Positions 1-64,000 of a stretch of 64,000 bases of DNA are shown here, one piece after another (the stretch's first letter is position 1; every line of letters starts with the position of its first letter). Below the pieces are notes generated by a model that worked only from the letters and a program-made list of their open reading frames with translations, was not told where the DNA came from and did no database searches. Where the stretch lies: the NCBI GenBank assembly GCA_947502635.1, contig CANNAN010000004.1, positions 372,001 through 436,000 on the forward strand, read 5' to 3'. Both the position numbers and the translations under genes were made by a program. This stretch comes from an uncultured Flavobacteriaceae bacterium. Its GTDB lineage: Bacteria > Bacteroidota > Bacteroidia > Flavobacteriales > Flavobacteriaceae.

Positions 1-560
1 TGGTAGTCATCTTTTGGTTTTCTATGGTGCAATTTCCTTGCTATTGTAGAGTTAGCACCATCTGCACCAACAATTAGTTTTGTTTTAAGGGAAAAGGTTT
101 TCTTTGCATCTTTTAATTGTACTAAAGCCGAGTGAGAAGAAATCGAATAACTTATAACGCGTGTACCTTGTATATAGGATGCGCCAGCTTTTTTTGCTGC
201 TTCAAAAATCCAATTATCTAGTTCCAATCGAGGAATGATTCTGGCATGAAAAGGAAGACTATCTGGTTTCGAAAGATTAATAAAAGCATTACTATTTTTT
301 AAAAACAAGCCTACCCTTTTTATCTCATTTGCTTTTTTGAATTTTTGGGTTCCTGTAATGCCCATTTTTTCTAATTCTGCAAGCGCTATCGGACTCACCC
401 CATCACCACAAATTTTATCCCTTGGAAAAACACAGGCTTCCACTACAATGACTTTAATTCCTTTTGAAGCCAAATGATAAGCTAATCCACTTCCTGCAGG
501 TCCGCCGCCAACAATAAGCACATCACAATCATAATCTATTTTTGGTTTAACTGTTATCAT
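1..560 (-). CDS. FAD-dependent oxidoreductase, geranylgeranyl-reductase-like (partial, C-terminus outside window)
   Basis: The ATG lies at 560 on the minus strand and the frame stays open to base 1, so about 186 residues are visible and the C-terminus is missing. Near the N-terminus (residues about 14-19) is the dinucleotide-binding GGGPAG motif, followed at about 50 by the ICGDGVSP stretch typical of geranylgeranyl reductase/halogenase-type flavoproteins, and further on by a VGADGANS motif that contacts FAD. Members of this family saturate double bonds of geranylgeranyl chains or oxidise similar hydrophobic substrates. It starts 4 bp after the stop of the polyprenyl synthase gene and is therefore probably the last visible gene of the operon starting at 4948. 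Pairing with a prenyl diphosphate synthase favours an isoprenoid substrate (inference); a different substrate cannot be excluded from the part seen. Confidence 0.8.
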   Translation of the reverse strand, partial: MITVKPKIDYDCDVLIVGGGPAGSGLAYHLASKGIKVIVVEACVFPRDKICGDGVSPIALAELEKMGITGTQKFKKANEIKRVGLFLKNSNAFINLSKPDSLPFHARIIPRLELDNWIFEAAKKAGASYIQGTRVISYSISSHSALVQLKDAKKTFSLKTKLIVGADGANSTIARKLHHRKPKDDY

Positions 561-564
561 ATTT

Positions 565-1593
565 TTAATAGTCCCTATTAATCATATAAAGGATAATACT
601 TTCTATGAGTTTTTTATCTTTAGTTTCTGGTAGTCTGGAAAAGATCGTATAGAATTCCTTTAATGCGCCACCAGCTAAATATTTTGATGTTTTTTTTGCA
701 TAATCTATAGATTGATAATCTTTCATTAAATGCAAAATACGAATAGCGTCTTCTTGCTTTCTTTCTTTGATAGGTAATGAGAGAAATTTTTTGACCATTT
801 TAAACTCTGAAGCCTTGCAATTTTCTAACAGATGAATAAGCATGAGCGTTCTTTTTCCTTCGATAATATCACCACATATTTCTTTACCATATTTATCCTC
901 GTTAGCCACTAAATTCAATACGTCATCTTGTATTTGGAATGAGGTTCCCATAAAATAGCCTAATCGATTAAAAATATCAGGATTTATTTTACCCTTAGTT
1001 CCTATAATGGCACCAATTCTTATGGGATGGATACATGTATACCAACATGTTTTTTTAAGTATCATCTGTAAATAATCCTTTTCTTTTAAATTACAAACAT
1101 TGTCTTTTCTCCATCCTAATTCCATGGCTTGTCCTTCTACAGACTCTAAAACTAAATGTTGAATTTCTGAATAAATACTTAAGGATACTTTATCTCCTAA
1201 AGTTTGGCGGTTTTTTAACAAAGGCTGTAATGCCAAAGCTTGCATAGCATCTCCAATATTTATAGCAATGGCATTTGTATTCATTTCATGAAGCGTAGGT
1301 TTCCCTCTTCTTATATAACTTTCGTCCTCACAATCATCATGAACAAGAAAAGCATTGTGAAGTAACTCTAAGCAAATGGCAGAATTGCTAGCATCCTCCT
1401 TCTTGCCTCCATATGCTACACAAGCAGCTATACATAATCCTGGTCTAAAACCTTTGCCGCCTCGATTAGGATAATCTGAAATAAGATTATAAAGGTATTT
1501 TTTGGGTTCTTTGTCTGGAATATAATTATGAATACCTTTTAGCGTTTCTGCGCCATAATCGGCAAGCATAGATTTCATAAAAAGATCTTCCAT
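565..1593 (-). CDS. Polyprenyl (geranylgeranyl/farnesyl-type) diphosphate synthase
   Basis: This 342-residue protein has the usual length for a trans-isoprenyl diphosphate synthase, which condenses isopentenyl diphosphate onto an allylic diphosphate in the cytoplasm. The first aspartate-rich motif is visible as VHDDCEDESYIRRGKPTLH (about residues 84-102), with the arginines that bind pyrophosphate. The second motif reads QIQDDVLNL, so the last aspartate of the classical DDxxD is an asparagine. That variant is familiar from eukaryotic-type geranylgeranyl diphosphate synthases. Chain length cannot be decided by eye. The gene sits 3 bp after the phasin-like gene at 1597 and 4 bp before the reductase, so it is translated within the same operon as the Ig-like proteins. 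Confidence 0.9.
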   Translation of the reverse strand: MEDLFMKSMLADYGAETLKGIHNYIPDKEPKKYLYNLISDYPNRGGKGFRPGLCIAACVAYGGKKEDASNSAICLELLHNAFLVHDDCEDESYIRRGKPTLHEMNTNAIAINIGDAMQALALQPLLKNRQTLGDKVSLSIYSEIQHLVLESVEGQAMELGWRKDNVCNLKEKDYLQMILKKTCWYTCIHPIRIGAIIGTKGKINPDIFNRLGYFMGTSFQIQDDVLNLVANEDKYGKEICGDIIEGKRTLMLIHLLENCKASEFKMVKKFLSLPIKERKQEDAIRILHLMKDYQSIDYAKKTSKYLAGGALKEFYTIFSRLPETKDKKLIESIILYMINRDY

Positions 1594-1596
1594 CGT

Positions 1597-2286
1597 TTAT
1601 ATGACTTCGATTTTAAGAAGAACATTAATAATATTGTCATTGGCATCAGATATAAACGCATTATAATTTCCAGGTAATGCATTTTTAGGGAGTTTTAATT
1701 GAATACTAATTTCTTTTTCTTCCTTAGGTTTTAAATTAAAGTTTTTAGGAATGACTTTTAAAGCTCTTGAATTTATAATTCGGTTATTTGGTCCTATCAA
1801 ATGGGATTTTTGAAGCTTCATTTTTGTTAATTTTTCTGAATCCTCAAAAAGTGTAAATTTAAAAACTTCTAATTGTCCTGGTTTTAAGGGCTGTTCTGTT
1901 TCTAAAAGTGTTACTGTACTCTCCCTTTTTGTTTCTGAAACGGGTTTCTCTTTGGAATTGGTTTCTTTATCGACAGAAGATGCCAGATTACCAACTTGTT
2001 TTGAAATCGCTGAGAGTGCATCTAAAAAAAGATCTACAGCTTCATGCGTATCTCTTCTTATGCGATTCATTAAATCATCTGGATCACTCCTAATGTCCTC
2101 TACATCTATAATTTTTTTTTCAATTTTTTTTGCTGCTAATATTCCAGCTGCTATCTCCTCTTCAAGGACATTTACAGCAGAATTTACTACTTTCTGAGCA
2201 CCAGATAGTAGCTCTTCATTTTTTATAGCATTTAAAAAATCGTCGGTTAGTGTTTTTCTAAACGGCTCTTTTTTTTTATTGCTCAT
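1597..2286 (-). CDS. Hypothetical protein: helical phasin-like N-terminus plus C-terminal Ig-like beta domain
   Basis: The 229-residue protein has no signal peptide or membrane segment. Residues 1-105 are rich in Lys, Glu, Ala and Leu with heptad-like spacing and should form long amphipathic helices. A charged Ser/Thr/Glu linker follows (about 105-125). The last 100 residues look like an Ig-like sandwich of the kind found in NEW3 or CARDB-type domains, with the hallmark LKPKEEKEISIQLKLP and then LPGNY. It overlaps the upstream gene by 11 bp, which suggests translational coupling. Together with the 222- and 227-residue neighbours it forms a trio of the same architecture. A granule-coat or scaffold role is inference; I do not recognise a named family. 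Confidence 0.75.
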   Translation of the reverse strand: MSNKKKEPFRKTLTDDFLNAIKNEELLSGAQKVVNSAVNVLEEEIAAGILAAKKIEKKIIDVEDIRSDPDDLMNRIRRDTHEAVDLFLDALSAISKQVGNLASSVDKETNSKEKPVSETKRESTVTLLETEQPLKPGQLEVFKFTLFEDSEKLTKMKLQKSHLIGPNNRIINSRALKVIPKNFNLKPKEEKEISIQLKLPKNALPGNYNAFISDANDNIINVLLKIEVI

Positions 2287-2944
2287 CTGCCGAAGTTTTA
2301 ATAGGTTTTTTTATGACATTCAAATTAATAAGAAAATGAGCAGGTTCAAAACCTAATACTTGAACTTTACTTTGATAATTTCCAGGTTCTACCTTCGCTC
2401 CTATATTTACTTTTATTTTAATGGTTTGTGACTCGCCAGGATTTAGATTAAACGATTGTGGAGTAAATGTCGTTTTAAAATTATACGTATCATTAGGGTC
2501 ACCACTTTCTTTAATAAACTCGAAATTTTCCAAAGTACAAATGGCTTCCTCTTCTTTTGTATTATCTAATACAAACTGGAGCAGTGCGCTACTACCAATA
2601 AAAACAGTTTCTGTTAAAACAAAAGCAGGTTCAGTTATGTTTTCTTCTTGGGCAATATCATGGTCATTACTTGCTTCAAAATCACTATTTATAATTTTTT
2701 TAGAAAATTCAAAACCTAGATCAACCATATTTTTATAATGATTTAAATTAAGCTTAGCAAATGCTGTAAATGCTCCAGCAACTAGTTCTGGCTGAAACGG
2801 ATTGATCGTTTTTTTTTGCTTATTTGAATTACTTAATTGACTAACTAAATTGGATCCTTCTTTGAAATATTGTGTATTAATTTCTATCGTCTTTTTTAGA
2901 ATGCCTTCAAGATCTTTAGCAATATTATCTTGCTCTTGACTCAT
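2276..2944 (-). CDS. Hypothetical protein, phasin-like helical region plus Ig-like domain
   Basis: The 222 residues lack a signal peptide. The N-terminal half contains an amphipathic helical segment with HYKNMVDLGFEFSKKII at about residues 69-85, which resembles the repeating helices of phasins and other lipid-granule surface proteins (a resemblance by eye only). Residues about 105-210 form a predicted beta sandwich with LNPGESQTIKIKV followed by EPGNYQSKV, the same pattern as in the neighbouring genes. The gene starts 14 bp after the 227-residue gene and its end overlaps the next gene by 11 bp. It is a paralogue-like partner in the operon rather than a clear copy, because the N-terminal sequences differ. 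Confidence 0.75.
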   Translation of the reverse strand: MSQEQDNIAKDLEGILKKTIEINTQYFKEGSNLVSQLSNSNKQKKTINPFQPELVAGAFTAFAKLNLNHYKNMVDLGFEFSKKIINSDFEASNDHDIAQEENITEPAFVLTETVFIGSSALLQFVLDNTKEEEAICTLENFEFIKESGDPNDTYNFKTTFTPQSFNLNPGESQTIKIKVNIGAKVEPGNYQSKVQVLGFEPAHFLINLNVIKKPIKTSADEQ

Positions 2945-2958
2945 ATTATTATTTGATA

Positions 2959-3642
2959 TTAAGATTTATTTTGGAGTACATCTGGTCTAACATCAACCCC
3001 TTTTTTATGTGGATCACAATAAAAATGAGATTGCCAATTAAGCCATTTTTGCTTGTACTTTTTTTCATCATTTGGAGCAACCTCTGTTAGTCTTGAATTA
3101 TTTACGTGAAGTGTGAAACAGATGTTTTGATTGATTTCTTTCTCTCTTAAAACAATTTCCGTTACATATGTACTTCCTGTATTAAATTTATTTAAATCTA
3201 AGGACATTAAAACGCTTTCGCTTCTTCCTGGTTGTAAGGTTACAGATGCTTTATTCAAGATAGGTTGATTTGGTGCTATTGTACCATCATTATCCACTAA
3301 TTCTCGAACACCAACACGATATGTTTTTGTAGAAGAACAGTTGTTTTTTACCAAAATAGGAACAATAATGCGTTCGCCACTCATAGCCTGTCTGGAAATT
3401 GCAGAAATACAATGCGGAGGGCATTCTTGTTTAGGTGGACAACAGTTACTGTTTTTAGTATTTTGAAAAGAAGATAAGTTTAATGTTGGTATTTTCCCTT
3501 CTAAAACCGCATTATTCATGTTTGAAACTGTTTCAAACATATTTTCAACTAATGGTTTCATGGCATCAATAGATAACTTTGACATTTTCTGAAAGTTATC
3601 GGTAAGGGTTTTCTGTAAAGATGATTCACTTTGTTTTTCCAT
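2959..3642 (-). CDS. Hypothetical protein: helical N-terminus, Cys/Pro-rich hinge, Ig-like domain
   Basis: This 227-residue protein has three visible parts. Residues 1-60 are helical, with SLQKTLTDNF close to the RKTLTDDF start of the 229-residue neighbour. A hinge at about residues 67-78 reads CCPPKQECPPHC. From about 85 to 180 there is an Ig-like domain with VPILVKNN and LQPGRSESVLMSLDL. The tail is basic and aromatic. There is no signal peptide, so the four clustered cysteines are probably in the cytoplasm, where they could bind metal; this is inference. The start overlaps the upstream gene by 17 bp, a sign of coupled translation. Confidence 0.72.
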   Translation of the reverse strand: MEKQSESSLQKTLTDNFQKMSKLSIDAMKPLVENMFETVSNMNNAVLEGKIPTLNLSSFQNTKNSNCCPPKQECPPHCISAISRQAMSGERIIVPILVKNNCSSTKTYRVGVRELVDNDGTIAPNQPILNKASVTLQPGRSESVLMSLDLNKFNTGSTYVTEIVLREKEINQNICFTLHVNNSRLTEVAPNDEKKYKQKWLNWQSHFYCDPHKKGVDVRPDVLQNKS

Positions 3643-4429
3643 GGCCTCTCGTTTTATTTTGTTCTGTATGAGATTTTATAACTATAGAGATTTCTTTATT
3701 CCATAATCTAAAACTTCCATCATAATCATTCTTAGGGTCTGCATTTTTCGGAATTATAAAATTAACATGAAGCACCAAGCAATCTCCAGGTTGAACAATT
3801 TGACCAAATTCATCTACAGAAATAGAAATCCAGTCAATGAGATGGGTTTTAATATTTTTTGATACTTCATCTAGTGTAGACATCAAACCATCAACACCTT
3901 TTTCTCTAAAACCAATTCCAAAAGCTCTACATAATAAATCCATATCTAATAAGGCGCCATGCTTTAAAACAGGAACTTGAAAAGGGATATTTCCAGTATT
4001 AGTAAGTGTTAAAACGGCTGTATGTTTTTTACCAGGTGAACTGTCTAAAAATGTAAACTTATTAGGAAATATCTCAATATCTAATGTAGGTTGCACAATC
4101 ATTTTTACTTTATGCATTTCCTTACCTAACATCATATAGTTTTCATAGGTTCCTGGAGGTGTTGTTGAAGGGAGTTCATGATCTATAGCAGTTAACCTTT
4201 CTTCACCAGGATTTAACCTAATGGCTACTCTTATAAAATCGGCTCCTTTATTACTAAATCTTTTTTTGTTTTTATCTACAAGAGCTAAAGATTTTATCCG
4301 TAATACTTCTTTTTCTTTATTTACAAATTGTACATACCCTCTAAGGTCTCCAGGTGACCCATTAAGAATAATTTCTTTTTCTACAATTTTTATTTTTTCC
4401 TGAGAAGTTTCGGAAGTTATAGTAATCAT
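3626..4429 (-). CDS. Hypothetical protein with two tandem Ig-like domains
   Basis: The 267 residues are nearly all predicted beta strand. Two sandwiches can be outlined. Residues about 5-120 contain LNPGEERLTAIDHELP and then PPGTYENYM; residues about 120-250 contain LTLTNTGNIPFQVPV and VQPGDCLVLHVNFIIP. The pattern of a PG turn followed by a strand ending in PxxY recurs in the three following gene products, but here the helical N-terminal part is missing. No signal peptide is visible. It ends within the start of the next gene (17 bp overlap). A structural partner of the helix-containing proteins is the simplest reading. Confidence 0.7.
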   Translation of the reverse strand: MITITSETSQEKIKIVEKEIILNGSPGDLRGYVQFVNKEKEVLRIKSLALVDKNKKRFSNKGADFIRVAIRLNPGEERLTAIDHELPSTTPPGTYENYMMLGKEMHKVKMIVQPTLDIEIFPNKFTFLDSSPGKKHTAVLTLTNTGNIPFQVPVLKHGALLDMDLLCRAFGIGFREKGVDGLMSTLDEVSKNIKTHLIDWISISVDEFGQIVQPGDCLVLHVNFIIPKNADPKNDYDGSFRLWNKEISIVIKSHTEQNKTRGHGKTK

Positions 4430-4456
4430 AAAGCCTTAAATTTTTAGTACTATTTA

Positions 4457-4948
4457 TTATTTACTAGCAGAAGTCGTTCTCTTAGTTTTCGACTTAGGAA
4501 AAGGTCTGGTATCTGGTTCGCAACAATCGTCCTTGCATTGTTCTGCTTCATTAGGGACATAAGGCTCTGTTATAATTTGACTTTCTCCCCCCATACAGAC
4601 ACTCATTAATTCTACACCAAGTACTTTTAAACATACATTAGAATAATTTGGAATTCTTACCCGTACTTTCATTAAATCTTTAATATCTTTTAATGTAAAT
4701 CGAGGTAGGTTTAAAATTTCTATTTTACTGTCTGTACTTACTGGCTCTTTTGGATCGCCTGTTAACTTTAAAACATTATCAGTTGCTAAATTACCACTCA
4801 CTTTTGTTTCTATAGCGCCTCCATGAACAGCATTAAAAGCACCAGATAAACGTGTATCTAATCCGCCTTCAATATTGGAATCTATGTCAAATATTCCCTT
4901 CGGTTTTATATTGTGAGTAAAGTTTGTTGGAATTGATGGTACACTCAT
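4457..4948 (-). CDS. Hypothetical protein, first gene of the Ig-like/isoprenoid operon
   Basis: The 163-residue product has no signal peptide, no membrane helix and no family I can name. The N-terminal 100 residues alternate hydrophobic and polar residues with many Gly and Asn (GGLDTRLSGAFNAVHGG), as in a beta-rich or lipid-associated domain. The C-terminus carries a CKDDCCEP cysteine cluster and a Lys/Thr-rich basic tail. The gene is the first of the operon and follows a 507-bp gap that must contain the promoter. Cysteine clusters appear both here and in the 227-residue protein of the same operon, which may mean a shared metal or disulphide chemistry (inference). Confidence 0.65.
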   Translation of the reverse strand: MSVPSIPTNFTHNIKPKGIFDIDSNIEGGLDTRLSGAFNAVHGGAIETKVSGNLATDNVLKLTGDPKEPVSTDSKIEILNLPRFTLKDIKDLMKVRVRIPNYSNVCLKVLGVELMSVCMGGESQIITEPYVPNEAEQCKDDCCEPDTRPFPKSKTKRTTSASK

Positions 4949-5455
4949 AAGAAAGATATTATTTTGTAATAAATTTACAACAATAAATAAAAAAAACGAT
5001 ATTTTTTATAAATTATTTTATTTAAATCATTTGAAATTCAGGTATTTATGATATTTTCCCTAACTATTGCTTTTCTGAAAAGGTCAAAGGTTAATAACAT
5101 TGGTTAAATATCAATAGGGGTTTTTCCTGTTTTTAATAAGGGGTTTTCTTGTAAATTTTCAAATATTTACATCATTCTTTAATAGAATATTTTGTTGAAA
5201 AATAAAATGATAATTTAAAGCTGTATTTCTTTTGAAATAGCTTAGTTAATAATCCATTTTATATACATGACCGTCTCACTACTATCCTTTTGGCTACACT
5301 CAGCTTAGCTTTAAGTAAAATGTATACGCGCACTCAATCCCATTTGATAAATAAGTGCTTACGAGCCCTCTAAAAAGACTACATTTTTAAAGAAAATTTT
5401 GAAAATAGAAAAAGTAAGGATGCTTTCTATAAGTAAACTTTACTAAATAGATAAA
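4949..5455. promoter_or_regulatory. Intergenic region upstream of the Ig-like/isoprenoid operon
   Basis: No ORF with coding character is visible in these 507 bp. At 5113-5143 there is an AATAGGGG...TTTCCTG...AATAAGGGG sequence that resembles motifs upstream of other unexplained genes in the window (18816, 28419, 40768, 43116). The part from about 5230 to 5350 has a less AT-rich composition and may be a degraded repeat, but I could not match it to anything. No convincing -7/-33 pair was found. Confidence 0.35.
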
Positions 5456-5971
5456 TTACTGTTTTTTTACTTCGTCTGTAATCCATCCATAAACATCTCC
5501 TTTTCTTTGGGTTTTATAAAATAAATTGAAACGACCAAAAATTTTATTTTTTTGAATCGTATCAATTAAAATAGCTTCAAAGTACAAAGTACTCCCACGT
5601 GTATATTTAAATTTGATATCATTTAAAGCAGCTTGATTAGTATAGTCATTTGTTAATGTATCAAGAAAAAACCTTGTTTTATTTTCATCAATAACATCTT
5701 TTTTTGACAGTTCTTGAACTAAAATTTTAGAATCTCTATAATCTAAATCAAGAATAAATTTATTCTTAGAATTAAGCACTATTTTTTTAATGCCCAATGT
5801 CGCTGTGTCATTTACAATTTTAAAACGATACGTATTTAAAATAGTATCTACTTGTACTTGACTAGGAATTTCATGCGTTGTTTGCTTTTTAGTTTTTTTG
5901 GTTTGATCACAACCTAGCCATAGGAACATGACAGTAAAAAGCAGTAGTAATTTAATGTGGTTTTGATACAT
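5456..5971 (-). CDS. Putative lipoprotein of unknown function
   Basis: The 171-residue protein starts with a lipoprotein signal ending in LWLGC (Cys about residue 21), so it should be lipid-anchored in the envelope. The mature part begins with a Lys/Thr-rich linker and then predicted beta strands. The pattern (repeated IDT, KKIVLNSKNKF, TLYFEAILID) is reminiscent of small Bacteroidota lipoproteins such as the DUF4738 group, but I am not certain of the match. It is a single gene with no close partner. Confidence 0.65.
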   Translation of the reverse strand: MYQNHIKLLLLFTVMFLWLGCDQTKKTKKQTTHEIPSQVQVDTILNTYRFKIVNDTATLGIKKIVLNSKNKFILDLDYRDSKILVQELSKKDVIDENKTRFFLDTLTNDYTNQAALNDIKFKYTRGSTLYFEAILIDTIQKNKIFGRFNLFYKTQRKGDVYGWITDEVKKQ

Positions 5972-6011
5972 TAAAGTATGATAATTAAATATTTATAGAA
6001 TAATAAAACGA

Positions 6012-6061
6012 TGTCATTCCGAATGAAGAAGCATTTCATACTTCACTCAGCCGACATGACA
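6012..6061. repeat. REP-like intergenic palindromic element
   Basis: A TGTCAT at 6012-6017 and an ATGACA at 6056-6061 bracket a GC-richer stretch beginning with the GTCATTCCGAAT phrase. Short elements with this wording are common between genes in Flavobacteriia (recalled, not searched). Only one copy is present in this window, so repetition must be checked in the genome. Confidence 0.4.
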
Positions 6062-6164
6062 AAATACTAATTATTAGTAATATAAGCGATGCTTTATAAA
6101 TATATAAAAACAAGCAATCTTTATAATTTTATGCAATTTACTGTACATTATAGCACCTAAATAG

Positions 6165-7505
6165 TCACGGTTTTATAAATTGAGCAAGAAAATTACGGTT
6201 ATCCTCCTTCAATCTAACCTGTATTAGTAGCTCGTCATTTGTTGTTAATTTGGCAGAGGCATTCTTTAATAATTGGGAGTAGTCATTTTTAATCGGTAAT
6301 AAAGAAAATTCTAACGGGTTTTCTAAATATTTATTTATATCTATATGAGTATTTAATTTATACTTTATTTCTTTTAGTGTGCTAGAGTTAAACTGCTTTT
6401 TTGTAAAAATATTTAACGCGTTTTCTTGTCTTTGCGCATACATTTTATATAAAGGTATACTTGTAAAAAGAGTATCATTTTCAACAATTTGAACAGCATC
6501 ATTATTATAAAAATACGCATACAGGTTCGCATTGTTTCCTAATACAATAGCGACATGAGGTATATTGAGTTCTTGAACTGATTTTTTTTCTATTTTATTA
6601 AAATCATCATCGTACGCATAGGTGACAATAGTATCTGTTTTCTTATCAATAGCTTTTAAATCGACCACCACACTTCCGTTCCATTTATCTACAATAGAAT
6701 CAATCGATAGTTTTGTAAACTCATTAAATTTTTCCTTGTTTTTGTTTGATATAAGAGCTCTAAAAACAGGATGATTTCTATTTATTTTAGTCGCAAAAAA
6801 CCCAATTGAATTTTTGGAATACTCAGAATATGTGTCGGTTACAAATAGATCAGAAAATATTTTTCCCTTAATTTCAAAAAGTCCTTTTTTAAAATCTGCT
6901 TCTAAAAAATCAGCCTCTAAATTAGTATAAGTAATATCACTCTGTGAATTCGAAATTGACTTGAGAATATCATTGTCTTTTTTATAAAAACTAGTTTCTT
7001 TGAAAAGAGTTTGAATCGCAGTATTTACAGATACATCCTGCTGTTGTTTATACGCTATTAACACACGCCCGCCAGATATAGCTATAACGATTCTATTCTT
7101 ACTAAATAATTCCACGCTTTTATTTTCCAAAAGCTTAAACCCCTCTTGTAGCAAGTATTTTCTAAATTCTTCACCGTCTTTAAGTTCTATAATACTACTA
7201 TACCAAGCTCCTTTTAAACTAGACTTGTTGGTGAAAAACAACAAATTTCTTGGAACAACAATAGCTTTATTAAATGATGGGGTATCTGTTTTCTTTTTAG
7301 ATTTAAAGTTGATATATTTAAACGGGTTCTTAATAACATCAACCAACAAATGATGCTCTATTTGACGAAGATCAATTTGTACAATCTCGGTAGCGGTAAT
7401 TGGTACTTTATCCTCGATTATTAAAGCACGCTTATATCTAAAAAAATACAGTACTAATAACGCAATACTAATAGCGATAAAAAGATAAGCAAGCTTTTTT
7501 TTCAT
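6165..7505 (-). CDS. Hypothetical membrane-anchored protein
   Basis: This 446-residue protein has one N-terminal membrane helix (about residues 5-20, ending in an arginine/lysine stretch) and a large predicted periplasmic part. I do not recognise a family. It is the last gene of a three-gene operon and starts 1 bp after the DUF4836-like gene. Its body has the same style as that neighbour: repeated NKNKF or KEKFNEF segments and AIVVPRNLLFFTNK/IVIAISGGRVLIAY hydrophobic strands, suggesting that the two are distantly related and act together. No catalytic motif is visible. Confidence 0.65.
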   Translation of the reverse strand: MKKKLAYLFIAISIALLVLYFFRYKRALIIEDKVPITATEIVQIDLRQIEHHLLVDVIKNPFKYINFKSKKKTDTPSFNKAIVVPRNLLFFTNKSSLKGAWYSSIIELKDGEEFRKYLLQEGFKLLENKSVELFSKNRIVIAISGGRVLIAYKQQQDVSVNTAIQTLFKETSFYKKDNDILKSISNSQSDITYTNLEADFLEADFKKGLFEIKGKIFSDLFVTDTYSEYSKNSIGFFATKINRNHPVFRALISNKNKEKFNEFTKLSIDSIVDKWNGSVVVDLKAIDKKTDTIVTYAYDDDFNKIEKKSVQELNIPHVAIVLGNNANLYAYFYNNDAVQIVENDTLFTSIPLYKMYAQRQENALNIFTKKQFNSSTLKEIKYKLNTHIDINKYLENPLEFSLLPIKNDYSQLLKNASAKLTTNDELLIQVRLKEDNRNFLAQFIKP

Positions 7506-9224
7506 TTATCTTTTCTTAACCATAGCCTCAAAAAAGTTAAAAAATACTTTTAACGAATTTCCTTGAGAATTTGGTGTATTAATCTTCATTTCTGAATGTA
7601 TTTTGTTGCCTTTCATTTTTGAGGATTTAAAATAAGCATCTTTAAAATTGTCTTTAACGTAATTAAAATATCTACGTTCTTTTCTACTTAATTCTGAAGC
7701 AGGTATTTTAGATATTAGCTTCTCTCCATTTATATAAAAGGTAGAACTACTATTTTTTATCAATTTTTGATGCTTTCCTAAATTCTTAACAAAACGGTTA
7801 TTTGCAATATTCGAAATTTTTTCTTCCGAGGTCGTAAAGAACAAAATGTTATTTTTAACTATAGTGTATAAGTCGAAAGGAATTTCATTTTTGGGTGCAT
7901 TTACCTTATAATAGCCCGCTTTATTTTCAAAAAGCTCAAACTTAATACCTAAGCGTGCCACTTTATTTAGGAGTTTTTCTTTTTTAGACCCAATCATGAT
8001 TGTGAAATCTGGCACAACTTCTTTTTTTGTTTTTGTAATTTCTTTACTCTTATAATCCGCATCATATTCATATGATGTATATGTTACTTCTTTCTCTCCA
8101 AAATCGTTAAGCACAAATAACATATCACCTGTCATTAATTCACCAATTGCTTTTTCATCTAAAAAAAGAGATAAAAACTCACCGCCCAGATCCATTTCCT
8201 CCTTATAACTTGGCATAATTCCGCCATACATACTCGTCATCAAAGCAGGGTATTCTTCCAAAAGCGCCTGCATATCCATCGAAAGACTTATGTAAGCCAA
8301 GGCATCATTCTGATTGAAATAATTATAAAAATTCTTGTCAATTTTAGAATTATAGACCTTTTTAAACATCTTTTTCCAATCTGAATTCAGCTCCGTTTCA
8401 GTAGTCATTCGGATAGCATCTTTATCAAAAAACAAATTTGCACCTATACTTTTGAATCCATATAAATTAGATCTAGATTTCAATTTAGAGAATGGAAAAA
8501 CACCTGTCGTTCCATATACACTTGCCAATGCGCTATTAATTAATTGACCGTAGTTTTTAATCCAGGCCGATGCTGCTGCATTTTTATCTTTACTCGCTAT
8601 ATAGTCTTTATCGCTTAAAATAGAAGCTTCGCCATTCCCTCTAAAAATACTAAGAGCATATGTTTTAGCCCACTGAGAAGTAATTATTTTCTTGACTTTA
8701 TAATATGACTTCCCTTCATTTTCTCCTTCAGACATGAAACGCTCTTCATTTTTCTCAAAGTAATCATGCCCTTTTTCATATCCTAAAAACAAAAGTAAAT
8801 TGTTATTCCATATAGCTATAGAACCTCTATTTTCCATCATTTGTATTCCGCCTTCTGAAACAATTTTTTCTTTATCTCGTGCAGAAATTAAGTTTTCAAA
8901 TTTATTTTTATCTGTGAGCTTAACCAAGAAATTATGATAGCTTATACTATCTGTTCTTGTATAAAAATAAAAAGCTTTTGAGTTTATATCGAACCCTAAG
9001 TCTTTAATACTAGCTACAATAGAATCAGACTTTCTACTTAGCTTATCAACCATTTTTTTAGCAAAGTTAAAGTCATCAAATTCGCTAATGGGAACCAATT
9101 CGGTTAAACGATCTCCATTTATAGAAATAACAGCCTCTACATTTTTTGGTATTTTGCTTTCAATGTTTTGCGCCATGCATATAAATGATGCAAAAACAGC
9201 TATGACTAGTAGATTTTTTTTCAT
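7506..9224 (-). CDS. DUF4836-like exported protein
   Basis: The 572-residue product begins with a signal peptide (MKKNLLVIAVFASFICMAQ). It continues with IPKNVEAVISINGDRL, the opening seen in the DUF4836 family of Bacteroidota envelope proteins (assigned by resemblance). Typical segments such as ALAYISLSMDMQALL and MLFVLNDFG follow. Family members have no proven function. It lies 5 bp after the small lipoprotein gene at 9230 and 1 bp before the 446-residue gene, so the three are probably co-transcribed. Confidence 0.7.
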   Translation of the reverse strand: MKKNLLVIAVFASFICMAQNIESKIPKNVEAVISINGDRLTELVPISEFDDFNFAKKMVDKLSRKSDSIVASIKDLGFDINSKAFYFYTRTDSISYHNFLVKLTDKNKFENLISARDKEKIVSEGGIQMMENRGSIAIWNNNLLLFLGYEKGHDYFEKNEERFMSEGENEGKSYYKVKKIITSQWAKTYALSIFRGNGEASILSDKDYIASKDKNAAASAWIKNYGQLINSALASVYGTTGVFPFSKLKSRSNLYGFKSIGANLFFDKDAIRMTTETELNSDWKKMFKKVYNSKIDKNFYNYFNQNDALAYISLSMDMQALLEEYPALMTSMYGGIMPSYKEEMDLGGEFLSLFLDEKAIGELMTGDMLFVLNDFGEKEVTYTSYEYDADYKSKEITKTKKEVVPDFTIMIGSKKEKLLNKVARLGIKFELFENKAGYYKVNAPKNEIPFDLYTIVKNNILFFTTSEEKISNIANNRFVKNLGKHQKLIKNSSSTFYINGEKLISKIPASELSRKERRYFNYVKDNFKDAYFKSSKMKGNKIHSEMKINTPNSQGNSLKVFFNFFEAMVKKR

Positions 9225-9229
9225 AATAA

Positions 9230-9901
9230 TTACTTCTGTAGTTTTATTTGATTTTTGATAGTATTTTTATTTTTAATAATATCTTGAGCATTCACTCTTA
9301 ACATGATTGCTTTTTTACTCCCCGATATTTTAGCCGTTGGATTTTTTGATGAAATAATTGGACTTTCGAAACGATAAATAGTAGTCATTGTAGCAGTTTC
9401 AAACACCTTACGATCTTCCATATTTGTTTTTTTAAATTCTTGGGATAGATCATAATGATAGTTTCTAGTAAACGTGTTTTGGGATGTATCGAAACTAAAA
9501 TGCTGTTGTTGCTTTATAATGCTTGCTTCCTTTTTTGAACTAAAATTGGAAATCACCGTATTTAAAGCTTCAACATTAGTAAAATTGCAAGAAACTGTAA
9601 AAATATAATCGTTAAAATCGGAAGAGTTTTTAACATTAGAAATACCTTCAATTTGCTTTATTTTTTGAATTACTTGAGCAATTTTATTTTTAATTTCTAT
9701 TTTAGAAGGTACCTTATAATTGTTAATGCTATCAAGTAGCATGATCGAATTTAGCTTGGTTCTACTCTTGCTTAAATTAACGGTTAATGTAACATGACCC
9801 GAACCATCTTTGTTAAAACTAACTTCTTCTATAATTTCGAAACAGCTCGTACAAAGAATGAACAATCCTAAAAATAAAACCTTGATTCCCTTATTATGCA
9901 T
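9230..9901 (-). CDS. Small lipoprotein, first gene of DUF4836-like operon
   Basis: The 223-residue protein has a lipobox region CTSCFEI (lipidated Cys near residue 20) directly followed by VSFNKDGSGHVTLTVNLS. That opening is common in Bacteroidota lipoproteins that describe a strand-rich domain after the anchor. No enzyme motif is seen. It starts the operon with the two genes downstream. A TAaaTTTG -7-like element lies at 9918-9925 on the minus strand, a short distance before the ATG, but no good -33 box accompanies it. Confidence 0.65.
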   Translation of the reverse strand: MHNKGIKVLFLGLFILCTSCFEIIEEVSFNKDGSGHVTLTVNLSKSRTKLNSIMLLDSINNYKVPSKIEIKNKIAQVIQKIKQIEGISNVKNSSDFNDYIFTVSCNFTNVEALNTVISNFSSKKEASIIKQQQHFSFDTSQNTFTRNYHYDLSQEFKKTNMEDRKVFETATMTTIYRFESPIISSKNPTAKISGSKKAIMLRVNAQDIIKNKNTIKNQIKLQK

Positions 9902-10011
9902 TCTGATTTTTGAATAACAAATTTAATAGAATTATTACAATTAGTAGCTTTTTAAGACAAAATCCTTTCGTATTTTAATTACAAAATGAGTTAAAAAACT
10001 ATATTCGCGCC

Positions 10012-10911
10012 ATGTGGATGTATTTAGGCTTATTGGCAGCTCTTTTTTTGGGATTACACAATTTATGTAAAAAACATGCAGTACAAGGAAATGAGGTTTT
10101 TCCAGTGCTTTTAGGGACAATATGTTCTGGTTTTTTACTACTTCTCCCTTTTTTTATAGGTTCTATCTATTTTCCAGAATATACCAGACAAATCGGGTTT
10201 CATATCACACCTATTTCCTGGAAAGTTCATGGTTTTATTTTTATAAAATCAATGATAATGACAACATCCTGGGTTTTAGCATATCAAGCTCTAAAGCATC
10301 TGCCGATAACCATTGTGACTCCGATACGCTCTGCTGGTCCTTTTTTTACTTTTATTGGTGCTATTTTAATTTACCAAGAGAAACCAAATTTTTTGCAGTG
10401 GATCGGTTTTTTTCTTATTATTTTCTCAGTAATACTATATTCTAAAATAGGAAAAAAAGAAGGCATCAATTTTAAGAGAAATAAATGGGTATTTGCCATT
10501 ATTGGAGCAACATTTTTAGGAGCTTCGAGTGGTTTATACGACAAGTTCTTAATTCAGAGCTTAACATTAAACCCACAAACCTTACAATTTTGGTTTTGTT
10601 GGTATACTATACTAATCTTACTGGGTATTTTATCTATAACATGGTTTCCTAATTATGAAAAACGAAAGGAGTTTAAATGGCGATGGACCATTGTTGCTGT
10701 TGGTGTTTTGTTACAGGCAGCAGATTATTTTTATTTTAAAGCCTTGCAAGACCCAGATGCATTGATCATGTTACTCTCTGCTATAAAACGTAGTCAAATA
10801 CTAATTGCTGTCGTTATTGGAGGTCTTGTCTTTAAAGAAAAAAATAAACGAAAAAAATTAGTGCCATTATTAGGTATTATGATCGGGGTCTTTTTGATTT
10901 TGTATTCATAA
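10012..10911 (+). CDS. EamA/DMT family transporter
   Basis: The 299 residues contain about ten hydrophobic helices arranged as two EamA repeats, the usual length and plan of drug/metabolite exporters in the inner membrane. The second half has the characteristic sequence IGATFLGASSGLYDK and ends with LLGIMIGVFLILYS. Substrate cannot be told from sequence. It is transcribed divergently from the operon at 9901. The stop codon TAA at 10909 is the first base of a TAATCCCGTCC sequence similar to the hairpin repeats described at 29188 and 55102. Confidence 0.85.
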   Translation: MWMYLGLLAALFLGLHNLCKKHAVQGNEVFPVLLGTICSGFLLLLPFFIGSIYFPEYTRQIGFHITPISWKVHGFIFIKSMIMTTSWVLAYQALKHLPITIVTPIRSAGPFFTFIGAILIYQEKPNFLQWIGFFLIIFSVILYSKIGKKEGINFKRNKWVFAIIGATFLGASSGLYDKFLIQSLTLNPQTLQFWFCWYTILILLGILSITWFPNYEKRKEFKWRWTIVAVGVLLQAADYFYFKALQDPDALIMLLSAIKRSQILIAVVIGGLVFKEKNKRKKLVPLLGIMIGVFLILYS

Positions 10912-11380
10912 TCCCGTCCAGACACATTCCATTTCTATAGTCATTTAAGCAAAGTATATTTTTACTTCCTCTCATACTTAAGTAGATAAAAAAGTGCTAG
11001 AAAATCTCAAAGGTCTTTATTACATTTTATAAGGAAACATTAGGAAGAAAACTTAAGTTAAAAAAGTATCATGAATTGCATTATTTGAATAAGTATAAAC
11101 AAAATTGTTTTTTTAATTTAGTACTAATTTGTTAATATCCCTAACATACGAAACAAATTGTGCTAGCAAGATTATAATGGTTCGTATTATCTCACTATTA
11201 GGGTTTACAAATAGTATAGATTGCTATTCTGAATAAATTATGTAATGCATTGATCTTTTTAAAATTGGAAGCAATTTAAGAAGGTTATCATTAATTATAT
11301 ATGTAAATGAATCATAAAATTTTGATTCATTTACCAAGTATTTTATTGCTTATTTTTTTTAACTAAAACCCCAAATTACA
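10909..11380. promoter_or_regulatory. Intergenic region upstream of the cellulase locus
   Basis: This gap of about 470 bp has no coding ORF. At the left end (10909-10945) it carries a sequence similar to the arm of the stop-codon-anchored hairpin family. An inverted pair ATACGAA (11146-11152) and TTCGTAT (11181-11187) is a possible operator for the cellulase genes. No strong TAnnTTTG element is visible. Confidence 0.35.
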
Positions 11381-14326
11381 ATGAAAAATTTTATTAAACA
11401 AGGCATAGCGATATTGTTGTGCTTTTATTGTGCAAATATTTTTGCACAGACAAATTATGGTGAAGCATTACAAAAGTCACTTTACTTTTACGAAGCCCAA
11501 CAATCTGGTCAACTTCCATCCTGGAACCGTGTAAGTTGGAGAAGTGATTCAGCCTTAGATGATGGTTCCGATGTTGGAAAAGATCTTACAGGAGGTTGGT
11601 ATGACGCTGGAGATCATGTCAAATTTGGTTTCCCAATGGCATATAGTGTAACTTCACTAGCTTGGGGAGCCATTGCTTATAAAGAAGCCTATGAAAGATC
11701 TGGTCAAATGGACATTTTAAAACAAAATCTTCGTTTTGTAACAGACTATTTTATAAAATGCCATACAGCCCCCAATGAATTCTATGGCCAATTAGGCAAC
11801 GGTGGGTTAGATCATTCTTTTTGGGGATCCCCAGAAGTAATGGTTATGGATAGACCTGCTTACAAAATTGATGCTGCCAATCCAGGATCTGAATTAGCTG
11901 CCGAAACTGCTGCTGCACTGGCGGCAACCAGTATCTTATTTAAAGATTCAGATCCTTCTTATAGCACGACTTTATTAACCCATGCAAAACAGTTATACAC
12001 TTTTGCTGATACCTATAGGGGCGACTATTCAAAATCTATTGCAGATGCAGCTGGATATTACAGATCTTACAATGGGTATAATGATGAATTAGTTTGGGGA
12101 GCCATTTGGTTATACCGAGCAACCGACGATGCAGATTATCTTTCAAAAGCGGAATTGGAATATGACAATTTAGGAAATCAAGGACAGAGTTCTGATAAAG
12201 CCTATAAGTTTACAATGTCTTGGGATGATAAAAGTTACGGGGCTTATGTATTATTAGCTCAGTTAACAGGTGAGGATAAATACAAGGCTGACGCCGAACG
12301 TTTTCTAGATTTTTGGACCAGTGGCGTTAATGGAGAAAAAGTAACTTATAGCCCAGGTGGTCAAGCACATTTAATACAATGGGGATCACTTCGTTATGCT
12401 GCAAACACCTCTTTTTTGGCATTTGTTTATAGTGATAAAGTATCAACATCTTCTGCAAATAAATTAAAATATCATGATTTTGCAGTTCGTCAAACAAATT
12501 ATGCTTTAGGAGATAATCCTCTCAACAGAAGTTTCATGGTAGGTTTTGGAAATAACCCAGCAAATAATCCGCACCATAGATCATCACATGGCTCCTGGGC
12601 AAATAGTATTGAAAACAGACCAGATTTACCAAGCCATACACTTTTTGGAGCATTAACAGGAGGGCCTAGTGAACCTAATGATCAATTCGTTGATAATCGA
12701 GAAGATTATATCGCTAATGAGGTCGCCTGTGATTACAATTCTTGTTTTACAGGGAATTTAGTAAGAATGTATGATGAGTTTGGAGGAACGCCATTAGCAA
12801 ATTTTCCAACTGATGAAACTCCTAGTAGAACAGAAATTAGATCTTTTTCTAAATTCAATAGTAATAATACCTTTGGTAGTACTATAAAAATTTTACTTCA
12901 AAATAGAACAGCTTGGCCAGCTCGTGTAACAGATAAGCTTTCATATAGATATTTCTTTGATATATCTGAAGGTGTGGCTCAAGGGTATACAATTGATGAT
13001 TATGATATTACTTTAAATTCAATTCAAGGAAATAGTACATCTGTTATTAATGCATGGGATGCTGTAAAAAATATTTATTATATGGAAGTTTCTCTTGAAG
13101 GAGAGCAAATAGCTCCAATTGGAGATCCTCAATTCCGAAGAGAAACACAAATTAATATTCGTGTTCAAAATGGTGTTCCATATGATACTTCGAATGACTG
13201 GTCTGCACAAGGATTAAGTAGCAGTACAGATATGGAGAGTGTTAACATTCCTGTATACGATGATGGCGTATTAGTATTTGGGAAGGAACCAATAGCAGGA
13301 TCTGGTGTAAATGGTGGTACAATTACTGGCGGTCCATTTAATTTTACGGTTGGTGATGGCACTGCAGATAATGTATCTGGAATAACCTTATCTGGTAATG
13401 TTGGAGACAACTCACAATGGGTAGTAACCGATAATCAAAATAATATTGTAGCATTACCTCTAATGCCAGAAGATATAGATTTCGATACAGAAACTCCAGG
13501 GATTAGCTTAATATGGCATTTAAGTTATAACGATGCTATAGGTGGAGCTGAAATAGGAAATAATACTTCAAGTCTAACTGGAGATTTTGATCTTTCAAAT
13601 TCAGTTTCTGTAATAAAAATTCCTGAAGGTGGTGGCGATTGTAATTTCGGAACACCACTGGCTACCTCATTACCTAATATTAATAGTGCATTTAAAAATA
13701 TATACGTACTAGGAAATGGAGGTCCAAACCTTGATAATGTTACCACATTTACTCTTAATTGGGATTTGAATAACAATGGTTTATATCAGTTTTCTATAAA
13801 TACAAATGATGGTGTTCCAAATTGGTATGTTGATTTAAGCAGCAATCTTACTGCTAATTTTAATGTTCCTCAACCAGAAGCTACTTTTTCTGGAACTGGA
13901 ATTGCTGGATTGGATGGTGCATACTGGGTTACTATAGATAATGACAACTTTGTAATGGTCTCTAAAACAAGTGGATTTACACTGTATTTTAGTAAAACAG
14001 CTAGTGAACCAATTTGTACTGGTACAACAACAAAGTTTTCAGAAAAAATAGCTTCAGAGCCCGTATCCAACCCGATACAAAACACTATGCATTTATCACC
14101 AAATCCAGTAGAGGACATTATTAACCTATCTAGCAGTGAAAGTTTACAACATTCTTTGATTAAAGTAGTAAGTCTTACAGGTAGAGTCATTACGTCTGAG
14201 AGTATAGAGAACGTTCAAAAAAAGAAAACAATAAATCTGCAAGGACTTCAATCTGGGGTTTATATATTAAAAGTACATAATACAAAGACAGGTGCTATAA
14301 TCAACAAAAAGATTATTAAAAAATAA
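11381..14326 (+). CDS. GH9 endoglucanase with CBM3-like and C-terminal modules, T9SS-secreted
   Basis: The 981-residue enzyme should cleave beta-1,4-glucan outside the cell. Order of parts: signal peptide (1-22); GH9 catalytic domain (about 25-465) with WYDAGDHVKFGFP (the DAGD aspartates at 75-78), the NPHHRSSHG signature near 395 and the terminal NEVACDYN with the likely acid Glu near 447. A CBM3-like domain follows (about 485-640, YRYFFDISEG), then a Bacteroidota domain starting ITGGPFNFTVGDG (about 645-750), and a module (about 752-880) shared with the next gene. The last ~80 residues are a T9SS sorting domain (LSPNPVEDII...GVYILKV). The GH5 gene follows 69 bp later on the same strand. Confidence 0.93.
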   Translation: MKNFIKQGIAILLCFYCANIFAQTNYGEALQKSLYFYEAQQSGQLPSWNRVSWRSDSALDDGSDVGKDLTGGWYDAGDHVKFGFPMAYSVTSLAWGAIAYKEAYERSGQMDILKQNLRFVTDYFIKCHTAPNEFYGQLGNGGLDHSFWGSPEVMVMDRPAYKIDAANPGSELAAETAAALAATSILFKDSDPSYSTTLLTHAKQLYTFADTYRGDYSKSIADAAGYYRSYNGYNDELVWGAIWLYRATDDADYLSKAELEYDNLGNQGQSSDKAYKFTMSWDDKSYGAYVLLAQLTGEDKYKADAERFLDFWTSGVNGEKVTYSPGGQAHLIQWGSLRYAANTSFLAFVYSDKVSTSSANKLKYHDFAVRQTNYALGDNPLNRSFMVGFGNNPANNPHHRSSHGSWANSIENRPDLPSHTLFGALTGGPSEPNDQFVDNREDYIANEVACDYNSCFTGNLVRMYDEFGGTPLANFPTDETPSRTEIRSFSKFNSNNTFGSTIKILLQNRTAWPARVTDKLSYRYFFDISEGVAQGYTIDDYDITLNSIQGNSTSVINAWDAVKNIYYMEVSLEGEQIAPIGDPQFRRETQINIRVQNGVPYDTSNDWSAQGLSSSTDMESVNIPVYDDGVLVFGKEPIAGSGVNGGTITGGPFNFTVGDGTADNVSGITLSGNVGDNSQWVVTDNQNNIVALPLMPEDIDFDTETPGISLIWHLSYNDAIGGAEIGNNTSSLTGDFDLSNSVSVIKIPEGGGDCNFGTPLATSLPNINSAFKNIYVLGNGGPNLDNVTTFTLNWDLNNNGLYQFSINTNDGVPNWYVDLSSNLTANFNVPQPEATFSGTGIAGLDGAYWVTIDNDNFVMVSKTSGFTLYFSKTASEPICTGTTTKFSEKIASEPVSNPIQNTMHLSPNPVEDIINLSSSESLQHSLIKVVSLTGRVITSESIENVQKKKTINLQGLQSGVYILKVHNTKTGAIINKKIIKK

Positions 14327-14345
14327 TTTTTAATTTAAAGTAACT

Positions 14346-14374
14346 CCCCAAGGCTCAGCCTTGGGGGGGTCTTT
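14346..14374 (+). terminator. Strong GC hairpin with short T-rich tail between GH9 and GH5 genes
   Basis: CCCCAAGGC (14346-14354), a three-base loop TCA and GCCTTGGGG (14358-14366) form a perfect 9-bp stem, followed by GGG and TCTTT. It lies 20 bp after the GH9 stop and 30 bp before the GH5 start. It could terminate, attenuate, or protect the upstream mRNA 3' end so that GH9 and GH5 are made in different amounts. Confidence 0.7.
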
Positions 14375-14395
14375 ATTACATAATAAACTAAAGAA

Positions 14396-16537
14396 ATGAA
14401 ACATTTTATATTTATAATTTTCACACTGGTATGGCTTATAAGTCCTACTATAAAAACACATGCGCAGCAGCAAAATTTTTTAAGCGCTTCTGGAAATAAG
14501 TTATTTGATTCTACAGGCAAAGAAGTACGTCTTACAGGAGTCAATTGGTTTGGTTTCGAAACATCTCAATATAGCCCTCATGGTATTTGGACCAGAGATA
14601 CAAAAAGTGTCCTAATGCAAATTAAAGACCTTGGGTTTAATACCATTAGATTACCTTGGTGTAACGACATGTTAAAACCTGGGGCTAGTATAAATATAAA
14701 TTCCTATGGGTCAGACCCATACTCTGGAATCTCTCCTATGAATGAAGAAGAATCTAAATTGAATAAACCCATTGAATTATTAGATGTAATAGTTAAATGG
14801 TGTCAAGAAAACAACATGAAAATTGTGTTAGATAATCATTCTAGAGCAGCAGATGGCTTTTTAAACGAAAAATACTGGTATACTGATACATTTTCTGAAC
14901 AACAATGGATAGACGATTGGATTTATTTAGCAAATCGATATAAAGATTTTTCGGCTGTAGTGGCTATGGATCTTAATAACGAACCTCATGGATCTACTTG
15001 GGGAGATAGTAACCCAGATACAGATTGGAATAAAGCTGCAGAACGTTGTGGTAATGCTATTTTGAACGTGCATCCAGATGTTTTAATTATTGTAGAAGGC
15101 GTTGGCCAATTTGAAGGAGATTCTTATTGGTGGGGCGGTCAACTTAAAGGTGTTACAAAATACCCTGTACAATTATCTAATCCAAATAAATTATTTTATT
15201 CGGCACACGAATACGGACCAGAAGTATCTCAGCAAGATTGGTTTGAATCACCAGATTTTCCTAATAATATGCCTGCAATTTGGGAAGAACATTTTCACTA
15301 TTTATACGAAAACAACACATCTCCCATATTTATTGGCGAATTCGGAATTAAAGATCAAGATAATGACATTGCTTTTACTTGGTATAAAGAATGGATGGGT
15401 TTTATGGGAGACATTTATTCATGGACTTTTTGGACTATGAACCCTAATTCTGGAGATACTGGAGGGATTTTAAAAGATGACTGGATCAGTGTTAACCAAT
15501 GGAAAATGGACGTTTTAAATCCTCACTTTGCCCCATTAATTGCAAATGTTGTTGGTGGAAGTACTAATACACCTCCTGTAGCAAACATGACATCTTCTGT
15601 TACATATGGAAATGCTCCTTTAAATGTGCAGTTTAATGCTTCTGGATCATCAGATATTGATGGAGATACGCTAACTTATAGCTGGGATTTTGGTAATGGA
15701 GAGGTTTCTTCAGAAATTACCCCATTAATAACTTATACTACTGTTGGAACTTACAATGTAACACTTATTGTTAATGATGGGCAAATCGATTCTGAACCAG
15801 TAACTCAAACGATAAATGTAGCGGTAGAAGGAAGTAACGATTGTGTTTTTGATACACCTTCATCCAATAAATTACCAAACCTAAACACATCATATGAAAA
15901 TATTTATGTTTTAGGAAATGGCGGCCCGAATTTAGATAATCTTACTGGTTTCACTATCAATTGGGACTTAGGAAGTAATAGTTTATATCAATTTTCTATA
16001 AACACCAATAATGGTACACCTAATTGGTATGTCGATTTAAGAAGTAGTCTTACGGCTAGTTTTAATAATTCTCAGCCAGAAGCTACTTTTTCTGGTACTG
16101 GAATTGCTGGATTGGATGGAGTGTACTGGGTTACTGTAGATGATGAAAATTTTGCAATGGTTTCAAAAACAGGTGGATTTACACTGTATTTTAGTAAAAC
16201 AGATAACGCCCCACTTTGTAATAATTCAACAGCCAAAAATTCAGAAAAAACAACTTCTGAAGCTTCACCAAAAAAAGAAATTATTGGCTCTGGTATTATA
16301 AAATTAATGCCAAACCCTGTACTGGATATTGTTACTTTATCTAGCAATGAAAGTTTACAACATTCTATAATAAAAGTAGTAAGCCTTACTGGCAGAATCG
16401 TTCTTTTTGATAGTATAGAAAATGATCAAAAAGAAAAGACTATAAGTCTTAAAAGTCTTCAACCAGGAATTTACATTTTAGAAACTAAAAATACTAATAC
16501 TGGTGTTATAATGAACAAAAAGATTGTTAAAAAGTAG
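14396..16537 (+). CDS. GH5 endoglucanase with PKD domain and shared C-terminal module, T9SS-secreted
   Basis: The 713-residue protein has a signal peptide (about 1-23) and a GH5 barrel (about 25-380) that opens with VRLTGVNWFGFET. The catalytic acid lies in DLNNEPHG (Glu about 196) and the nucleophile in IGEFGI (Glu about 315). A PKD domain follows (about 385-470, DGDTLTYSWDFGNGE). Next is a module of about 125 residues (481-606) nearly identical in parts to residues 752-880 of the GH9 enzyme, and then a T9SS sorting domain (PNPVLDIV...GIYILE). It probably acts with GH9 on cellulose or mixed-linkage glucan at the cell surface. The DNA of the shared module is also conserved, indicating recent duplication or gene conversion. 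Confidence 0.93.
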   Translation: MKHFIFIIFTLVWLISPTIKTHAQQQNFLSASGNKLFDSTGKEVRLTGVNWFGFETSQYSPHGIWTRDTKSVLMQIKDLGFNTIRLPWCNDMLKPGASININSYGSDPYSGISPMNEEESKLNKPIELLDVIVKWCQENNMKIVLDNHSRAADGFLNEKYWYTDTFSEQQWIDDWIYLANRYKDFSAVVAMDLNNEPHGSTWGDSNPDTDWNKAAERCGNAILNVHPDVLIIVEGVGQFEGDSYWWGGQLKGVTKYPVQLSNPNKLFYSAHEYGPEVSQQDWFESPDFPNNMPAIWEEHFHYLYENNTSPIFIGEFGIKDQDNDIAFTWYKEWMGFMGDIYSWTFWTMNPNSGDTGGILKDDWISVNQWKMDVLNPHFAPLIANVVGGSTNTPPVANMTSSVTYGNAPLNVQFNASGSSDIDGDTLTYSWDFGNGEVSSEITPLITYTTVGTYNVTLIVNDGQIDSEPVTQTINVAVEGSNDCVFDTPSSNKLPNLNTSYENIYVLGNGGPNLDNLTGFTINWDLGSNSLYQFSINTNNGTPNWYVDLRSSLTASFNNSQPEATFSGTGIAGLDGVYWVTVDDENFAMVSKTGGFTLYFSKTDNAPLCNNSTAKNSEKTTSEASPKKEIIGSGIIKLMPNPVLDIVTLSSNESLQHSIIKVVSLTGRIVLFDSIENDQKEKTISLKSLQPGIYILETKNTNTGVIMNKKIVKK

Positions 16538-16589
16538 ATTTTTAATGAAGTAGTTTAAACTTTTATTTCCTTAAAATTAAACAAAAAAA

Positions 16590-16624
16590 TAAGGCTCCAT
16601 TTTAAATATATGGAGCCTTAACTT
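16590..16624. terminator. Bidirectional terminator between convergent genes
   Basis: TAAGGCTCCAT (16590-16600) and ATGGAGCCTTA (16610-16620) form an 11-bp stem with A-rich sequence before and ACTTTATT after, between the GH5 stop and the convergent gene at 16642. Confidence 0.85.
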
Positions 16625-16641
16625 TATTAAATTAATAAATA

Positions 16642-18750
16642 CTACTCTAAGCAAAAACCTCTGGATACATTTGGAGAATGTTTACCTACATAAGAACTAC
16701 TAACAATAGTTCTGTCTTCTGCTCTGATATGAATAGTATAACCACAAGCAGGTAAGCTAGCAGTATCAATTCTCCAGGTTCCAGTAATATAATCTAAATT
16801 ACTGTCTTGGTCATCTATAGAAATGGTAAGACTACCTGAGGATACCGTCGTATCACTTGATGCGATACTTGTTGTTTGGATTGTCCCTGCAGGATTAAAA
16901 GGCGCTAAACTTAACCTCACATAATCAAGATGTCTGTCGTTTTTAACTTCAAATGTTCCTTCAATAATCTGTCCTATAGTAAATTTACCGCAATTTCCAC
17001 TTCCAGTAGTGATGTCTATTGCAACTTCTGGTATGTCTTTATCTACCATAAACTTAACAATCTCACTTTGCTGACCTGTATCACTTTCTACGTACAATTC
17101 ATGAATTCCACGCTCTGTAGGCTTAAATAACGCCAGAATATCATCATTTACATGCTTTTGAATGATCCCTGTAGGTTTTGGTAAATAATCGTAAAAATCT
17201 CCAGTAGGTGTTTGTAGTACATTGGCATCAGATTCTGTTCCTAAAAAAGTATTAAACGTCGTAACTACAACATTAAAATTCTTATTGAAAGGTAAAAATG
17301 CGCCTCCAGGTTCTTTAATCATCATTTTATATTTAGAAACGGGATTTTGATTTAAAATTTTTCCCGTAATGTAAACATTGCCATCAAATGGACTATAATC
17401 AGCAACAATAGAATTTGCCATACCACTTGGTCCTTTAGCTAAACCTGTTATCTGATTAATAATATCATTGTCTACACCTCCAACGCTTTCTATCCAGGGC
17501 TGGTTAACGAACCCAGGAAATCCTTGTGGTAAAGGTTTAATTTCTGCGGTACAAATTTCCCAATCTCCCCACGTAGCTACATAATTAGGGTTATTAGGAG
17601 CAGGTGGTGTATTCCATGATAGAATCCCTTTTATTTTTGCCTTACCTTCTTTGCAATACTTTTTTTGATGTGGGGTTAAATCTACTGGTAAAAATGTATT
17701 ATACCAAAGGCCATCATCTGGTATTTGATTTATATCAAACACTTTGACCGAAGAGGTGCCCATAAATTGCCATCCTGATCCAAAATCCATATAAAAAGCC
17801 ACATATTCTTTACTCCCATCACTACACAAGCTACCAGAATACCCAGAAGCTTTTTTAATATGAATATCGGCATGTAACTCGTTAAACTTTCTATTTAAAC
17901 CAATACATTTTAATTCCTCATAACTTGTATTAAATTGTGGGTGTATTAAAATGTCTAAGATGCTTGAAAAATCAATTTTAGCAAGTTCAAATTTGTTTTT
18001 ACTTTTTATAATATCCTTTAAGCTAAAATCTGTATTTATGTTTTGTAATGCCATAGAAACCAAACGGGCATCATCTACATCATTTTTATAAATCTTTTTT
18101 AGTTTATCAATATCTATAAAAGGATTACTATTACTTAATACAGGCGGTATATTAATTTCAGGATTAATAATATCACCTAAACCAACGGGGTTCTCAAAAA
18201 ATGGTGGAATTTGAAATTGGGGTCTGGGTGCTATTTGAATCCTTGCCTCTTTTACATTTCCCCATACAGGAACATAATTCGGAGTATTTGCTGGTGGCTC
18301 TATATTCCACGATAAAATAGCCCTTACATTAGGTAAAACTGGGTCCGAACTACATTTTTTAGTGATTTTAGGCTTTATTTTTAATTTAAGACCATAACAA
18401 AGACCTTTATGATCTTCTATATCATGTATTTTAAAACTTGTAACTCCTACATCTTCCCAATTTCCATTGTTTTCATAGTCTACATAAAACCTAACGTACT
18501 CATAACTGCCCGATTGACAGTGATCTCCTAGATATCCAGATTGATTTTTAATATGAACTGTGGTTCTTAGTTCTTTTGTTCTAGGATGATAACTAACACA
18601 TTTAATTTCTTCATAAGTAATTGAAGAAACTATTTTCTTTACTGGTTTACCAAATGCTTTAATATCCAGATTTCCATAATAGTTTAAATTGGATAATAAA
18701 TTAACTTTAAAACCAGAACGATCATCTAATTTTAACTCTTTAACTTTCAT
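16642..18750 (-). CDS. Hypothetical 702-residue protein with a duplicated unknown domain, not secreted
   Basis: No signal peptide, sorting domain or membrane helix is visible. Two copies of one domain can be aligned by eye: about residues 42-170 (TYEEIKCVSYHPRTKEL ... SGYLGDHCQSGSYEYVRFYVD ... ILSWNIEPPANTPNYVPVWGN) and about 265-395 (SYEELKCIGLNRKFNEL ... SGYSGSLCSDGSKEYVAFYMD ... ILSWNTPPAPNNPNYVATWGD). The copies share a cysteine pair, a YV[RA]FY[VM]D strand and an LSWN..P....NYV.[VT]WG block. The C-terminal 250 residues look like one or two Ig-like domains. I do not recognise the domain. It is divergent from the phospholipase-D-like gene at 19148. Confidence 0.7.
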   Translation of the reverse strand: MKVKELKLDDRSGFKVNLLSNLNYYGNLDIKAFGKPVKKIVSSITYEEIKCVSYHPRTKELRTTVHIKNQSGYLGDHCQSGSYEYVRFYVDYENNGNWEDVGVTSFKIHDIEDHKGLCYGLKLKIKPKITKKCSSDPVLPNVRAILSWNIEPPANTPNYVPVWGNVKEARIQIAPRPQFQIPPFFENPVGLGDIINPEINIPPVLSNSNPFIDIDKLKKIYKNDVDDARLVSMALQNINTDFSLKDIIKSKNKFELAKIDFSSILDILIHPQFNTSYEELKCIGLNRKFNELHADIHIKKASGYSGSLCSDGSKEYVAFYMDFGSGWQFMGTSSVKVFDINQIPDDGLWYNTFLPVDLTPHQKKYCKEGKAKIKGILSWNTPPAPNNPNYVATWGDWEICTAEIKPLPQGFPGFVNQPWIESVGGVDNDIINQITGLAKGPSGMANSIVADYSPFDGNVYITGKILNQNPVSKYKMMIKEPGGAFLPFNKNFNVVVTTFNTFLGTESDANVLQTPTGDFYDYLPKPTGIIQKHVNDDILALFKPTERGIHELYVESDTGQQSEIVKFMVDKDIPEVAIDITTGSGNCGKFTIGQIIEGTFEVKNDRHLDYVRLSLAPFNPAGTIQTTSIASSDTTVSSGSLTISIDDQDSNLDYITGTWRIDTASLPACGYTIHIRAEDRTIVSSSYVGKHSPNVSRGFCLE

Positions 18751-19147
18751 GATAAATTTTTTATGATTAAGTAATAAAAATCAGAATTATTCTATATGAT
18801 TAAAAGAGGAGTTATCCCCTATTTAAATAGGATTTCACCTATTAACGCTTCAGTGTTTCTCTCGTCATAACTATACAAATTGATTTTAAAGTTTATAATC
18901 AACTTCCCTTCTCTGACAGGTGATACAGGACATTATTAAACTAAGTATGGATTGCGTTAAAAATGATAATAAATAATATTTTCATATATTTACGTAAGTA
19001 TTTATTTACTTTAGTACTTCCCTAAGTAATTATGATAATAGCCTGCAAGATTGCAGTGCTATACCATTTCGTTGAATACCTCTTATAGGTCTAGAATTGT
19101 TCTTTAGCAGCAATTTGTATACGATGTTAAATCAAATCATAAATATT
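18751..19147. promoter_or_regulatory. Divergent promoter region with palindrome and AATAGG motif
   Basis: Between the divergent genes lies a nearly perfect palindrome at 18880-18902: two 11-bp arms, TTGATTTTAAA and TTTATAATCAA, around one central G with a single mismatch. A second element at 18816-18844 (CCCCTATTTAAATAGG then TTTCACCTATT) resembles the motif at 5113. Either could serve as an operator for one or both genes. No clear TAnnTTTG element was found. Confidence 0.4.
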
Positions 19148-20854
19148 ATGAGTAATTCTTATAAACCCATTGTTAGAAGTGTTAGCGGCGATTATTATGG
19201 TGCGGCATTGGTTGGTACCTATTCTGTAATTATAGGCTGGACTTTTGATGATAAAAATTTACGCCAAGGACTTCATGGTTTTGGTATTAAACGTATTTCG
19301 TTAAATCCCGAAACAGAAGAAGTTATGAGTATTAAATGGCTTGGTGGTTATAAACGCTTTGAAGTTACAGATACTGGACAATTTGAAGATGTGAGCTCTT
19401 TAGAAGCCCCATTTCAAAGATTTCGTTGGAATGATTATTCACTTAAGCCAGAACGTGCTTACATTTATGAAATTTACCCTTTACGAGGAACCCCTAAAAA
19501 CCTAACCCGTGATGAAGCCCCGTTAATTTTTAAAATTAGACCCTCACAAGAAGTTGAAGACAAACTTGGAATTTACGTTAACCGAGGTGTTACATCGTCT
19601 ATGGCATATCTAAGTAGATTTAAAAATAATGCTCCTAGAAATATTGGGAAAAAAGCCTACCAATGGTTATCTCGTGGTTTAAAGGAATCGTTACTTGATT
19701 TTATTGCAGCTGCTAAACCTGGTGACACTTTACATTGTATTATTTATGAATTTCATGATAATGAAGTTGCTCAAGCTTTCTTAGCAGCAAATGCTAAAGG
19801 TGTTAACGTAGAAATTATTCATGATGCCAAAGCTGGGAAACATTCTACGGAAAAAACAGAGAAAGTGATTCATGACAATCATATGAAACACTTAACAATA
19901 GCTAGAGATCTAGTGAATATAAGTCATAATAAAATAGTGATACTTTTGAGGAATAATAAGGCTAAAAAGACATGGACATCTACAGCAAATTTTAGTGAGA
20001 ATGCCTTTAATTTTCAAACAAATGCAGCGATCATGATTGATGATTCTAGTGTGGCAAAAAATTATGAGGCCTTTTTCCAAATCTTAAAACCCAACCCGAC
20101 AAAGAAAGATACCAAAATTGCAAATAGAAAACATATGGATACTATTAATGCCATTCAAGATAGATATGCTGAAAAAACGTTCTTCTCTCCTATTTCGAAA
20201 AAAGACATCTTGCTTACTGCTTGCGATTTAATTAAAAATGCAAAATCTATGGTACTTATCAGTGCTCCTTTTGGAATGGATAAAAGTCTCGTTGAGGCTA
20301 TGGCAGCTAATGATGATACTATTATAGAATATGGCATTGTGAATAGTACAGCTAAAAAGAAAATTAAGGGTTTAAACCATAAAAATACTCGATTTTTTAC
20401 TCCTAATCGCTTAAAAACATATATGGGACGTTCTTGGGATGCTAAAGCGTTTGGAGCACATAAAATTCATACAAAGATTATTATTATTGATCCTTATAGT
20501 GACCATCCAAAAGTGCTTTTTGGTTCTGCTAATTTTTCTAAAGCCTCATGTTCAGACAATGATGAAAACGCGATGCTTATTATCAATAATAAGCGTTTAG
20601 CTGCTATAATGACTGTTGAATTTATGCGTATGTATGATCATTATAAATCACGATATTATATAAGGCGAACAGAAGATGCAAATAAAAAAATAAAAAAGGA
20701 AAATAAAGAGCGGATTCTACAAGACAAAGTCCCTAAGCCTTTAAAGACGATTCCTATTCATTTGTCAGATGATTTTTCGTGGAGTAGAACAACTTTTAAT
20801 CCAACCCCTTTTAGTCATAAATTTCAGGATAGGATTGCATTTTCGGGGAGTTAG
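19148..20854 (+). CDS. Phospholipase-D-superfamily-like protein with one degenerate HKD motif
   Basis: I choose the ATG at 19148 (MSNSYKPIVR) because an open frame reaching back to 19097 has only a TTG start and a poor leader; the ATG at 19124 is also possible. The 568-residue protein has a unique N-terminal domain (about 1-150, SGDYYGAALVGTYSVIIGW) and two PLD-type halves. The C-terminal half has a full HxKxxxxD motif (HTKIIIID, His about 441) followed by FGSANFSKAS. In the N-terminal half the motif reads HNKIVILL (His about 260), so the aspartate is lost, although TSTANFSENAF follows. There is no signal peptide. It could be a nuclease, a phospholipid-modifying enzyme or a non-hydrolytic relative. 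Confidence 0.78.
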   Translation: MSNSYKPIVRSVSGDYYGAALVGTYSVIIGWTFDDKNLRQGLHGFGIKRISLNPETEEVMSIKWLGGYKRFEVTDTGQFEDVSSLEAPFQRFRWNDYSLKPERAYIYEIYPLRGTPKNLTRDEAPLIFKIRPSQEVEDKLGIYVNRGVTSSMAYLSRFKNNAPRNIGKKAYQWLSRGLKESLLDFIAAAKPGDTLHCIIYEFHDNEVAQAFLAANAKGVNVEIIHDAKAGKHSTEKTEKVIHDNHMKHLTIARDLVNISHNKIVILLRNNKAKKTWTSTANFSENAFNFQTNAAIMIDDSSVAKNYEAFFQILKPNPTKKDTKIANRKHMDTINAIQDRYAEKTFFSPISKKDILLTACDLIKNAKSMVLISAPFGMDKSLVEAMAANDDTIIEYGIVNSTAKKKIKGLNHKNTRFFTPNRLKTYMGRSWDAKAFGAHKIHTKIIIIDPYSDHPKVLFGSANFSKASCSDNDENAMLIINNKRLAAIMTVEFMRMYDHYKSRYYIRRTEDANKKIKKENKERILQDKVPKPLKTIPIHLSDDFSWSRTTFNPTPFSHKFQDRIAFSGS

Positions 20855-20899
20855 TATGGCATTATTTAATATTAATTATATAAGAATTAAACGCGTCAC

Positions 20900-20920
20900 T
20901 TCAATTCAATTCAATTCAAT
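20900..20920 (+). repeat. Short TTCAA tandem repeat
   Basis: Four copies of TTCAA lie in the gap after the PLD-like gene. It is not in a coding frame and is probably neutral. Confidence 0.6.
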
Positions 20921-20965
20921 ATGATACAAATTAAACTATTAGAAAACTGTGATTAAAAATAAAGG

Positions 20966-20990
20966 ACTATGAGTTTTTCATAGCCCCTTA
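20966..20990. terminator. Probable terminator between convergent genes
   Basis: ACTATGA (20966-20972) and TCATAG (20979-20984) pair around a short loop containing TTTT, with AAAGG before and CCCCTT after, extending the stem. It lies between the PLD-like gene and the convergent M4 peptidase. Confidence 0.55.
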
Positions 20991-21039
20991 TCATTAAAAT
21001 TTGAAAGACAACCGATATCATAAATATCAAATTAATCTT

Positions 21040-23853
21040 TTATTTTTTTACAACTTTAATAAATTTAGTTTGTCCTTCCACATCAATCTGTAATATATAG
21101 ATTCCTGTTTCAAATTGAGACATGTCCAATCGAGATTTTCCTTTTACATCTATCAATAGCTGTCCTGAAATACTCATCAGTTTCAGGTTACTTTTTACAG
21201 GTAAGTTTTTAATATTTAAAACGTGATTTATAGGAATTGGATATACTTTAATATCCTCAAAAACAGCTTTTAATGCTTCATTAGTAGTATCCTCTACAAA
21301 ACTATTTATATGATTAGCTACTATAATGGTAGAAGTATTATTTGAACATCCTACTATTATAACATCATCTAAATAAGTTCTATCATTATTTATACTAGCA
21401 TTATGTTGAAATTTCAATTTGGTTGTATTTGAAAACGGACCAGAAACCGTTACTGTTCCGCTCTGTCTTGAATTGTTAGATGTAAACTCACTACCACGAG
21501 CCCAGGATTCTTCTACAGTGAATGAAGAACCACCATCTGTTGATGTTTGAAATGAAAAACCTTCTCCATTTTCTAAACCAGCAGTAATGTAACTGAAAGT
21601 CACTGTGATTTCTTCAAATGACGATAAGTCAAGATTATCTGTAGTGATATTGGCACTAGCTTGATCATCTCTAAGCCTAACACATCGGATGCCTGAATTA
21701 GCATACGTTTGGTCTCTGGTACTTATTCGTGCATCGGCTCCTCCATCATTCCAAATACTTGAAGAAAACCCGCCTTCAAAATCATCTGAATCATATGTTG
21801 TATTTGTACAACCTCCACCATTACTTTGTAATGTCGTTACATTTATTGAACTACTTGAATTTGATTGATTTCCAGCAGCATCCTTTGCAATAACTGTCAC
21901 CGCATATGTCGTACTTGCATTAAGTCCAGAAACACTATAAGAAGCAGAAGCTGTTAAACCACTACTTGTCCCATCTATAAACACCTCATATTCTGTTACC
22001 CCCACATTATCTGTAGAAGCATTCCATGACACGTCAAAACCAGATACTGTAATGTTAGAAGAAGTTAGTCCTGTAGGTACTGTTGGAGATTCTGTATCTC
22101 CAGTATTACCAGAATAAGCACTACCAACACCAACCGCATACCATCCATTCGTCACAGAAATTTCCTCCTGCGATCCCGTGCCATATAAATCCTGAGCCGC
22201 CTGAATAGTTGCAACTCTAAAATCTGCATATTGAGATGTTGGAGTTAAATATTGAATTGAAGCAAAAACAACATCTCCGCCTTTTTCAACCCCAATAGCT
22301 GTTACTGAATAATTATCTCCATTATCATTTGTACCCGATCCTCCCAAAGTAAGTGTGTAAAACCAAAAATTACCGACACCACTATTAGTATGTACACCAC
22401 AATAATCATTACCTCCAGCACCTCCTTGTGGAACACTACAACCTTCAGATACAGTGGCTGCAACCCAATTTGTTCCTCTATATGTATCTGGTTGTCCATA
22501 TAATTTGGGGTTTGCCATAGACCTTAGTGTGTACCCAAAATCATTTCCTAGCAAATCAAGATTTTTATTAAGTCCATAATTTACATTTGCGTAGTGTTCT
22601 ACACACATTGCCCAAATATCACTTAACGACTCATTTATTCCTCCTTGCTCTCTTTCGTAATCCAAACCTGCTGTAAATTCAGTAACACCGTGCCCCATTT
22701 CATGCGCACCAACATCAAGAGATGTTAAAGGATCTGACCCAAAAATACCATCTCCATAAAGCATATTTCCAGAACTCCATCCTGCATTGGGATAATTAAG
22801 TATATTAACAAAGTTGGTTATCACAGAACCAGCGCCATCGTAACTATTTCTACCATGCTCGTTTAGGAAATAATCATAAGTAACCTGAGATGCAAAAAGC
22901 GCATCAAAAGCAGCATTATCCTTGGTACTATTATCATGTTCTGCTAGTGTCCAGTCGTTATTGCTATCTGTATAATCAATATATTGAAGAAACTGACCTG
23001 AAGAAGAATTATTATAATTAATAATTCCGTTACCTCTGGAATAATCTCGTAACCTATACTGACCTGCATTACTATCAGTTGTTAAGTTAAGTGTCCCACT
23101 ATACCTAGTAGCCAAAGTTCCTGATGCAGGTGCTAATGGCCCAATGCCTTCTTGTTTTACTACATTAACAAAACCCTTTTGTTTCAATATATTATCATTA
23201 AAACCAGTGCTTTTTTTTCGGTTAGCGTGACTGTATTCACCCGAATGTTTTATGCTGTCAATTATTTTAATAACGTCTCCGCTTTTTGCATCAACATATA
23301 CATTAACATCTTCATCAAAATTAGCGCCTTTAATATGTAAATTATAGGCCAATTTCCATGTATTTTGTTCTAGATCAATAGATAAAATGATCAACTCACT
23401 TGAAGTTAAATCAATAGATTTAAAACGAAGCATTTTTTTTGCAGATTGCAAAGCACCATCAATAGATACAGAAGCTTTCACCTCCATTTCTGGTAATCGT
23501 TTATGATTTGTGGAAATCTTAGTCGCCTTTCCATTTTTACTATGCATTGTGGCAACTACACCATGTACTTTAATTCCTTTATAATAATATTGAAATTTTT
23601 CATGCTTTCCATAATTATCAACAGTAGCCCTAACAGATACTAGTTTGTCATTATCTTTAAATTTTAATTCACTTCTTATTAATGTTTTATTTGTGAATCC
23701 GTCATCTCTTGTGTTCTCTGGTGATGTGGCTTTCTCATCAGAAATTTTAATAATTTTCTCTTGTGATATACCATGAAATGTAGCACCTAAAAGTGCAACA
23801 ATTATGGTGAAATTCCTTGTAATAGGTTTTAAATTGTACAAAAATTTTTTCAT
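21040..23853 (-). CDS. M4-family (thermolysin-like) metalloprotease, T9SS-secreted
   Basis: The 937-residue preproenzyme has a signal peptide, an FTP/PepSY-type propeptide (about 40-200) and a catalytic domain with HEMGH (first His about 384) and the downstream GGINESLSD zinc-ligand motif, the standard pair of M4 zinc peptidases. After the peptidase come a fibronectin-III domain (about 590-680, SPTVPTGLTSSNITVSGFDVSW), a jelly-roll-like domain (about 690-840) and a T9SS sorting domain (VYPIPINHVL...GIYILQI...KVVKK). It is exported across the outer membrane and should degrade proteins in the medium. The downstream neighbours on the same strand begin another transcription unit. Confidence 0.93.
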   Translation of the reverse strand: MKKFLYNLKPITRNFTIIVALLGATFHGISQEKIIKISDEKATSPENTRDDGFTNKTLIRSELKFKDNDKLVSVRATVDNYGKHEKFQYYYKGIKVHGVVATMHSKNGKATKISTNHKRLPEMEVKASVSIDGALQSAKKMLRFKSIDLTSSELIILSIDLEQNTWKLAYNLHIKGANFDEDVNVYVDAKSGDVIKIIDSIKHSGEYSHANRKKSTGFNDNILKQKGFVNVVKQEGIGPLAPASGTLATRYSGTLNLTTDSNAGQYRLRDYSRGNGIINYNNSSSGQFLQYIDYTDSNNDWTLAEHDNSTKDNAAFDALFASQVTYDYFLNEHGRNSYDGAGSVITNFVNILNYPNAGWSSGNMLYGDGIFGSDPLTSLDVGAHEMGHGVTEFTAGLDYEREQGGINESLSDIWAMCVEHYANVNYGLNKNLDLLGNDFGYTLRSMANPKLYGQPDTYRGTNWVAATVSEGCSVPQGGAGGNDYCGVHTNSGVGNFWFYTLTLGGSGTNDNGDNYSVTAIGVEKGGDVVFASIQYLTPTSQYADFRVATIQAAQDLYGTGSQEEISVTNGWYAVGVGSAYSGNTGDTESPTVPTGLTSSNITVSGFDVSWNASTDNVGVTEYEVFIDGTSSGLTASASYSVSGLNASTTYAVTVIAKDAAGNQSNSSSSINVTTLQSNGGGCTNTTYDSDDFEGGFSSSIWNDGGADARISTRDQTYANSGIRCVRLRDDQASANITTDNLDLSSFEEITVTFSYITAGLENGEGFSFQTSTDGGSSFTVEESWARGSEFTSNNSRQSGTVTVSGPFSNTTKLKFQHNASINNDRTYLDDVIIVGCSNNTSTIIVANHINSFVEDTTNEALKAVFEDIKVYPIPINHVLNIKNLPVKSNLKLMSISGQLLIDVKGKSRLDMSQFETGIYILQIDVEGQTKFIKVVKK

Positions 23854-24052
23854 AATGATTTAGGTTAATTATTTGCAAATAATTTTGCTTTCTAAATTTA
23901 TGAAAGATTTTTCTTATTTCATTGTGGTATAACCACAATAAAATACTACATAATTTGAAGTGTTTTAGCTTCAAAAAACAAATTTTGAAGCCATATTCAA
24001 AATTTACACTTTCAATAAAAACATCTATGTTTTTGATGGGGTTTTATTAAAG

Positions 24053-24084
24053 CATACCTTGTATATGTATGTATACAAGGTATG
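24053..24084. promoter_or_regulatory. Perfect 13-bp inverted repeat upstream of the M4 protease
   Basis: CATACCTTGTATA (24053-24065) and TATACAAGGTATG (24072-24084) are exact reverse complements with a 6-base spacer. It lies 59 bp after the stop of the 160-residue gene and 200 bp before the M4 start. No strong T-run follows, so it could be either a terminator or an operator. Confidence 0.5.
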
Positions 24085-24142
24085 AAGAGATAACACAATA
24101 TCTATAGCTCCAATATATTTGTAGAAATTTTGGGAAGACTTA

Positions 24143-24625
24143 TTATTTCTTAACACTTTTGAGTAAGAAATCAAGAGAATTATTATAATCAAATTCAATC
24201 AATACACCATGCCGATCTACAAGAAACCATGCAGACGAATTGGTTACATGATAGGCCTTACTAACATAATCCTTGAAGTCTAATAAAACTTGAAAATTGG
24301 GAACTAATTTTTTATACATTTTTTTACGGTTTGTAATTGATAGATACCTATTGTTATCAATAATATACACCGATACGCTATCAGACTCTAAATTCTTTAG
24401 AGCATTGGTATTATTTTTTTCTAGCTTTGAAATATCCGCAAACCACAGAATATTCAAAGAATTATCAAACACCTTCTCACTACTTTCCCAACCTCCATTC
24501 TTATTTTGGAGAAAAAAGGGAGGCACAGGTTCTCCCTTTTTAATACCTCTGTTTTTCGAAGTTTCCTGAGCTTCACCGCCCGATAAGGCAAGTAAAGTGA
24601 CTATGAGGAAAAGTAAATATTTCAT
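24143..24625 (-). CDS. Thioredoxin-fold exported protein lacking the CXXC motif
   Basis: The 160-residue protein has a signal peptide (about 1-19) and opens like a TlpA/peroxiredoxin domain (KKGEPVPPFFLQNKNGG). The strand where the redox pair normally sits reads NILWFADISKLEKN, with no cysteine; indeed the mature protein has none. The end (SSAWFLVDRHGVLIEF) is also typical of the fold. It is therefore unlikely to exchange disulphides and may be a binding or chaperone-like protein. It starts 36 bp after the large metalloprotease gene and may be co-transcribed with it, which suggests a role in that protein's export or folding (inference). Confidence 0.7.
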   Translation of the reverse strand: MKYLLFLIVTLLALSGGEAQETSKNRGIKKGEPVPPFFLQNKNGGWESSEKVFDNSLNILWFADISKLEKNNTNALKNLESDSVSVYIIDNNRYLSITNRKKMYKKLVPNFQVLLDFKDYVSKAYHVTNSSAWFLVDRHGVLIEFDYNNSLDFLLKSVKK

Positions 24626-24661
24626 TTTATATTTTTTTCAAATAAATGATGGTGTTAATAC

Positions 24662-27600
24662 TTAAAACGGAAATCGAACACCCCAATTTACTTGCAAGTT
24701 ATCAAAATTTGTATCTGTATTTATATAATTATTAAATCTGGCATCAATTCTAAATTGCAACCATTTATAGGCATCAAATTTCAAGCCAACTCCATAAACG
24801 ATACCATAAAAATCTTCCCATTGATTAATCCTACTAAACCAGTAATAACCAGTTCCTAAGGTAGCAAATGGATATACTTTTCTACCTCCAAAAGGTTCAT
24901 AAAGTAATTGCCCTTGAATGCCTCCTAATAAGCCTTCATCTATATTATCTTTTATTTTACTGGTACTTGCTTCAAATTCAAGATCAAATATGTCTGTTAG
25001 GTCATACGAAAACCGAAACCCTGTTTGAATATTACTGCCATAGCTTGGTAGGTCTGTAAAGTATAAACCTCCTAAAAAGAAATTCACTTCCCATTTTTCA
25101 CTATGAAAAGCACCTGTAGGGTGTTTAGTATTTACAATAGTTTCTCCTGTACGTGTAGGTGCATAGCCTGTACCTGGTGGGTTATCTATACATATTCTTA
25201 TCTGCCCTGTTTCTTTTGGCGTTATTGTTTCTTTAAAATTGCCAAGACCATCTGTTGTCACTTCTATCCATTCCATTCTCCCTGATGGATATTTTACAAT
25301 AATTTCTAAGTCTTGATTCGGGGCTCTGGGTTTTGTTGTTCCAGTAACAGTAACCGTTCCATCTGTATTCACAGTAGTTTCTGTATCAATTTCAAGGTTT
25401 ACCGAGGGATATACAACATAGGTTATTCCTCCTATGGGGAGTCGATATTCGTCTCCTACAACAAAAGCCTCAAGGTGAAATGGTTGTGGTTTTGTACGAT
25501 ATCGCCTAGGATCTTGATTGTACGACTCTAAATTAAAAATATTGGGGTCTGGCGTAGGAATTATGGCGTCATCTAAACTGAGTACCCCACTGATTCTTTT
25601 AGTTGTATTACCTTCTATAAGAAAGTACTCATCATCTAGGTTTACAGAAAAACCTCGCGGTAAATTTTTAGGAGCTACTTGTACCCACAATGGTGTAGTA
25701 CGGCTATTAGTAAGATCAAACTCAAAATGTTCATCTCTCCATGGACTAGAAGACGTTGGATTAAACAATGACACATTTTCCTGTGTACTATCATTCCACG
25801 GATTAACATCTGACAAAGGACTGTCATGCCTCCAGATCTCTGCGCGAATACAAGTATGAGCATTTACTTTTGGAGACCACCCTAAATTAAAAATAGCAAA
25901 ACCATCTTTTGGAATATTCTGACCATCACTTATTCCCAATGTAACCCAACTACCACTATCTCCCATACCTCCAGGTTGGTTTACTTTAACCCTGACAGTT
26001 ACATTCGTTGCATCAATAGTACCATTGTTCCTTACTTTCACTCTTATAAGATTGAGATGCTCGCCTCCATTGGCTGCTGGGTTGTAATCTGGACTCCAAC
26101 GAGTGGCTTCACCATTACCCGACAAAGCATCGGTAGCTAGAGATCCATCGTTATGCTCAATCCAAATATCGACACTTTCATATGGAGGCGCTCCCCAAGG
26201 TGTAATTGTGAGATCTAATTTCTCTTTCTGTTCTCTGGTAACATCTACAAGGTAACTAGGACGATCTGCAAAAGGTGCTGGACCAGGAATTTCTCCAACA
26301 ATATTTACTTCAACACCATCATAAGCAGGAAATGTAGATAATAAATCTACTGAAATTCCTGGAGTGATAGGCTTAGCATCCCCCTCAAAAGTAGCTTCAT
26401 CAGTCATTATATGAACAACATTTCTTGACTCAGGTCTGAAAAAATCATAATTTCTAGGACTTAAACAATCTGTAATTTCCATACCACCTCGATCGCCTCC
26501 AACAACACGTCGAGGTAGCGTTTGACTATAATTTGCTCCCTTTTGTCTATTTTGCAAGAACAGATAATGCATAGGTTCTGGATCTGTAAGCCCAAATACT
26601 ACTTGAATTGCTTTTGTAACAGTTCTGCCAGCTGGTACTCCCGCCAGATTGTTATCATAGTCTTTGTTCATTTCTATTGGGGTTAGTACGTAACGTTCCA
26701 CCTCACTTCCTGTGTCTCCAGGTTCTTCGAAAATCTCATAGTTACTTCCATCAAGATCGAACCAATTTGCTACAACTTGTTTGTGCCAAGCCCCCGTATG
26801 AGGAAGATTACCTTGATCATCCATGATATCCCATTCGTTTACATATTTTAATCGGGTATCGTATTTTCCACCACCATTGTTATAGAGATCCCAAAAACCT
26901 ATATTGTGGCCTACTTCATGAGCAATAGTTGATTCTGAAGTATAACCATATAATATCTGAATTGAAGCATATGTTTGGTGCGAAAACAGGTAACCACCAT
27001 TCTCTACTCCAAGGTTAATATACCCACCTGAAGCACCTTCTCGTTTTCCTGCTGGTACATCCATAATCATAACAGCTATTGAACGGTATTCATCAAAAAG
27101 ATTATCGGCTATTGTTTTTATTGCCCCTTCATCTGTAGCAGAAAAAGATAATCCAGGATTGTTCCTATTTACCTCATCAAGTAACCATGCCGCCAAGGCT
27201 TGACCACAAAGGAGGCTACGGTTGCCCTTCACAGTATTTCTCGCAGATTGATTAATAGTACCAACTATTTCTGTTGAAGTATCAAACCCCATTTCATCTA
27301 AAATTGTACTATTACCAGATAGTGTTATTTGTGTAATATCGGTCAGAATTCCAGGATCTAATGTGATCTCTAAATTATTACCAGGCTCTGCAGTCAACGT
27401 TAACTCAGAGTGCACAGCTTCAAAAGCAGTAATAAAATCATTAACAGTGTTATATGTTGTAGCTGCTGGCAAGTTAAAATCAAAATTAACAGGAGGGTCT
27501 GTTTCATTTTCAAATTCTACGGTTATTGTTACTGGAACACCTAAGGTTGTTATTGGATAAGAAGTACCAGTACTGGTAATACGCCTCGCAGGCAAATCTA

Positions 27601-28318
27601 ATTCTGGTCTGTCTAAACCAAGCTCGTCAAGCAATCCAGCATCACTTGATGCGATATCAACACGAATATAGGTTCCTTTGGTAACATAAGTTTGCTCAAC
27701 TTCAAAGTTAAGCGTTGAACCACTAAGCGAAACACTAAGTTTATCTCCCACAGCTGCTGAAATCTGACTATTAATCTCTGTAACTAATTCGCTATAGTTT
27801 GCATAAGCCGTCATACCGTCAAACGAAATAGAAAAGGAAGTCTCATCTGAATCATTAATGTGAAGTGTTAATTGAAAATTATTATTAGAAGGTGTAATTG
27901 GTAAAGGATCCATTATAGTCCCTTTTAAATTAGGAGTCACATAATCTGGATTGACATAAAATTCTAATTCTCTCGGCATTTGGTATACACGATTAAGCAC
28001 ATCAGATTGAAAAGAAATTTTGCCATAAGAATTCTCTTGCCACACCATGTTATTCGTATTCGCTTTGGCAATAAAATCGGCTCTAACTCCTGGAAAAAGC
28101 GTTTCAAATAAATTATTAGCAGGGTCATAACCAACAAAATCTTGAGATACTACTGGTATAAAAAGTATTTTTTGATTCAATTCATTGTTAGATACTCGGT
28201 CAACGTTTGTACTACCCAGGGCTCCTGGATCTGATTCAAAAACATGTACTTCTTGAGCATTGGCAAATGCAAAGGATAATAAAATTGTCCAAATAATCCT
28301 ATTAAAATATTTTTTCAT
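24662..28318 (-). CDS. M6/metzincin-like metalloprotease with CARDB-type domains and a C-terminal outer-membrane barrel
   Basis: The 1218-residue protein has a signal peptide (about 1-21) and an N-terminal region with KILFIPVVSQDF and ENSYGKISFQSDV, as in M6 immune-inhibitor-A-type peptidases. The zinc motif is HEVGHNIGFWD (about 466-476, HExxHxxGxxD). Between start and catalytic part (about 130-345) two similar inserts end in LGLDRPEL and MGFDTSTE. After the peptidase come Ig-like/CARDB-type domains (about 720-1060). The last ~150 residues (from EKWEVNFFLGGLYF to WGVRFPF) alternate as an 8-stranded OmpA-like barrel with a terminal Phe. So a protease may be displayed on its own outer-membrane anchor instead of carrying a T9SS tail. 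Confidence 0.82.
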   Translation of the reverse strand: MKKYFNRIIWTILLSFAFANAQEVHVFESDPGALGSTNVDRVSNNELNQKILFIPVVSQDFVGYDPANNLFETLFPGVRADFIAKANTNNMVWQENSYGKISFQSDVLNRVYQMPRELEFYVNPDYVTPNLKGTIMDPLPITPSNNNFQLTLHINDSDETSFSISFDGMTAYANYSELVTEINSQISAAVGDKLSVSLSGSTLNFEVEQTYVTKGTYIRVDIASSDAGLLDELGLDRPELDLPARRITSTGTSYPITTLGVPVTITVEFENETDPPVNFDFNLPAATTYNTVNDFITAFEAVHSELTLTAEPGNNLEITLDPGILTDITQITLSGNSTILDEMGFDTSTEIVGTINQSARNTVKGNRSLLCGQALAAWLLDEVNRNNPGLSFSATDEGAIKTIADNLFDEYRSIAVMIMDVPAGKREGASGGYINLGVENGGYLFSHQTYASIQILYGYTSESTIAHEVGHNIGFWDLYNNGGGKYDTRLKYVNEWDIMDDQGNLPHTGAWHKQVVANWFDLDGSNYEIFEEPGDTGSEVERYVLTPIEMNKDYDNNLAGVPAGRTVTKAIQVVFGLTDPEPMHYLFLQNRQKGANYSQTLPRRVVGGDRGGMEITDCLSPRNYDFFRPESRNVVHIMTDEATFEGDAKPITPGISVDLLSTFPAYDGVEVNIVGEIPGPAPFADRPSYLVDVTREQKEKLDLTITPWGAPPYESVDIWIEHNDGSLATDALSGNGEATRWSPDYNPAANGGEHLNLIRVKVRNNGTIDATNVTVRVKVNQPGGMGDSGSWVTLGISDGQNIPKDGFAIFNLGWSPKVNAHTCIRAEIWRHDSPLSDVNPWNDSTQENVSLFNPTSSSPWRDEHFEFDLTNSRTTPLWVQVAPKNLPRGFSVNLDDEYFLIEGNTTKRISGVLSLDDAIIPTPDPNIFNLESYNQDPRRYRTKPQPFHLEAFVVGDEYRLPIGGITYVVYPSVNLEIDTETTVNTDGTVTVTGTTKPRAPNQDLEIIVKYPSGRMEWIEVTTDGLGNFKETITPKETGQIRICIDNPPGTGYAPTRTGETIVNTKHPTGAFHSEKWEVNFFLGGLYFTDLPSYGSNIQTGFRFSYDLTDIFDLEFEASTSKIKDNIDEGLLGGIQGQLLYEPFGGRKVYPFATLGTGYYWFSRINQWEDFYGIVYGVGLKFDAYKWLQFRIDARFNNYINTDTNFDNLQVNWGVRFPF

Positions 28319-28620
28319 GATAAAATGAGTTTAATTAAGATTTTTAACTAAAAAATCTAGTTTCAATCAAATCTAACTCATTAACAATCAGAACAAAACA
28401 AGCATTCACCTCTTTTTTACAGGTGTTTTTCCCCTTTATTTAAAGTTTGGATTAATTTATTATTTATAGGTTCATGCATTCCTACTATGTTACCATTGTT
28501 AGCATTATCACTTCAGGCAGAGTATATTCCATTAATTTTATTCATATTATCAATGCCAATCACTTTCTATAGCTATATGAATCCGTATCTTTGTACGTTG
28601 AATTACTATGATTAAAAGAT
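28319..28620. promoter_or_regulatory. Divergent region between protease and Crp/Fnr regulator
   Basis: On the plus strand a TATCTTTG -7 element lies at 28586-28593, suitably placed for the regulator gene at 28621. Just upstream the inverted repeat ATTCATAT (28540-28547) / ATATGAAT (28575-28582) may be an operator. At 28419-28445 is an ACAGGTGTTTTTCCCC-type sequence similar to the motif at 5113. Nothing else stands out. Confidence 0.45.
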
Positions 28621-29190
28621 TTGCAACAGATAAAAACTTTCTTAGATCAAATTGCTGACATATCTAACTCTGATTGGGATTTTTTTACGTCGAAATTACA
28701 GCGTCGTGTTATCCCGAAAAAAGCAATTTTTTTAAAAGTCAATGACATAGAAAATCATATTTCTTTTATTGAATCTGGCATTGTACGTTTATATATCCCT
28801 AAAGAAAATCCAGATAAAGAAATAACCTTTGGCTTTAGTTTTAAAGACCAGTTTATTAGTGCTTATGATTCCTTCTTAACACAGGAACCTTCTATGTATC
28901 AATTACAAGCGCTTACAGAGTCGGTCATTTTAAGTATTACTTATGATGATTTGCAGGCGGTTTATAAAACGACCCAAATAGGAAATCTTATTGGTAGGTT
29001 AACAGCAGAACGGCTCTTTTTGTTGAAATCTGCACGTGAACAAAATTTGCTAAACCTTACAGCAGAGGAACGCTATATAAAATTGTTTAAAGAACGACCA
29101 GAGCTTTTAAAAATGATTCCACTAAAATATATCAGTTCTTATATTGGTATTACAGCACAAGCTTTAAGCAGGATTAGAAAACGCGTATAA
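28621..29190 (+). CDS. Crp/Fnr-family transcriptional regulator
   Basis: The 189-residue protein fits the cyclic-nucleotide-binding-fold family: a cupin-like N-terminal domain (about 1-115, IVRLYIP, FSFKDQFISAYDSF) and a short C-terminal helix-turn-helix (about 145-189, IPLKYISSYIGITAQALSRIRKRV). The frame is closed by TGA at 28609, and the only possible start before the domain is TTG at 28621, so the gene uses a TTG start. The binding pocket lacks the full set of cAMP contacts that I would expect in a true CRP, so the effector is unknown. Its neighbour downstream on the same strand is a fatty-acid desaturase. Confidence 0.88.
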   Translation: MQQIKTFLDQIADISNSDWDFFTSKLQRRVIPKKAIFLKVNDIENHISFIESGIVRLYIPKENPDKEITFGFSFKDQFISAYDSFLTQEPSMYQLQALTESVILSITYDDLQAVYKTTQIGNLIGRLTAERLFLLKSAREQNLLNLTAEERYIKLFKERPELLKMIPLKYISSYIGITAQALSRIRKRV

Positions 29191-29330
29191 CCCGTATTGT
29201 GCACTAGAAAATCTATCGCTAGACTATATTTTTTAATTTAACCATAGCGGTGCTATGCTGAAATTAAGGAAACACTAGATTCTATTGTATTTCAACCTTC
29301 ATTTCTAAGTTCTAATGCAGAATACGGATT
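29188..29330 (+). repeat. Stop-anchored imperfect hairpin element, copy 1
   Basis: The element starts at the TAA of the regulator (TAACCCGTATTGTGC) and ends with GCAGAATACGGATT; these arms (29189-29202 and 29317-29330) match at 12 of 14 bases. Inside, AGAAAATCTATCG pairs with CACTAGATTCT, TTAATTT with AAATTAA, and CATAGC with GCTATG around a GGT loop. It resembles copy 2 at 55102-55240 in both arms. It may be a MITE-like repeat or a 3'-end RNA structure. Confidence 0.55.
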
Positions 29331-29347
29331 TAATTGATTTAGGTTCA

Positions 29348-29378
29348 TTGTTTCGCTTATAACATCAAATTACCTTTG
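29348..29378 (+). promoter_or_regulatory. Bacteroidota-type promoter for the desaturase gene
   Basis: TTG at 29348-29350 and TACCTTTG at 29371-29378 match the -33 TTG / -7 TAnnTTTG pattern with 20 bases between. The ATG at 29391 is only 12 bases beyond the -7 box, implying a very short leader. Confidence 0.6.
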
Positions 29379-29390
29379 CAAAAAAAAGTT

Positions 29391-30134
29391 ATGGCGGTAG
29401 TTCTTTTCGTTTTAGTACTTTGGTATGGAGGATTGTTTTTTCAGTCTTTCTTTTTGCATCGTTATGCGGCACATCAGGTATTTACCATGTCAAAAACAAT
29501 GGAGCGCATTACCTTTATTTTAACTTGGATATTTCAAGGTTCTAGTTATTTGAGTGCTTATGGTTATGGAGTTATGCACCGTATGCACCATGCATATACA
29601 GATACTGAAAATGATCCACATTCCCCATCTTATGATGCTAATTTATTTGCGATGATGTGGAAAACAAAAACAACCTATCAAAATATTAACAAACAACGTA
29701 TTGATATTGATCAGCGTTTCACCAAAAACGTTCCGCAATGGAAAGGGTTTGATGCATTTGCGAGTTCTCGTTTTTCTAGATTGCTTTGGATAACTCTTTA
29801 CATTTTGTTTTTTGCATACTTTACAACGGCATTTTGGCAATGGTTGTTATTACCTATAACCTTTTTAATGGCACCTATTCATGGTGTGATAATTAACTGG
29901 TTTGGTCATGTTTATGGTTATGTTAACTATAAAATGAAAAATACAAGTAAAAATCTCTTCCGTTTTGATTTTTTAATGATGGGCGAAGGCTACCATAATA
30001 ATCATCATAAATATGCAAGCAGAGCAAATTTTGCTGTAAAATGGTATGAGGTTGATATCACATATTTGATTATAAAACTACTAGATGCTTTAGGTTTTAT
30101 TCATTTGAAACCTATTACCGTGAAGTCTAAATAA
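29391..30134 (+). CDS. Acyl-CoA/acyl-lipid delta-9-type fatty acid desaturase
   Basis: The 247-residue membrane di-iron enzyme introduces a double bond into fatty acyl chains. The three histidine boxes are visible: HRYAAH (about 22-27), HRMHHAY (about 64-70, HxxHH) and HNNHHK (about 203-208), with hydrophobic helices between them. I take the ATG at 29391; a TTG at 29376 in the same frame would overlap the predicted promoter. At about 250 residues it is shorter than stearoyl-CoA desaturases but normal for the compact bacterial group. Regulation by the neighbouring Crp/Fnr gene, perhaps for temperature or oxygen adaptation of the membrane, is inference. Confidence 0.88.
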   Translation: MAVVLFVLVLWYGGLFFQSFFLHRYAAHQVFTMSKTMERITFILTWIFQGSSYLSAYGYGVMHRMHHAYTDTENDPHSPSYDANLFAMMWKTKTTYQNINKQRIDIDQRFTKNVPQWKGFDAFASSRFSRLLWITLYILFFAYFTTAFWQWLLLPITFLMAPIHGVIINWFGHVYGYVNYKMKNTSKNLFRFDFLMMGEGYHNNHHKYASRANFAVKWYEVDITYLIIKLLDALGFIHLKPITVKSK

Positions 30135-30193
30135 GTGCTTAGGTTTAAAATATAACCTAAAAAACATCTCTTGCATTTAAGAAAAATAGAACT

Positions 30194-31507
30194 TTATAAA
30201 ACGGTTACGCGTACTTTTTTCTTTTTTAATCGTGTATTGTTTAATTTTTCCACCAATTCGTTTGCAATGGTTTTAGGAACGGCAACAAACGCACAATCTT
30301 GTTTTAGCTCGATGTTCCCTAATTGGTCTTTAGTAATATTTCCTTGTTTAAAAAATAGTCCAGCAATATCTCCTTTAGATATTTTATCTTTTCTACCTCC
30401 AGAAATAAACAATGTTTCCCAGAATTGTGGCTTACGAACTGCTTTTTGAGAGATGTTTTTAACTTTTGTGTTTTTAATAAACTCTGGTAAAGAAGCATCT
30501 TTCCATTTCAATACATACGCAGTTCCTTTAGCATCTACTCTTGCAGTTCGACCATTTCTATGAATAAACTCTTCTTTGGCTCGAGGCACCTCATAGTGAA
30601 TAATAAATTTTAATTCTGGAATATCAATACCTCTTGATGCTAGATCTGTAGCTATTAAAATCTGGCTCGTTCCGTTCCTGAATTTTATTAAAGAACGTTC
30701 TCTATCCTTTTGCTCCATACCTCCAGAAAAACAACTGTGGCTTATCTTATTTTTATCTAAAAAACGACTCACCTGATCTATACTGTCTCTTAAATTACAG
30801 AATACTATTCCTGATCGATCTCCTAAATGATCTATTAGATCTAATAGCGTTTGTAATTTATTTTTAACTGGCGATATCACCGTTCTCATTTCCAATTTTG
30901 AAACGACCTTTTCTTTTAAATAATTGATGGTTGTTGGTTGATCTAATCGTACAAAACCAGGAATTTTAACACCTTGTGTTGCCGATGTTAATACACGCTT
31001 ATTTATACGAGGTAATTGGCCTATAATGTGTCTCATTTCGGACTCAAAGCCAACTTCTAAAGATTTATCAAACTCATCTAGAATTAAGGTTTTAATGCTA
31101 TCTCTAGAAAAACGGTCATTACTAAAATGATCTGCAATTCTACCTGGAGTTCCTATTAAAATAGCTGGTACATGTTTAATTTCTATTTTATCTTTAGACA
31201 TAGGGCGCCCACCATACACGGCATTTACCTTAAAACCAGTCCCCATATTGCGTACAACTTGCTCAATTTGTATAGCTAATTCTCGTGAAGGCACTAAAAT
31301 CAATATCTGTACATCTTTACAATCGGGATCTAAAGTTTTAATAGTTGGTAATAAGAAAGCCAATGTTTTACCTGTTCCTGTTGGAGAAAGAAGAATGGTA
31401 TTGGTTGTTGTCTCAATTACAGAAATAGCCTCTTCTTGCATTGGGTTCAACGTATGGATATTTAATTTTGCTAAAATGTCCTGTTGATCTTTAATAATAT
31501 TTGCCAT
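30194..31507 (-). CDS. DEAD-box RNA helicase with DEFD variant and DbpA-like C-terminus
   Basis: The 437-residue protein has the two RecA-like domains of DEAD-box helicases: SPTGTGKT (motif I, about 40), VPSRELA, GTPGR, LILDEFDKSL (motif II is DEFD not DEAD), SATQ instead of SAT, and HRNGRTAR (motif VI, about 320). The last ~75 residues (ISKGDIAGLFFKQG ... LNNTRLKKKKVRVTVL) match the RNA-binding domain of DbpA-type helicases, which act in ribosome assembly. The DEFD form recurs in Bacteroidota homologues (recalled), so it is a subfamily mark and not a broken motif. It follows another helicase gene by 8 bp, probably in one operon. Confidence 0.9.
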   Translation of the reverse strand: MANIIKDQQDILAKLNIHTLNPMQEEAISVIETTTNTILLSPTGTGKTLAFLLPTIKTLDPDCKDVQILILVPSRELAIQIEQVVRNMGTGFKVNAVYGGRPMSKDKIEIKHVPAILIGTPGRIADHFSNDRFSRDSIKTLILDEFDKSLEVGFESEMRHIIGQLPRINKRVLTSATQGVKIPGFVRLDQPTTINYLKEKVVSKLEMRTVISPVKNKLQTLLDLIDHLGDRSGIVFCNLRDSIDQVSRFLDKNKISHSCFSGGMEQKDRERSLIKFRNGTSQILIATDLASRGIDIPELKFIIHYEVPRAKEEFIHRNGRTARVDAKGTAYVLKWKDASLPEFIKNTKVKNISQKAVRKPQFWETLFISGGRKDKISKGDIAGLFFKQGNITKDQLGNIELKQDCAFVAVPKTIANELVEKLNNTRLKKKKVRVTVL

Positions 31508-31515
31508 AATGATTG

Positions 31516-32853
31516 CTATTTTTTACCTTTTTTAGAATCCTCGGTTTTTGGATTACCACTATTTGTTTGCGCCAAATAATTTGCGAGTACTTTTTCTATC
31601 AATTCTTCTTTCGTTAAATGATGAAATACGGTTCTCACTTTCTTTCTAAATTCTTCTGAAATGGTGCGATTTGGTTTTGTTTTAAAAATCTTTTTTGCCC
31701 ATAATAGGCCATTATTTTCTTCTATACTCTGAGCGTCTGCTTTTTTTAATTCATTAAAAATAATACCCAATTCTTGTTCAAAATCAGCAATATCCTCAAT
31801 TTCTTCTTTTTGCAATATCGTTAACGAAAGTCCCTTTGCTCCTGCTCTTGCTGTACGTCCGCTTCTATGTACATAAGCATCATAGGTATCTGGTAAATGA
31901 TAATTAACAACATAGGCTATTTCTTTAACATCAATGCCTCGAGCTGCTAAATCGGTAGCAACCAAAATATCTATAAACCCCTCTCTAAATTGCCCCATAA
32001 TACGGTCACGAATGCCCTGAGACAAACTACCATGAATGGCTCCAGATGAGAATTTATTAATAGCTAAGTTTTTTGCCAATTTATTAACAGCTGCTTTGGT
32101 TTTACAAAAGATAATCCCTCTTTCCCCTTCTTTAGAATTTAAGAAATGAAGCAATACCTCTAGTTTTTCTATAGGTTCTACAACCGTATAGAGATGATCG
32201 ATTCCCTGATGACCGACAGTAGTCATGTCTGCTTCTATCTGTATAACATGTTTTGACATGTAATTTTGTACCAGTTGCTTTATAGCGCCAGGCATAGTAG
32301 CCGTAAACAATAATGTTCTTCTCGATTTTGGAATTTCTTTGATAATACTATCTAAGTCTCCTTTTAAAGCACTCACCATTTCATCGGCTTCATCCAACAC
32401 TAAATACTTTAAGTTTTTAATGTTAATGGCTCCGCGATTTATTAAATCTACCAAACGCCCTGGTGTTGCCACGACAATATGAGTAGCGGTTTTTAAGCGT
32501 TCTATCTGAGGTTTTATAGGAATGCCACCACATACTGCTGCAACAGAAATAGTAGAGCTATGGGTAGCAAAAGACATTAAATTAGTATGAATTTGTTGTC
32601 CTAATTCTCTTGTAGGTGCCAATATTACGACCTGTACACTAGTATCTTCAATGTCTATTAACTGCAACAAAGGCAATCCAAAAGCGGCGGTTTTACCTGT
32701 TCCTGTTTTTGCCAAAGCGACAAGGTCTTCTTTTTGATTCAATATAACAGGGATTGTCTTTTCCTGAATATCTGTTGGAACAGAGATTTGTAAATCGGCT
32801 AAGCCTTGTTGTAACGGTTGGTTAATTCCTAAATCAGAAAACAGTTTTGACAT
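31516..32853 (-). CDS. DEAD-box RNA helicase
   Basis: The 445-residue protein shows all core motifs: AKTGTGKTAAFGLP (motif I, about 49), APTRELG, TPGRL, VLDEADEM (motif II), TATMP (motif III) and HRSGRTARAG (motif VI). A Lys-rich tail follows. It should unwind RNA in ribosome biogenesis, decay or cold adaptation. It is the first gene of the two-helicase operon. A TATCTTTG -7 element lies 15 bp upstream of the ATG on the minus strand (32868-32875), without an obvious -33 box. Confidence 0.92.
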   Translation of the reverse strand: MSKLFSDLGINQPLQQGLADLQISVPTDIQEKTIPVILNQKEDLVALAKTGTGKTAAFGLPLLQLIDIEDTSVQVVILAPTRELGQQIHTNLMSFATHSSTISVAAVCGGIPIKPQIERLKTATHIVVATPGRLVDLINRGAINIKNLKYLVLDEADEMVSALKGDLDSIIKEIPKSRRTLLFTATMPGAIKQLVQNYMSKHVIQIEADMTTVGHQGIDHLYTVVEPIEKLEVLLHFLNSKEGERGIIFCKTKAAVNKLAKNLAINKFSSGAIHGSLSQGIRDRIMGQFREGFIDILVATDLAARGIDVKEIAYVVNYHLPDTYDAYVHRSGRTARAGAKGLSLTILQKEEIEDIADFEQELGIIFNELKKADAQSIEENNGLLWAKKIFKTKPNRTISEEFRKKVRTVFHHLTKEELIEKVLANYLAQTNSGNPKTEDSKKGKK

Positions 32854-32867
32854 AAAATAATTTTAGG

Positions 32868-32875
32868 CAAAGATA
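32868..32875 (-). promoter_or_regulatory. -7 promoter element of the helicase operon
   Basis: The minus strand reads TATCTTTG here, an exact TAnnTTTG match, 15 bp before the helicase start codon. No TTG at the expected -33 distance was seen. Confidence 0.5.
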
Positions 32876-32969
32876 ACTATACAAAATCCGAGAATCATGT
32901 ATCTTGGATAGCTAATTCTTTTTGATAAAAAATAAACACTCTAAATAGTTAACTAGATATAACTAAACC

Positions 32970-33419
32970 TTAAGCCTCTTGAAGCGTACGCTTTGATTTT
33001 CTGTAAGTGTAATTAGGATAGATTGCGCGTTTAGCAAAACGATTCAATTTGTTAGAATTAATCATTTTTAAGTATATGGGCTTCGTAACTCCAAAATACT
33101 CGTAAGTCGTTCCATCTAAAAAAGTGATTTCTAATACTAAACCTTTGTGAAAGTAATCTGCTATTCCAGAATTTGTTATCGTTTCTGTATAGGTTTCTAA
33201 ATTTGCTGCTATAGTTTCAGGAGCTATACTCACCAAAAAATGATACCCATCAATTATATTGCGGCTATTTATTTCGGCCTCTTCACGTTTAGAATCATCT
33301 TCTTTAAACTTATCAGGGTGCCATTCTTTAACCAAATTACGATAACCTGTTTTTAGTACTTTAAGATCAATCTCTTTTTCTATACCAAATAGCTTCTTAT
33401 ATTGATTAATGCGTTTCAT
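32970..33419 (-). CDS. J-domain protein with C-terminal KTSC domain
   Basis: The 149-residue protein begins with a compact DnaJ domain (about 1-65) including the HPD tripeptide (EWHPDKF) that stimulates DnaK ATPase. The C-terminal part (about 85-145) has ITFLDGTTYEYFGVTKPIYLKM and NRFAKRAIYPNY, a KTSC-type domain of unknown function that usually occurs alone or with nucleic-acid-linked proteins. The glycine/phenylalanine and zinc regions of full DnaJ are absent, so it is probably a specialised co-chaperone. It stands alone between the helicases and the cold-shock gene. Confidence 0.85.
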   Translation of the reverse strand: MKRINQYKKLFGIEKEIDLKVLKTGYRNLVKEWHPDKFKEDDSKREEAEINSRNIIDGYHFLVSIAPETIAANLETYTETITNSGIADYFHKGLVLEITFLDGTTYEYFGVTKPIYLKMINSNKLNRFAKRAIYPNYTYRKSKRTLQEA

Positions 33420-33596
33420 AGACCTTTTTTTTACAAGCCGCGAAACTACACCTTTATTCTGAACTACTTATCGTAAATACAGTGTTTTTTATTTTAGAAA
33501 AAAATTAACTTAATCAATAAAGTATACAGTGAAATAAGGTATTACTGCATAAAATATGCCACGACTAAGGTATTTTTTTAGAAATTATTGGTCACA

Positions 33597-33626
33597 AAAA
33601 AGCCCATCAATATTGATGGGCTTTTT
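33597..33626. terminator. Terminator of the cold-shock gene
   Basis: AGCCCATCAAT and ATTGATGGGCT (33601-33611 and 33612-33622) make a perfect stem flanked by A5 and T5, so it can work in both directions. It ends the minus-strand cold-shock gene at 33649. Confidence 0.9.
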
Positions 33627-33648
33627 ATTAAACTTGAAAGTATATGTA

Positions 33649-33840
33649 TTAGATAACTTTTACGTTCACTGCGTTTAATCCTTTGTTACCTTCTTGTAGA
33701 TCGAATTCAACTGCGTCGCCTTCACGTACTTCGTCTACTAATCCAGAAATGTGTACAAAGTGATCTTTATCAACGCCTTCTTCTGTAATGAATCCAAATC
33801 CTTTAGAATCGTTGAAAAATTTTACTGTTCCTTTACTCAT
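33649..33840 (-). CDS. Cold-shock protein (CspA family)
   Basis: From the ATG at 33840 the protein has 63 residues, the normal size of a single cold-shock domain. A longer in-frame extension to 33906 exists but would lie outside the domain and in the leader. RNP1 (KGFGFI) and RNP2 (HFVHI) are intact, so it should bind single-stranded RNA/DNA and melt RNA structure. A near-match to the -7 element (CATATTTG on the minus strand) lies about 50 bp upstream. It is a single gene with its own terminator. Confidence 0.95.
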   Translation of the reverse strand: MSKGTVKFFNDSKGFGFITEEGVDKDHFVHISGLVDEVREGDAVEFDLQEGNKGLNAVNVKVI

Positions 33841-34079
33841 TGTAATGTAATTAAATTTATAATACTTATTGATTTGCAAATATGATGCCATTTTTTTGAC
33901 ATACAATACATTAATTGATTTCTTTTCAATTTTTTATTAATCTAGCCATTACATTCTATTGTTAATACTTAATCTTCAGATATACGGGTTATTAAAAAAG
34001 CATAAATACCTCTTAGCCAAAAGATGGCAATACATACACTCTTAATGACGTTGATCGTGCTTCAATTTTACATTTAACC

Positions 34080-34397
34080 TTAATGCCTAATTGATTTCAT
34101 ATTAATTGCATTATCTAAGTTATCTTTTTGTGTAGTGTTTGCAACAGTTTTGAGGTATTCGCGATTATTGTTATTTACATAAGTTACTGTAGCTCCTATT
34201 TGCCATTCAGGATATCCCCAAGTAATTGTCTTAATTGTATTTCTTTGTTTTAAGAGATTGATAGCTGTAGATTCTGCTGTTTTAACACCATCTTGAAATG
34301 AATTATCATCATTAACTGTGTGTAAAAGCACATACATAATATTATCATTATTATCTTTCCACACACCTGATATAAAGTAGTTTGCTAATTTTGCCAT
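34080..34397 (-). CDS. DUF3892-like protein
   Basis: The 105-residue protein starts MAKLANYFISGVWKD and continues with a nuclear-transport-like alternation of strands and a helix (KTAESTAINLLKQRNTIKTITW). The YFISGVWKD opening and TW.YP ending resemble DUF3892, a small domain of unknown function. No signal peptide is seen. A TAgtTTTG element (34423-34430, minus strand) lies 25 bp upstream. Confidence 0.6.
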   Translation of the reverse strand: MAKLANYFISGVWKDNNDNIMYVLLHTVNDDNSFQDGVKTAESTAINLLKQRNTIKTITWGYPEWQIGATVTYVNNNNREYLKTVANTTQKDNLDNAINMKSIRH

Positions 34398-34604
34398 TTT
34401 CTATTGAATTTTATTTAGAAATCAAAACTAAACATATTGGATGGGAGTCATTTACGGAATACCATAATTAACTAAAAATCAATCAATATACTCATATTAC
34501 ATATATATTTACTTTACCGTTATTGACATCTATTAAAAATGTAAATTTATTCGTTCTTTGTCTGATTTAATGAATATATTTTTCAACCTCAAAAAAGACC
34601 TCTT

Positions 34605-35006
34605 TTAGAAAAAGTCTTTATATTTAGTAGAGTAATTCCATCGTGCTTGAGTTCCTCTAATATCATAATGAACAAAACCATTATATAACCCCAAACCGCC
34701 TTCTTTCAAATTGCCCCTCAATATTAACTTCTTAAAAATTAATGACAGGTCTTTAGAAGTATAATTCTTCATTGTAATATCTGCAGCATTTCCTAATAGA
34801 TGTTGAGAGTTCTTAGCGCCACCAATATTTTTATTATGTGCTTCACTTCTGTAGCCACTATTTATATGTATAGGCTCTTTCAAAACATCTCGTACAATCT
34901 GCAAATTTTCAGCTAGAACCTTAATATTTTCCAGAACATCATCAGGCATTATTGAACCATCTCTACATTCAAATTCTATTTTATAAAAGTTCTTAGTAAG
35001 TTGCAT
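34605..35006 (-). CDS. M15-family peptidase (D-Ala-D-Ala carboxypeptidase-like)
   Basis: The 133-residue protein has the short M15 (VanY/YcbK-type) fold: SGYRSEAHN (about 48-56), SQHLLGNAADI (about 64-74, the zinc His and Asp of SxHxxGxAxD) and GGLGLYNGFVHYDIR (about 101-115) with the last zinc His. These enzymes cleave peptide bonds in peptidoglycan. No signal peptide is visible, as in phage endolysins or toxins exported another way, but no phage genes are near. A cytoplasmic or non-classically exported role remains open. Confidence 0.82.
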   Translation of the reverse strand: MQLTKNFYKIEFECRDGSIMPDDVLENIKVLAENLQIVRDVLKEPIHINSGYRSEAHNKNIGGAKNSQHLLGNAADITMKNYTSKDLSLIFKKLILRGNLKEGGLGLYNGFVHYDIRGTQARWNYSTKYKDFF

Positions 35007-35137
35007 AATTTATTATTTTATTCAACTAAGTAAACCATAAAACTTTTAAGTTTATTGTCCTTATCATGATCTAATTGTTTAAAAAGTTCAATAGATTATC
35101 TACCCAAGACGTTCTTATTAACTCAAGCTATCATTTT

Positions 35138-36160
35138 TTATTCATTAAAAAGACTTTGAATTTCAGAATTAGATAGTGATCGCTTATAAAGTCTTAAATT
35201 GTCCATATACCCAGTAACAAAGTTTTGATTAGAATTGTAAGGGTCTGTTCCTATATAAAGTTCATGTTGGGTTTGTGAAATGCCAGAATTACTAATATTT
35301 TTTGATGACTCTTCTTTTCCATCAACATAAATTTTAAGTGTATCGCCATCAAAAGTACCAACTAAATGATGCCAGGTATTAATAACTAATGGTTGCACTG
35401 TATCTAAACATTCCTGACAAAGACTTTGCGGACAAGTGTCTGGTTCTATGCACAGTTCGATAATACCTCCGTTATACACCCACATTCCATATCTTGAATG
35501 CCCGCCAGCATCTGGGTTTGTTTTCTCTACAAGAGTGAAAAACGAATTATCTTGTTGCTCTTGGTAATAAAACCAAAAAGCAATGGTCATTTCCTTGTCT
35601 AAACTAATAGCATTACTATGCGATACTTTTATATTGCTTTTTGATTCCGCAGAGAAAACACCTGCTTCATTTTCATCATCAAACCTATCTACTATATACA
35701 TTAAGTTTATTGGTTCTGTAGAGTTATTATTTTCACTTTTGTCGACCACACTATTATCAAAATCAATACGTAATACATAATCCTCTGGAATTGTACCGCT
35801 TTCCCGCTCCTCCGAAACTTCAATAAACCCTTTTTTTATTTCAGTAACTTCATCACTTGTAGATTTTACTTTTAAACTCACATCAAATATCCCTGCGTTT
35901 TTGTAAACTACAGTTGGTAATTCATTCGTTGATGTCGTAGGGTCTCCACCAGGAAAGGACCATGCTCTGGATACTATTTCGCCTTTAGATAAATCCTGAA
36001 AACTGATACTATTATTAATTTTGATTTTTTGTTTATCTGAACTAAAATTAACTGTAAACACTTCTTCCTTCTCTTCTTCTTGAACCATATTAGAAGTGTC
36101 ATTTTTACTACAAGAAAACAAAACAATAAAGCATAAAAAATAAGGGAACAAAATTTTCAT
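35138..36160 (-). CDS. Lipoprotein with PKD and LamG-like domains
   Basis: The 340-residue product has a lipoprotein signal ending in LFSC (Cys about 17), a PKD domain (about 32-115, SFQDLSKGEIVSRAWSFPGGDP) and a concanavalin/LamG domain (about 125-338) with MTIAFWFYYQE, WHHLVGTFDGDTLKIYVDG and GYMDNLRLYKRSLS. Such proteins bind glycans or serve as surface adhesins in Bacteroidota. There is no catalytic domain. It stands alone on the minus strand, divergent from the SPFH gene. Confidence 0.85.
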   Translation of the reverse strand: MKILFPYFLCFIVLFSCSKNDTSNMVQEEEKEEVFTVNFSSDKQKIKINNSISFQDLSKGEIVSRAWSFPGGDPTTSTNELPTVVYKNAGIFDVSLKVKSTSDEVTEIKKGFIEVSEERESGTIPEDYVLRIDFDNSVVDKSENNNSTEPINLMYIVDRFDDENEAGVFSAESKSNIKVSHSNAISLDKEMTIAFWFYYQEQQDNSFFTLVEKTNPDAGGHSRYGMWVYNGGIIELCIEPDTCPQSLCQECLDTVQPLVINTWHHLVGTFDGDTLKIYVDGKEESSKNISNSGISQTQHELYIGTDPYNSNQNFVTGYMDNLRLYKRSLSNSEIQSLFNE

Positions 36161-36496
36161 ATCAGTTGACTCTTAATAGTTTAATTATTATACGTCGAAA
36201 CATTATTTCTAACCTTACTTCTATTTAATGATACGCATTGAAATCTTCATATTCCTTTTTTATTACACAACTTATCCCCGATTCATTTTGTGTATTTATT
36301 ACAGACCATGTAGAAACTAAATAATTATGAAGTTGTGACTTAAATTATTAAGTAATTACCTTTTAATTGTTTCAAATTTTTCGTATCTTAAAATGCTTTC
36401 TTACAAGAATTTAACTCATACAGAAGCTTAATAAATTTAGTCTCTCATCGAGACTTTGAATTACAAATTAAAACGTATCATTAAAACTTGGTAATC
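36161..36496. promoter_or_regulatory. Divergent intergenic region, short leader hairpin before the SPFH gene
   Basis: AGTCTC (36439-36444) and GAGACT (36450-36455) form a 6-bp hairpin with a 5-base loop, 41 bp before the SPFH start. No T-run follows, so it is not a terminator. Otherwise I see nothing beyond AT-rich sequence in this gap. Confidence 0.3.
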
Positions 36497-37240
36497 ATGA
36501 ACTCAATACAAATACTAAGTATCATACTCATCATTTTCCTTTTAGCAGGCATCCGGGTGGTGTATGAATATAAAAGAGCGCCCAAATTCAGGTTTGGCAA
36601 ATACATAAAGACCTTAAAACCTGGCTTTAGATGGATTATTCCAATTGTTGAAACTATTCAAATTGTAGACATTCGAGTTATTACCATAAATATTGTTTCT
36701 CAAGAAGTTATGACTGAAGATAATGTTCCTTGTAGTATCGATGGTGTTTTATTTTTTAAAATTAATGATCCTGAACGCGCTGTACTGGAAGTTGAGGAAT
36801 ATAAGTTTGCCATTACTCAACTAGCTCAAGCGGCTTTGAGAGACGTTTGTGGTAAAGTAGAATTGGATACTATTTTATCTAAACGTGAAGAAATGGGGAA
36901 GAATATAAAAAGCATTGTAGAAATAGAGACTAAAGAATGGGGTATTGATATTAATGATGTTAAAATTAAAGACATTCAATTACCAGAAAACATGAGACGT
37001 ATGATGGCTAATCAAGCTGAAGCAGAACGTTCCAGACGTGCACGTATTATATTGGCTTTAGCAGAAGAGCAAGCTGCAGGAAAACTACTTGAAGCAGGAA
37101 AACTTATAGACCAATCGCCTTCTGCCATTAAACTAAGGCTTTATCAAACGCTATCAAACATTGCAGCAGAGAAGAACTCTACCATTCTTTTCCCTTTTCC
37201 TGAAGAAGTATTACCAAAAAATAATAAGAAAACGGACTAA
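36497..37240 (+). CDS. SPFH/stomatin-like (slipin) protein
   Basis: The ATG at 36497 gives 247 residues; a TTG three codons earlier is possible but unneeded. An N-terminal membrane helix (about 2-19) is followed by the SPFH domain with LKPGFRWIIPIVETIQIVDIR, ALRDVCGKVELDTILSKRE and VKIKDIQLPENMRRMM, the pattern of slipins. These scaffold inner-membrane microdomains. The neighbouring NfeD-like protease found with many slipins is absent from this window. It is flanked by unrelated genes. Confidence 0.9.
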   Translation: MNSIQILSIILIIFLLAGIRVVYEYKRAPKFRFGKYIKTLKPGFRWIIPIVETIQIVDIRVITINIVSQEVMTEDNVPCSIDGVLFFKINDPERAVLEVEEYKFAITQLAQAALRDVCGKVELDTILSKREEMGKNIKSIVEIETKEWGIDINDVKIKDIQLPENMRRMMANQAEAERSRRARIILALAEEQAAGKLLEAGKLIDQSPSAIKLRLYQTLSNIAAEKNSTILFPFPEEVLPKNNKKTD

Positions 37241-37295
37241 TTATTATTAAACATAAATGATTTATAATTTGTAAAAAAACTAAAGGAGATTTACT

Positions 37296-37838
37296 TTAGT
37301 CTGTTGGTTCCACATCTAAATCACCAGAATAGCTAATTGTAAGTCGGGAATTCCCATTTAGTGTCATACGTGCTTTTAAATTGGGGTATAACTTGATGAA
37401 TACTTGAAAATTTTCAGAATTGCTTGTTGCTTCAAATGAGATTGTATAACTATGATCTTTATTTTGGGTCGCTATGTAATCTTCTAAAACACCGTTAAAT
37501 TGTATAGCACTATCACTACCATTATAAGCAACTTGCATCCGTCTTTCTCCATAATATGGTAAAAAAGAGGTAATACTATCTCCTTTTATAGCTAGAAAAT
37601 TATCATTTCCAATCAAATTAATAGCATTGGATGTACTTCCTGGCTGCATTAAACCAGAACTAAGAACCTGTTGCACCGCATTTGTTACTTGTGGATAAGC
37701 CCAATCTGATTGAATACGAAACTTTTGTTTTTTCACAATCGTATTTAAAGCATCAATCTCAGCTTGCGATGTGACCGATTTTGAGGCCTTACATGAGAAG
37801 ATTATTAGGATACCAATAAAAAAATAGAACGATTTCAT
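37296..37838 (-). CDS. DUF4251-type lipoprotein
   Basis: The 180 residues include a lipobox IIFSC (Cys about 16) and a mature domain with QSDWAYPQVTNAVQQVLSSG, SITSFLPYYGERR and YTISFEATSNSENFQVFI. These are the blocks I associate with DUF4251, a Bacteroidota-specific beta-rich domain with no known function. It should be anchored to the envelope. It is convergent with the SPFH gene, with only 55 bp between. Confidence 0.8.
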   Translation of the reverse strand: MKSFYFFIGILIIFSCKASKSVTSQAEIDALNTIVKKQKFRIQSDWAYPQVTNAVQQVLSSGLMQPGSTSNAINLIGNDNFLAIKGDSITSFLPYYGERRMQVAYNGSDSAIQFNGVLEDYIATQNKDHSYTISFEATSNSENFQVFIKLYPNLKARMTLNGNSRLTISYSGDLDVEPTD

Positions 37839-37967
37839 TTCAACTAACTATTTACCCTTCTAAATTACAAAATATAACGAAGCAAATATTGTTACAATCA
37901 TATAAAATTCAAACAGTTACCAGTAATACATAATGTTTTTTAAGTAAGACCAACCAAATATATAGTA

Positions 37968-38004
37968 AAAGTTAGGCCAAGTATACTTATGCTACTTGAC
38001 CTAA
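37968..38004 (-). terminator. Terminator of the decarboxylase pair
   Basis: TTAGGCCAAGTA (37972-37983) and TACTTGACCTAA (37993-38004) pair at 11 of 12 positions, 43 bp after the stop at 38048. On the minus strand CTTTTAC follows, giving a modest T-run. Confidence 0.65.
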
Positions 38005-38047
38005 TCTAATGACTGAATTATAAAATAAGTGCTAAAAACCAGTCAAA

Positions 38048-39277
38048 TTATTTTGGACTATTTGGACACCCACTAATACTCGTACCATAATAACGGTAGG
38101 TATTACATTCGTCAATTGTAGGTGCTTTGCCTTCTTGGAATAATAATATAATATCGGATCCTCCAAACAAGAAATAACCAAACTCTTCACCTTTGGCAAT
38201 CTCTCTTTTCTCTGTTGCTGTCATATGAACACCTGAGACCTGACACATCCCCACGGGAACGACTCCTACAATACCCATATTACCATATTCGGGTTTACTG
38301 GCATCAATTGTAATAATACCTCTGGACTGATTGAATTCGTATCCAGTTTCTGGTGGTGCTGGTGAGTCCGAGCTATCTGGAGCATCAAACTGGTTGTTAT
38401 CGCTAATGTTTACTTCTAAATAAGTTAAACCATTAACGGCACGACATTCGTCTACAATTCCTGATACTGGTGCATGAAATCTGTGATATGAATAAGGTCC
38501 TAAAAAATAATGCACAAATGTACCGTTAGCAAATTTGTCGGCATGTGGACTGCCTTCTAATAGTTTCGCAATATTACCTATGATATGTGTTTTCTTTAAA
38601 ACAGTATTTGTAATATTAGAATCGGCATCAATCTTATACATCTTTCTATAGGTACAGTCTGCAGGTGCTACTGCAACTGTATTATCATTAGGCGCATCTA
38701 TTGGGCGTAATCCTGGATTGAGCTCACGTGCAAAAAACTGATTAAAGGTTAGCCAACCACTTGGACTGTTGGGCTTTCCATTTACTAACGAATCCTCTAT
38801 TCTGTAATAAGGTGCATATTTTTTAAAAGATTCCCAAATAGTATCGTTAAAAGATTCTGTTGTATTTAAAAAATCGCCCCATAGATTGGCATAGTCTACC
38901 AACCATTGATTAAAACCATCAATGTTTTGTACTATCGTATTGTTATCTAATCCAACTTTTTGATCGATCAGAAAATAAAAATGACATAAACGATCATATA
39001 CTTCTTGTGAATAACCAGTATCTGGATCTTGCCAACCTTTATTCCCACTTTGATGTGGAATCCAGCGACTAAATTTTCTGAGATAGCTTATCCATTCATC
39101 TACAGTTGTTGGCCAGTCCAGCACATCGTATAAAGACTTGTCTAATTTACTATTTGCATAGCTTTCTGCTTTATTAATAGATGCTACTAATAATTCTGAA
39201 AGCGTAGGGTTACTTTTAAGCCATTTTTCTATATAGCCAATAGCATCATTAGTACTTGTAAATGTTGTTGTTTTCAT
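38048..39277 (-). CDS. Phosphatidylserine decarboxylase-family protein (PsiD-like)
   Basis: The 409-residue protein combines an N-terminal domain like that of tryptophan-decarboxylase PsiD-type proteins (about 1-175, DWPTTVDEWISYLRKFSRWIP, YDRLCHFYFLIDQ) with a phosphatidylserine decarboxylase core. The core has YHRFHAPVSGIV (the HxxH pair, about 262-273) and GEEFGYFLFGGSDIILLF near 375. The GS in FGGS is the likely self-cleavage site that makes the pyruvoyl cofactor; the textbook LGST is replaced by GGS. It may decarboxylate phosphatidylserine, an amino acid or another lipid. It follows its paralogue by 12 bp in one operon. Confidence 0.82.
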   Translation of the reverse strand: MKTTTFTSTNDAIGYIEKWLKSNPTLSELLVASINKAESYANSKLDKSLYDVLDWPTTVDEWISYLRKFSRWIPHQSGNKGWQDPDTGYSQEVYDRLCHFYFLIDQKVGLDNNTIVQNIDGFNQWLVDYANLWGDFLNTTESFNDTIWESFKKYAPYYRIEDSLVNGKPNSPSGWLTFNQFFARELNPGLRPIDAPNDNTVAVAPADCTYRKMYKIDADSNITNTVLKKTHIIGNIAKLLEGSPHADKFANGTFVHYFLGPYSYHRFHAPVSGIVDECRAVNGLTYLEVNISDNNQFDAPDSSDSPAPPETGYEFNQSRGIITIDASKPEYGNMGIVGVVPVGMCQVSGVHMTATEKREIAKGEEFGYFLFGGSDIILLFQEGKAPTIDECNTYRYYGTSISGCPNSPK

Positions 39278-39289
39278 AATATAAATAAT

Positions 39290-40663
39290 TTAATTGGTTA
39301 AGTGGGTTTTTATTTTTGGTGATGTATTAGCAATGGCTACTTGAGCTCTCACACGAACATAAGGGCCATTATCGGAATTTATATTTGGGTTGGGGTTTAC
39401 AACCGTAAATTGTTTAATAGCTCCCTTTTGAAAAACGAGGCACAAACTTGAACCTCCATAACTAAACGTTCCTAATTCTTCTCCCTTCTTAACATAATCT
39501 CCTTTCTTTACTTCTATATTAATTGATGATATTTCAGTAATACCAATAGGCATAACAGCTACCAATCCTATTTTTGGGTCTTCATGCTCAATAATGATAA
39601 GACCTCTGGTATTTACATTAGCTTCATAACCTTGCGAATAAGTTCCTGCTGTTGGATCCCAACCTTCAACAGGTAGTTCGCTAAACATATAACCATTTAT
39701 AACGCGAGCTTCAATGACTTTACCTGTAATTGGAGCTCTCCATCTATGATAGTCATGACCACTTAAAAATGTTTGCAAAACGTCGCCTCCTTTAAATACT
39801 TCTGTGTATGGAGATCCGCCTAACATATTTTCTAAGGAATAATTCTGGCTTTTGGTCTCAAAATTATCAGAAAGTTTAACCTCTCGAGCCACTCTATAAA
39901 TAGTACCATCATTTGCCGAAACTATGACGGCATCATTATCAGGGCCATCTAAAGGGCGACATATAAGAATAATTTGACGATGGAAATAATCATTAAAAGA
40001 CTTAAATCCCCAATGTTTAGGATCCTTAATTTTTGCCTCCTCGGTTACAAATTCATCCAAATTATTAGCGATTACAGACGCTGGGGATAACCATCCATCT
40101 GGCTGAGTAGTAACGACATTTAAGGTTTCTGGGCTATCCAGAAAATCACACCATGCTTGTAAAATTTTCCGTAAAGCATCATTAAACGCTTGATTCTTAA
40201 AAACAATCCATCCAGATGCTGTTGCCATCATATACACAAATAAACCAGACATCGGGAAAGCAGAATGACTTACCTCTGGTTCAAATTTTGGGGCACGGTC
40301 AATAATATAGTTCATCGCTACAAAAAGATCATCCTGAGATTTTATAGCATATTTTACTTGTGGTTCATACTTTTTATGAATGACAAGTCCTTCTTTAATC
40401 ATTTTATCAACTTGTATACCCAGTTCCTTATTATTAGCTAACAAAGCCTTCATCTCTAAAATTGAAGGAGCCATAATATAGTTAACGCCTGCTGTTTCCT
40501 TTTCTTTATAAGAGGCTTCAATTAAATCGCTTAGCCATTTACCGATATAGGCCATGTCTTTTGGCAAATAACCAGCTATAACACCAAATCGTCTTTGGTA
40601 TTGCACTTCTGTTTGCTCTGGATCTTTTGGATTTTTAAGTTTTACTGAATCTGTAGTTTCCAT
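39290..40663 (-). CDS. Phosphatidylserine decarboxylase-family protein, second paralogue with His-to-Arg change
   Basis: The 457-residue protein has the same two-part build as its neighbour (YIGKWLSDLIEASYK start, FNDYFHRQIILICRPLDGP middle). The core motif reads DYHRWRAPITGKV, so the second His of HxxH is Arg here, while the cleavage site GTFSYGGSSLCLVF keeps GGS. By comparison with E. coli Psd (HRVH, from memory) the missing His is the one needed for self-cleavage. This copy may therefore be inactive or use another residue, and may assist the first. It is the upstream gene; the motif AAATAGGGAGATTTC lies about 105 bp before the ATG. Confidence 0.8.
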   Translation of the reverse strand: METTDSVKLKNPKDPEQTEVQYQRRFGVIAGYLPKDMAYIGKWLSDLIEASYKEKETAGVNYIMAPSILEMKALLANNKELGIQVDKMIKEGLVIHKKYEPQVKYAIKSQDDLFVAMNYIIDRAPKFEPEVSHSAFPMSGLFVYMMATASGWIVFKNQAFNDALRKILQAWCDFLDSPETLNVVTTQPDGWLSPASVIANNLDEFVTEEAKIKDPKHWGFKSFNDYFHRQIILICRPLDGPDNDAVIVSANDGTIYRVAREVKLSDNFETKSQNYSLENMLGGSPYTEVFKGGDVLQTFLSGHDYHRWRAPITGKVIEARVINGYMFSELPVEGWDPTAGTYSQGYEANVNTRGLIIIEHEDPKIGLVAVMPIGITEISSINIEVKKGDYVKKGEELGTFSYGGSSLCLVFQKGAIKQFTVVNPNPNINSDNGPYVRVRAQVAIANTSPKIKTHLTN

Positions 40664-41036
40664 GTGATTGGGGGTTAATATGAATAATTTAGACTATAAC
40701 ATAATAATATCTGCATACCAGAAAAAGGTACCATTGTATTACATATGATTTTGGACTTAATTAATTAAATAGGGAGATTTCAAATATATACAAAAAATCT
40801 TACAAACAGAAAGTTTTATCTTATAAATTTAAAGAAATAATGAAAGAGAGGAGACTAGGCTTTAATTACTTAGCTTATAAATTGCCTTGATTAGGTATCT
40901 TGTTTCTGTCAATAAATTGACCGTATAAAAAACGATCCAAGCCTATATTCTTGGGTAGAAATTTAACCATTTACTGGATAAAACTATTAATAAAATAGAA
41001 TTTTAACCATTGAACTTTATAAACTTGAGTTTCATT
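40664..41036. promoter_or_regulatory. Intergenic region upstream of the decarboxylase pair
   Basis: The 373-bp gap holds no ORF of interest. At 40768-40790 is AAATAGGGAGATTTCAAATA, related to the motif seen at 5113, 18816 and 43116. No terminator hairpin for the flavoprotein gene is obvious. Confidence 0.3.
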
Positions 41037-42611
41037 TTATGTAATACTTTTTGGAGCTAATCCTATAGTTTTTAAAAAATTATTCGAAAATAATTCATAC
41101 ATATCTTCCGATAATAATGATTGTCTATGTTTAATCCATTCTTTTGCTTGGTCTCCATACATATGTTTTACTAACCCAGGGAATGTCCAATCACTATTTT
41201 TCCCCCAATGCAAAGTAAATGGTATATTATTTTCTTTTAGGACTTCTATCATTCGTTTTGAATACTTTTTTAAACTCATGATTTTTTTAGTTTCTTTCCA
41301 AAGTACACCATCAATTTCTAACATACAAGTAATTGGAAACTTGGTAAAAGCAATAGTTGCTTGAGATTGTTTAACAAATCGCATTGCAAAGATTCCAGGT
41401 ATAGGACCTTCATCTCTAGTTAATTTACCTAGAAGTTCCATCGCTTTTGGAGCATCTTTATGATCGATTCCAAACGAACAGGCAAAAGCGGGCCCCTGGT
41501 AAGGTGCATCCCAGAATATTTCTTTTAACATACCTGTAGTTTGATCATCTACCTTTGGCATAATAGTCTCACGTAAACGCTTTACCAGCCACGGAATACT
41601 CTTTGGTAAATTTTCCGCGAGCTTGACAAACAAATAAATAAGATCTCTATAAAGAGATTCTTTTATTACTGGAAACGGATCTGGATAAGGTTCTTCATAT
41701 TTTTTTTTATACATTAACTCTACAACACATTCTGGATCGTTACTATATTGATTGATGAAAATTTTATAATGATAAGGCCTGTTTCCTTTTCCACTTACAT
41801 CTGTTTCTTCAGGAATTGTAAACGTCGAATTTTTAAAATCCATAGTTTTTGCCAGTTCAAAAGCTATATTTTTATTAATTTTTTTTACATAACGCTTCAG
41901 TAAAAAAATGGGTTCAGCTTCAATAACAATACCGTGTATAAACCCAAAACCTCCTAGTCCTACTAAAGCAGCATGAAACAAATTATCATCCCTTATAATT
42001 CTGGCATTCAATTTTTTAATAAAATCATTACTTAAAACTGGTTTCGAATCACGTTCTATATATACAATATCTTCTTTATTAGGACCAATGATCAAATTTA
42101 AGCCTACAATATAATCCTGTACAGATCCAACATCTAAAGCAGAACCATGAACCCCTGTAGAAATACAACCTGCTAAGGTTTGACCGTTACTTGCGCCACT
42201 TGTTTTGAGTGATTTACCATTTTCTGCCAAAATTTCTGAAACTTCCTTTATGGTTGTTCCACATTCGAATAGAAATAAATTTGATGAATCATAACTGGAA
42301 TTTGAGTGGCAATCATTATTATGAATAGGCATGGAAATATTCATAAAACCATTGTAGTGCATTCTATCTTTATGACTGGCAATATTATTCATTGACCATG
42401 CCGAACCGTAGGCACGAAATCCATCACCATCTGCTTGCGTTTCTTTTATTAAACGTTGAATTTCTTTAGCAGCATCATTATAGCGGTCTATCTTTTTAGG
42501 CATAACCCGTTCGCCTTCTAATTTAGTCTGATAGAGAATCTTTAAAGGAAATGGTCCATTTTTATGTAGTGTATTCCATTCTTTTAAGAATTTGCTTTTA
42601 GTAGTAGCCAT
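41037..42611 (-). CDS. FAD-linked aldonolactone oxidase-like protein (VAO family)
   Basis: The 524-residue flavoprotein has a PCMH-type FAD-binding half (about 1-210; RAYGSAWSMNNIA, TSGASNGQTLAGCISTGVHGSALDVG) and a C-terminal half like D-arabinono-1,4-lactone or L-gulonolactone oxidases, ending with PFTLHWGKN (about 472-480), the HWGK motif of that family. The reaction would be oxidation of a sugar lactone or alditol with oxygen. The usual His for covalent FAD sits in the GVHGSA segment. No signal peptide is present. It follows the 115-residue lipoprotein by 5 bp, so the two are co-transcribed. Confidence 0.82.
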   Translation of the reverse strand: MATTKSKFLKEWNTLHKNGPFPLKILYQTKLEGERVMPKKIDRYNDAAKEIQRLIKETQADGDGFRAYGSAWSMNNIASHKDRMHYNGFMNISMPIHNNDCHSNSSYDSSNLFLFECGTTIKEVSEILAENGKSLKTSGASNGQTLAGCISTGVHGSALDVGSVQDYIVGLNLIIGPNKEDIVYIERDSKPVLSNDFIKKLNARIIRDDNLFHAALVGLGGFGFIHGIVIEAEPIFLLKRYVKKINKNIAFELAKTMDFKNSTFTIPEETDVSGKGNRPYHYKIFINQYSNDPECVVELMYKKKYEEPYPDPFPVIKESLYRDLIYLFVKLAENLPKSIPWLVKRLRETIMPKVDDQTTGMLKEIFWDAPYQGPAFACSFGIDHKDAPKAMELLGKLTRDEGPIPGIFAMRFVKQSQATIAFTKFPITCMLEIDGVLWKETKKIMSLKKYSKRMIEVLKENNIPFTLHWGKNSDWTFPGLVKHMYGDQAKEWIKHRQSLLSEDMYELFSNNFLKTIGLAPKSIT

Positions 42612-42616
42612 ATCTC

Positions 42617-42964
42617 CTAATTTGTTAATTTTTCACATACATACTTAACTTTTACTTTTCGCTTTCTTCCAAAAGTAATTGCACTTAATAAAACCCCGCC
42701 AAACGTATTGCGATATTCAATAATGTTTATCTTTCCTGATTCGCAAGCTTCTTTTTCTTTGATTAAATAGGTAAAATCTTCTGAACTAATTTTAATACTA
42801 ATAACAGTATCAAACTCTACTACGGCCATGCCTCTGTAATAGTCATCTCTGTCTGAAAAAGGATCTGGTTGTGGTGCTCCATTTACATTACGCAATCTCA
42901 CAGAATAACAAGATGTTAAAACACAGCAGCTAAAAACTATCAATACATATTTAAGATGTTTCAT
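42617..42964 (-). CDS. Small lipoprotein, Bor/Iss-like in outline
   Basis: The 115-residue protein has a lipobox LTSC (Cys about 19). The C-terminal pattern of CESGKINIIEYRNTFGGVLLSA followed by ITFG and a final VKYVC resembles the Bor/Iss lipoprotein family (a Cys, a hydrophobic turn-containing ITLG strand and a terminal Cys), though the match is by eye. Two of its cysteines could form a disulphide. It begins the operon with the aldonolactone oxidase. Confidence 0.6.
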   Translation of the reverse strand: MKHLKYVLIVFSCCVLTSCYSVRLRNVNGAPQPDPFSDRDDYYRGMAVVEFDTVISIKISSEDFTYLIKEKEACESGKINIIEYRNTFGGVLLSAITFGRKRKVKVKYVCEKLTN

Positions 42965-43458
42965 TTTAAATAATTTTAGTATACAAAATAGGTGCTATTT
43001 ATAGTTTCAATAAATAATTGTACAAACGCAATGTTTATAATGCAACGTTTATTGAATACAGTGTTTCTTAAAATACCCAAAAGGGCACTTTTTAGACAAA
43101 AAGCCGTATAATATTCTAATAGGGAGAGATTAATCGCCTAATAAATAAGCGATTGGTTAAATATAATAAAAATATTTTAGAATTTATATTTCACTATGCT
43201 AGATGTGTTCTTAATACATAAAAATGTTTACTAACTCTACGTTTATCAAATAATAAACCTGTTTTAGTATTATGTAATTTTCTGAACATAATAAATAAGA
43301 AGAAAAAGCGCTTTAAGAGCTATAGAGATAAGACTAAAAACAAAGAACCATCCTAAATTTAGGATGGTTCTTTATGAGATAGAGTTTAAAAACTCATTAT
43401 GAAATTATTATTAAATTTTTACATTTTTTTTGCAAAGGTTTAACAATAGGTAAAATCC
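42965..43458. promoter_or_regulatory. Intergenic region with AATAGGGAGA motif
   Basis: In this 494-bp gap the motif CTAATAGGGAGAGATT with a following CGCCTAATAA (43116-43144) is related to those at 40768 and 5113; it lies about 160 bp upstream of the lipoprotein gene. The right part contains the terminator of the gene at 43459. Nothing else is recognised. Confidence 0.3.
43342..43373. terminator. Terminator of the dioxygenase-fold gene
   Basis: AAAGAACCATCCTAAA (43342-43357) and TTTAGGATGGTTCTTT (43358-43373) form a perfect long stem, 85 bp after the stop of the gene at 43459. Confidence 0.9.
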
Positions 43459-44088
43459 TTATTTAGAATATGAATCAATTTCTTTACCTAATATAATATC
43501 TCTTCTAGCAATATACAAGCCCTCTTTTTTATCCAGTTTAAGAATTCTGTCACTAACGTCTGTTCGTTTTACTTTCGAACGTCTATTATTAAATAACGGA
43601 TCATCATCAAAAAGGTATGTTTCAATTTTATATTCTGGTTTTCCTGGTTCTTTAACTATTGGTAGAATTTGTTTAAATTCATTACCATATATATATTTCC
43701 CAGGCACAAAGGTGTAAAATGTATAATGACCATCGGCATCTGTTCTTATCCAACCTCTATGACGTACATAACGTTTTTTATTATGCCTCTTTAATTCAAA
43801 ATTGCCATTCTCATCAGCCTGATGTATGAATAGAAGCACATTTTTAGCAGGTGTTACACCATCACTTTCGTAAATGGTACCAACTATCTTTAGCTTATTC
43901 TTTTTTGATGCAAAATCTGGTATGGTATCTACATTATTTAATTCTTTTTCTGAATAATCATAAACAGGACTTCGCTTCTTATAATTTTCAGGTTTCTCTT
44001 CTAAAACACTCGCAGATTCTTGCGCAGTGATCGTATCACAAAAGCATATTATACATGCTAAACAAAAAGTGATTATTAGATTTTTCAT
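43459..44088 (-). CDS. Exported intradiol-dioxygenase-fold protein lacking metal ligands
   Basis: The 209-residue protein has a signal peptide (about 1-22) and the fold pattern of intradiol ring-cleavage dioxygenases: IVGTIYESDGVTPAKNVLLFIHQADENG and GWIRTDADGHYTFYTFVPGKY. Iron-ligating residues of true members do not appear. The first Tyr position reads GNF, and the RPAHIH segment that supplies two histidines is replaced by EFKQILPIVKEPG; only the PGKY tyrosine remains. So it is probably a beta-sandwich binding protein and not an oxygenase. It stands alone on the minus strand. Confidence 0.72.
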   Translation of the reverse strand: MKNLIITFCLACIICFCDTITAQESASVLEEKPENYKKRSPVYDYSEKELNNVDTIPDFASKKNKLKIVGTIYESDGVTPAKNVLLFIHQADENGNFELKRHNKKRYVRHRGWIRTDADGHYTFYTFVPGKYIYGNEFKQILPIVKEPGKPEYKIETYLFDDDPLFNNRRSKVKRTDVSDRILKLDKKEGLYIARRDIILGKEIDSYSK

Positions 44089-44420
44089 AGGACTAACACT
44101 TAATAATTTATTTAAAATTAAGTCTTTATTTCCATAAAAAAATATAAATCACGTGAACTCTTAAATTACACGATGAAATGATTTTGTTGGCAAAAATCAT
44201 CGACAAAACGAGCCTTTTTTTTAAAATTACAACGCCTTGTTTGTAAATAAAAACCTATAAAAACCACAAAGTAATAATCAATAGAGATCAAATTTTATAA
44301 TAAAAAAGAGTGTCTAAAAATACCATTTCCTTCATAATTAAGCTTTTAAGACACCTTAATACATACACCTCGTTTTAGAAAAATTAATGCAACTTCATAT
44401 ACTTATAGTTAGTATATAAA
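44089..44420. other. Intergenic region with terminator of the PKD protein
   Basis: In this 332-bp gap the minus-strand sequence GTGTCTTAAAA (44344-44354) pairs with TTTTTAGACAC at 44309-44319 across a 24-base loop, with one mismatch, and is followed by TCTTTTTTATT. This fits an intrinsic terminator for the gene at 44421. The remainder is plain AT-rich sequence. Confidence 0.55.
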
Positions 44421-46271
44421 TTAATCTGACACCACAATTTTTTTAGTCTCTGTACCATGATCTGTATGTATAACAACAAGGTACAAACCTTTGTTTAATA
44501 TACGATTTGGTACTTCTACAATATTTTGAATAATCTTTTGTGTATGAATAACATTTCCTAAAACATCAAATATTTCAAGATTTCCATTAGTCACTTTTTG
44601 TGGTATCACTATCGTTAAATGGGCTCCCGAAGGCAAAGGATTAGGGTAAGCCTTCATTTTTTGCTCTGAATCGAAAGGCATCTCCACTCCAAGCACTCCT
44701 CCACAAGGATCTGTTAGCACTTCTGGCATGGTATCTTCTGTATGGTAGGGGCCGTGCCAAAAGGGTGTATACTGGGCTGAATATGCTGAATAATTGGATG
44801 GATAATTTTCTTGATATACTGGTCGTGTCCAAGATGCAGGATATTGATTGCCTCGCTCTATAATATTGTGCCCTAAAGTCTGAATACCAACCTCTAGTCC
44901 ATCATCTTGGTTACCATTAATAAATTCATTGTTTTCTACAATGATATCTCGCAATCCTTCTACAGTATTACTAGAACCTGTATCTTGAGGAGCTACTTGT
45001 AAGTGCCAACTATGCGGGGCTCCAGCTCTTCCAAAAATGTTATTATTAATTCTTACGTATTGTGTGTTTGGTAATACTTCTGTTACAGTCCCTGGATTAA
45101 AAATGACATGATCTGCTGGCCAATCATTCAGACCATTTGCCATTAATTTAAAATCAGTACGTAAATTATCTGTTTCTGGTCCCGTAAGTAAATTGTGGCC
45201 AATAACTGCTTTATAAGTAGCAAAAACTCTAAGTGTATGTTCTTTTGCTCGTTCTGATGTATTACCCAATATTGCCAAGTGATGTGCAATACCCGCAATG
45301 GCATTTTGGTAACCTGTTGGATCTCCTAACATATTTACATGATTTTCTACTATGGATATATTACCAGGTTGTTTCCAATCTGCAGGAGAAGAAGTCCCTC
45401 GCTGATTAATAGCATACCAAGTATTTGAAGCTGCAAATACGATGTTAGCACCATTACCAATAACATCGTTTTGATAAATTAACAAATTATTAAACATGAT
45501 TCTTTGTAGAATAAAAGGAACATCTAAGCCTTGCACAACCCCATTCTCTGGTGGTGTTGCTGCATTGTCTTCATCCATATCAATAGTTACCTGTGCTATT
45601 TTTGGTTTGGCTCCAGTACCGAAGCCACCTATATGGAAGTTACTACGATCCTTAATTCTCATAACACCCAAACCTGTAAAATCATCACCAGCTTTGAGTA
45701 GATAGCGTTTGTTACTTTCCCATGATGGCCATGAGGTAACATTACTTATTTGTTCTGCACCACTTGGAGCATCTGTAAAATCTGAACCCGTTGATATCAC
45801 AATTGTATTTGTATTGGCATAAAAAGTATTCGGGTCAAGCACTGTTATTGTTTGTGTAGCTTCAGACGAATCGCCATCAGCATTTCTAACAACAACTTTT
45901 ACAGTATAGGTACCTGGGATATCAAATACATGCGAAGCAAGAGGTGCTCCTGTTTCTATGTTCTTACTGAGTCCACTATGCGCCCATGTACCACTGCTTG
46001 GGTCTCCAAAACAAAAGGAGTAACCTAATTGTCTAAAAGTATCTATAGAAATGTCCGTATCTGTAGTCATAGTCGCATCAAAGAAAACGGATAAGGGCGC
46101 AGGACCCGATATTCTACTTGCAGTCATTTGTGCCTGTGGATTTGCCATGGTAGTATACCACATAAAAAAGAAAAGTATCAGCATAATGGGCTTAATACCT
46201 AAAAGATGATTTTTGATAGAATTAAGATGGTAAAAAATTTGGATTGGTTTGATTAAAAGTAGGTTTTTCAT
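44421..46271 (-). CDS. T9SS-secreted PKD protein with right-handed repeat body
   Basis: The 616-residue protein has two candidate starts. A cleaner signal peptide begins at the internal Met 30 (46184; MLILFFFMWYTTMA), so the N-terminal 29 residues may not be translated. A PKD domain (about 50-150, PAPLSVFFDATMTTDTD) is followed by a long region with repeating short strands (IVENHVNML, ILGNTSERAK, IVENNEFINGN) that suggests a right-handed beta helix as in pectate lyases or alginate lyases. The final ~75 residues are a T9SS sorting domain (YPNPLPSGAH...KGLYLVVI). It may act on or bind polysaccharide; no catalytic residues can be assigned by eye. Confidence 0.78.
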   Translation of the reverse strand: MKNLLLIKPIQIFYHLNSIKNHLLGIKPIMLILFFFMWYTTMANPQAQMTASRISGPAPLSVFFDATMTTDTDISIDTFRQLGYSFCFGDPSSGTWAHSGLSKNIETGAPLASHVFDIPGTYTVKVVVRNADGDSSEATQTITVLDPNTFYANTNTIVISTGSDFTDAPSGAEQISNVTSWPSWESNKRYLLKAGDDFTGLGVMRIKDRSNFHIGGFGTGAKPKIAQVTIDMDEDNAATPPENGVVQGLDVPFILQRIMFNNLLIYQNDVIGNGANIVFAASNTWYAINQRGTSSPADWKQPGNISIVENHVNMLGDPTGYQNAIAGIAHHLAILGNTSERAKEHTLRVFATYKAVIGHNLLTGPETDNLRTDFKLMANGLNDWPADHVIFNPGTVTEVLPNTQYVRINNNIFGRAGAPHSWHLQVAPQDTGSSNTVEGLRDIIVENNEFINGNQDDGLEVGIQTLGHNIIERGNQYPASWTRPVYQENYPSNYSAYSAQYTPFWHGPYHTEDTMPEVLTDPCGGVLGVEMPFDSEQKMKAYPNPLPSGAHLTIVIPQKVTNGNLEIFDVLGNVIHTQKIIQNIVEVPNRILNKGLYLVVIHTDHGTETKKIVVSD

Positions 46272-46578
46272 AAATGGTGATTTAATTAATAAATTTGGAA
46301 TTAAACTAGAACTTAAAACGGTACTATCTATTTTAGTCCTAAATCAATACCTTTAGTTTATATAACAGATGACTTTTATATTTTCCTACCCTTATTTTTA
46401 GTATTTCTTACATAAATTCAACATAAAAATTGAATTTGTTTAATCTGTATACTTATTATAAATTTCCTTTTAAACTCTAACAGTATATTAACATCGTTTT
46501 CTGATATTTTTATATAAATTCGCCCATTGAAAAATAAAAAGGTAGTGTGTTTACCTTTTTATAGTATCAAATTTTAAT
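46272..46578. promoter_or_regulatory. Divergent region with leader hairpin before the M23 gene
   Basis: AAAAAGGTA (46536-46544), a 7-base loop and TACCTTTTT (46552-46560) form a perfect 9-bp hairpin ending in five T, 18 bp before the M23 start. A TAAATTCG element upstream (about 46515-46522) resembles a -7 box. The hairpin would be transcribed as part of the leader and could act as an attenuator. Confidence 0.5.
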
Positions 46579-47490
46579 ATGAAATTTCTAGTCTCTCTCA
46601 TCTTTTTTACCCTGTCTGTGTTTAGCTTCGGACAAAATAAGCCAAGTACAATTGAATTAATTGATTATTCAGATTTTCCGTTTACCAAAACAGAGATAAT
46701 CCTTAAAAATTCCAGCAATAATGCTGATTTATTAAATCTAACAAAAGAGCACTGGGATACAACGGCCTATAATCCTTATAAGCATGTAAAGATTAATTTC
46801 CCTGTACAAATTAAGTTTGATGATAGTACATATACCCCTCCAATTAGTTTTAAAAAAGTGGTAACATCTCATTATGGATGGCGAAGAGGACGTGCTCACA
46901 GAGGTATAGACATTGATCTTGTTACTGGGGATAGTGTGGTATCTATATTTGATGGTGTTGTTCGTTTTGCCAATTACAGCAGAGGGCATGGAAAAACAGT
47001 GATTGTAAGGCACCCAAATGGCCTAGAAACTGTTTATGCACATTTATCGAAATACGCAGTTAAAGCCAATGATATAATAAAAAAAGGAGAACTTCTGGGT
47101 TATGGTGGGGCTTCAGGAAATGCCAGAGGGAGTCATTTACACTTGGTTATTAACTACAAAGGCGTCTCTATAAACCCCGAATATTTGTTTGATTTTAGTG
47201 AACAGAATGAAATACGTTCTAAAAATATTTGGGTAACCAAAAACTGGGTACAACCAGGCCTTCACAGTTCTAAAAGACAAACAAAATTAACTATTTTAGA
47301 TACCAAAGAGAAAGCTATTGCCAGCTTAGAAAAACGCAAAAAAGTTTATATTGTTAAACGAGGGGATACATTATCTGGAATTTCATCAAAAAATAATTTA
47401 TCTATTGCTTCCATCTGCAAGTCTAATTATATTAGAAAAACAACTCCAATAAAAATAGGTCAAAAATTAATTCTTGAATATACATTTTGA
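46579..47490 (+). CDS. M23 peptidase with C-terminal LysM domain
   Basis: The 303-residue protein has a signal peptide (about 1-18), an M23 (LytM) endopeptidase domain at about 98-215 and a LysM domain at about 255-300. Zinc ligands are visible in HRGIDID (His, Asp) and SHLHLVI (HxH). VRHPNGLETVYAHL is the usual middle block. LysM reads YIVKRGDTLSGISSKNNLS. It should cut peptidoglycan cross-bridges in the periplasm during growth or division, or act as a divisome-activator type if the active site is impaired, but the ligands look intact. Confidence 0.92.
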   Translation: MKFLVSLIFFTLSVFSFGQNKPSTIELIDYSDFPFTKTEIILKNSSNNADLLNLTKEHWDTTAYNPYKHVKINFPVQIKFDDSTYTPPISFKKVVTSHYGWRRGRAHRGIDIDLVTGDSVVSIFDGVVRFANYSRGHGKTVIVRHPNGLETVYAHLSKYAVKANDIIKKGELLGYGGASGNARGSHLHLVINYKGVSINPEYLFDFSEQNEIRSKNIWVTKNWVQPGLHSSKRQTKLTILDTKEKAIASLEKRKKVYIVKRGDTLSGISSKNNLSIASICKSNYIRKTTPIKIGQKLILEYTF

Positions 47491-47619
47491 AAACTTGATT
47501 CTTTATGTTTCAAAGGACTCCAACTATAGATTATACTAAACGTACTATTAAAAAAGAGCTTGTTGCGTTCAAAAATCAATTTGATAAGCAATAACTAATA
47601 CTTAAGTTTCAATTTATTT

Positions 47620-48669
47620 TTAATTATTAAGTATTCTATTAATCTCAACAAACCAGTCGTCAATAGTCGTTTCATTAGTATTTAAAGCAACACTACCATT
47701 CCCATAAGGTTCGTATATGTTTTTATTTGTTACCGAAAAGAACCCAACTGTTGGGTTTAAAGAGGCACTTGCCAAGTGCATAACGCCGTTATCTGCTGCT
47801 ATAAATACAGACGTATTTTTTATAATAGCTCCCATCTCGCGAATATCTTTACTATAAAAATTTGGTGCTTTAAATGAAATTTTTGAAATATTCTCAATAG
47901 GCAGCATTTCTATAACATTATAATTGGGGTATTCTGCCTTTAAACGTGTATAAACTGTTTCCCACCAATCTTCAGAATAACATTTTGCGCCCGTCGCATT
48001 GGTATAAATACAAATTGTTTTTTTATCATTTTTAACGATTGCGTCTAATATTTTCTTCCCGCTTGCTATTTCGGTAGCATTCAGCTTAATATTTAAAACG
48101 GGGACTTCATTGGTATTTTTAGGAAACCCCAATTTTTCTAAAAAATGCCTCAAATTATAAACTGGGTATTTAGAAATATGCTCATAATCTTTATAGGTGT
48201 TCTGAATATCTTCATCAACGGTACCAAAAACTTTGTATGTTGCTTTAGCGAATTGAGTTGATAATCTGCCCGATGATGAGTTTTTATCACCATTAATTAT
48301 TAAATCATAACGTTTCTTTCTCAATTTTAACCAACACCATCCATAATTAAATAAGTGATTAAATGGTTTTTTAGGTAATTGAATAATTTTATCGATTTGT
48401 TCATAATTTTCAAATACTGGATACGCTACGCCACCTTTAACAAACAAATCAATTTTACAATCTGGAAAGCTATCAATGATTTCTTGTACTAAAGGAGTCA
48501 ATAATAATTGATTTCCTAATCTATGGTTGGGTCTGGAAATAAGTATATTTTTTATTTCAATTTTGCTGTTTGGATCAATTTTAGGGATAGAATAAGAGTT
48601 GCCTATATTCTTAGTAAGCCCTTTCATTATCTTACGCCTAAAAACATTGATTTTCCCAGGTATCTTCAT
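47620..48669 (-). CDS. Glycosyltransferase family 9 (heptosyltransferase-like)
   Basis: The 349-residue protein shows the two-domain GT-B pattern of ADP-heptose transferases for LPS or O-antigen core: N-terminal ISRPNHRLGNQLLLTPLVQEI (about 49-69), IDLFVKGGVAY, and a C-terminal block with IAADNGVMHLASASLNPTVGFF (about 290-311), where D.G..H.A..L is the nucleotide-sugar site. It sits in the cytoplasm or on the inner face of the inner membrane. A long basic N-terminal segment (about 1-45) precedes the fold. A matching promoter lies upstream (48720-48751). It stands alone. Confidence 0.88.
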   Translation of the reverse strand: MKIPGKINVFRRKIMKGLTKNIGNSYSIPKIDPNSKIEIKNILISRPNHRLGNQLLLTPLVQEIIDSFPDCKIDLFVKGGVAYPVFENYEQIDKIIQLPKKPFNHLFNYGWCWLKLRKKRYDLIINGDKNSSSGRLSTQFAKATYKVFGTVDEDIQNTYKDYEHISKYPVYNLRHFLEKLGFPKNTNEVPVLNIKLNATEIASGKKILDAIVKNDKKTICIYTNATGAKCYSEDWWETVYTRLKAEYPNYNVIEMLPIENISKISFKAPNFYSKDIREMGAIIKNTSVFIAADNGVMHLASASLNPTVGFFSVTNKNIYEPYGNGSVALNTNETTIDDWFVEINRILNN

Positions 48670-48719
48670 TAAATTTATTTAAAATGGTTTATTAATATGA
48701 TTCATATATCATAAACGCG

Positions 48720-48751
48720 CAAAATTACGAATAAGGTAATCGCTAGCCAAA
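48720..48751 (-). promoter_or_regulatory. Bacteroidota-type promoter of the GT9 gene
   Basis: On the minus strand TTTG at 48748-48751 and TAATTTTG at 48720-48727 match the -33/-7 elements with 20 bases between. Transcription should start near 48714, giving a leader of about 44 bases. Confidence 0.65.
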
Positions 48752-48805
48752 TTCAAAACTATTATGAAATCATAATACTATTACTTATTAAGTTTACAAA
48801 TAAAA

Positions 48806-48844
48806 AAAATGATTTATAAGCAAAGTTGCTTATAAATCATTTTA
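48806..48844. terminator. Terminator of the reductase operon
   Basis: AAAATGATTTATAAGCAA (48808-48825) is followed, after the base triplet AGT, by TTGCTTATAAATCATTTT on the other arm (with one shared base), giving a stem of about 17 bp with A- and T-runs, just after the stop at 48867. Confidence 0.85.
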
Positions 48845-48866
48845 AAAACCTTCGATTATAAAAATA

Positions 48867-49934
48867 CTAATAAGTTGTATAGCCCTCTGCTTCTGCCGAA
48901 TAAAACAAATCCATATTAGGTGCCACTAATACGTCATCAGATTTAATTTTTTCAACAAAATTAGGATTAGAAATATATGGCCTGCCCACATAAACTAAAT
49001 CGTAACCTTTGTTTAAAACAGATGTTGCTCTTTCAGAATTATTGATATCTCCTCCAGTAATAACCGTTCCTTTAAAGGTATCTTTAATTATTTTCTGAAT
49101 ATCTACTGCGAAATCCGGAGCTGCAAAAGCGACACGTTGATCCACAACATGTATATATGCAATTTTTAATTCCGATAATTCTTTAGCCAAATAAGTAAAC
49201 ACACTTTCTACTTCATTATGATGTGCTTCCATGTCGTTAAACGCTCCATAAGGCGAAAAACGAATCCCTACTTTTTCGGCTCCAATTTTTTCAACAATCT
49301 GCTTTGTTGTTTCCATTACAAACCGACTTCTGTTAATGTAGTTTCCTCCATAAAAATCTGTTCTTTGATTTGATTTTGGGTTTAAAAACTGATTTAACAA
49401 ATAGCCATTTGCCGCATGAATTTCTATACCATCAGCTCCAGCTTCTTCAACCAACCTATAAGAAGCCTCAACAAATTCATTTTTGGCAATCTCAATATCT
49501 TCAAGAGTCATCTCCTTTGGGGTATCATGAGCAACCATACCTGTTTCTGTAAAAATTTCTCCAGCTGCCTGAATTGCAGATGGTGCTACAGTGAAGGCAC
49601 CCGTTGGTAAATTTACTTTTCCTGTAATGCGACCGCAGTGCATAAGTTGAATAAAAATTTTCCCGCCTTCTTCGTGTACAGCCTTCACTATTTTTTTCCA
49701 CCCAGCAATTTGTTCGTCATTAAAAGCTCCAGGTATTCTAGGGTATCCCAAACCATTTGCAGACGGAGATGTCCCTTCTGTTATTATTAACCCTGCTCCT
49801 GCTCTTTGCTTATAATATTCTGCCATTAACTCGTTAGGGATGTTATTTATAGCACGGCATCTCGTCATTGGTGCCATAACAATTCTATTCTTTAAAGTTG
49901 TGTTTCCTAATTGATACGATTCAAATACATTCAT
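48867..49934 (-). CDS. Alkene reductase, Old Yellow Enzyme family (NemA-like)
   Basis: The 355-residue FMN-dependent NADPH reductase has the canonical opening LKNRIVMAPMTRCRA, the substrate-anion site HAANGYLLNQFL (His and Asn at about 173-176) and GGDINN plus LVYVGRPYI near the end for FMN phosphate. It reduces activated C=C bonds or nitro groups of electrophiles such as N-ethylmaleimide or glycerol trinitrate. The gene is the last of a TetR/RidA-like/OYE set; the spacing to the previous gene is 19 bp. The arrangement resembles E. coli nemRA, in which the reductase detoxifies the inducers. Confidence 0.93.
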   Translation of the reverse strand: MNVFESYQLGNTTLKNRIVMAPMTRCRAINNIPNELMAEYYKQRAGAGLIITEGTSPSANGLGYPRIPGAFNDEQIAGWKKIVKAVHEEGGKIFIQLMHCGRITGKVNLPTGAFTVAPSAIQAAGEIFTETGMVAHDTPKEMTLEDIEIAKNEFVEASYRLVEEAGADGIEIHAANGYLLNQFLNPKSNQRTDFYGGNYINRSRFVMETTKQIVEKIGAEKVGIRFSPYGAFNDMEAHHNEVESVFTYLAKELSELKIAYIHVVDQRVAFAAPDFAVDIQKIIKDTFKGTVITGGDINNSERATSVLNKGYDLVYVGRPYISNPNFVEKIKSDDVLVAPNMDLFYSAEAEGYTTY

Positions 49935-49953
49935 TTTATTTTAAATTTTTGTT

Positions 49954-50412
49954 TTATTTATTAAGAGTAAATGTGCAGGTTAAACCCACACTTAAGTTAT
50001 CATATAGTTTGTCTACACCAAATATGGCTCTGGAGTGTGTCCCTTTATCATCTAATAGGTTTAGAAATAAATCTGAGGCACCATCAACGACTTTAGGCGC
50101 ATCGTTCCAATCGCCATAAGATTGATAATAAGCATCTAAGTGATTTAAGCCTTCAATATTATTAAACCCTACTTTTTCATTTATTTGAGCTATAACATTT
50201 AACGCACACATTTGCATCGCTTTATATCCATCTTCTGTTGTTAGGTCTGCCCCGAGCCTTCCTTGATAATACAATTCTCCTTTTAAAATCGGAAACTGAA
50301 TGGCTACATATACAATGCGACCTCTAATATTAACCGAAACATACGAACCGCCTGGTGTAGATACATTTGGGAGTTCTAGATTTAAAGTTTTTAATTTTTC
50401 TTTTATATTCAT
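49954..50412 (-). CDS. RidA (YjgF/L-PSP endoribonuclease)-family protein
   Basis: The 152-residue protein fits the chorismate-mutase-like branch of the RidA family: VSVNIRGRIVYVAIQFPI, GYKAMQMCALNVIAQI and HSRAIFGVDKLYDNLSVGL with the final beta strand. Canonical RidA hydrolyses reactive imines/enamines; this branch has no proven reaction. It lies between the TetR regulator and the OYE gene and starts 56 bp downstream of the regulator's stop, immediately behind an operator copy at 50432. A role in handling reactive electrophiles or their products is inferred from the neighbours. Confidence 0.82.
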   Translation of the reverse strand: MNIKEKLKTLNLELPNVSTPGGSYVSVNIRGRIVYVAIQFPILKGELYYQGRLGADLTTEDGYKAMQMCALNVIAQINEKVGFNNIEGLNHLDAYYQSYGDWNDAPKVVDGASDLFLNLLDDKGTHSRAIFGVDKLYDNLSVGLTCTFTLNK

Positions 50413-50431
50413 TTATTTATATTTTAACTAT

Positions 50432-50446
50432 TAGACCAGTCGACTA
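50432..50446. promoter_or_regulatory. TetR-type operator upstream of the RidA/OYE genes
   Basis: TAGACCAGTCGACTA matches the 51053 site at 14 of 15 bases. It is placed 20 bp upstream of the RidA-like ATG, inside the gap behind the regulator gene, so it can control the two downstream genes separately. Confidence 0.7.
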
Positions 50447-50468
50447 TTAATATTCAAAAAAATTTACA

Positions 50469-51044
50469 TTACAATATATATTCATCTAGAAATTCAATAT
50501 ATACATTTATATATTTACTAGATCTAGAAGATTTCATTCTTAAAAGCGCACCTTCCCAACCCGAAATTATAAAACTTGCCATGTCTTTTGCTGTTTTTTC
50601 ATTCTTAATAACATGCGCGCGCTGTCCTTCTGCAATACATGTTTCAAAACTTTCATCCCACAGCTCTAAACCAGAGGCTATTGAAGTACGTAATATTTCC
50701 GATTGATCCGATAGTTCAAGACTACAATTTCCTAATAAACAACCTTCTTTGAATTCATTTTTCTCATGCATATCTCTCATTTTTCTAAAAAAAACAAGAA
50801 TACGCTCTCTGTGATTTAGACTCGTGTCATCTAAATAACTTTCTAAAACACTTATAGAATGTTCTGAATGGTATTTAATTAACTGTAAACCAAAATCTTC
50901 TTTACTTTTAAAATAATAGTAAAAGGATCCTTTAGGAATAGCTGCTGTATCAAGAATTTCCTGAATACCAACGTTATTGTATCCTTTCTTTAACACCAGC
51001 TCTGCTCCTATGGCTAAAATATTATTTACAGTATCTTTTTTCAT
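50469..51044 (-). CDS. TetR/AcrR-family repressor (NemR-like context)
   Basis: The 191-residue regulator has a TetR DNA-binding helix-turn-helix at about 10-55 (GYNNVGIQEILDTAAIPKGSFYYYFKSKEDFG), the classical pattern, and a helical ligand-binding domain with a CLLGNCSLELS segment (about 100) carrying two cysteines close together. Cysteines at such a place could sense electrophiles as in NemR (inference). It is the first gene of the operon and its own promoter overlaps an operator at 51053, so it should autoregulate. Confidence 0.92.
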   Translation of the reverse strand: MKKDTVNNILAIGAELVLKKGYNNVGIQEILDTAAIPKGSFYYYFKSKEDFGLQLIKYHSEHSISVLESYLDDTSLNHRERILVFFRKMRDMHEKNEFKEGCLLGNCSLELSDQSEILRTSIASGLELWDESFETCIAEGQRAHVIKNEKTAKDMASFIISGWEGALLRMKSSRSSKYINVYIEFLDEYIL

Positions 51045-51052
51045 TCCTATAT

Positions 51053-51075
51053 TAGACCAGTCGTCTACAAAAGTA
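51053..51075 (-). promoter_or_regulatory. Operator and promoter of the TetR gene
   Basis: TAGACCAGTCGTCTA (51053-51067) abuts TACTTTTG (minus strand, 51068-51075), an exact -7 element. A repressor bound here would block the start of transcription. A TTTG at 51092-51095 is a possible -33 box with a short 16-base spacer. Confidence 0.7.
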
Positions 51076-51207
51076 GTTCTTTTTTGTATTACAAACTATT
51101 TTTTATTTTTTTTTAGTTAAATGCAACCCTTTATTTATTTTGTTGTCTATAATAGTAGCTTGAAAAATAAAACTATTTTTAAGGCTTATAAGAGCTCAAA
51201 AGAATAA

Positions 51208-51747
51208 TTGGAAACCAATATATTATACACTCATAAATCACTTGTTGAAGAAAGCAAGTTAGGTGACAGAAATGCGCAATACAAATTGTATGAGCTCTAT
51301 GTTGACGCTATGTATAATATTAGTATGCGTATGATGCATATAAAAGAAGATGCTGAAGATGTTGTACAAGATAGTTTTATTGAAGCTTTTAATAATTTAT
51401 CATCTTTTAGATATGAAAGCACCTTTGGTTCTTGGTTAAAACGTATTGTAATTAATAAAAGCATCAATCAATTAAAAAAGAAAAAAATACCAGTAATACC
51501 TATAGAAAACCAAATGTATCATATAAAGGAAGATACGGAAGATGTGCCTCCAGAAATTGATATTAAAAATATAATTAAAGGCATTAGATTATTACCTTCT
51601 GGTTATCAGCAAATAATAAATTTATATTTAGTTGAAGGTTATGATCATGTTGAGATTTCAGAAATATTGGGGATCTCCCCTTCAACTTCTAAATCCCAGT
51701 ATCATAGAGCAAAGAAAAAATTAGTTGAAATTGTAAAGACATTATAA
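51208..51747 (+). CDS. ECF RNA polymerase sigma factor (RpoE-like)
   Basis: The 179-residue protein has sigma region 2 (about 25-90, EDAEDVVQDSFIEAF, FGSWLKRIVINKSINQL) and region 4 (about 120-175, LPSGYQQIINLYLVEGYDHVEISEILGISPSTSKSQYHRAKKKL). A TAA directly precedes the frame and the first in-frame ATG lies inside region 2, so the start must be the TTG at 51208. It is the first gene of an operon with an anti-sigma candidate 1 bp after its stop. It probably responds to envelope stress or a surface signal. Confidence 0.92.
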   Translation: METNILYTHKSLVEESKLGDRNAQYKLYELYVDAMYNISMRMMHIKEDAEDVVQDSFIEAFNNLSSFRYESTFGSWLKRIVINKSINQLKKKKIPVIPIENQMYHIKEDTEDVPPEIDIKNIIKGIRLLPSGYQQIINLYLVEGYDHVEISEILGISPSTSKSQYHRAKKKLVEIVKTL

Positions 51748-51748
51748 T

Positions 51749-52300
51749 ATGGATGATTTCGAAAAATACATAAAAGAAAACAAAGCACTTTTTGATGTAC
51801 ATAAAGCAGATAAAAGTAAACTTTGGGCAAATATTGAATCTGGATTAAATAAACCAGAATCCAAAACGAAGACTGTTAAACTATGGAGCCATGTTATATT
51901 CAAAGTTGCTGCTACCATAGTGATAGCCTTAGGTTTATTTTCGCTAGTTAACATACTAATAGTTGGTCAAGCTAATAAAAATACCCAAAACAACTTGGCA
52001 TTACAAGAGTTAAATGATATTGATTCTCATTATAAAGGCTTAGTCGCTTATCAAGTTAAACTCGTAAATAAAAGCACACAATTATCATCTGAAGAGAAAA
52101 AAGAATTTTTATCCTTCATGGATGAGTTAGATATTGAATATGGATTATTAAAAGTAGAGCTTCAAAAAAATGTTGATAATGAACGGGTTTTGGAGGCTAT
52201 TGTAATTAATTATAAAAAGAGAATTGAATTAATAGAGAACTTATTAAGGCAAATTAATAGTTCTAAAAAAATGGACAATGATGATGTATATACTTTATAA
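51749..52300 (+). CDS. Putative anti-sigma factor
   Basis: The 183-residue protein has an N-terminal cytoplasmic segment (about 1-50, DDFEKYIKENKALFDVHKAD), one membrane helix (about 52-72, KVAATIVIALGLFSLVNILIV) and a periplasmic helical part to the end. Its place immediately after an ECF sigma gene and its topology fit an anti-sigma, although the zinc-binding HxxxCxxC of the ZAS type is absent. It overlaps the next gene by 23 bp, suggesting translational coupling. Confidence 0.75.
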   Translation: MDDFEKYIKENKALFDVHKADKSKLWANIESGLNKPESKTKTVKLWSHVIFKVAATIVIALGLFSLVNILIVGQANKNTQNNLALQELNDIDSHYKGLVAYQVKLVNKSTQLSSEEKKEFLSFMDELDIEYGLLKVELQKNVDNERVLEAIVINYKKRIELIENLLRQINSSKKMDNDDVYTL

Positions 52301-53366
52301 AAAAATAATTCCAATCGCTTTACTGCTACTAAGCTTATCTATACATTCACAAGAAGTTTTGACAAAAACTATTGAAGAAATGTACAAAATGACTAATGCT
52401 GGGGAGCTACATTTAGATAATAAATATGGTAACATAACTATTAATGGTTGGGAAAAAAACAATATCTCTATAAAAATAGATATCAAAGTAACCAATAAGA
52501 AAAAAGAAAATGCAAAAACCCTTCTAAATCGTATTGTCGCAAAAACTAAAACTGCTAATGATTTTGTAAGTATTACTTCTGAGATTTCGGAAAAGAATAC
52601 CAGTCTTTTTTCCAGATATTTTAATAAGGTAAACCCTTTTGAATTTGATAAAAGTAATGTTGAAATTAACTATACTATTCATTTGCCTATAAATGCAGAA
52701 ATTAACATCACAAATAAATTTGGTGATGTTATTATTGACAATTGGACAGGACGATTAAAAGCTAATATAGAGCATGGTGATTTATGGATTAATGACGCTA
52801 TTACTAATGCCAGAATAGATATGAAGTTTGGTAAATTAAGAGGCAAGTCTATTACTTATGGAACTATTAGTTTAAAAAACGGTGCCGTAGATATTGAATC
52901 TTCTAACAGATTATTACTAAAAACTAGTGGAACAAAAATTGAAATTGAAACGATTACCGATTTAGAACTTATTTCAAGTAAGGATGAAATAATCATTCAA
53001 AATGTTAAAAAAATACATGGTGAATTAAATTTTTCTAATGCTCAAATAGATCATGTTGAAGAAAAAATTAATCTTAATATGAAAGTTGCAGAATTACGCG
53101 TCTATAAAGTAGATCAGCCTGATGCTTCTGTTTCTATAAATCAAGAATCATCAGATATTAATATCAATATTACTGGTTTGTCTTTTATGTTTAATGCCAA
53201 ACTAGAACAAGGTTTATTAAGGCTACCAAAAACATTTTATAATATTGAAAATAATGTTATTGATAAAAGTAAAAGAATACGAGAGATTAATGGCGCTTAC
53301 GGAAAAAACACCAATGGTATCTTCACATTTATGGGAAGAAAGGGTGTTATTGTTTTAAAAGAATAA
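52278..53366 (+). CDS. DUF4097-like exported beta-repeat protein
   Basis: The 362-residue product has a signal peptide (about 1-24) and a repetitive strand-rich body with LHLDNKYGNITINGWEKNNISI, INITNKFGDVIIDNWTGRLKANIEHGDLWI and GAVDIESSNRLLLKTS, the pattern of DUF4097/adhesin-like beta solenoids. Its role is unknown, though members are often found near ECF sigma factors. The start is one of three consecutive Met codons at 52278-52286. It overlaps the anti-sigma gene. Confidence 0.78.
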   Translation: MMMYILYKKIIPIALLLLSLSIHSQEVLTKTIEEMYKMTNAGELHLDNKYGNITINGWEKNNISIKIDIKVTNKKKENAKTLLNRIVAKTKTANDFVSITSEISEKNTSLFSRYFNKVNPFEFDKSNVEINYTIHLPINAEINITNKFGDVIIDNWTGRLKANIEHGDLWINDAITNARIDMKFGKLRGKSITYGTISLKNGAVDIESSNRLLLKTSGTKIEIETITDLELISSKDEIIIQNVKKIHGELNFSNAQIDHVEEKINLNMKVAELRVYKVDQPDASVSINQESSDININITGLSFMFNAKLEQGLLRLPKTFYNIENNVIDKSKRIREINGAYGKNTNGIFTFMGRKGVIVLKE

Positions 53367-53472
53367 AAATTTCTGCCTCAAAAAATTGGACAATTTAAAA
53401 AAAATAAAAACATTTAAGATGCAACCATTTATAATTTGTAGTGTCTATATATATAAACCTAAATTAATAACC

Positions 53473-54141
53473 ATGAAACACACGTGTGCTTTTCTTTTAT
53501 TACTTCTATTTGCCTTACAAAGTAACTTAAACGCTCAGGAGGCCGATGGAGATTATATTGAATTTAATGATCGTAGGAACGCCGTACATGGGGTTTATTT
53601 GGGCTTGGGGTTTGGTTATGGGACTATTGACAAAGCTGAAACATATACGTCTAGTTTTAAAGTAGCCTATGTTGCAAATCAACAATTTGAAATCGGTTTT
53701 ATTGCTGTTGGTTTTTATTCAGATACTAATATATCTGGATTAAATAATATTAAAGATTTAGCGGGTCTTTATGGAGGTTTGCACTTTGAGCCCATATTGT
53801 TTAGTAAATCTAAAGTGAACCTCTCATTTCCTTTACTTATTGGAGGTGGTGCAGTAGCACTAATAGATGACAATAGTGAGGACGGAGACGTGGTTATTGT
53901 AAATAAAAATGATTGGAAACATGTTTTCGTTGTAGAACCTGGTATTAATGTACTTTATAATATAAATAGATATATACAATTAGAAGCTGGAGTAAAATAT
54001 AGATTATCCAGTAAAATTAATTTTAATCCTGAATACGGTTTAAAGAGAATAAATGGTGTTTCGGTTGGAATGGGAGTTAAAATAGGTGTGTTCAACATGG
54101 GGAGAAATCGCTATAAAAAAAATATAAAAGATGACATTTAA
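53473..54141 (+). CDS. Outer-membrane beta-barrel protein, putative
   Basis: I place the start at 53473 (MKHTCAFLLLLLFALQ), which gives a proper signal peptide and 222 residues; an in-frame ATG at 53386 would add 29 residues. The mature part has alternating strands (VYLGLGFGYGTIDK, FEIGFIAVGFYSDT, LEAGVKYRLSSKINF, VGMGVKIGVFNM) that fit a small 8-stranded barrel. It is in the sigma operon between the DUF4097-like and DUF2807-like genes. Confidence 0.78.
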   Translation: MKHTCAFLLLLLFALQSNLNAQEADGDYIEFNDRRNAVHGVYLGLGFGYGTIDKAETYTSSFKVAYVANQQFEIGFIAVGFYSDTNISGLNNIKDLAGLYGGLHFEPILFSKSKVNLSFPLLIGGGAVALIDDNSEDGDVVIVNKNDWKHVFVVEPGINVLYNINRYIQLEAGVKYRLSSKINFNPEYGLKRINGVSVGMGVKIGVFNMGRNRYKKNIKDDI

Positions 54142-54292
54142 GAAAAAAACAAACAGTAAGAATACACAATATGTGCATTCAAAAAACAACAAAGTTTATC
54201 TGAAAATTGATAACGAAACGAATGAATGGTACCCAATTAACTTTCAATGGATTCCTATCATAGAGCTTAACAAAAATCTGAATCAACAATAA
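54131..54292 (+). CDS. Small ORF (53 residues) at the end of the barrel gene
   Basis: An ATG at 54131 overlaps the last 11 bp of the barrel gene in another frame and reads to TAA at 54290-54292. The product is basic at the N-terminus (MTFKKKTNSKNTQYVHSKN) and then has NEWYPINFQWIPIIELN, a possible beta hairpin. No signal peptide is visible. The position with start-stop overlap within an operon favours translation, but I recognise no family, so it stays tentative. Confidence 0.4.
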   Translation: MTFKKKTNSKNTQYVHSKNNKVYLKIDNETNEWYPINFQWIPIIELNKNLNQQ

Positions 54293-54305
54293 CATAAATT
54301 AAGTC

Positions 54306-54360
<55 letters not shown>

Positions 54361-54362
54361 CA

Positions 54363-55088
54363 ATGAAAACGAACAGATCATATTTAGCATTAGTGCTATT
54401 AAGCCTTATTTTATCATCATGCAGTGATGACCTCCTTACAAAGGCAAAAGAACGCGTAACATCTAGGGATGTAGATATTACCAATTACTCTTCTGTAGAA
54501 GTATCTAACGATTTTATAGCTTATATCACATTTTCTGATACCGAAGAATCCATTAAAATAGAAGCAAATGATAATTTGCATGACTATATTATTGCTACTA
54601 AAAAAAACAATGAGCTCCAGATACGCCTTAAAAACAATCTAAAAATTAAAGGTAAACGAACATTAAATGTCTACATTACTACAAAACCTATTAAGAGCTT
54701 TACTGCGGTTGATGATTCTCAAATTTATTTAGAAAACACTTTAGCTGAAGATCATGTGAAAATAAAAGTAACCTCAGATAGTTTTTTTACTGGTAGAGTT
54801 GATGTTGATTACTTGGAGCTTACAGCTGCTGCTGATGCTCATGTAGATTTATTGGGCTCTGTAAATACTTTAAATGCAAATCTTTCAGCAGATACAAAAC
54901 TTTCGGGTTACGATCTAAAAATTGAAGATCTAAAAATGAAAATGTCATCAGATTGTCAAGCCAGCGTAACGATAACAAAAACCATAGATATCGATGCCAT
55001 AGCAAACTGCACATTACGTTACAAAGGCAATGCTACTATTATCCATAAAAATTTGAAAGCAGATTCTAAAGTCATTAAAATCAAATAA
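54363..55088 (+). CDS. DUF2807-like (GIN domain) lipoprotein
   Basis: The 241-residue protein has a lipobox LSSC (Cys about 20) and a strand-rich body with FSDTEESIKIEANDNLHDYIIATKKNNELQIRLK and VDYLELTAAADAHVDLLG, as in DUF2807 (the GIN/auto-transporter-adhesin head domain). It should be an envelope or surface protein. It is the last gene of the sigma operon; the start codon directly follows the TCAA repeat, so its production may vary among cells. The product ends in VIKIK, and a long hairpin element begins 14 bp after its stop. Confidence 0.85.
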   Translation: MKTNRSYLALVLLSLILSSCSDDLLTKAKERVTSRDVDITNYSSVEVSNDFIAYITFSDTEESIKIEANDNLHDYIIATKKNNELQIRLKNNLKIKGKRTLNVYITTKPIKSFTAVDDSQIYLENTLAEDHVKIKVTSDSFFTGRVDVDYLELTAAADAHVDLLGSVNTLNANLSADTKLSGYDLKIEDLKMKMSSDCQASVTITKTIDIDAIANCTLRYKGNATIIHKNLKADSKVIKIK

Positions 55089-55101
55089 ACATATTACTAC
55101 T

Positions 55102-55240
55102 TTACCCGTTGTTCATTAAAAGTGAAATCTATTAATATGGTTTTTGGCTGGTTGGTTCTAGCTCTTAACAAATTTTGGGTTAATGCTTTAAGAACCGACA
55201 CGTTTTTTGGTTTATAGATTTCAAAATGTGCAACGGGTTA
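55102..55240 (-). repeat. Stop-anchored imperfect hairpin element, copy 2
   Basis: Read on the minus strand it begins TAACCCGTTG at the stop of the EamA gene at 55238. ACCCGTTG (55104-55111) pairs with CAACGGGT (55231-55238), TGAAATCTAT (55123-55132) with ATAGATTTCA (55214-55223), and GGTTCT with AGAACC farther in, up to a loop near AAATTTTGG. It shares arm wording with copy 1 at 29188 (TAACCCGT..TGCAC..GAAA.TCTAT). It lies between convergent genes and could also serve as their terminator. Confidence 0.55.
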
Positions 55241-56080
55241 TTTTTGTTTTCCTTTATACAAGATATTCAAAACTAACCCTCCAATAATTAATGCAATCCC
55301 CAATAAACTCCAAAATGTATAAACTTCACTAAAAATAAAGACACCAAACAGAACAGTGTAAATCACTTCTAAATATTTAAGTGGAGCTACTTGGTTGGTG
55401 GTTGCAACCTGAAAAGCTTTCGTCATATATAGCTGTCCAAAATATCCAAAAACGCCTAACCCTAATAATAGGACCCATTCTATACCTACTGGGGTTATCC
55501 AGTTATTTATAGATAAGACTCCTCCCATTATGGTTGAAATTATCATAAAATAATTGACAACCACAACTGGGTGGTCATCTTTTCCTATTTTACTAATAGT
55601 TATATAAACTAATCCACTAAAAATAGCAGAAATAAAAGCAAATAATAGTCCGTAGCTATTTAATTCTGTATCAAAACCTTTTAAAACCAAAACACCTATA
55701 AACGCTATGGCAAAAAAGAACCATTGCCATATTTTCACCTTTTCCTTTAATAAGAATACAGCAAAAATGGCTGCAAAAACAGGTGCCATATATCGTAAAG
55801 AAACAGCTGTACCTATAGGTAAATATTTGGTAGACATAAAAAAGAAAGTCATCGAAGTAACTCCAACAAGTCCTCTAATAACCAGAAGCTTTTTTTTGTT
55901 CCCTAAAAAAGGAATTTTATTTTTAAGCAGAAAAGTAAACGTAAAAACCAGAGAGCTAATCGATCTAAAAAAAACAATTTCGTAAGCATTAATATGTAGC
56001 AACTGTTTTACAATAGCATTCATACAAGCAAACGCTAACGTACTAATTAGCATAAACTTTATAGCGCTCCTAATTTCCAA
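55238..56080 (-). CDS. EamA/DMT family transporter
   Basis: The 280-residue inner-membrane protein has ten predicted helices in two EamA repeats, opening with FMLISTLAFACMNAIVKQLLHINAYEIVFFRS and with the second-repeat start GLLFAFISAIFSGLVYITISKIG. It is probably an exporter of an amino acid or other metabolite. Its start overlaps the end of the EamA gene at 56070 by 11 bp, so the two are translated together; they may form a pair or act separately. Confidence 0.88.
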   Translation of the reverse strand: MEIRSAIKFMLISTLAFACMNAIVKQLLHINAYEIVFFRSISSLVFTFTFLLKNKIPFLGNKKKLLVIRGLVGVTSMTFFFMSTKYLPIGTAVSLRYMAPVFAAIFAVFLLKEKVKIWQWFFFAIAFIGVLVLKGFDTELNSYGLLFAFISAIFSGLVYITISKIGKDDHPVVVVNYFMIISTIMGGVLSINNWITPVGIEWVLLLGLGVFGYFGQLYMTKAFQVATTNQVAPLKYLEVIYTVLFGVFIFSEVYTFWSLLGIALIIGGLVLNILYKGKQK

Positions 56081-56984
56081 TAGTTTTCGTTTTTATCTTT
56101 TTTCGAGATGTAATAAAGAAAACACCTGTTAAAAGGATACACGCAGCAATAATAGTTTGAACTGTAATGGCTTCATCAAGAACGTACCAACCTAATATTA
56201 TGGCAACAATAGGGTTTACATAAGCTGATGTAGAAGCCTTTTCTGTAGAAACCATTTTAAGTAAATAATTAAACGCTGTAAAAGCAATAACGCCTCCAAA
56301 CACAATTAATAAAATTAAACTCCACTGTACTTTTAGACTCCAATCTATAGGAGATATCCAGTTTTCATTTAAAAGCAAGCTTATTAGTATTAAAAGCACA
56401 CCAGCAATACTCATTTGGTATGCTGTACTAACAAAAAAGTTTGGTGGTAAATCTGCTTTAGCGACAAATACACTTCCATAACTCCAAGCCAAAACACAGG
56501 TAAAGACCATAAACATGCCCAATAAACTTTCATCATTGGTAATGAGCTCTTTTTGACTTACCAAAAGATACATTCCAACAACACCAAATGCGACACCTAT
56601 TAAGGATTTAGGTTGCATCTTTTTACCATCTATAAGCCGCATTAATAATAATACAAAAAGTGGCTGAGTTGAAGCTTCTAGAGCTGCAAAGCCACTATCC
56701 AAATATTTTAGAGCCCAAACAAAAACGCCATTACCGTATACTAAAAATAAAAAACCTGCAATAGTACAATTAATAAATTGCTTTCTACTAATTGATAATC
56801 TAAGTTTCATGAACTTAGCAATTATGAATATAATAGCTCCTGCCATGATAAAACGGATGGCAGCCAAAAAGAATGGAGGTAATTCTGTTACAGCTATTTT
56901 ATTGAGCAGATAGGTAGATCCCCAAATGACATAAATAGCAAAAAACGCTAAAATAATAAGAATCGTTTTTCGCGATATGCTCAT
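56070..56984 (-). CDS. EamA/DMT family transporter
   Basis: This 304-residue protein also has ten helices with the two-repeat EamA pattern (ILAFFAIYVIWGSTYLLNKIAV, SLLGMFMVFTCVLAWSYGSVFVAK, FNYLLKMVSTEKASTSAYVNPIVAIILGWYVLDE). It resembles the RhaT/YdcZ-type cluster more closely than its neighbour and is not a close copy of it. It is the first gene of the two-gene operon. The substrate is unknown. Confidence 0.9.
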   Translation of the reverse strand: MSISRKTILIILAFFAIYVIWGSTYLLNKIAVTELPPFFLAAIRFIMAGAIIFIIAKFMKLRLSISRKQFINCTIAGFLFLVYGNGVFVWALKYLDSGFAALEASTQPLFVLLLMRLIDGKKMQPKSLIGVAFGVVGMYLLVSQKELITNDESLLGMFMVFTCVLAWSYGSVFVAKADLPPNFFVSTAYQMSIAGVLLILISLLLNENWISPIDWSLKVQWSLILLIVFGGVIAFTAFNYLLKMVSTEKASTSAYVNPIVAIILGWYVLDEAITVQTIIAACILLTGVFFITSRKKIKTKTIGN

Positions 56985-57053
56985 TTATGCTTGTAATTAG
57001 TAATAAATAAGATTACTGAAATACTTATTCAGAAAATTTTATAAAAAAACGTA

Positions 57054-57506
57054 CTAAATCTTTTTCACTCGAACCGCGTTCATTCCTTTTTGACCACGTT
57101 CTAACTCATAAGTAACTTTATCATTTTCTTCAATAGGTTCAAGTAATCCACTAACGTGTACGAAATATTTTTCTTGATTGACGCTGTCAATTATAAAACC
57201 AAAACCTTTTGAGTGATCAAAGAAAGAGACCTTACCTTCTTTGTTTGCTGGTTCTTCTTCTTCCCTATCTTCTTTTTTAGGAATTCCTAACTCAATACTC
57301 TCAGCTTCAACTTTTTCGCGCATTGCTGGATCTGGAGGTGTATCTGTTAAGTTTCCATTAAAGTCTACATAAGCAAATTGAATCCCTTGAGGGTTTTCTT
57401 TAGCTTCAGCTTTGCGAGCTTCTTTCTTTTTTTGCTTTTCTTCTCTTTTCTTTAAGCGTTTTTTTTCTTTTTCAATTTTATTAAAAGTTACTTGAGATTT
57501 TGCCAT
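57054..57506 (-). CDS. Cold-shock-domain protein with charged N-terminal extension
   Basis: The 150-residue protein has a C-terminal cold-shock domain (about 85-150; KGFGFI and YFVHV carry RNP1 and RNP2) after a long Lys/Glu/Arg-rich extension (about 1-50) with repeated KKK..EEKQKKKEARKAE. The extension should be a helix and adds RNA-binding or assembly capacity. Such two-part CSD proteins are common in Bacteroidota. A TATCTTTG -7 element and a perfect 16-bp palindrome lie upstream (57533-57555). Confidence 0.9.
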   Translation of the reverse strand: MAKSQVTFNKIEKEKKRLKKREEKQKKKEARKAEAKENPQGIQFAYVDFNGNLTDTPPDPAMREKVEAESIELGIPKKEDREEEEPANKEGKVSFFDHSKGFGFIIDSVNQEKYFVHVSGLLEPIEENDKVTYELERGQKGMNAVRVKKI

Positions 57507-57532
57507 AGTTTATAGTACTGTGCTTGTTTAAT

Positions 57533-57555
57533 GTGAATAATTATTCACAAAGATA
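57533..57555 (-). promoter_or_regulatory. Promoter and leader palindrome of the CSD gene
   Basis: The minus strand has TATCTTTG at 57548-57555 (exact -7 element), immediately followed by the perfect palindrome GTGAATAATTATTCAC (57533-57548), which would be at the very start of the mRNA, 26 bp before the ATG. It could be an operator or a cold-sensitive RNA element. Confidence 0.6.
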
Positions 57556-57760
57556 CGCCTTATTTTGAGTATGTTATAATAGAACGCGTTTAAACTTTTT
57601 CCATTTATTGAAAAATGGCTGAAATTCACCTGTTTATCGTTACTTTTTTATGCGTAACGCTATATGACTTTCTAAAATATCTCTTCGAAACAGATTTGAA
57701 ATGACTCTCTGTTAAGTATAAAAGAATTCTTAATAGCGAAGCAAAATAATATAAGAGCTT

Positions 57761-59314
57761 CTAATCTTCTGGCGGATACCCATGAATAGCTTCAAAAACT
57801 TCATCAAAATTTGAGCGTAAATAAGCATTTAGTTTTTTCCTATAGTCCCCTTTTAGCCATTCTACAAAATTAAAAGTACTCTTACTTATACACTTTGTAT
57901 AGCGTTGTATCCTAAAATCGATATCGTCCCCTAGCATTTTTGCTAAGCCTAGGGCATCATAGACATCTTCGCTGTTTTCAATACAAATTTTTGCGTGTTG
58001 TTCTATAGAACGTTCTAAAACAACTTTTGAAGATTCACCGTTTCTAATAGATTCTATATAAACTCTTTGTATGTCGAAGTAAACTTCTTTAGATTTAGAA
58101 AATTCTTTACGCAACTCATCTGGCATTTCATACCTAAAATTGCTTTCTAATTCTTCATCACTTAAAATAGCATCCAAATAATAATTTGGTGATTTAAAAA
58201 TGCGTTGCCAGTCTAAATTATCTCCCCAAGGACCAAATCGATGAAAATTATTTCCTAAATCAATAACACTAAATTTACTCTTATCTTTTAAAATACGAGA
58301 CCCACGACCTATCATTTGATAATAAAGCGTTAATGATTTAGTGGCTCTATTTAAAATAATACTATCAACCGTTGGTTCATCAAAACCCGTAGTTAAGATA
58401 CTTACCGAAGTTAAAATAGCGTCAGGAGTCTTTTTAAACCATTGTAAAATAAGGGCACGCTCTTTTTTAGTATTCGTATTATCTAAATGAGCTACAGGGT
58501 ACCCTGCTCTTCTAAAAGTATCATAAACATGTAACGAAGTGTTAATTCCATTATTAAAAATCAATGTTTTTTTACCTTTACAACGCTCTTCATAAGCTTG
58601 TAAAAGCTTGCTAAGCATATCATTATCTGTATATAAATCTTCAGAAGATTTCACAGTATAATCCCCATTAGCTCCAACAACTAAAGAAGTTAACCCCACA
58701 TTATAAGAAAACATTTCTGCACGGGCTAAAAACCCATTTTCAATTAAGGACTCAATACTTTCACCAACAATTAATTCATCATAATTGTCAGTCATTGGCA
58801 ATTCTATACTAGAACTTAAAGGTGTTGCTGTTACTCCTAAAATAAAGGCTTGACTAAAAAATTTGAAAAGTTTTGTAAATGAATTATAATGAGCTTCATC
58901 AATAATCACCAAACCAATATCAGAGATATCCAATTTATCGTCTTGTAATCTATTATTTAAAGTCTCAACCATCGCTACAAAACAGCTATAATCCGCTTGA
59001 TCACTTAAATCGGCTTTACTGTCAACCACTTTATTCTTTACTCCAAATTCTGTAAGTACGTTAGATGTCTGCTTACATAATTCGATACGGTGGGTCATTA
59101 CCAATACCTTTTTTTTATGAGTTTTAAGATATTGTCTAACAATTTCAGAAAAAATAACTGTTTTTCCTCCTCCAGTTGGTAGTTGATATAATAAATGATA
59201 ATCATTAGGCGATTCATCAAAGCTCTTAAAAATTTTATCAATAGCTCCTTTTTGGTAGCTATACAAGTCTTTACCAGCTTTTCTTTCTTCTAATTCTGTT
59301 ATTGAAACGGACAT
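57761..59314 (-). CDS. Superfamily 2 DEAH helicase, RadD-like
   Basis: The 517-residue protein has the SF2 helicase core: motif I LPTGGGKT (about 46-53), motif Ia VMTHRIEL, motif II IIDEAHYN, motif III TATPLSS and motif VI MIGRGSR (about 335). Opening DLYSYQKGAIDKIF is typical of the RadD/YejH-type DNA repair helicases. The C-terminal 120 residues have no known domain. It should act on branched DNA in repair or mismatch handling (family knowledge). A TATTTTTG -7 element lies upstream at 59333-59340 (minus strand). Confidence 0.85.
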   Translation of the reverse strand: MSVSITELEERKAGKDLYSYQKGAIDKIFKSFDESPNDYHLLYQLPTGGGKTVIFSEIVRQYLKTHKKKVLVMTHRIELCKQTSNVLTEFGVKNKVVDSKADLSDQADYSCFVAMVETLNNRLQDDKLDISDIGLVIIDEAHYNSFTKLFKFFSQAFILGVTATPLSSSIELPMTDNYDELIVGESIESLIENGFLARAEMFSYNVGLTSLVVGANGDYTVKSSEDLYTDNDMLSKLLQAYEERCKGKKTLIFNNGINTSLHVYDTFRRAGYPVAHLDNTNTKKERALILQWFKKTPDAILTSVSILTTGFDEPTVDSIILNRATKSLTLYYQMIGRGSRILKDKSKFSVIDLGNNFHRFGPWGDNLDWQRIFKSPNYYLDAILSDEELESNFRYEMPDELRKEFSKSKEVYFDIQRVYIESIRNGESSKVVLERSIEQHAKICIENSEDVYDALGLAKMLGDDIDFRIQRYTKCISKSTFNFVEWLKGDYRKKLNAYLRSNFDEVFEAIHGYPPED

Positions 59315-59501
59315 CCCTATAATTTTATGACGTGCAAAAATAACACCTTTGTAGGGTTTATGACGAATATTTATTGTGAAAATTGTAAATGATTATTTTC
59401 CTCTACTGAAAATGAATAAGTTAAGCTACAATTAAACTTATTTACTTTTTTTAAGTCATAATTAAAAGTAAACAAAAGAATACTCAATAACTTCAGACTT
59501 T

Positions 59502-60812
59502 ATGATTCGTTATATATTTATCTGCCTATTTATAATATTATTTTTTTCCTGCGATAATAATTCCATAGAAATTGTTAATGATAATGAAGAAGATATAGAA
59601 AGTCTGAAAAGCACAGCGCCTAATATTTTATTTATCATTGCAGATGATATGGGGTTAGATGCTTCTCCTGGTTATAACATAGGCCATGTTAAACCTAATA
59701 TGCCCAACTTACAAAGTTTGATAAACTCAGGAATTAAATTCACAAACTTATGGTCTAATCCAACATGCTCTCCAACAAGAGCTACTATTTTAACAGGGAA
59801 ATATGGGTTTAAAACAGGAGTGCTTGATCCTGGTGATATATTATCTACTTCCGAAATATCTTTGCAACGCTATATAGATACAAATACTAGTAAGTCGTAT
59901 AATCATGCCGTTATTGGCAAATGGCACTTATCAAATAACAAAAATCATCCTAACGATATGGGAATAAATCATTTTGCGGGCCTGTTAGGTGGTGGCGTAC
60001 AATCATATTGGAATTGGAATCTGACAATAAATGGCGTTACAACAAAATCAACAGAATACACAACTACTAAGTTTACAGATCTGGCTATTAATTGGGTTGC
60101 AGAACAAACAACACCCTGGTTTTTGTGGTTAGCTTACAATGCACCACATACACCATTTCACCTCCCTCCAAACGATTTACATTCGCAAGAGGCATTACCT
60201 TCAGATCAAGCAAGTATAGATAGTAACCCACTACCCTACTACATGGCTGCTTTAGAAGCTTTGGATAGTGAAATGGGTAGACTAATCAACTCAATGACTA
60301 AAGAACAGCAAGAAAACACCGTTATTATTTTTATGGGAGACAATGGCACTCCAAATCAAGTTGTTCAAGTACACCCCTCTACAAGAGCTAAAGGCAGTGT
60401 GTACCAAGGTGGCGTTAATGTGCCATTGATTATCTCTGGCAAAAATGTTACACGTATAAATGAAACAGAAGATGCCCTTATAAATACTACAGATATCTTC
60501 ACAACAATAGCAAATATTGCAGGAGTATCAACTACAGAAATTCATGATAGTAAGAGTTTTAAAGAGTTACTCTCAAATACGAACAACGTTACTAAAAGAG
60601 ATTATGTATATACCGAAAATGAAAACACCTCTATAAGAAATGCCACTCACAAATACATTTATTTTGATAACGGATCTGAAGCCTTATACAATTTAAATGA
60701 CAACCCATTAGAAAACCCAAACCTTCTAAATCCAAATCAATTCCCCTTAAGCAGTAACGAAAGCGCCACAAAAGATGAATTAGTTAATAAATTATCTGAG
60801 ATCATGAATTAA
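59502..60812 (+). CDS. Sulfatase (type I, Cys-type formylglycine) lipoprotein
   Basis: The 436-residue protein has a lipobox FFSC (Cys about 16) and a sulfatase domain from about residue 38 (NILFIIADDMGLD). The formylglycine motif is CSPTRA (Cys about 89), Cys-type, so a maturase encoded elsewhere is needed. Other signatures are GKWHLS, APHTPFHLP and FMGDNGTP. It should desulfate a polysaccharide or lipid in the envelope. Specificity cannot be told by eye. It precedes an S9 peptidase on the same strand and may be expressed with it. Confidence 0.92.
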   Translation: MIRYIFICLFIILFFSCDNNSIEIVNDNEEDIESLKSTAPNILFIIADDMGLDASPGYNIGHVKPNMPNLQSLINSGIKFTNLWSNPTCSPTRATILTGKYGFKTGVLDPGDILSTSEISLQRYIDTNTSKSYNHAVIGKWHLSNNKNHPNDMGINHFAGLLGGGVQSYWNWNLTINGVTTKSTEYTTTKFTDLAINWVAEQTTPWFLWLAYNAPHTPFHLPPNDLHSQEALPSDQASIDSNPLPYYMAALEALDSEMGRLINSMTKEQQENTVIIFMGDNGTPNQVVQVHPSTRAKGSVYQGGVNVPLIISGKNVTRINETEDALINTTDIFTTIANIAGVSTTEIHDSKSFKELLSNTNNVTKRDYVYTENENTSIRNATHKYIYFDNGSEALYNLNDNPLENPNLLNPNQFPLSSNESATKDELVNKLSEIMN

Positions 60813-60949
60813 CATTTTATTAATATAAAATGTTAATTTTTAATGAGTTTGTAACAAAATTTATTTTTTTTATACTAACTAAAATATTAATACATTACAG
60901 TATAACAATTATATTTTTAATACATAATTCTTTAATTCACATTAATCAA

Positions 60950-63256
60950 ATGAAAACAACTATTTTTAAACTAAGTGGTGCCTTAATCTTTTTTTTATGT
61001 GCGGTAGCTCAAACGAATGCTCAAGACCTTGTAGGTTCTTGGAAAGGAAAATTATCTGTTCAAGGAACAGAAGTCCCTCTACTATTTGATATTAAAAGTG
61101 AAGATGACGGCTATAAATCAACAATGGATAGCCCATCACAAGGTGCTACAGGTATTCCTATGGACGAAACACTTTACGTAAATGATACTTTGACAATTAA
61201 ATTTAAGCAAGCAGGAATTAAATATGTTGCTTCATTAAAAGAAGATACGTTATCTGGCACATTTTATCAAGCTGGTCAAGAATTTCCTTTAGTATTATCA
61301 AAAACAGAAAAGACACTTCCTGGTAATACAGCACTACCAACATCTGACGAAGATCTGGAAAAACTAGCCAATTGGAATCCTACAAATTATAAATATGGTG
61401 TCGAAGATTACTTTGCAAGACCTAAGGCCAGATCTTTTAGTTTTTCTCCAAATGGCACCTATTTATCTTATCGGGAAAAAGATGAAAACACTAAAAACCA
61501 CGTGTACGTTAAAAATCTTGAAACCAATGAAATAAAAAGGGTTATAGAGGAAAAAGATGAATTAATCCGTGGTTTTGGCTGGGCAAATGAAGGCAGATTA
61601 GTCTATGTAATGGATAAAGGTGGTAACGAAGATTATCACTTGTTTGCGGTAAATATTGATGGTAGTAATGCTAAAGAATTAACGCCTTTTGAAGGTGTAA
61701 AAGTCAATATTTTAGAAAGTCTTAAAGAAGATAAAGACCATATGATTATTGCTATGAACCAAAATAATCCTCAAATATTTGAACCCTATAAAATCAATAT
61801 TGAAACGGGTGCTTTAGAGCAATTATATAAAAACGAAGATGCTGCCAATCCAATTAGTAATTACATATTTGATAAAGACGGAAAATTACGTGGATTCACT
61901 AAACTTCGTGATGGCGTAAACATTGATTTATACTATGCTACAGATGGTGTAAACTACGAAATAAAAAAACAATTAAGCTGGAAAGATAATTTTAATATAT
62001 CTTCATTCAATTACGCTTCTAGCAACCCACATGAGGCTTATATTACATCAAATTTGGATAGTGATAAAACTCAAATTTATTTATACGATCTCAAAGAAGA
62101 TAAAATCATTAAAAAACTTTTTTCTAATGATTATTATGATGTTTCTGGATTAAGACTATCAAGAAATAGAGGTTACGAACTAGATTTTTTTTATTATGAA
62201 GGTGAAAAAAGCCATATCATACCTGTAAGTGCCTATTATAAAAAGTTTCATGATAAAATCATTACTAAATTTTCTGGATACAACTATTCAATATCTGACG
62301 TAACCGATGATGAAAGTAAATATTTAATCTTTCTACAAAGCGATAAATTATATGGTACATATTATTCATATGATGCAAAAAAAGACACCTTTAAATTACT
62401 TTACAACCTCATGCCTAATCTTATTGAAAAAGATATGGCAGACATGCGTCCTATTTCTTTTAAGAGCAGAGATGGCAAAACGATACACGGTTACATTACA
62501 TTACCAAAAGAGGCTCTTAATGGCAAAAAAGTCCCTGTTATAGTAAACCCTCATGGTGGACCACAAGGCATTAGGGATTCTTGGGGTTTTAATCCAGAAG
62601 CACAATTGTTTGCAAGTCGTGGGTATGCAACTTTACAAGTGAATTTTAGAATTTCTGGAGGTTACGGGAAAGCATTTTTAGAGTCTGGGTTTAAAGAAAT
62701 TGGAAGAAAAGCTATGGACGATGTTGAAGATGGGTTACAATATGTTGTAGATCAAGGCTGGGTAGATAAAGATAATGCAGCAATTTATGGTGGTAGCCAC
62801 GGTGGATATGCCGTACTGCGGGGTTTGACAAAAACGCCTGATTTATATGCTTGTGGAGTTGATTATGTTGGTGTATCTAATTTGTTTTCATTTATGAAAA
62901 CAATTCCTCCATACTGGAAGCCTTATTTAAAAATTATTAAAGAAATCTGGTACGATGAAGACATTCCAGAAGAAAAAGTCATCATGAAAGAAGTTTCTCC
63001 TGTATATCAGATAGATAAAATTAAAAAACCTCTTTTTGTAATTCAAGGAGCCAACGATCCAAGGGTTAATATAGATGAGTCTGACCAAATTGTAAGCGCC
63101 TTACGTGCTAAAGGTTTTGATGTACCTTATATGGTTAAATATGATGAAGGCCATGGCTTTGCTAAAGAAGAAAATAGTATTGCACTTTATAAATCCATGA
63201 TGGGTTTTTATGCTAAGCATTTAAAAAAGGAGATTAAACAGCCTTTAAAAGATTAA
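60950..63256 (+). CDS. S9-family prolyl oligopeptidase/alpha-beta hydrolase, exported
   Basis: I start at ATG 60950 because MKTTIFKLSGALIFFLCAVAQTNA is a clear signal peptide; an ATG at 60830 opens a frame but would place a second hydrophobic stretch before it. The 768-residue protein has a beta-propeller-like region (about 160-520) and a C-terminal hydrolase domain with nucleophile motif GGSHGG, the Asp in NDPRVN and the His in DEGHGF. It should cleave peptides or acyl esters. A short N-terminal domain (about 25-110, VGSWKGKLSVQGTEVPLLFDI) resembles one in other Bacteroidota hydrolases. Confidence 0.9.
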   Translation: MKTTIFKLSGALIFFLCAVAQTNAQDLVGSWKGKLSVQGTEVPLLFDIKSEDDGYKSTMDSPSQGATGIPMDETLYVNDTLTIKFKQAGIKYVASLKEDTLSGTFYQAGQEFPLVLSKTEKTLPGNTALPTSDEDLEKLANWNPTNYKYGVEDYFARPKARSFSFSPNGTYLSYREKDENTKNHVYVKNLETNEIKRVIEEKDELIRGFGWANEGRLVYVMDKGGNEDYHLFAVNIDGSNAKELTPFEGVKVNILESLKEDKDHMIIAMNQNNPQIFEPYKINIETGALEQLYKNEDAANPISNYIFDKDGKLRGFTKLRDGVNIDLYYATDGVNYEIKKQLSWKDNFNISSFNYASSNPHEAYITSNLDSDKTQIYLYDLKEDKIIKKLFSNDYYDVSGLRLSRNRGYELDFFYYEGEKSHIIPVSAYYKKFHDKIITKFSGYNYSISDVTDDESKYLIFLQSDKLYGTYYSYDAKKDTFKLLYNLMPNLIEKDMADMRPISFKSRDGKTIHGYITLPKEALNGKKVPVIVNPHGGPQGIRDSWGFNPEAQLFASRGYATLQVNFRISGGYGKAFLESGFKEIGRKAMDDVEDGLQYVVDQGWVDKDNAAIYGGSHGGYAVLRGLTKTPDLYACGVDYVGVSNLFSFMKTIPPYWKPYLKIIKEIWYDEDIPEEKVIMKEVSPVYQIDKIKKPLFVIQGANDPRVNIDESDQIVSALRAKGFDVPYMVKYDEGHGFAKEENSIALYKSMMGFYAKHLKKEIKQPLKD

Positions 63257-63272
63257 AACAAATTTAATTTAT

Positions 63273-63310
63273 AAAAAAGCTTTTTGAAGTCACATTCAAA
63301 AGGCTTTTTT
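63273..63310 (+). terminator. Intrinsic terminator of the S9 peptidase gene
   Basis: AAAAAAGC (63273-63280) with GCTTTTTT (63303-63310), extended inward by TTTTGAA / TTCAAAA around a 6-base loop. The stem ends in T6 and lies 17 bp after the stop. Confidence 0.9.
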
Positions 63311-63370
63311 ATTTATATAAATCTAAAAACTAATTTATACATTTACATCTTTATTATTACAACTCTATAT

Positions 63371-64000
63371 ATGCAAATCAACGACAAATCAGAAACAACA
63401 AATTATCTAGCTTCAAACAAAAGGTATGATACTATGACCTATAAAAGATCAGGAAAAAGCGGCGTGCTTTTACCTGCGATCTCATTAGGATTATGGCACA
63501 ACTTTGGTTTTGTTGATAGCATACAAAATGGTAGAGATATTCTAAGATGTGCATTCGATTTGGGTATTACACATTTAGATTTAGCAAATAACTATGGACC
63601 TCCTTATGGATCTGCTGAAGAAAATTTCGGCACGATCTTTAAAAAAGACTTTAAGTCTTATAGAGATGAACTATTTATAGCTACTAAAGCGGGTTATGAT
63701 ATGTGGCCTGGTCCTTATGGTAATTTTGGATCGAGAAAGTATTTAATTTCAAGTTTAGACCAAAGCCTTAAACGTATGGGCTTAGATTATGTTGATATTT
63801 TTTATCACCACAGACCAGATAAAGATACGCCATTAGAAGAAACCATGGGAGCACTGGCAGATATTGTACGTCAAGGAAAAGCGCTCTATGTAGGGATTTC
63901 TAATTACCAACCAGAAGAAACGCAGAAAGCTGCTGAAATTCTTAAAAATTTAAAGGTCCCCTTTATTTTACATCAAGCCCGTTATTCTATGTTCGATCGT
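63371..64000 (+). CDS. Aldo/keto reductase, partial at window end
   Basis: The ATG at 63371 opens a frame running to base 64000 (210 residues visible). An aldo/keto reductase pattern is clear: GVLLPAISLGLWHNFG, ITHLDLANNYGPPYGSAEE with catalytic Asp and Tyr, KAGYDMWPGPYGNFGSRKYLISSLDQSLKRMGLDYVDIFYHH and VGISNY. This fits the YghZ-type (glyceraldehyde 3-phosphate reductase-like) subfamily. The N-terminal 20 residues before YDTMTYKRSG may not be part of the fold, so a later start at TATGATACTATG (63425 or later) is possible. Confidence 0.88.
   Translation, partial: MQINDKSETTNYLASNKRYDTMTYKRSGKSGVLLPAISLGLWHNFGFVDSIQNGRDILRCAFDLGITHLDLANNYGPPYGSAEENFGTIFKKDFKSYRDELFIATKAGYDMWPGPYGNFGSRKYLISSLDQSLKRMGLDYVDIFYHHRPDKDTPLEETMGALADIVRQGKALYVGISNYQPEETQKAAEILKNLKVPFILHQARYSMFDR

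Follow-up and report, generated by a model that had tools for sequence, protein, structure and literature searches.

Why a bacterium should keep five small proteins without a known role in front of two isoprenoid enzymes is the question raised by the first genes of the window, the 64,000 nucleotide stretch of Flavobacteriaceae DNA analysed here. The initial annotation had proposed an isoprenoid or lipid inclusion inside the cell, coated by phasin-type helices. We arrive at a related reading, to which we give roughly even odds (a probability of about 0.5), namely that the operon encodes a cytoplasmic pathway for a special isoprenoid lipid with its own structural proteins, which would act as a scaffold or coat.

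Organization and conservation of the operon

The operon consists of seven genes in the order A-B-C-D-E-PPS-GGR, all on the minus strand and occupying positions 1-4948 of the window (ORF coordinates). The first gene, A (4457-4948), encodes 163 aa and is followed by B (3626-4429), an Ig-domain protein of 267 aa without a signal peptide, by C (2959-3642; 227 aa), with an N-terminal helical stretch predicted from sequence, a Cys cluster and an Ig domain, by D (2276-2944; 222 aa), with a similarly predicted N-terminal helical stretch and an Ig domain, and by E (1597-2286; 229 aa), modelled as two helices and an ASH/PapD/MSP-like Ig sandwich. Then come PPS (565-1593), a trans-prenyl diphosphate synthase of 342 aa, and GGR, a flavoprotein of the geranylgeranyl reductase family whose N-terminal 186 codons occupy positions 1-560. 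The tight packing described in the initial annotation was confirmed, with overlaps of 17 bp (B/C) and 11 bp (D/E). Its suggestion of further genes of the set left of base 1 was not borne out: GGR, the last gene of the operon, just completes there (492 aa in full; L005:11082-12560, past the left window edge), and since the gene listed after it is a convergent response regulator on the plus strand, there are no more operon genes on that side.

Relatives of PPS were collected by scanning for KKTCWYT and a second peptide pattern, and the best 80 of 112 were kept; the resulting locus set is a sample close to this operon and no census. The presence of KKTCWYT in 81 of 84 tree rows is circular, because it served as a scan pattern. 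In 5 of the 84 loci (L058, L060, L085, L086, and L087) the PPS frame was not picked up by the ORF caller, and L058 and L087 were excluded from the trees for stops within the matched span. Genes A-E were found upstream of PPS in identical order in 19/84 PPS-anchored loci, each of which also has a strong GGR match, and judging from the tree and the loci the full seven-gene order spans at least five Bacteroidota families. The dN/dS values across the seven genes, calculated against two relatives, were 0.00-0.28, which represents purifying selection. This retained order and these ratios place the set above chance. An ordinary lipid or quinone operon, with the five small proteins as incidental hypothetical genes, would agree with the commonness of the PPS and GGR families and with the lack of a known role for A-E, but it is made very unlikely by the order kept across families, by the purifying selection and by the Ig relatives that adjoin related PPS genes in many phyla.

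The loci were sorted into types I-IV, labels coined here, of which type IV is a mixed remainder of 13 loci. Few genomes carry the type I set: B is present in 4 of 299 from the family (with PPS within 4 kb of B in 4/4), and the set is therefore not a general storage system. No acyltransferase or other storage-lipid enzyme was seen among the operon genes. On the tree, type I takes two changes, one change being obtained in 14% of bootstrap trees, and a single clade is not demonstrated; positions of single type I loci were read from the first of two trees. The operon is described nowhere in the literature searched, a body mostly without subscription papers and preprints.

The two enzymes

Both enzyme assignments made from the DNA alone, a polyprenyl diphosphate synthase and a geranylgeranyl-reductase-like flavoprotein, were upheld by profile searches. 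PPS passes PF00348 (E=2.7e-57, 194.3 bits vs a cut-off of 27, match from residue 32) and is a member of the trans-prenyl diphosphate synthases, which include the GGPP synthases 1wmw, its closest solved sequence, and 1wy0. It possesses both Asp-rich motifs, DDCED and DDVLN, and differs from other members in the Asn end of the second (DDxLN in 77/84 tree rows) and in standing apart from the other two synthases of its genome, from which it is separated by a long branch with support of 98/99, these paralogues being flagged as long, unsure tree rows. The profiles of A-E gave no match within 1.5 kb of the two housekeeping paralogues. Ala at -5 and Phe at -4 before the first Asp-rich motif occur in 76/84 tree rows, and chain length was guessed by the rule of thumb that ties it to these residues; PPS probably makes an all-trans prenyl diphosphate of about C20 or somewhat longer. 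GGR at full length scores 203.3 bits with TIGR02032 (GG-red-SF; cut-off 158.8) and 27.6 bits with GGR_cat (cut-off 27), its closest solved sequence being 3oz2. It exceeds the family cut-off for geranylgeranyl reductases but scores far below cut-off with the equivalog models for MenJ, ChlP and the archaeal enzymes.

Ig-domain proteins and their partner genes

Profile-profile comparison identified an Ig domain common to B-E, with hhalign values against the E profile of 98% for D and 93% for both C and B. The four Ig-like proteins of the initial annotation are thus confirmed, B-D by hhalign and E by a structure model and fold matches. The E model is a moderate one (pTM 0.44) with helices at residues 12-59 and 69-107 and the Ig sandwich at 124-228. 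Structure comparison of the model assigns the sandwich to the ASH/PapD/MSP-like fold, common to CEP192, HYDIN, OCRL1 and MSP, with an identity of 8-19% among the 50 matches listed, and E is unlike these proteins in its long attached helices and in the prenyl synthase gene adjoining it. Protein D, for which the search scope was its own genome, has Pfam matches to fn3_5, NEW3 and HYDIN-Ig, all under their cut-offs, and C carries the cluster CCPPxxxCPPHC, mostly conserved among relatives. The Ig domain by itself is unspecific, since in 13 of the 15 phylum genomes matched by the E profile the match is to its Ig part only. In PHROGs there was one weak match to E (E=0.0076), to an entry of unknown function, and E was absent from the plasmids searched.

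Amphipathic helical N-termini had been claimed for three of these proteins. The helix itself stands in E, as a modelled feature with a pLDDT of about 48-83, while the best hydrophobic moments of the helical stretches were equalled by 14-50 of 500 shuffles. An alignment of relatives reveals invariant charged residues in the E helices, a feature that suits binding to another protein no less than it suits the coating of a lipid.

Proteins A-E are apparently non-secreted. No signal peptide was detected when these proteins of the window and 18-19 orthologues of each were scanned by simple hydropathy, in agreement with what had been noted for the Ig-like proteins, and the possibility of signal peptides in better starts finds no support, there being no earlier ATG, GTG or TTG start for any of the five in the window. 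In the orthologue N-termini the top 12-residue hydropathy mean was 1.55, compared with 2.74-3.21 in three neighbouring proteins taken from sequence as exported or anchored. Given these values and the lack of earlier starts, it is highly improbable that the Ig proteins are periplasmic or surface proteins of the adhesin or pilus-chaperone type sharing the operon by chance, although PapD-like chaperones are among the matches to their fold.

The coupling of Ig proteins with isoprenoid enzymes is real and wide, as a helix-Ig protein or a relative of A-D lies near PPS in 77/84 loci. An E-like protein is encoded directly upstream of PPS and on the same strand in 54/84 loci, and GGR matches (<1e-50, within 6 kb) occur in 41/84, all 41 within these 54 and none in the 30 others. 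The Ig genes therefore co-occur with both enzymes elsewhere, as the initial annotation had expected, whether in the full order or as E-like gene plus GGR. In type III loci the protein directly upstream of PPS (15/17) is F18, a helix-Ig relative of E (hhalign 96%); as expected of relatives, its profile also matches 31/54 E-like loci and is not exclusive to type III. Helix-Ig proteins thus recur next to PPS genes related to this one, and the partner enzymes vary from locus to locus, among them GGR, IspH (within 9 kb in 7/84 loci; the tested copy passes TIGR00216), SCP2 (the tested copy passes PF02036) and a weakly recognised HpnE-like protein (54 vs 283 bits). Family F16, presumably CrtC-like, has no profile-library match supporting this label and a weak match to tocopherol cyclase (E=0.047). 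Judged by sequence, these partner genes would fit isoprenoids or lipids, and the loci hint at an undescribed intracellular isoprenoid-handling system with related sets across many bacterial phyla.

Two loci labelled Bathyarchaeota (L044, L047) may be misbinned contigs, and archaea were left uncounted. Labels from a clustering of neighbours with iterated profiles were dropped, as the Ig domain shared by B-E had pulled these four into one cluster and antisense ORFs in GC-rich loci had been taken up as well.

A possible scaffold, coat or membrane complex

Phasins sit on the surface of hydrophobic granules. As a family assignment for the operon proteins, phasin is unsupported because the lone match was that of D to Phasin_2 (E=0.1, 13.2 bits vs a cut-off of 24.9) and PhaC (PF07167) had no match in the genome itself (1/14 control genomes was positive); no phasin model was matched at E<=0.01 by 30 E, 13 D, 16 C, and 21 B proteins. 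Like the PHA granule phasins (PMC5658603), they are small, apparently cytoplasmic proteins with helical stretches, but they are set apart by the Ig domain in B-E, by the linked prenyl enzymes and by the lack of PhaC.

For the cytoplasmic isoprenoid pathway that we favor, we infer the following course. PPS would build an all-trans prenyl diphosphate, separate from the two other prenyl synthases of the genome, and GGR would then reduce some or all double bonds of the prenyl product. E may bind PPS through its conserved helices; E, D and C, each with a helical stretch and an Ig sandwich, would together with B and A form a scaffold or coat round the enzymes and the greasy product, a protein-coated body being the likeliest form.

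A membrane metabolon, in which helix-Ig adaptors hold PPS and GGR at the inner membrane with no granule and no coat, is a possible though tentative alternative, and equally tentatively the membrane itself, a quinone or some other acceptor might directly receive its reduced prenyl lipid. The E-like genes adjoining PPS and the invariant charged residues of the helices suit such a binding partner, as does a Chlorobiaceae relative in which a 156 aa protein before PPS matches the helical part of E alone, as if it were the minimal unit. However, four different Ig proteins and A kept together in 19/84 loci are left unexplained by a metabolon, and A-E have no clear membrane segment, the top 19-residue hydropathy mean in the window proteins being 0.82-1.23 for A, B, C, and E and 1.69 for D, where it lies within the Ig domain.

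Several small proteins kept in fixed order might also suggest a closed shell, encapsulin-like in function, whose wall the Ig proteins would form together with A and whose cargo would be PPS and GGR. Family 2 encapsulins are reported to lie beside polyprenyl transferases (PMC8346489), and there too a prenyl synthase is accompanied by dedicated structural proteins. In contrast to those systems, the proteins of the operon match neither an HK97 capsid nor another shell family (Pfam up to E=1), and PPS fails the encapsulin cargo model NF041169 (141.5 bits vs a cut-off of 450) and, with PF00348 matching from residue 32, lacks the disordered N-terminus of 50-100 residues typical of encapsulin cargo. 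A shell is accordingly unlikely.

Returning to the scaffolded cytoplasmic pathway, a bolder version of it would be a new bacterial lipid organelle, which we regard as doubtful: a body of isoprenoid, reduced or tailored in some other way, that cytoplasmic helix-Ig proteins recruited by a dedicated group of prenyl synthases would build and coat, in more than 10 phyla judging by record titles. No less speculative is the corollary that these coat proteins would belong to neither the phasin nor the encapsulin family and that the body would be used with different tailoring enzymes. If the pathway is as proposed, bacteria would produce and manage isoprenoid lipids inside the cell by a widespread route that has been overlooked, and its structural proteins would have an Ig fold, known mainly from proteins that are exported. 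Five protein families would gain a role, an unstudied group of prenyl synthases would gain a pointer to its product, and a protein kit for terpenoid handling would become available for engineered cells. As a candidate partner of PPS, the helix-Ig protein encoded just upstream of it is a concrete one.

Protein A has no Pfam match up to E=1, and because its structure model has a pLDDT of just 50, its description as beta-rich in the initial annotation stays tentative. Kinship with the small type II proteins F12 and F19 was considered and received no support from profile comparison. Alignments with 3 and 18 relatives show that the N-terminal part of A is variable and that its C-terminal half is conserved, with Cys residues.

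Operon layout and the two enzymes

The operon lies on the minus strand of the window, which spans bases 372001-436000 of contig C4 in a genome of 5.44 Mb, and its genes are named here in the order of transcription. According to the ORF listing, five small proteins, A (4457-4948), B (3626-4429), C (2959-3642), D (2276-2944) and E (1597-2286), are followed by PPS, a trans-prenyl diphosphate synthase (565-1593), and by GGR, a geranylgeranyl-reductase family flavoprotein running from 560 leftwards. These coordinates agree with the gene overlaps of 17 and 11 bp reported in the initial annotation. The further operon genes it had thought possible beyond the left window edge amounted only to the rest of GGR (whole gene 492 aa, L005:11082-12560, in the region left of the window), after which the operon is taken to end because the next gene listed is convergent. 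Upstream of A, approximately 500 bases are without any ORF of at least 60 residues. Across related loci, the genes are closely spaced: the distance ranged from -4 to +38 bases for PPS-GGR (18 loci) and from -14 to +68 bases for E-PPS in 16 of 17 loci, with 303 in the remaining one, these figures including over-long starts in some loci. Values of dN/dS for the seven genes, against loci L015 and L016, were 0.00-0.28.

PPS matches PF00348 (2.7e-57), with the GGPP synthases 1wmw and 1wy0 as the nearest solved structures, and its closest relatives occur in an uncultured Flavobacteriaceae (97%) and Arcticiflavibacter luteus (89%), which points to a probable Flavobacteriaceae genome. The genome possesses two further PPS genes on other contigs; a tree separated 82 PPS of the studied loci from these paralogues with 98/99 support, the rows of both paralogues being long and flagged as unsure. 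The second Asp-rich motif of PPS ends in Asn, the form DDxLN being present in 77 of 84 tree rows. With 203.3 bits, full-length GGR clears the cut-off of 158.8 set for TIGR02032, the geranylgeranyl reductase family, and it stays far under those of the MenJ, ChlP and archaeal equivalogs. A phytoene/squalene synthase family gene is present on a different contig. In Dyadobacter bucti (L087:10001-11027), PPS is broken across two frames in an otherwise complete operon, reflecting sequencing error or decay.

Domains and predicted location of the small proteins

None of A-E of the window reached the cut-off of any Pfam model. Profile comparison to E indicated one domain common to D (98%), C (93.5%) and B (93%). 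The predicted structure of E (pLDDT 74, pTM 0.44) comprises helices at residues 12-59 and 69-107 (pLDDT blocks of about 48-83) and, at 124-228, a strand sandwich with pLDDT mostly near 90; among solved structures, this model was best matched by GH123 N-terminal domains and by Ig domains of the ASH, PapD-like and MSP types. Invariant charged residues are kept in the helix region among 30 aligned relatives. In C the cluster CCPPxxxCPPHC is largely conserved, and in A one Cys close to the C-terminus is almost invariant; A had no Pfam match and its predicted structure reached a pLDDT of only 50. Helix-hairpin-helix motifs are usually DNA-binding, and such a domain (PF12836, E 9.7e-18) was identified in one of 21 B members, by sequence the one at L012:8970-9938.

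The absence of signal peptides stated initially for the Ig-like proteins was borne out by a hydropathy scan, which covered A as well. Among 18-19 orthologues of each of A-E, no N-terminus is strongly hydrophobic: 12-residue means within the first 40 residues reach at most 1.55, compared with 2.74-3.21 for three neighbouring proteins taken from sequence as exported or anchored. Longer starts are not available in the window, as each ORF was already opened at the earliest start codon (ATG, GTG or TTG) that follows a stop. The highest 19-residue mean of A-E was 1.69, within the Ig domain of D.

A phasin-like nature, also suggested initially, was not upheld at the level of protein family, as no phasin model was matched at E<=0.01 by members of E (30), D (13), C (16) or B (21), the sole trace being Phasin_2 on D (E=0.1). 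A search of the genome for PhaC (PF07167) gave no match. The best hydrophobic moments of the helical stretches of E, D and C were modest, being equalled in 14-50 of 500 shuffles. Phasin and encapsulin membership were both tested, and neither was supported. In idea, the nearest precedent is a family 2 encapsulin whose cargo is a polyprenyl transferase (PMC8346489); a published description of the operon itself was not found in the literature searched.

Distribution of the operon and its relatives

When the genome collection was scanned with a PPS profile, 112 relatives were obtained; the best 80, the window locus and three more relatives constitute the 84 loci studied. A-E all occur upstream of PPS in 19 of these (type I), each with a strong GGR, which confirms the expected co-occurrence of the Ig genes with the two enzymes in other genomes. 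By title or kinship the 19 include Flavobacteriaceae, Weeksellaceae, Crocinitomicaceae, Chitinophagaceae, Fulvivirgaceae and a Dyadobacter; contig ends truncate a further two loci, L021 and L026. Type I was not resolved as a single clade on the PPS tree. Chryseolinea (Fulvivirgaceae) is placed among Flavobacteriaceae within type I, which suggests that the set passed between families.

When A, B, C and E were searched for independently of PPS, no strong stand-alone copy emerged. B was matched in four of 299 family genomes, always with a PPS within 4 kb, and the full seven-gene order was present in two of these four besides the window's own genome. Only that genome was matched by A (one of 395 phylum genomes) and by C (one of 395 order genomes). 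The B profile matched three of 395 genomes, two being weak partial matches in frames of >1,000 residues. The E profile matched 15 of 395, the helical part only in the own genome and in one other (G389), where PPS lies directly downstream; the remaining 13 showed the Ig part only. D was searched in the own genome. No further copy of A-E was found by profile in the 64 kb window or in the 1.5 kb around either PPS paralogue.

In 54 of the 84 loci, PPS is immediately preceded by a same-strand gene for an E-like protein; GGR (E<1e-50) occurs within 6 kb in 41, all of them among these 54 and none among the other 30. The 33 E-like loci outside type I form type II; 19 encode a protein of ~1,200 residues, many have a protein of 200 residues and small proteins that contain Cys, and some adjoin IspH, which lies within 9 kb in seven of the 84 loci. 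The ~1,200-residue protein tested (L030:13241-16966) combines PKD domains with a long hydrophobic stretch and has no hydrophobic leader at its start; a PKD protein in the cytoplasm would be odd. Two type II clusters (L044, L047) are on contigs titled Bathyarchaeota, through binning error or transfer.

Type III comprises 17 loci, many titled myxobacterial, 15 of which have a helix-Ig relative of E (F18, profile match 96%) directly upstream of PPS. Most encode a FAD enzyme, HpnE-like in the single case tested (54 bits, cut-off 283), and a saccharopine-dehydrogenase-like protein is frequent. The 13 remaining loci (type IV) contain proteins related to A, B, C or D, and PPS-A-B-C-D are consecutive in L073, a Tectomicrobia contig. 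Family F16, putatively CrtC-like, occurs in nine of the 13, with a tocopherol cyclase match of only E=0.047; other partners are SCP2 proteins and a methyltransferase. F32, a small helix-Ig protein, aligns with D across 149 of 200 columns (97%, three sequences). Relatives of A-D or F32 lie within ~8 kb in eight type IV loci (L012, L073, L081, L084, L088, L089, L090, L093). In total, PPS has a helix-Ig or A-D partner in 77 of 84 loci (54 E-like, 15 type III and eight type IV), the exceptions being L069, L080, L085, L086, L091, L092 and L094. On the PPS tree, loci of the same type group strongly together (five changes, 42.2 when shuffled). In a Chlorobiaceae relative (L112:7129-8694), the gene just before PPS encodes a protein of 156 aa whose match to E is confined to the helical part; because of this minimal form, the helices may be the essential part.

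Proposed working and neighbouring loci

The most constant parts across loci are the special PPS and an upstream helix-Ig protein without export signal; the varying parts are enzymes, which either act on prenyl chains or serve as lipid carriers. In the simplest account, to which we give a probability of roughly one half, the helix-Ig protein would bind PPS and join A and the remaining Ig proteins in keeping the enzymes and their hydrophobic product together in the cytoplasm, the type I product putatively being a reduced prenyl lipid. The main rival is a membrane metabolon, to be set against the cytoplasmic gathering of enzymes and product. That the gathered components form a coated body of a new kind is a tentative and less probable extension; if such a body were found, this would be a new kind of system. 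We file the operon as an isoprenoid biosynthesis cluster, of known kind, with new structural proteins.

A second tight operon lies left of the window on the minus strand (L005:662-9205, contig positions 360662-369205). In it, two PLP-dependent decarboxylases alternate with two proteins matching AMP-binding under the cut-off; next come four small proteins, some of them similar to one another. These small proteins are, in our estimation, reminiscent of the PixA/AidA inclusion-body proteins; their Pfam search gave no PixA/AidA match. In another locus, a few kb away from the operon, a series of 11 near-identical frames, each 94-116 aa long (L011:15562-18972), probably represents a long tandem repeat within one large gene.
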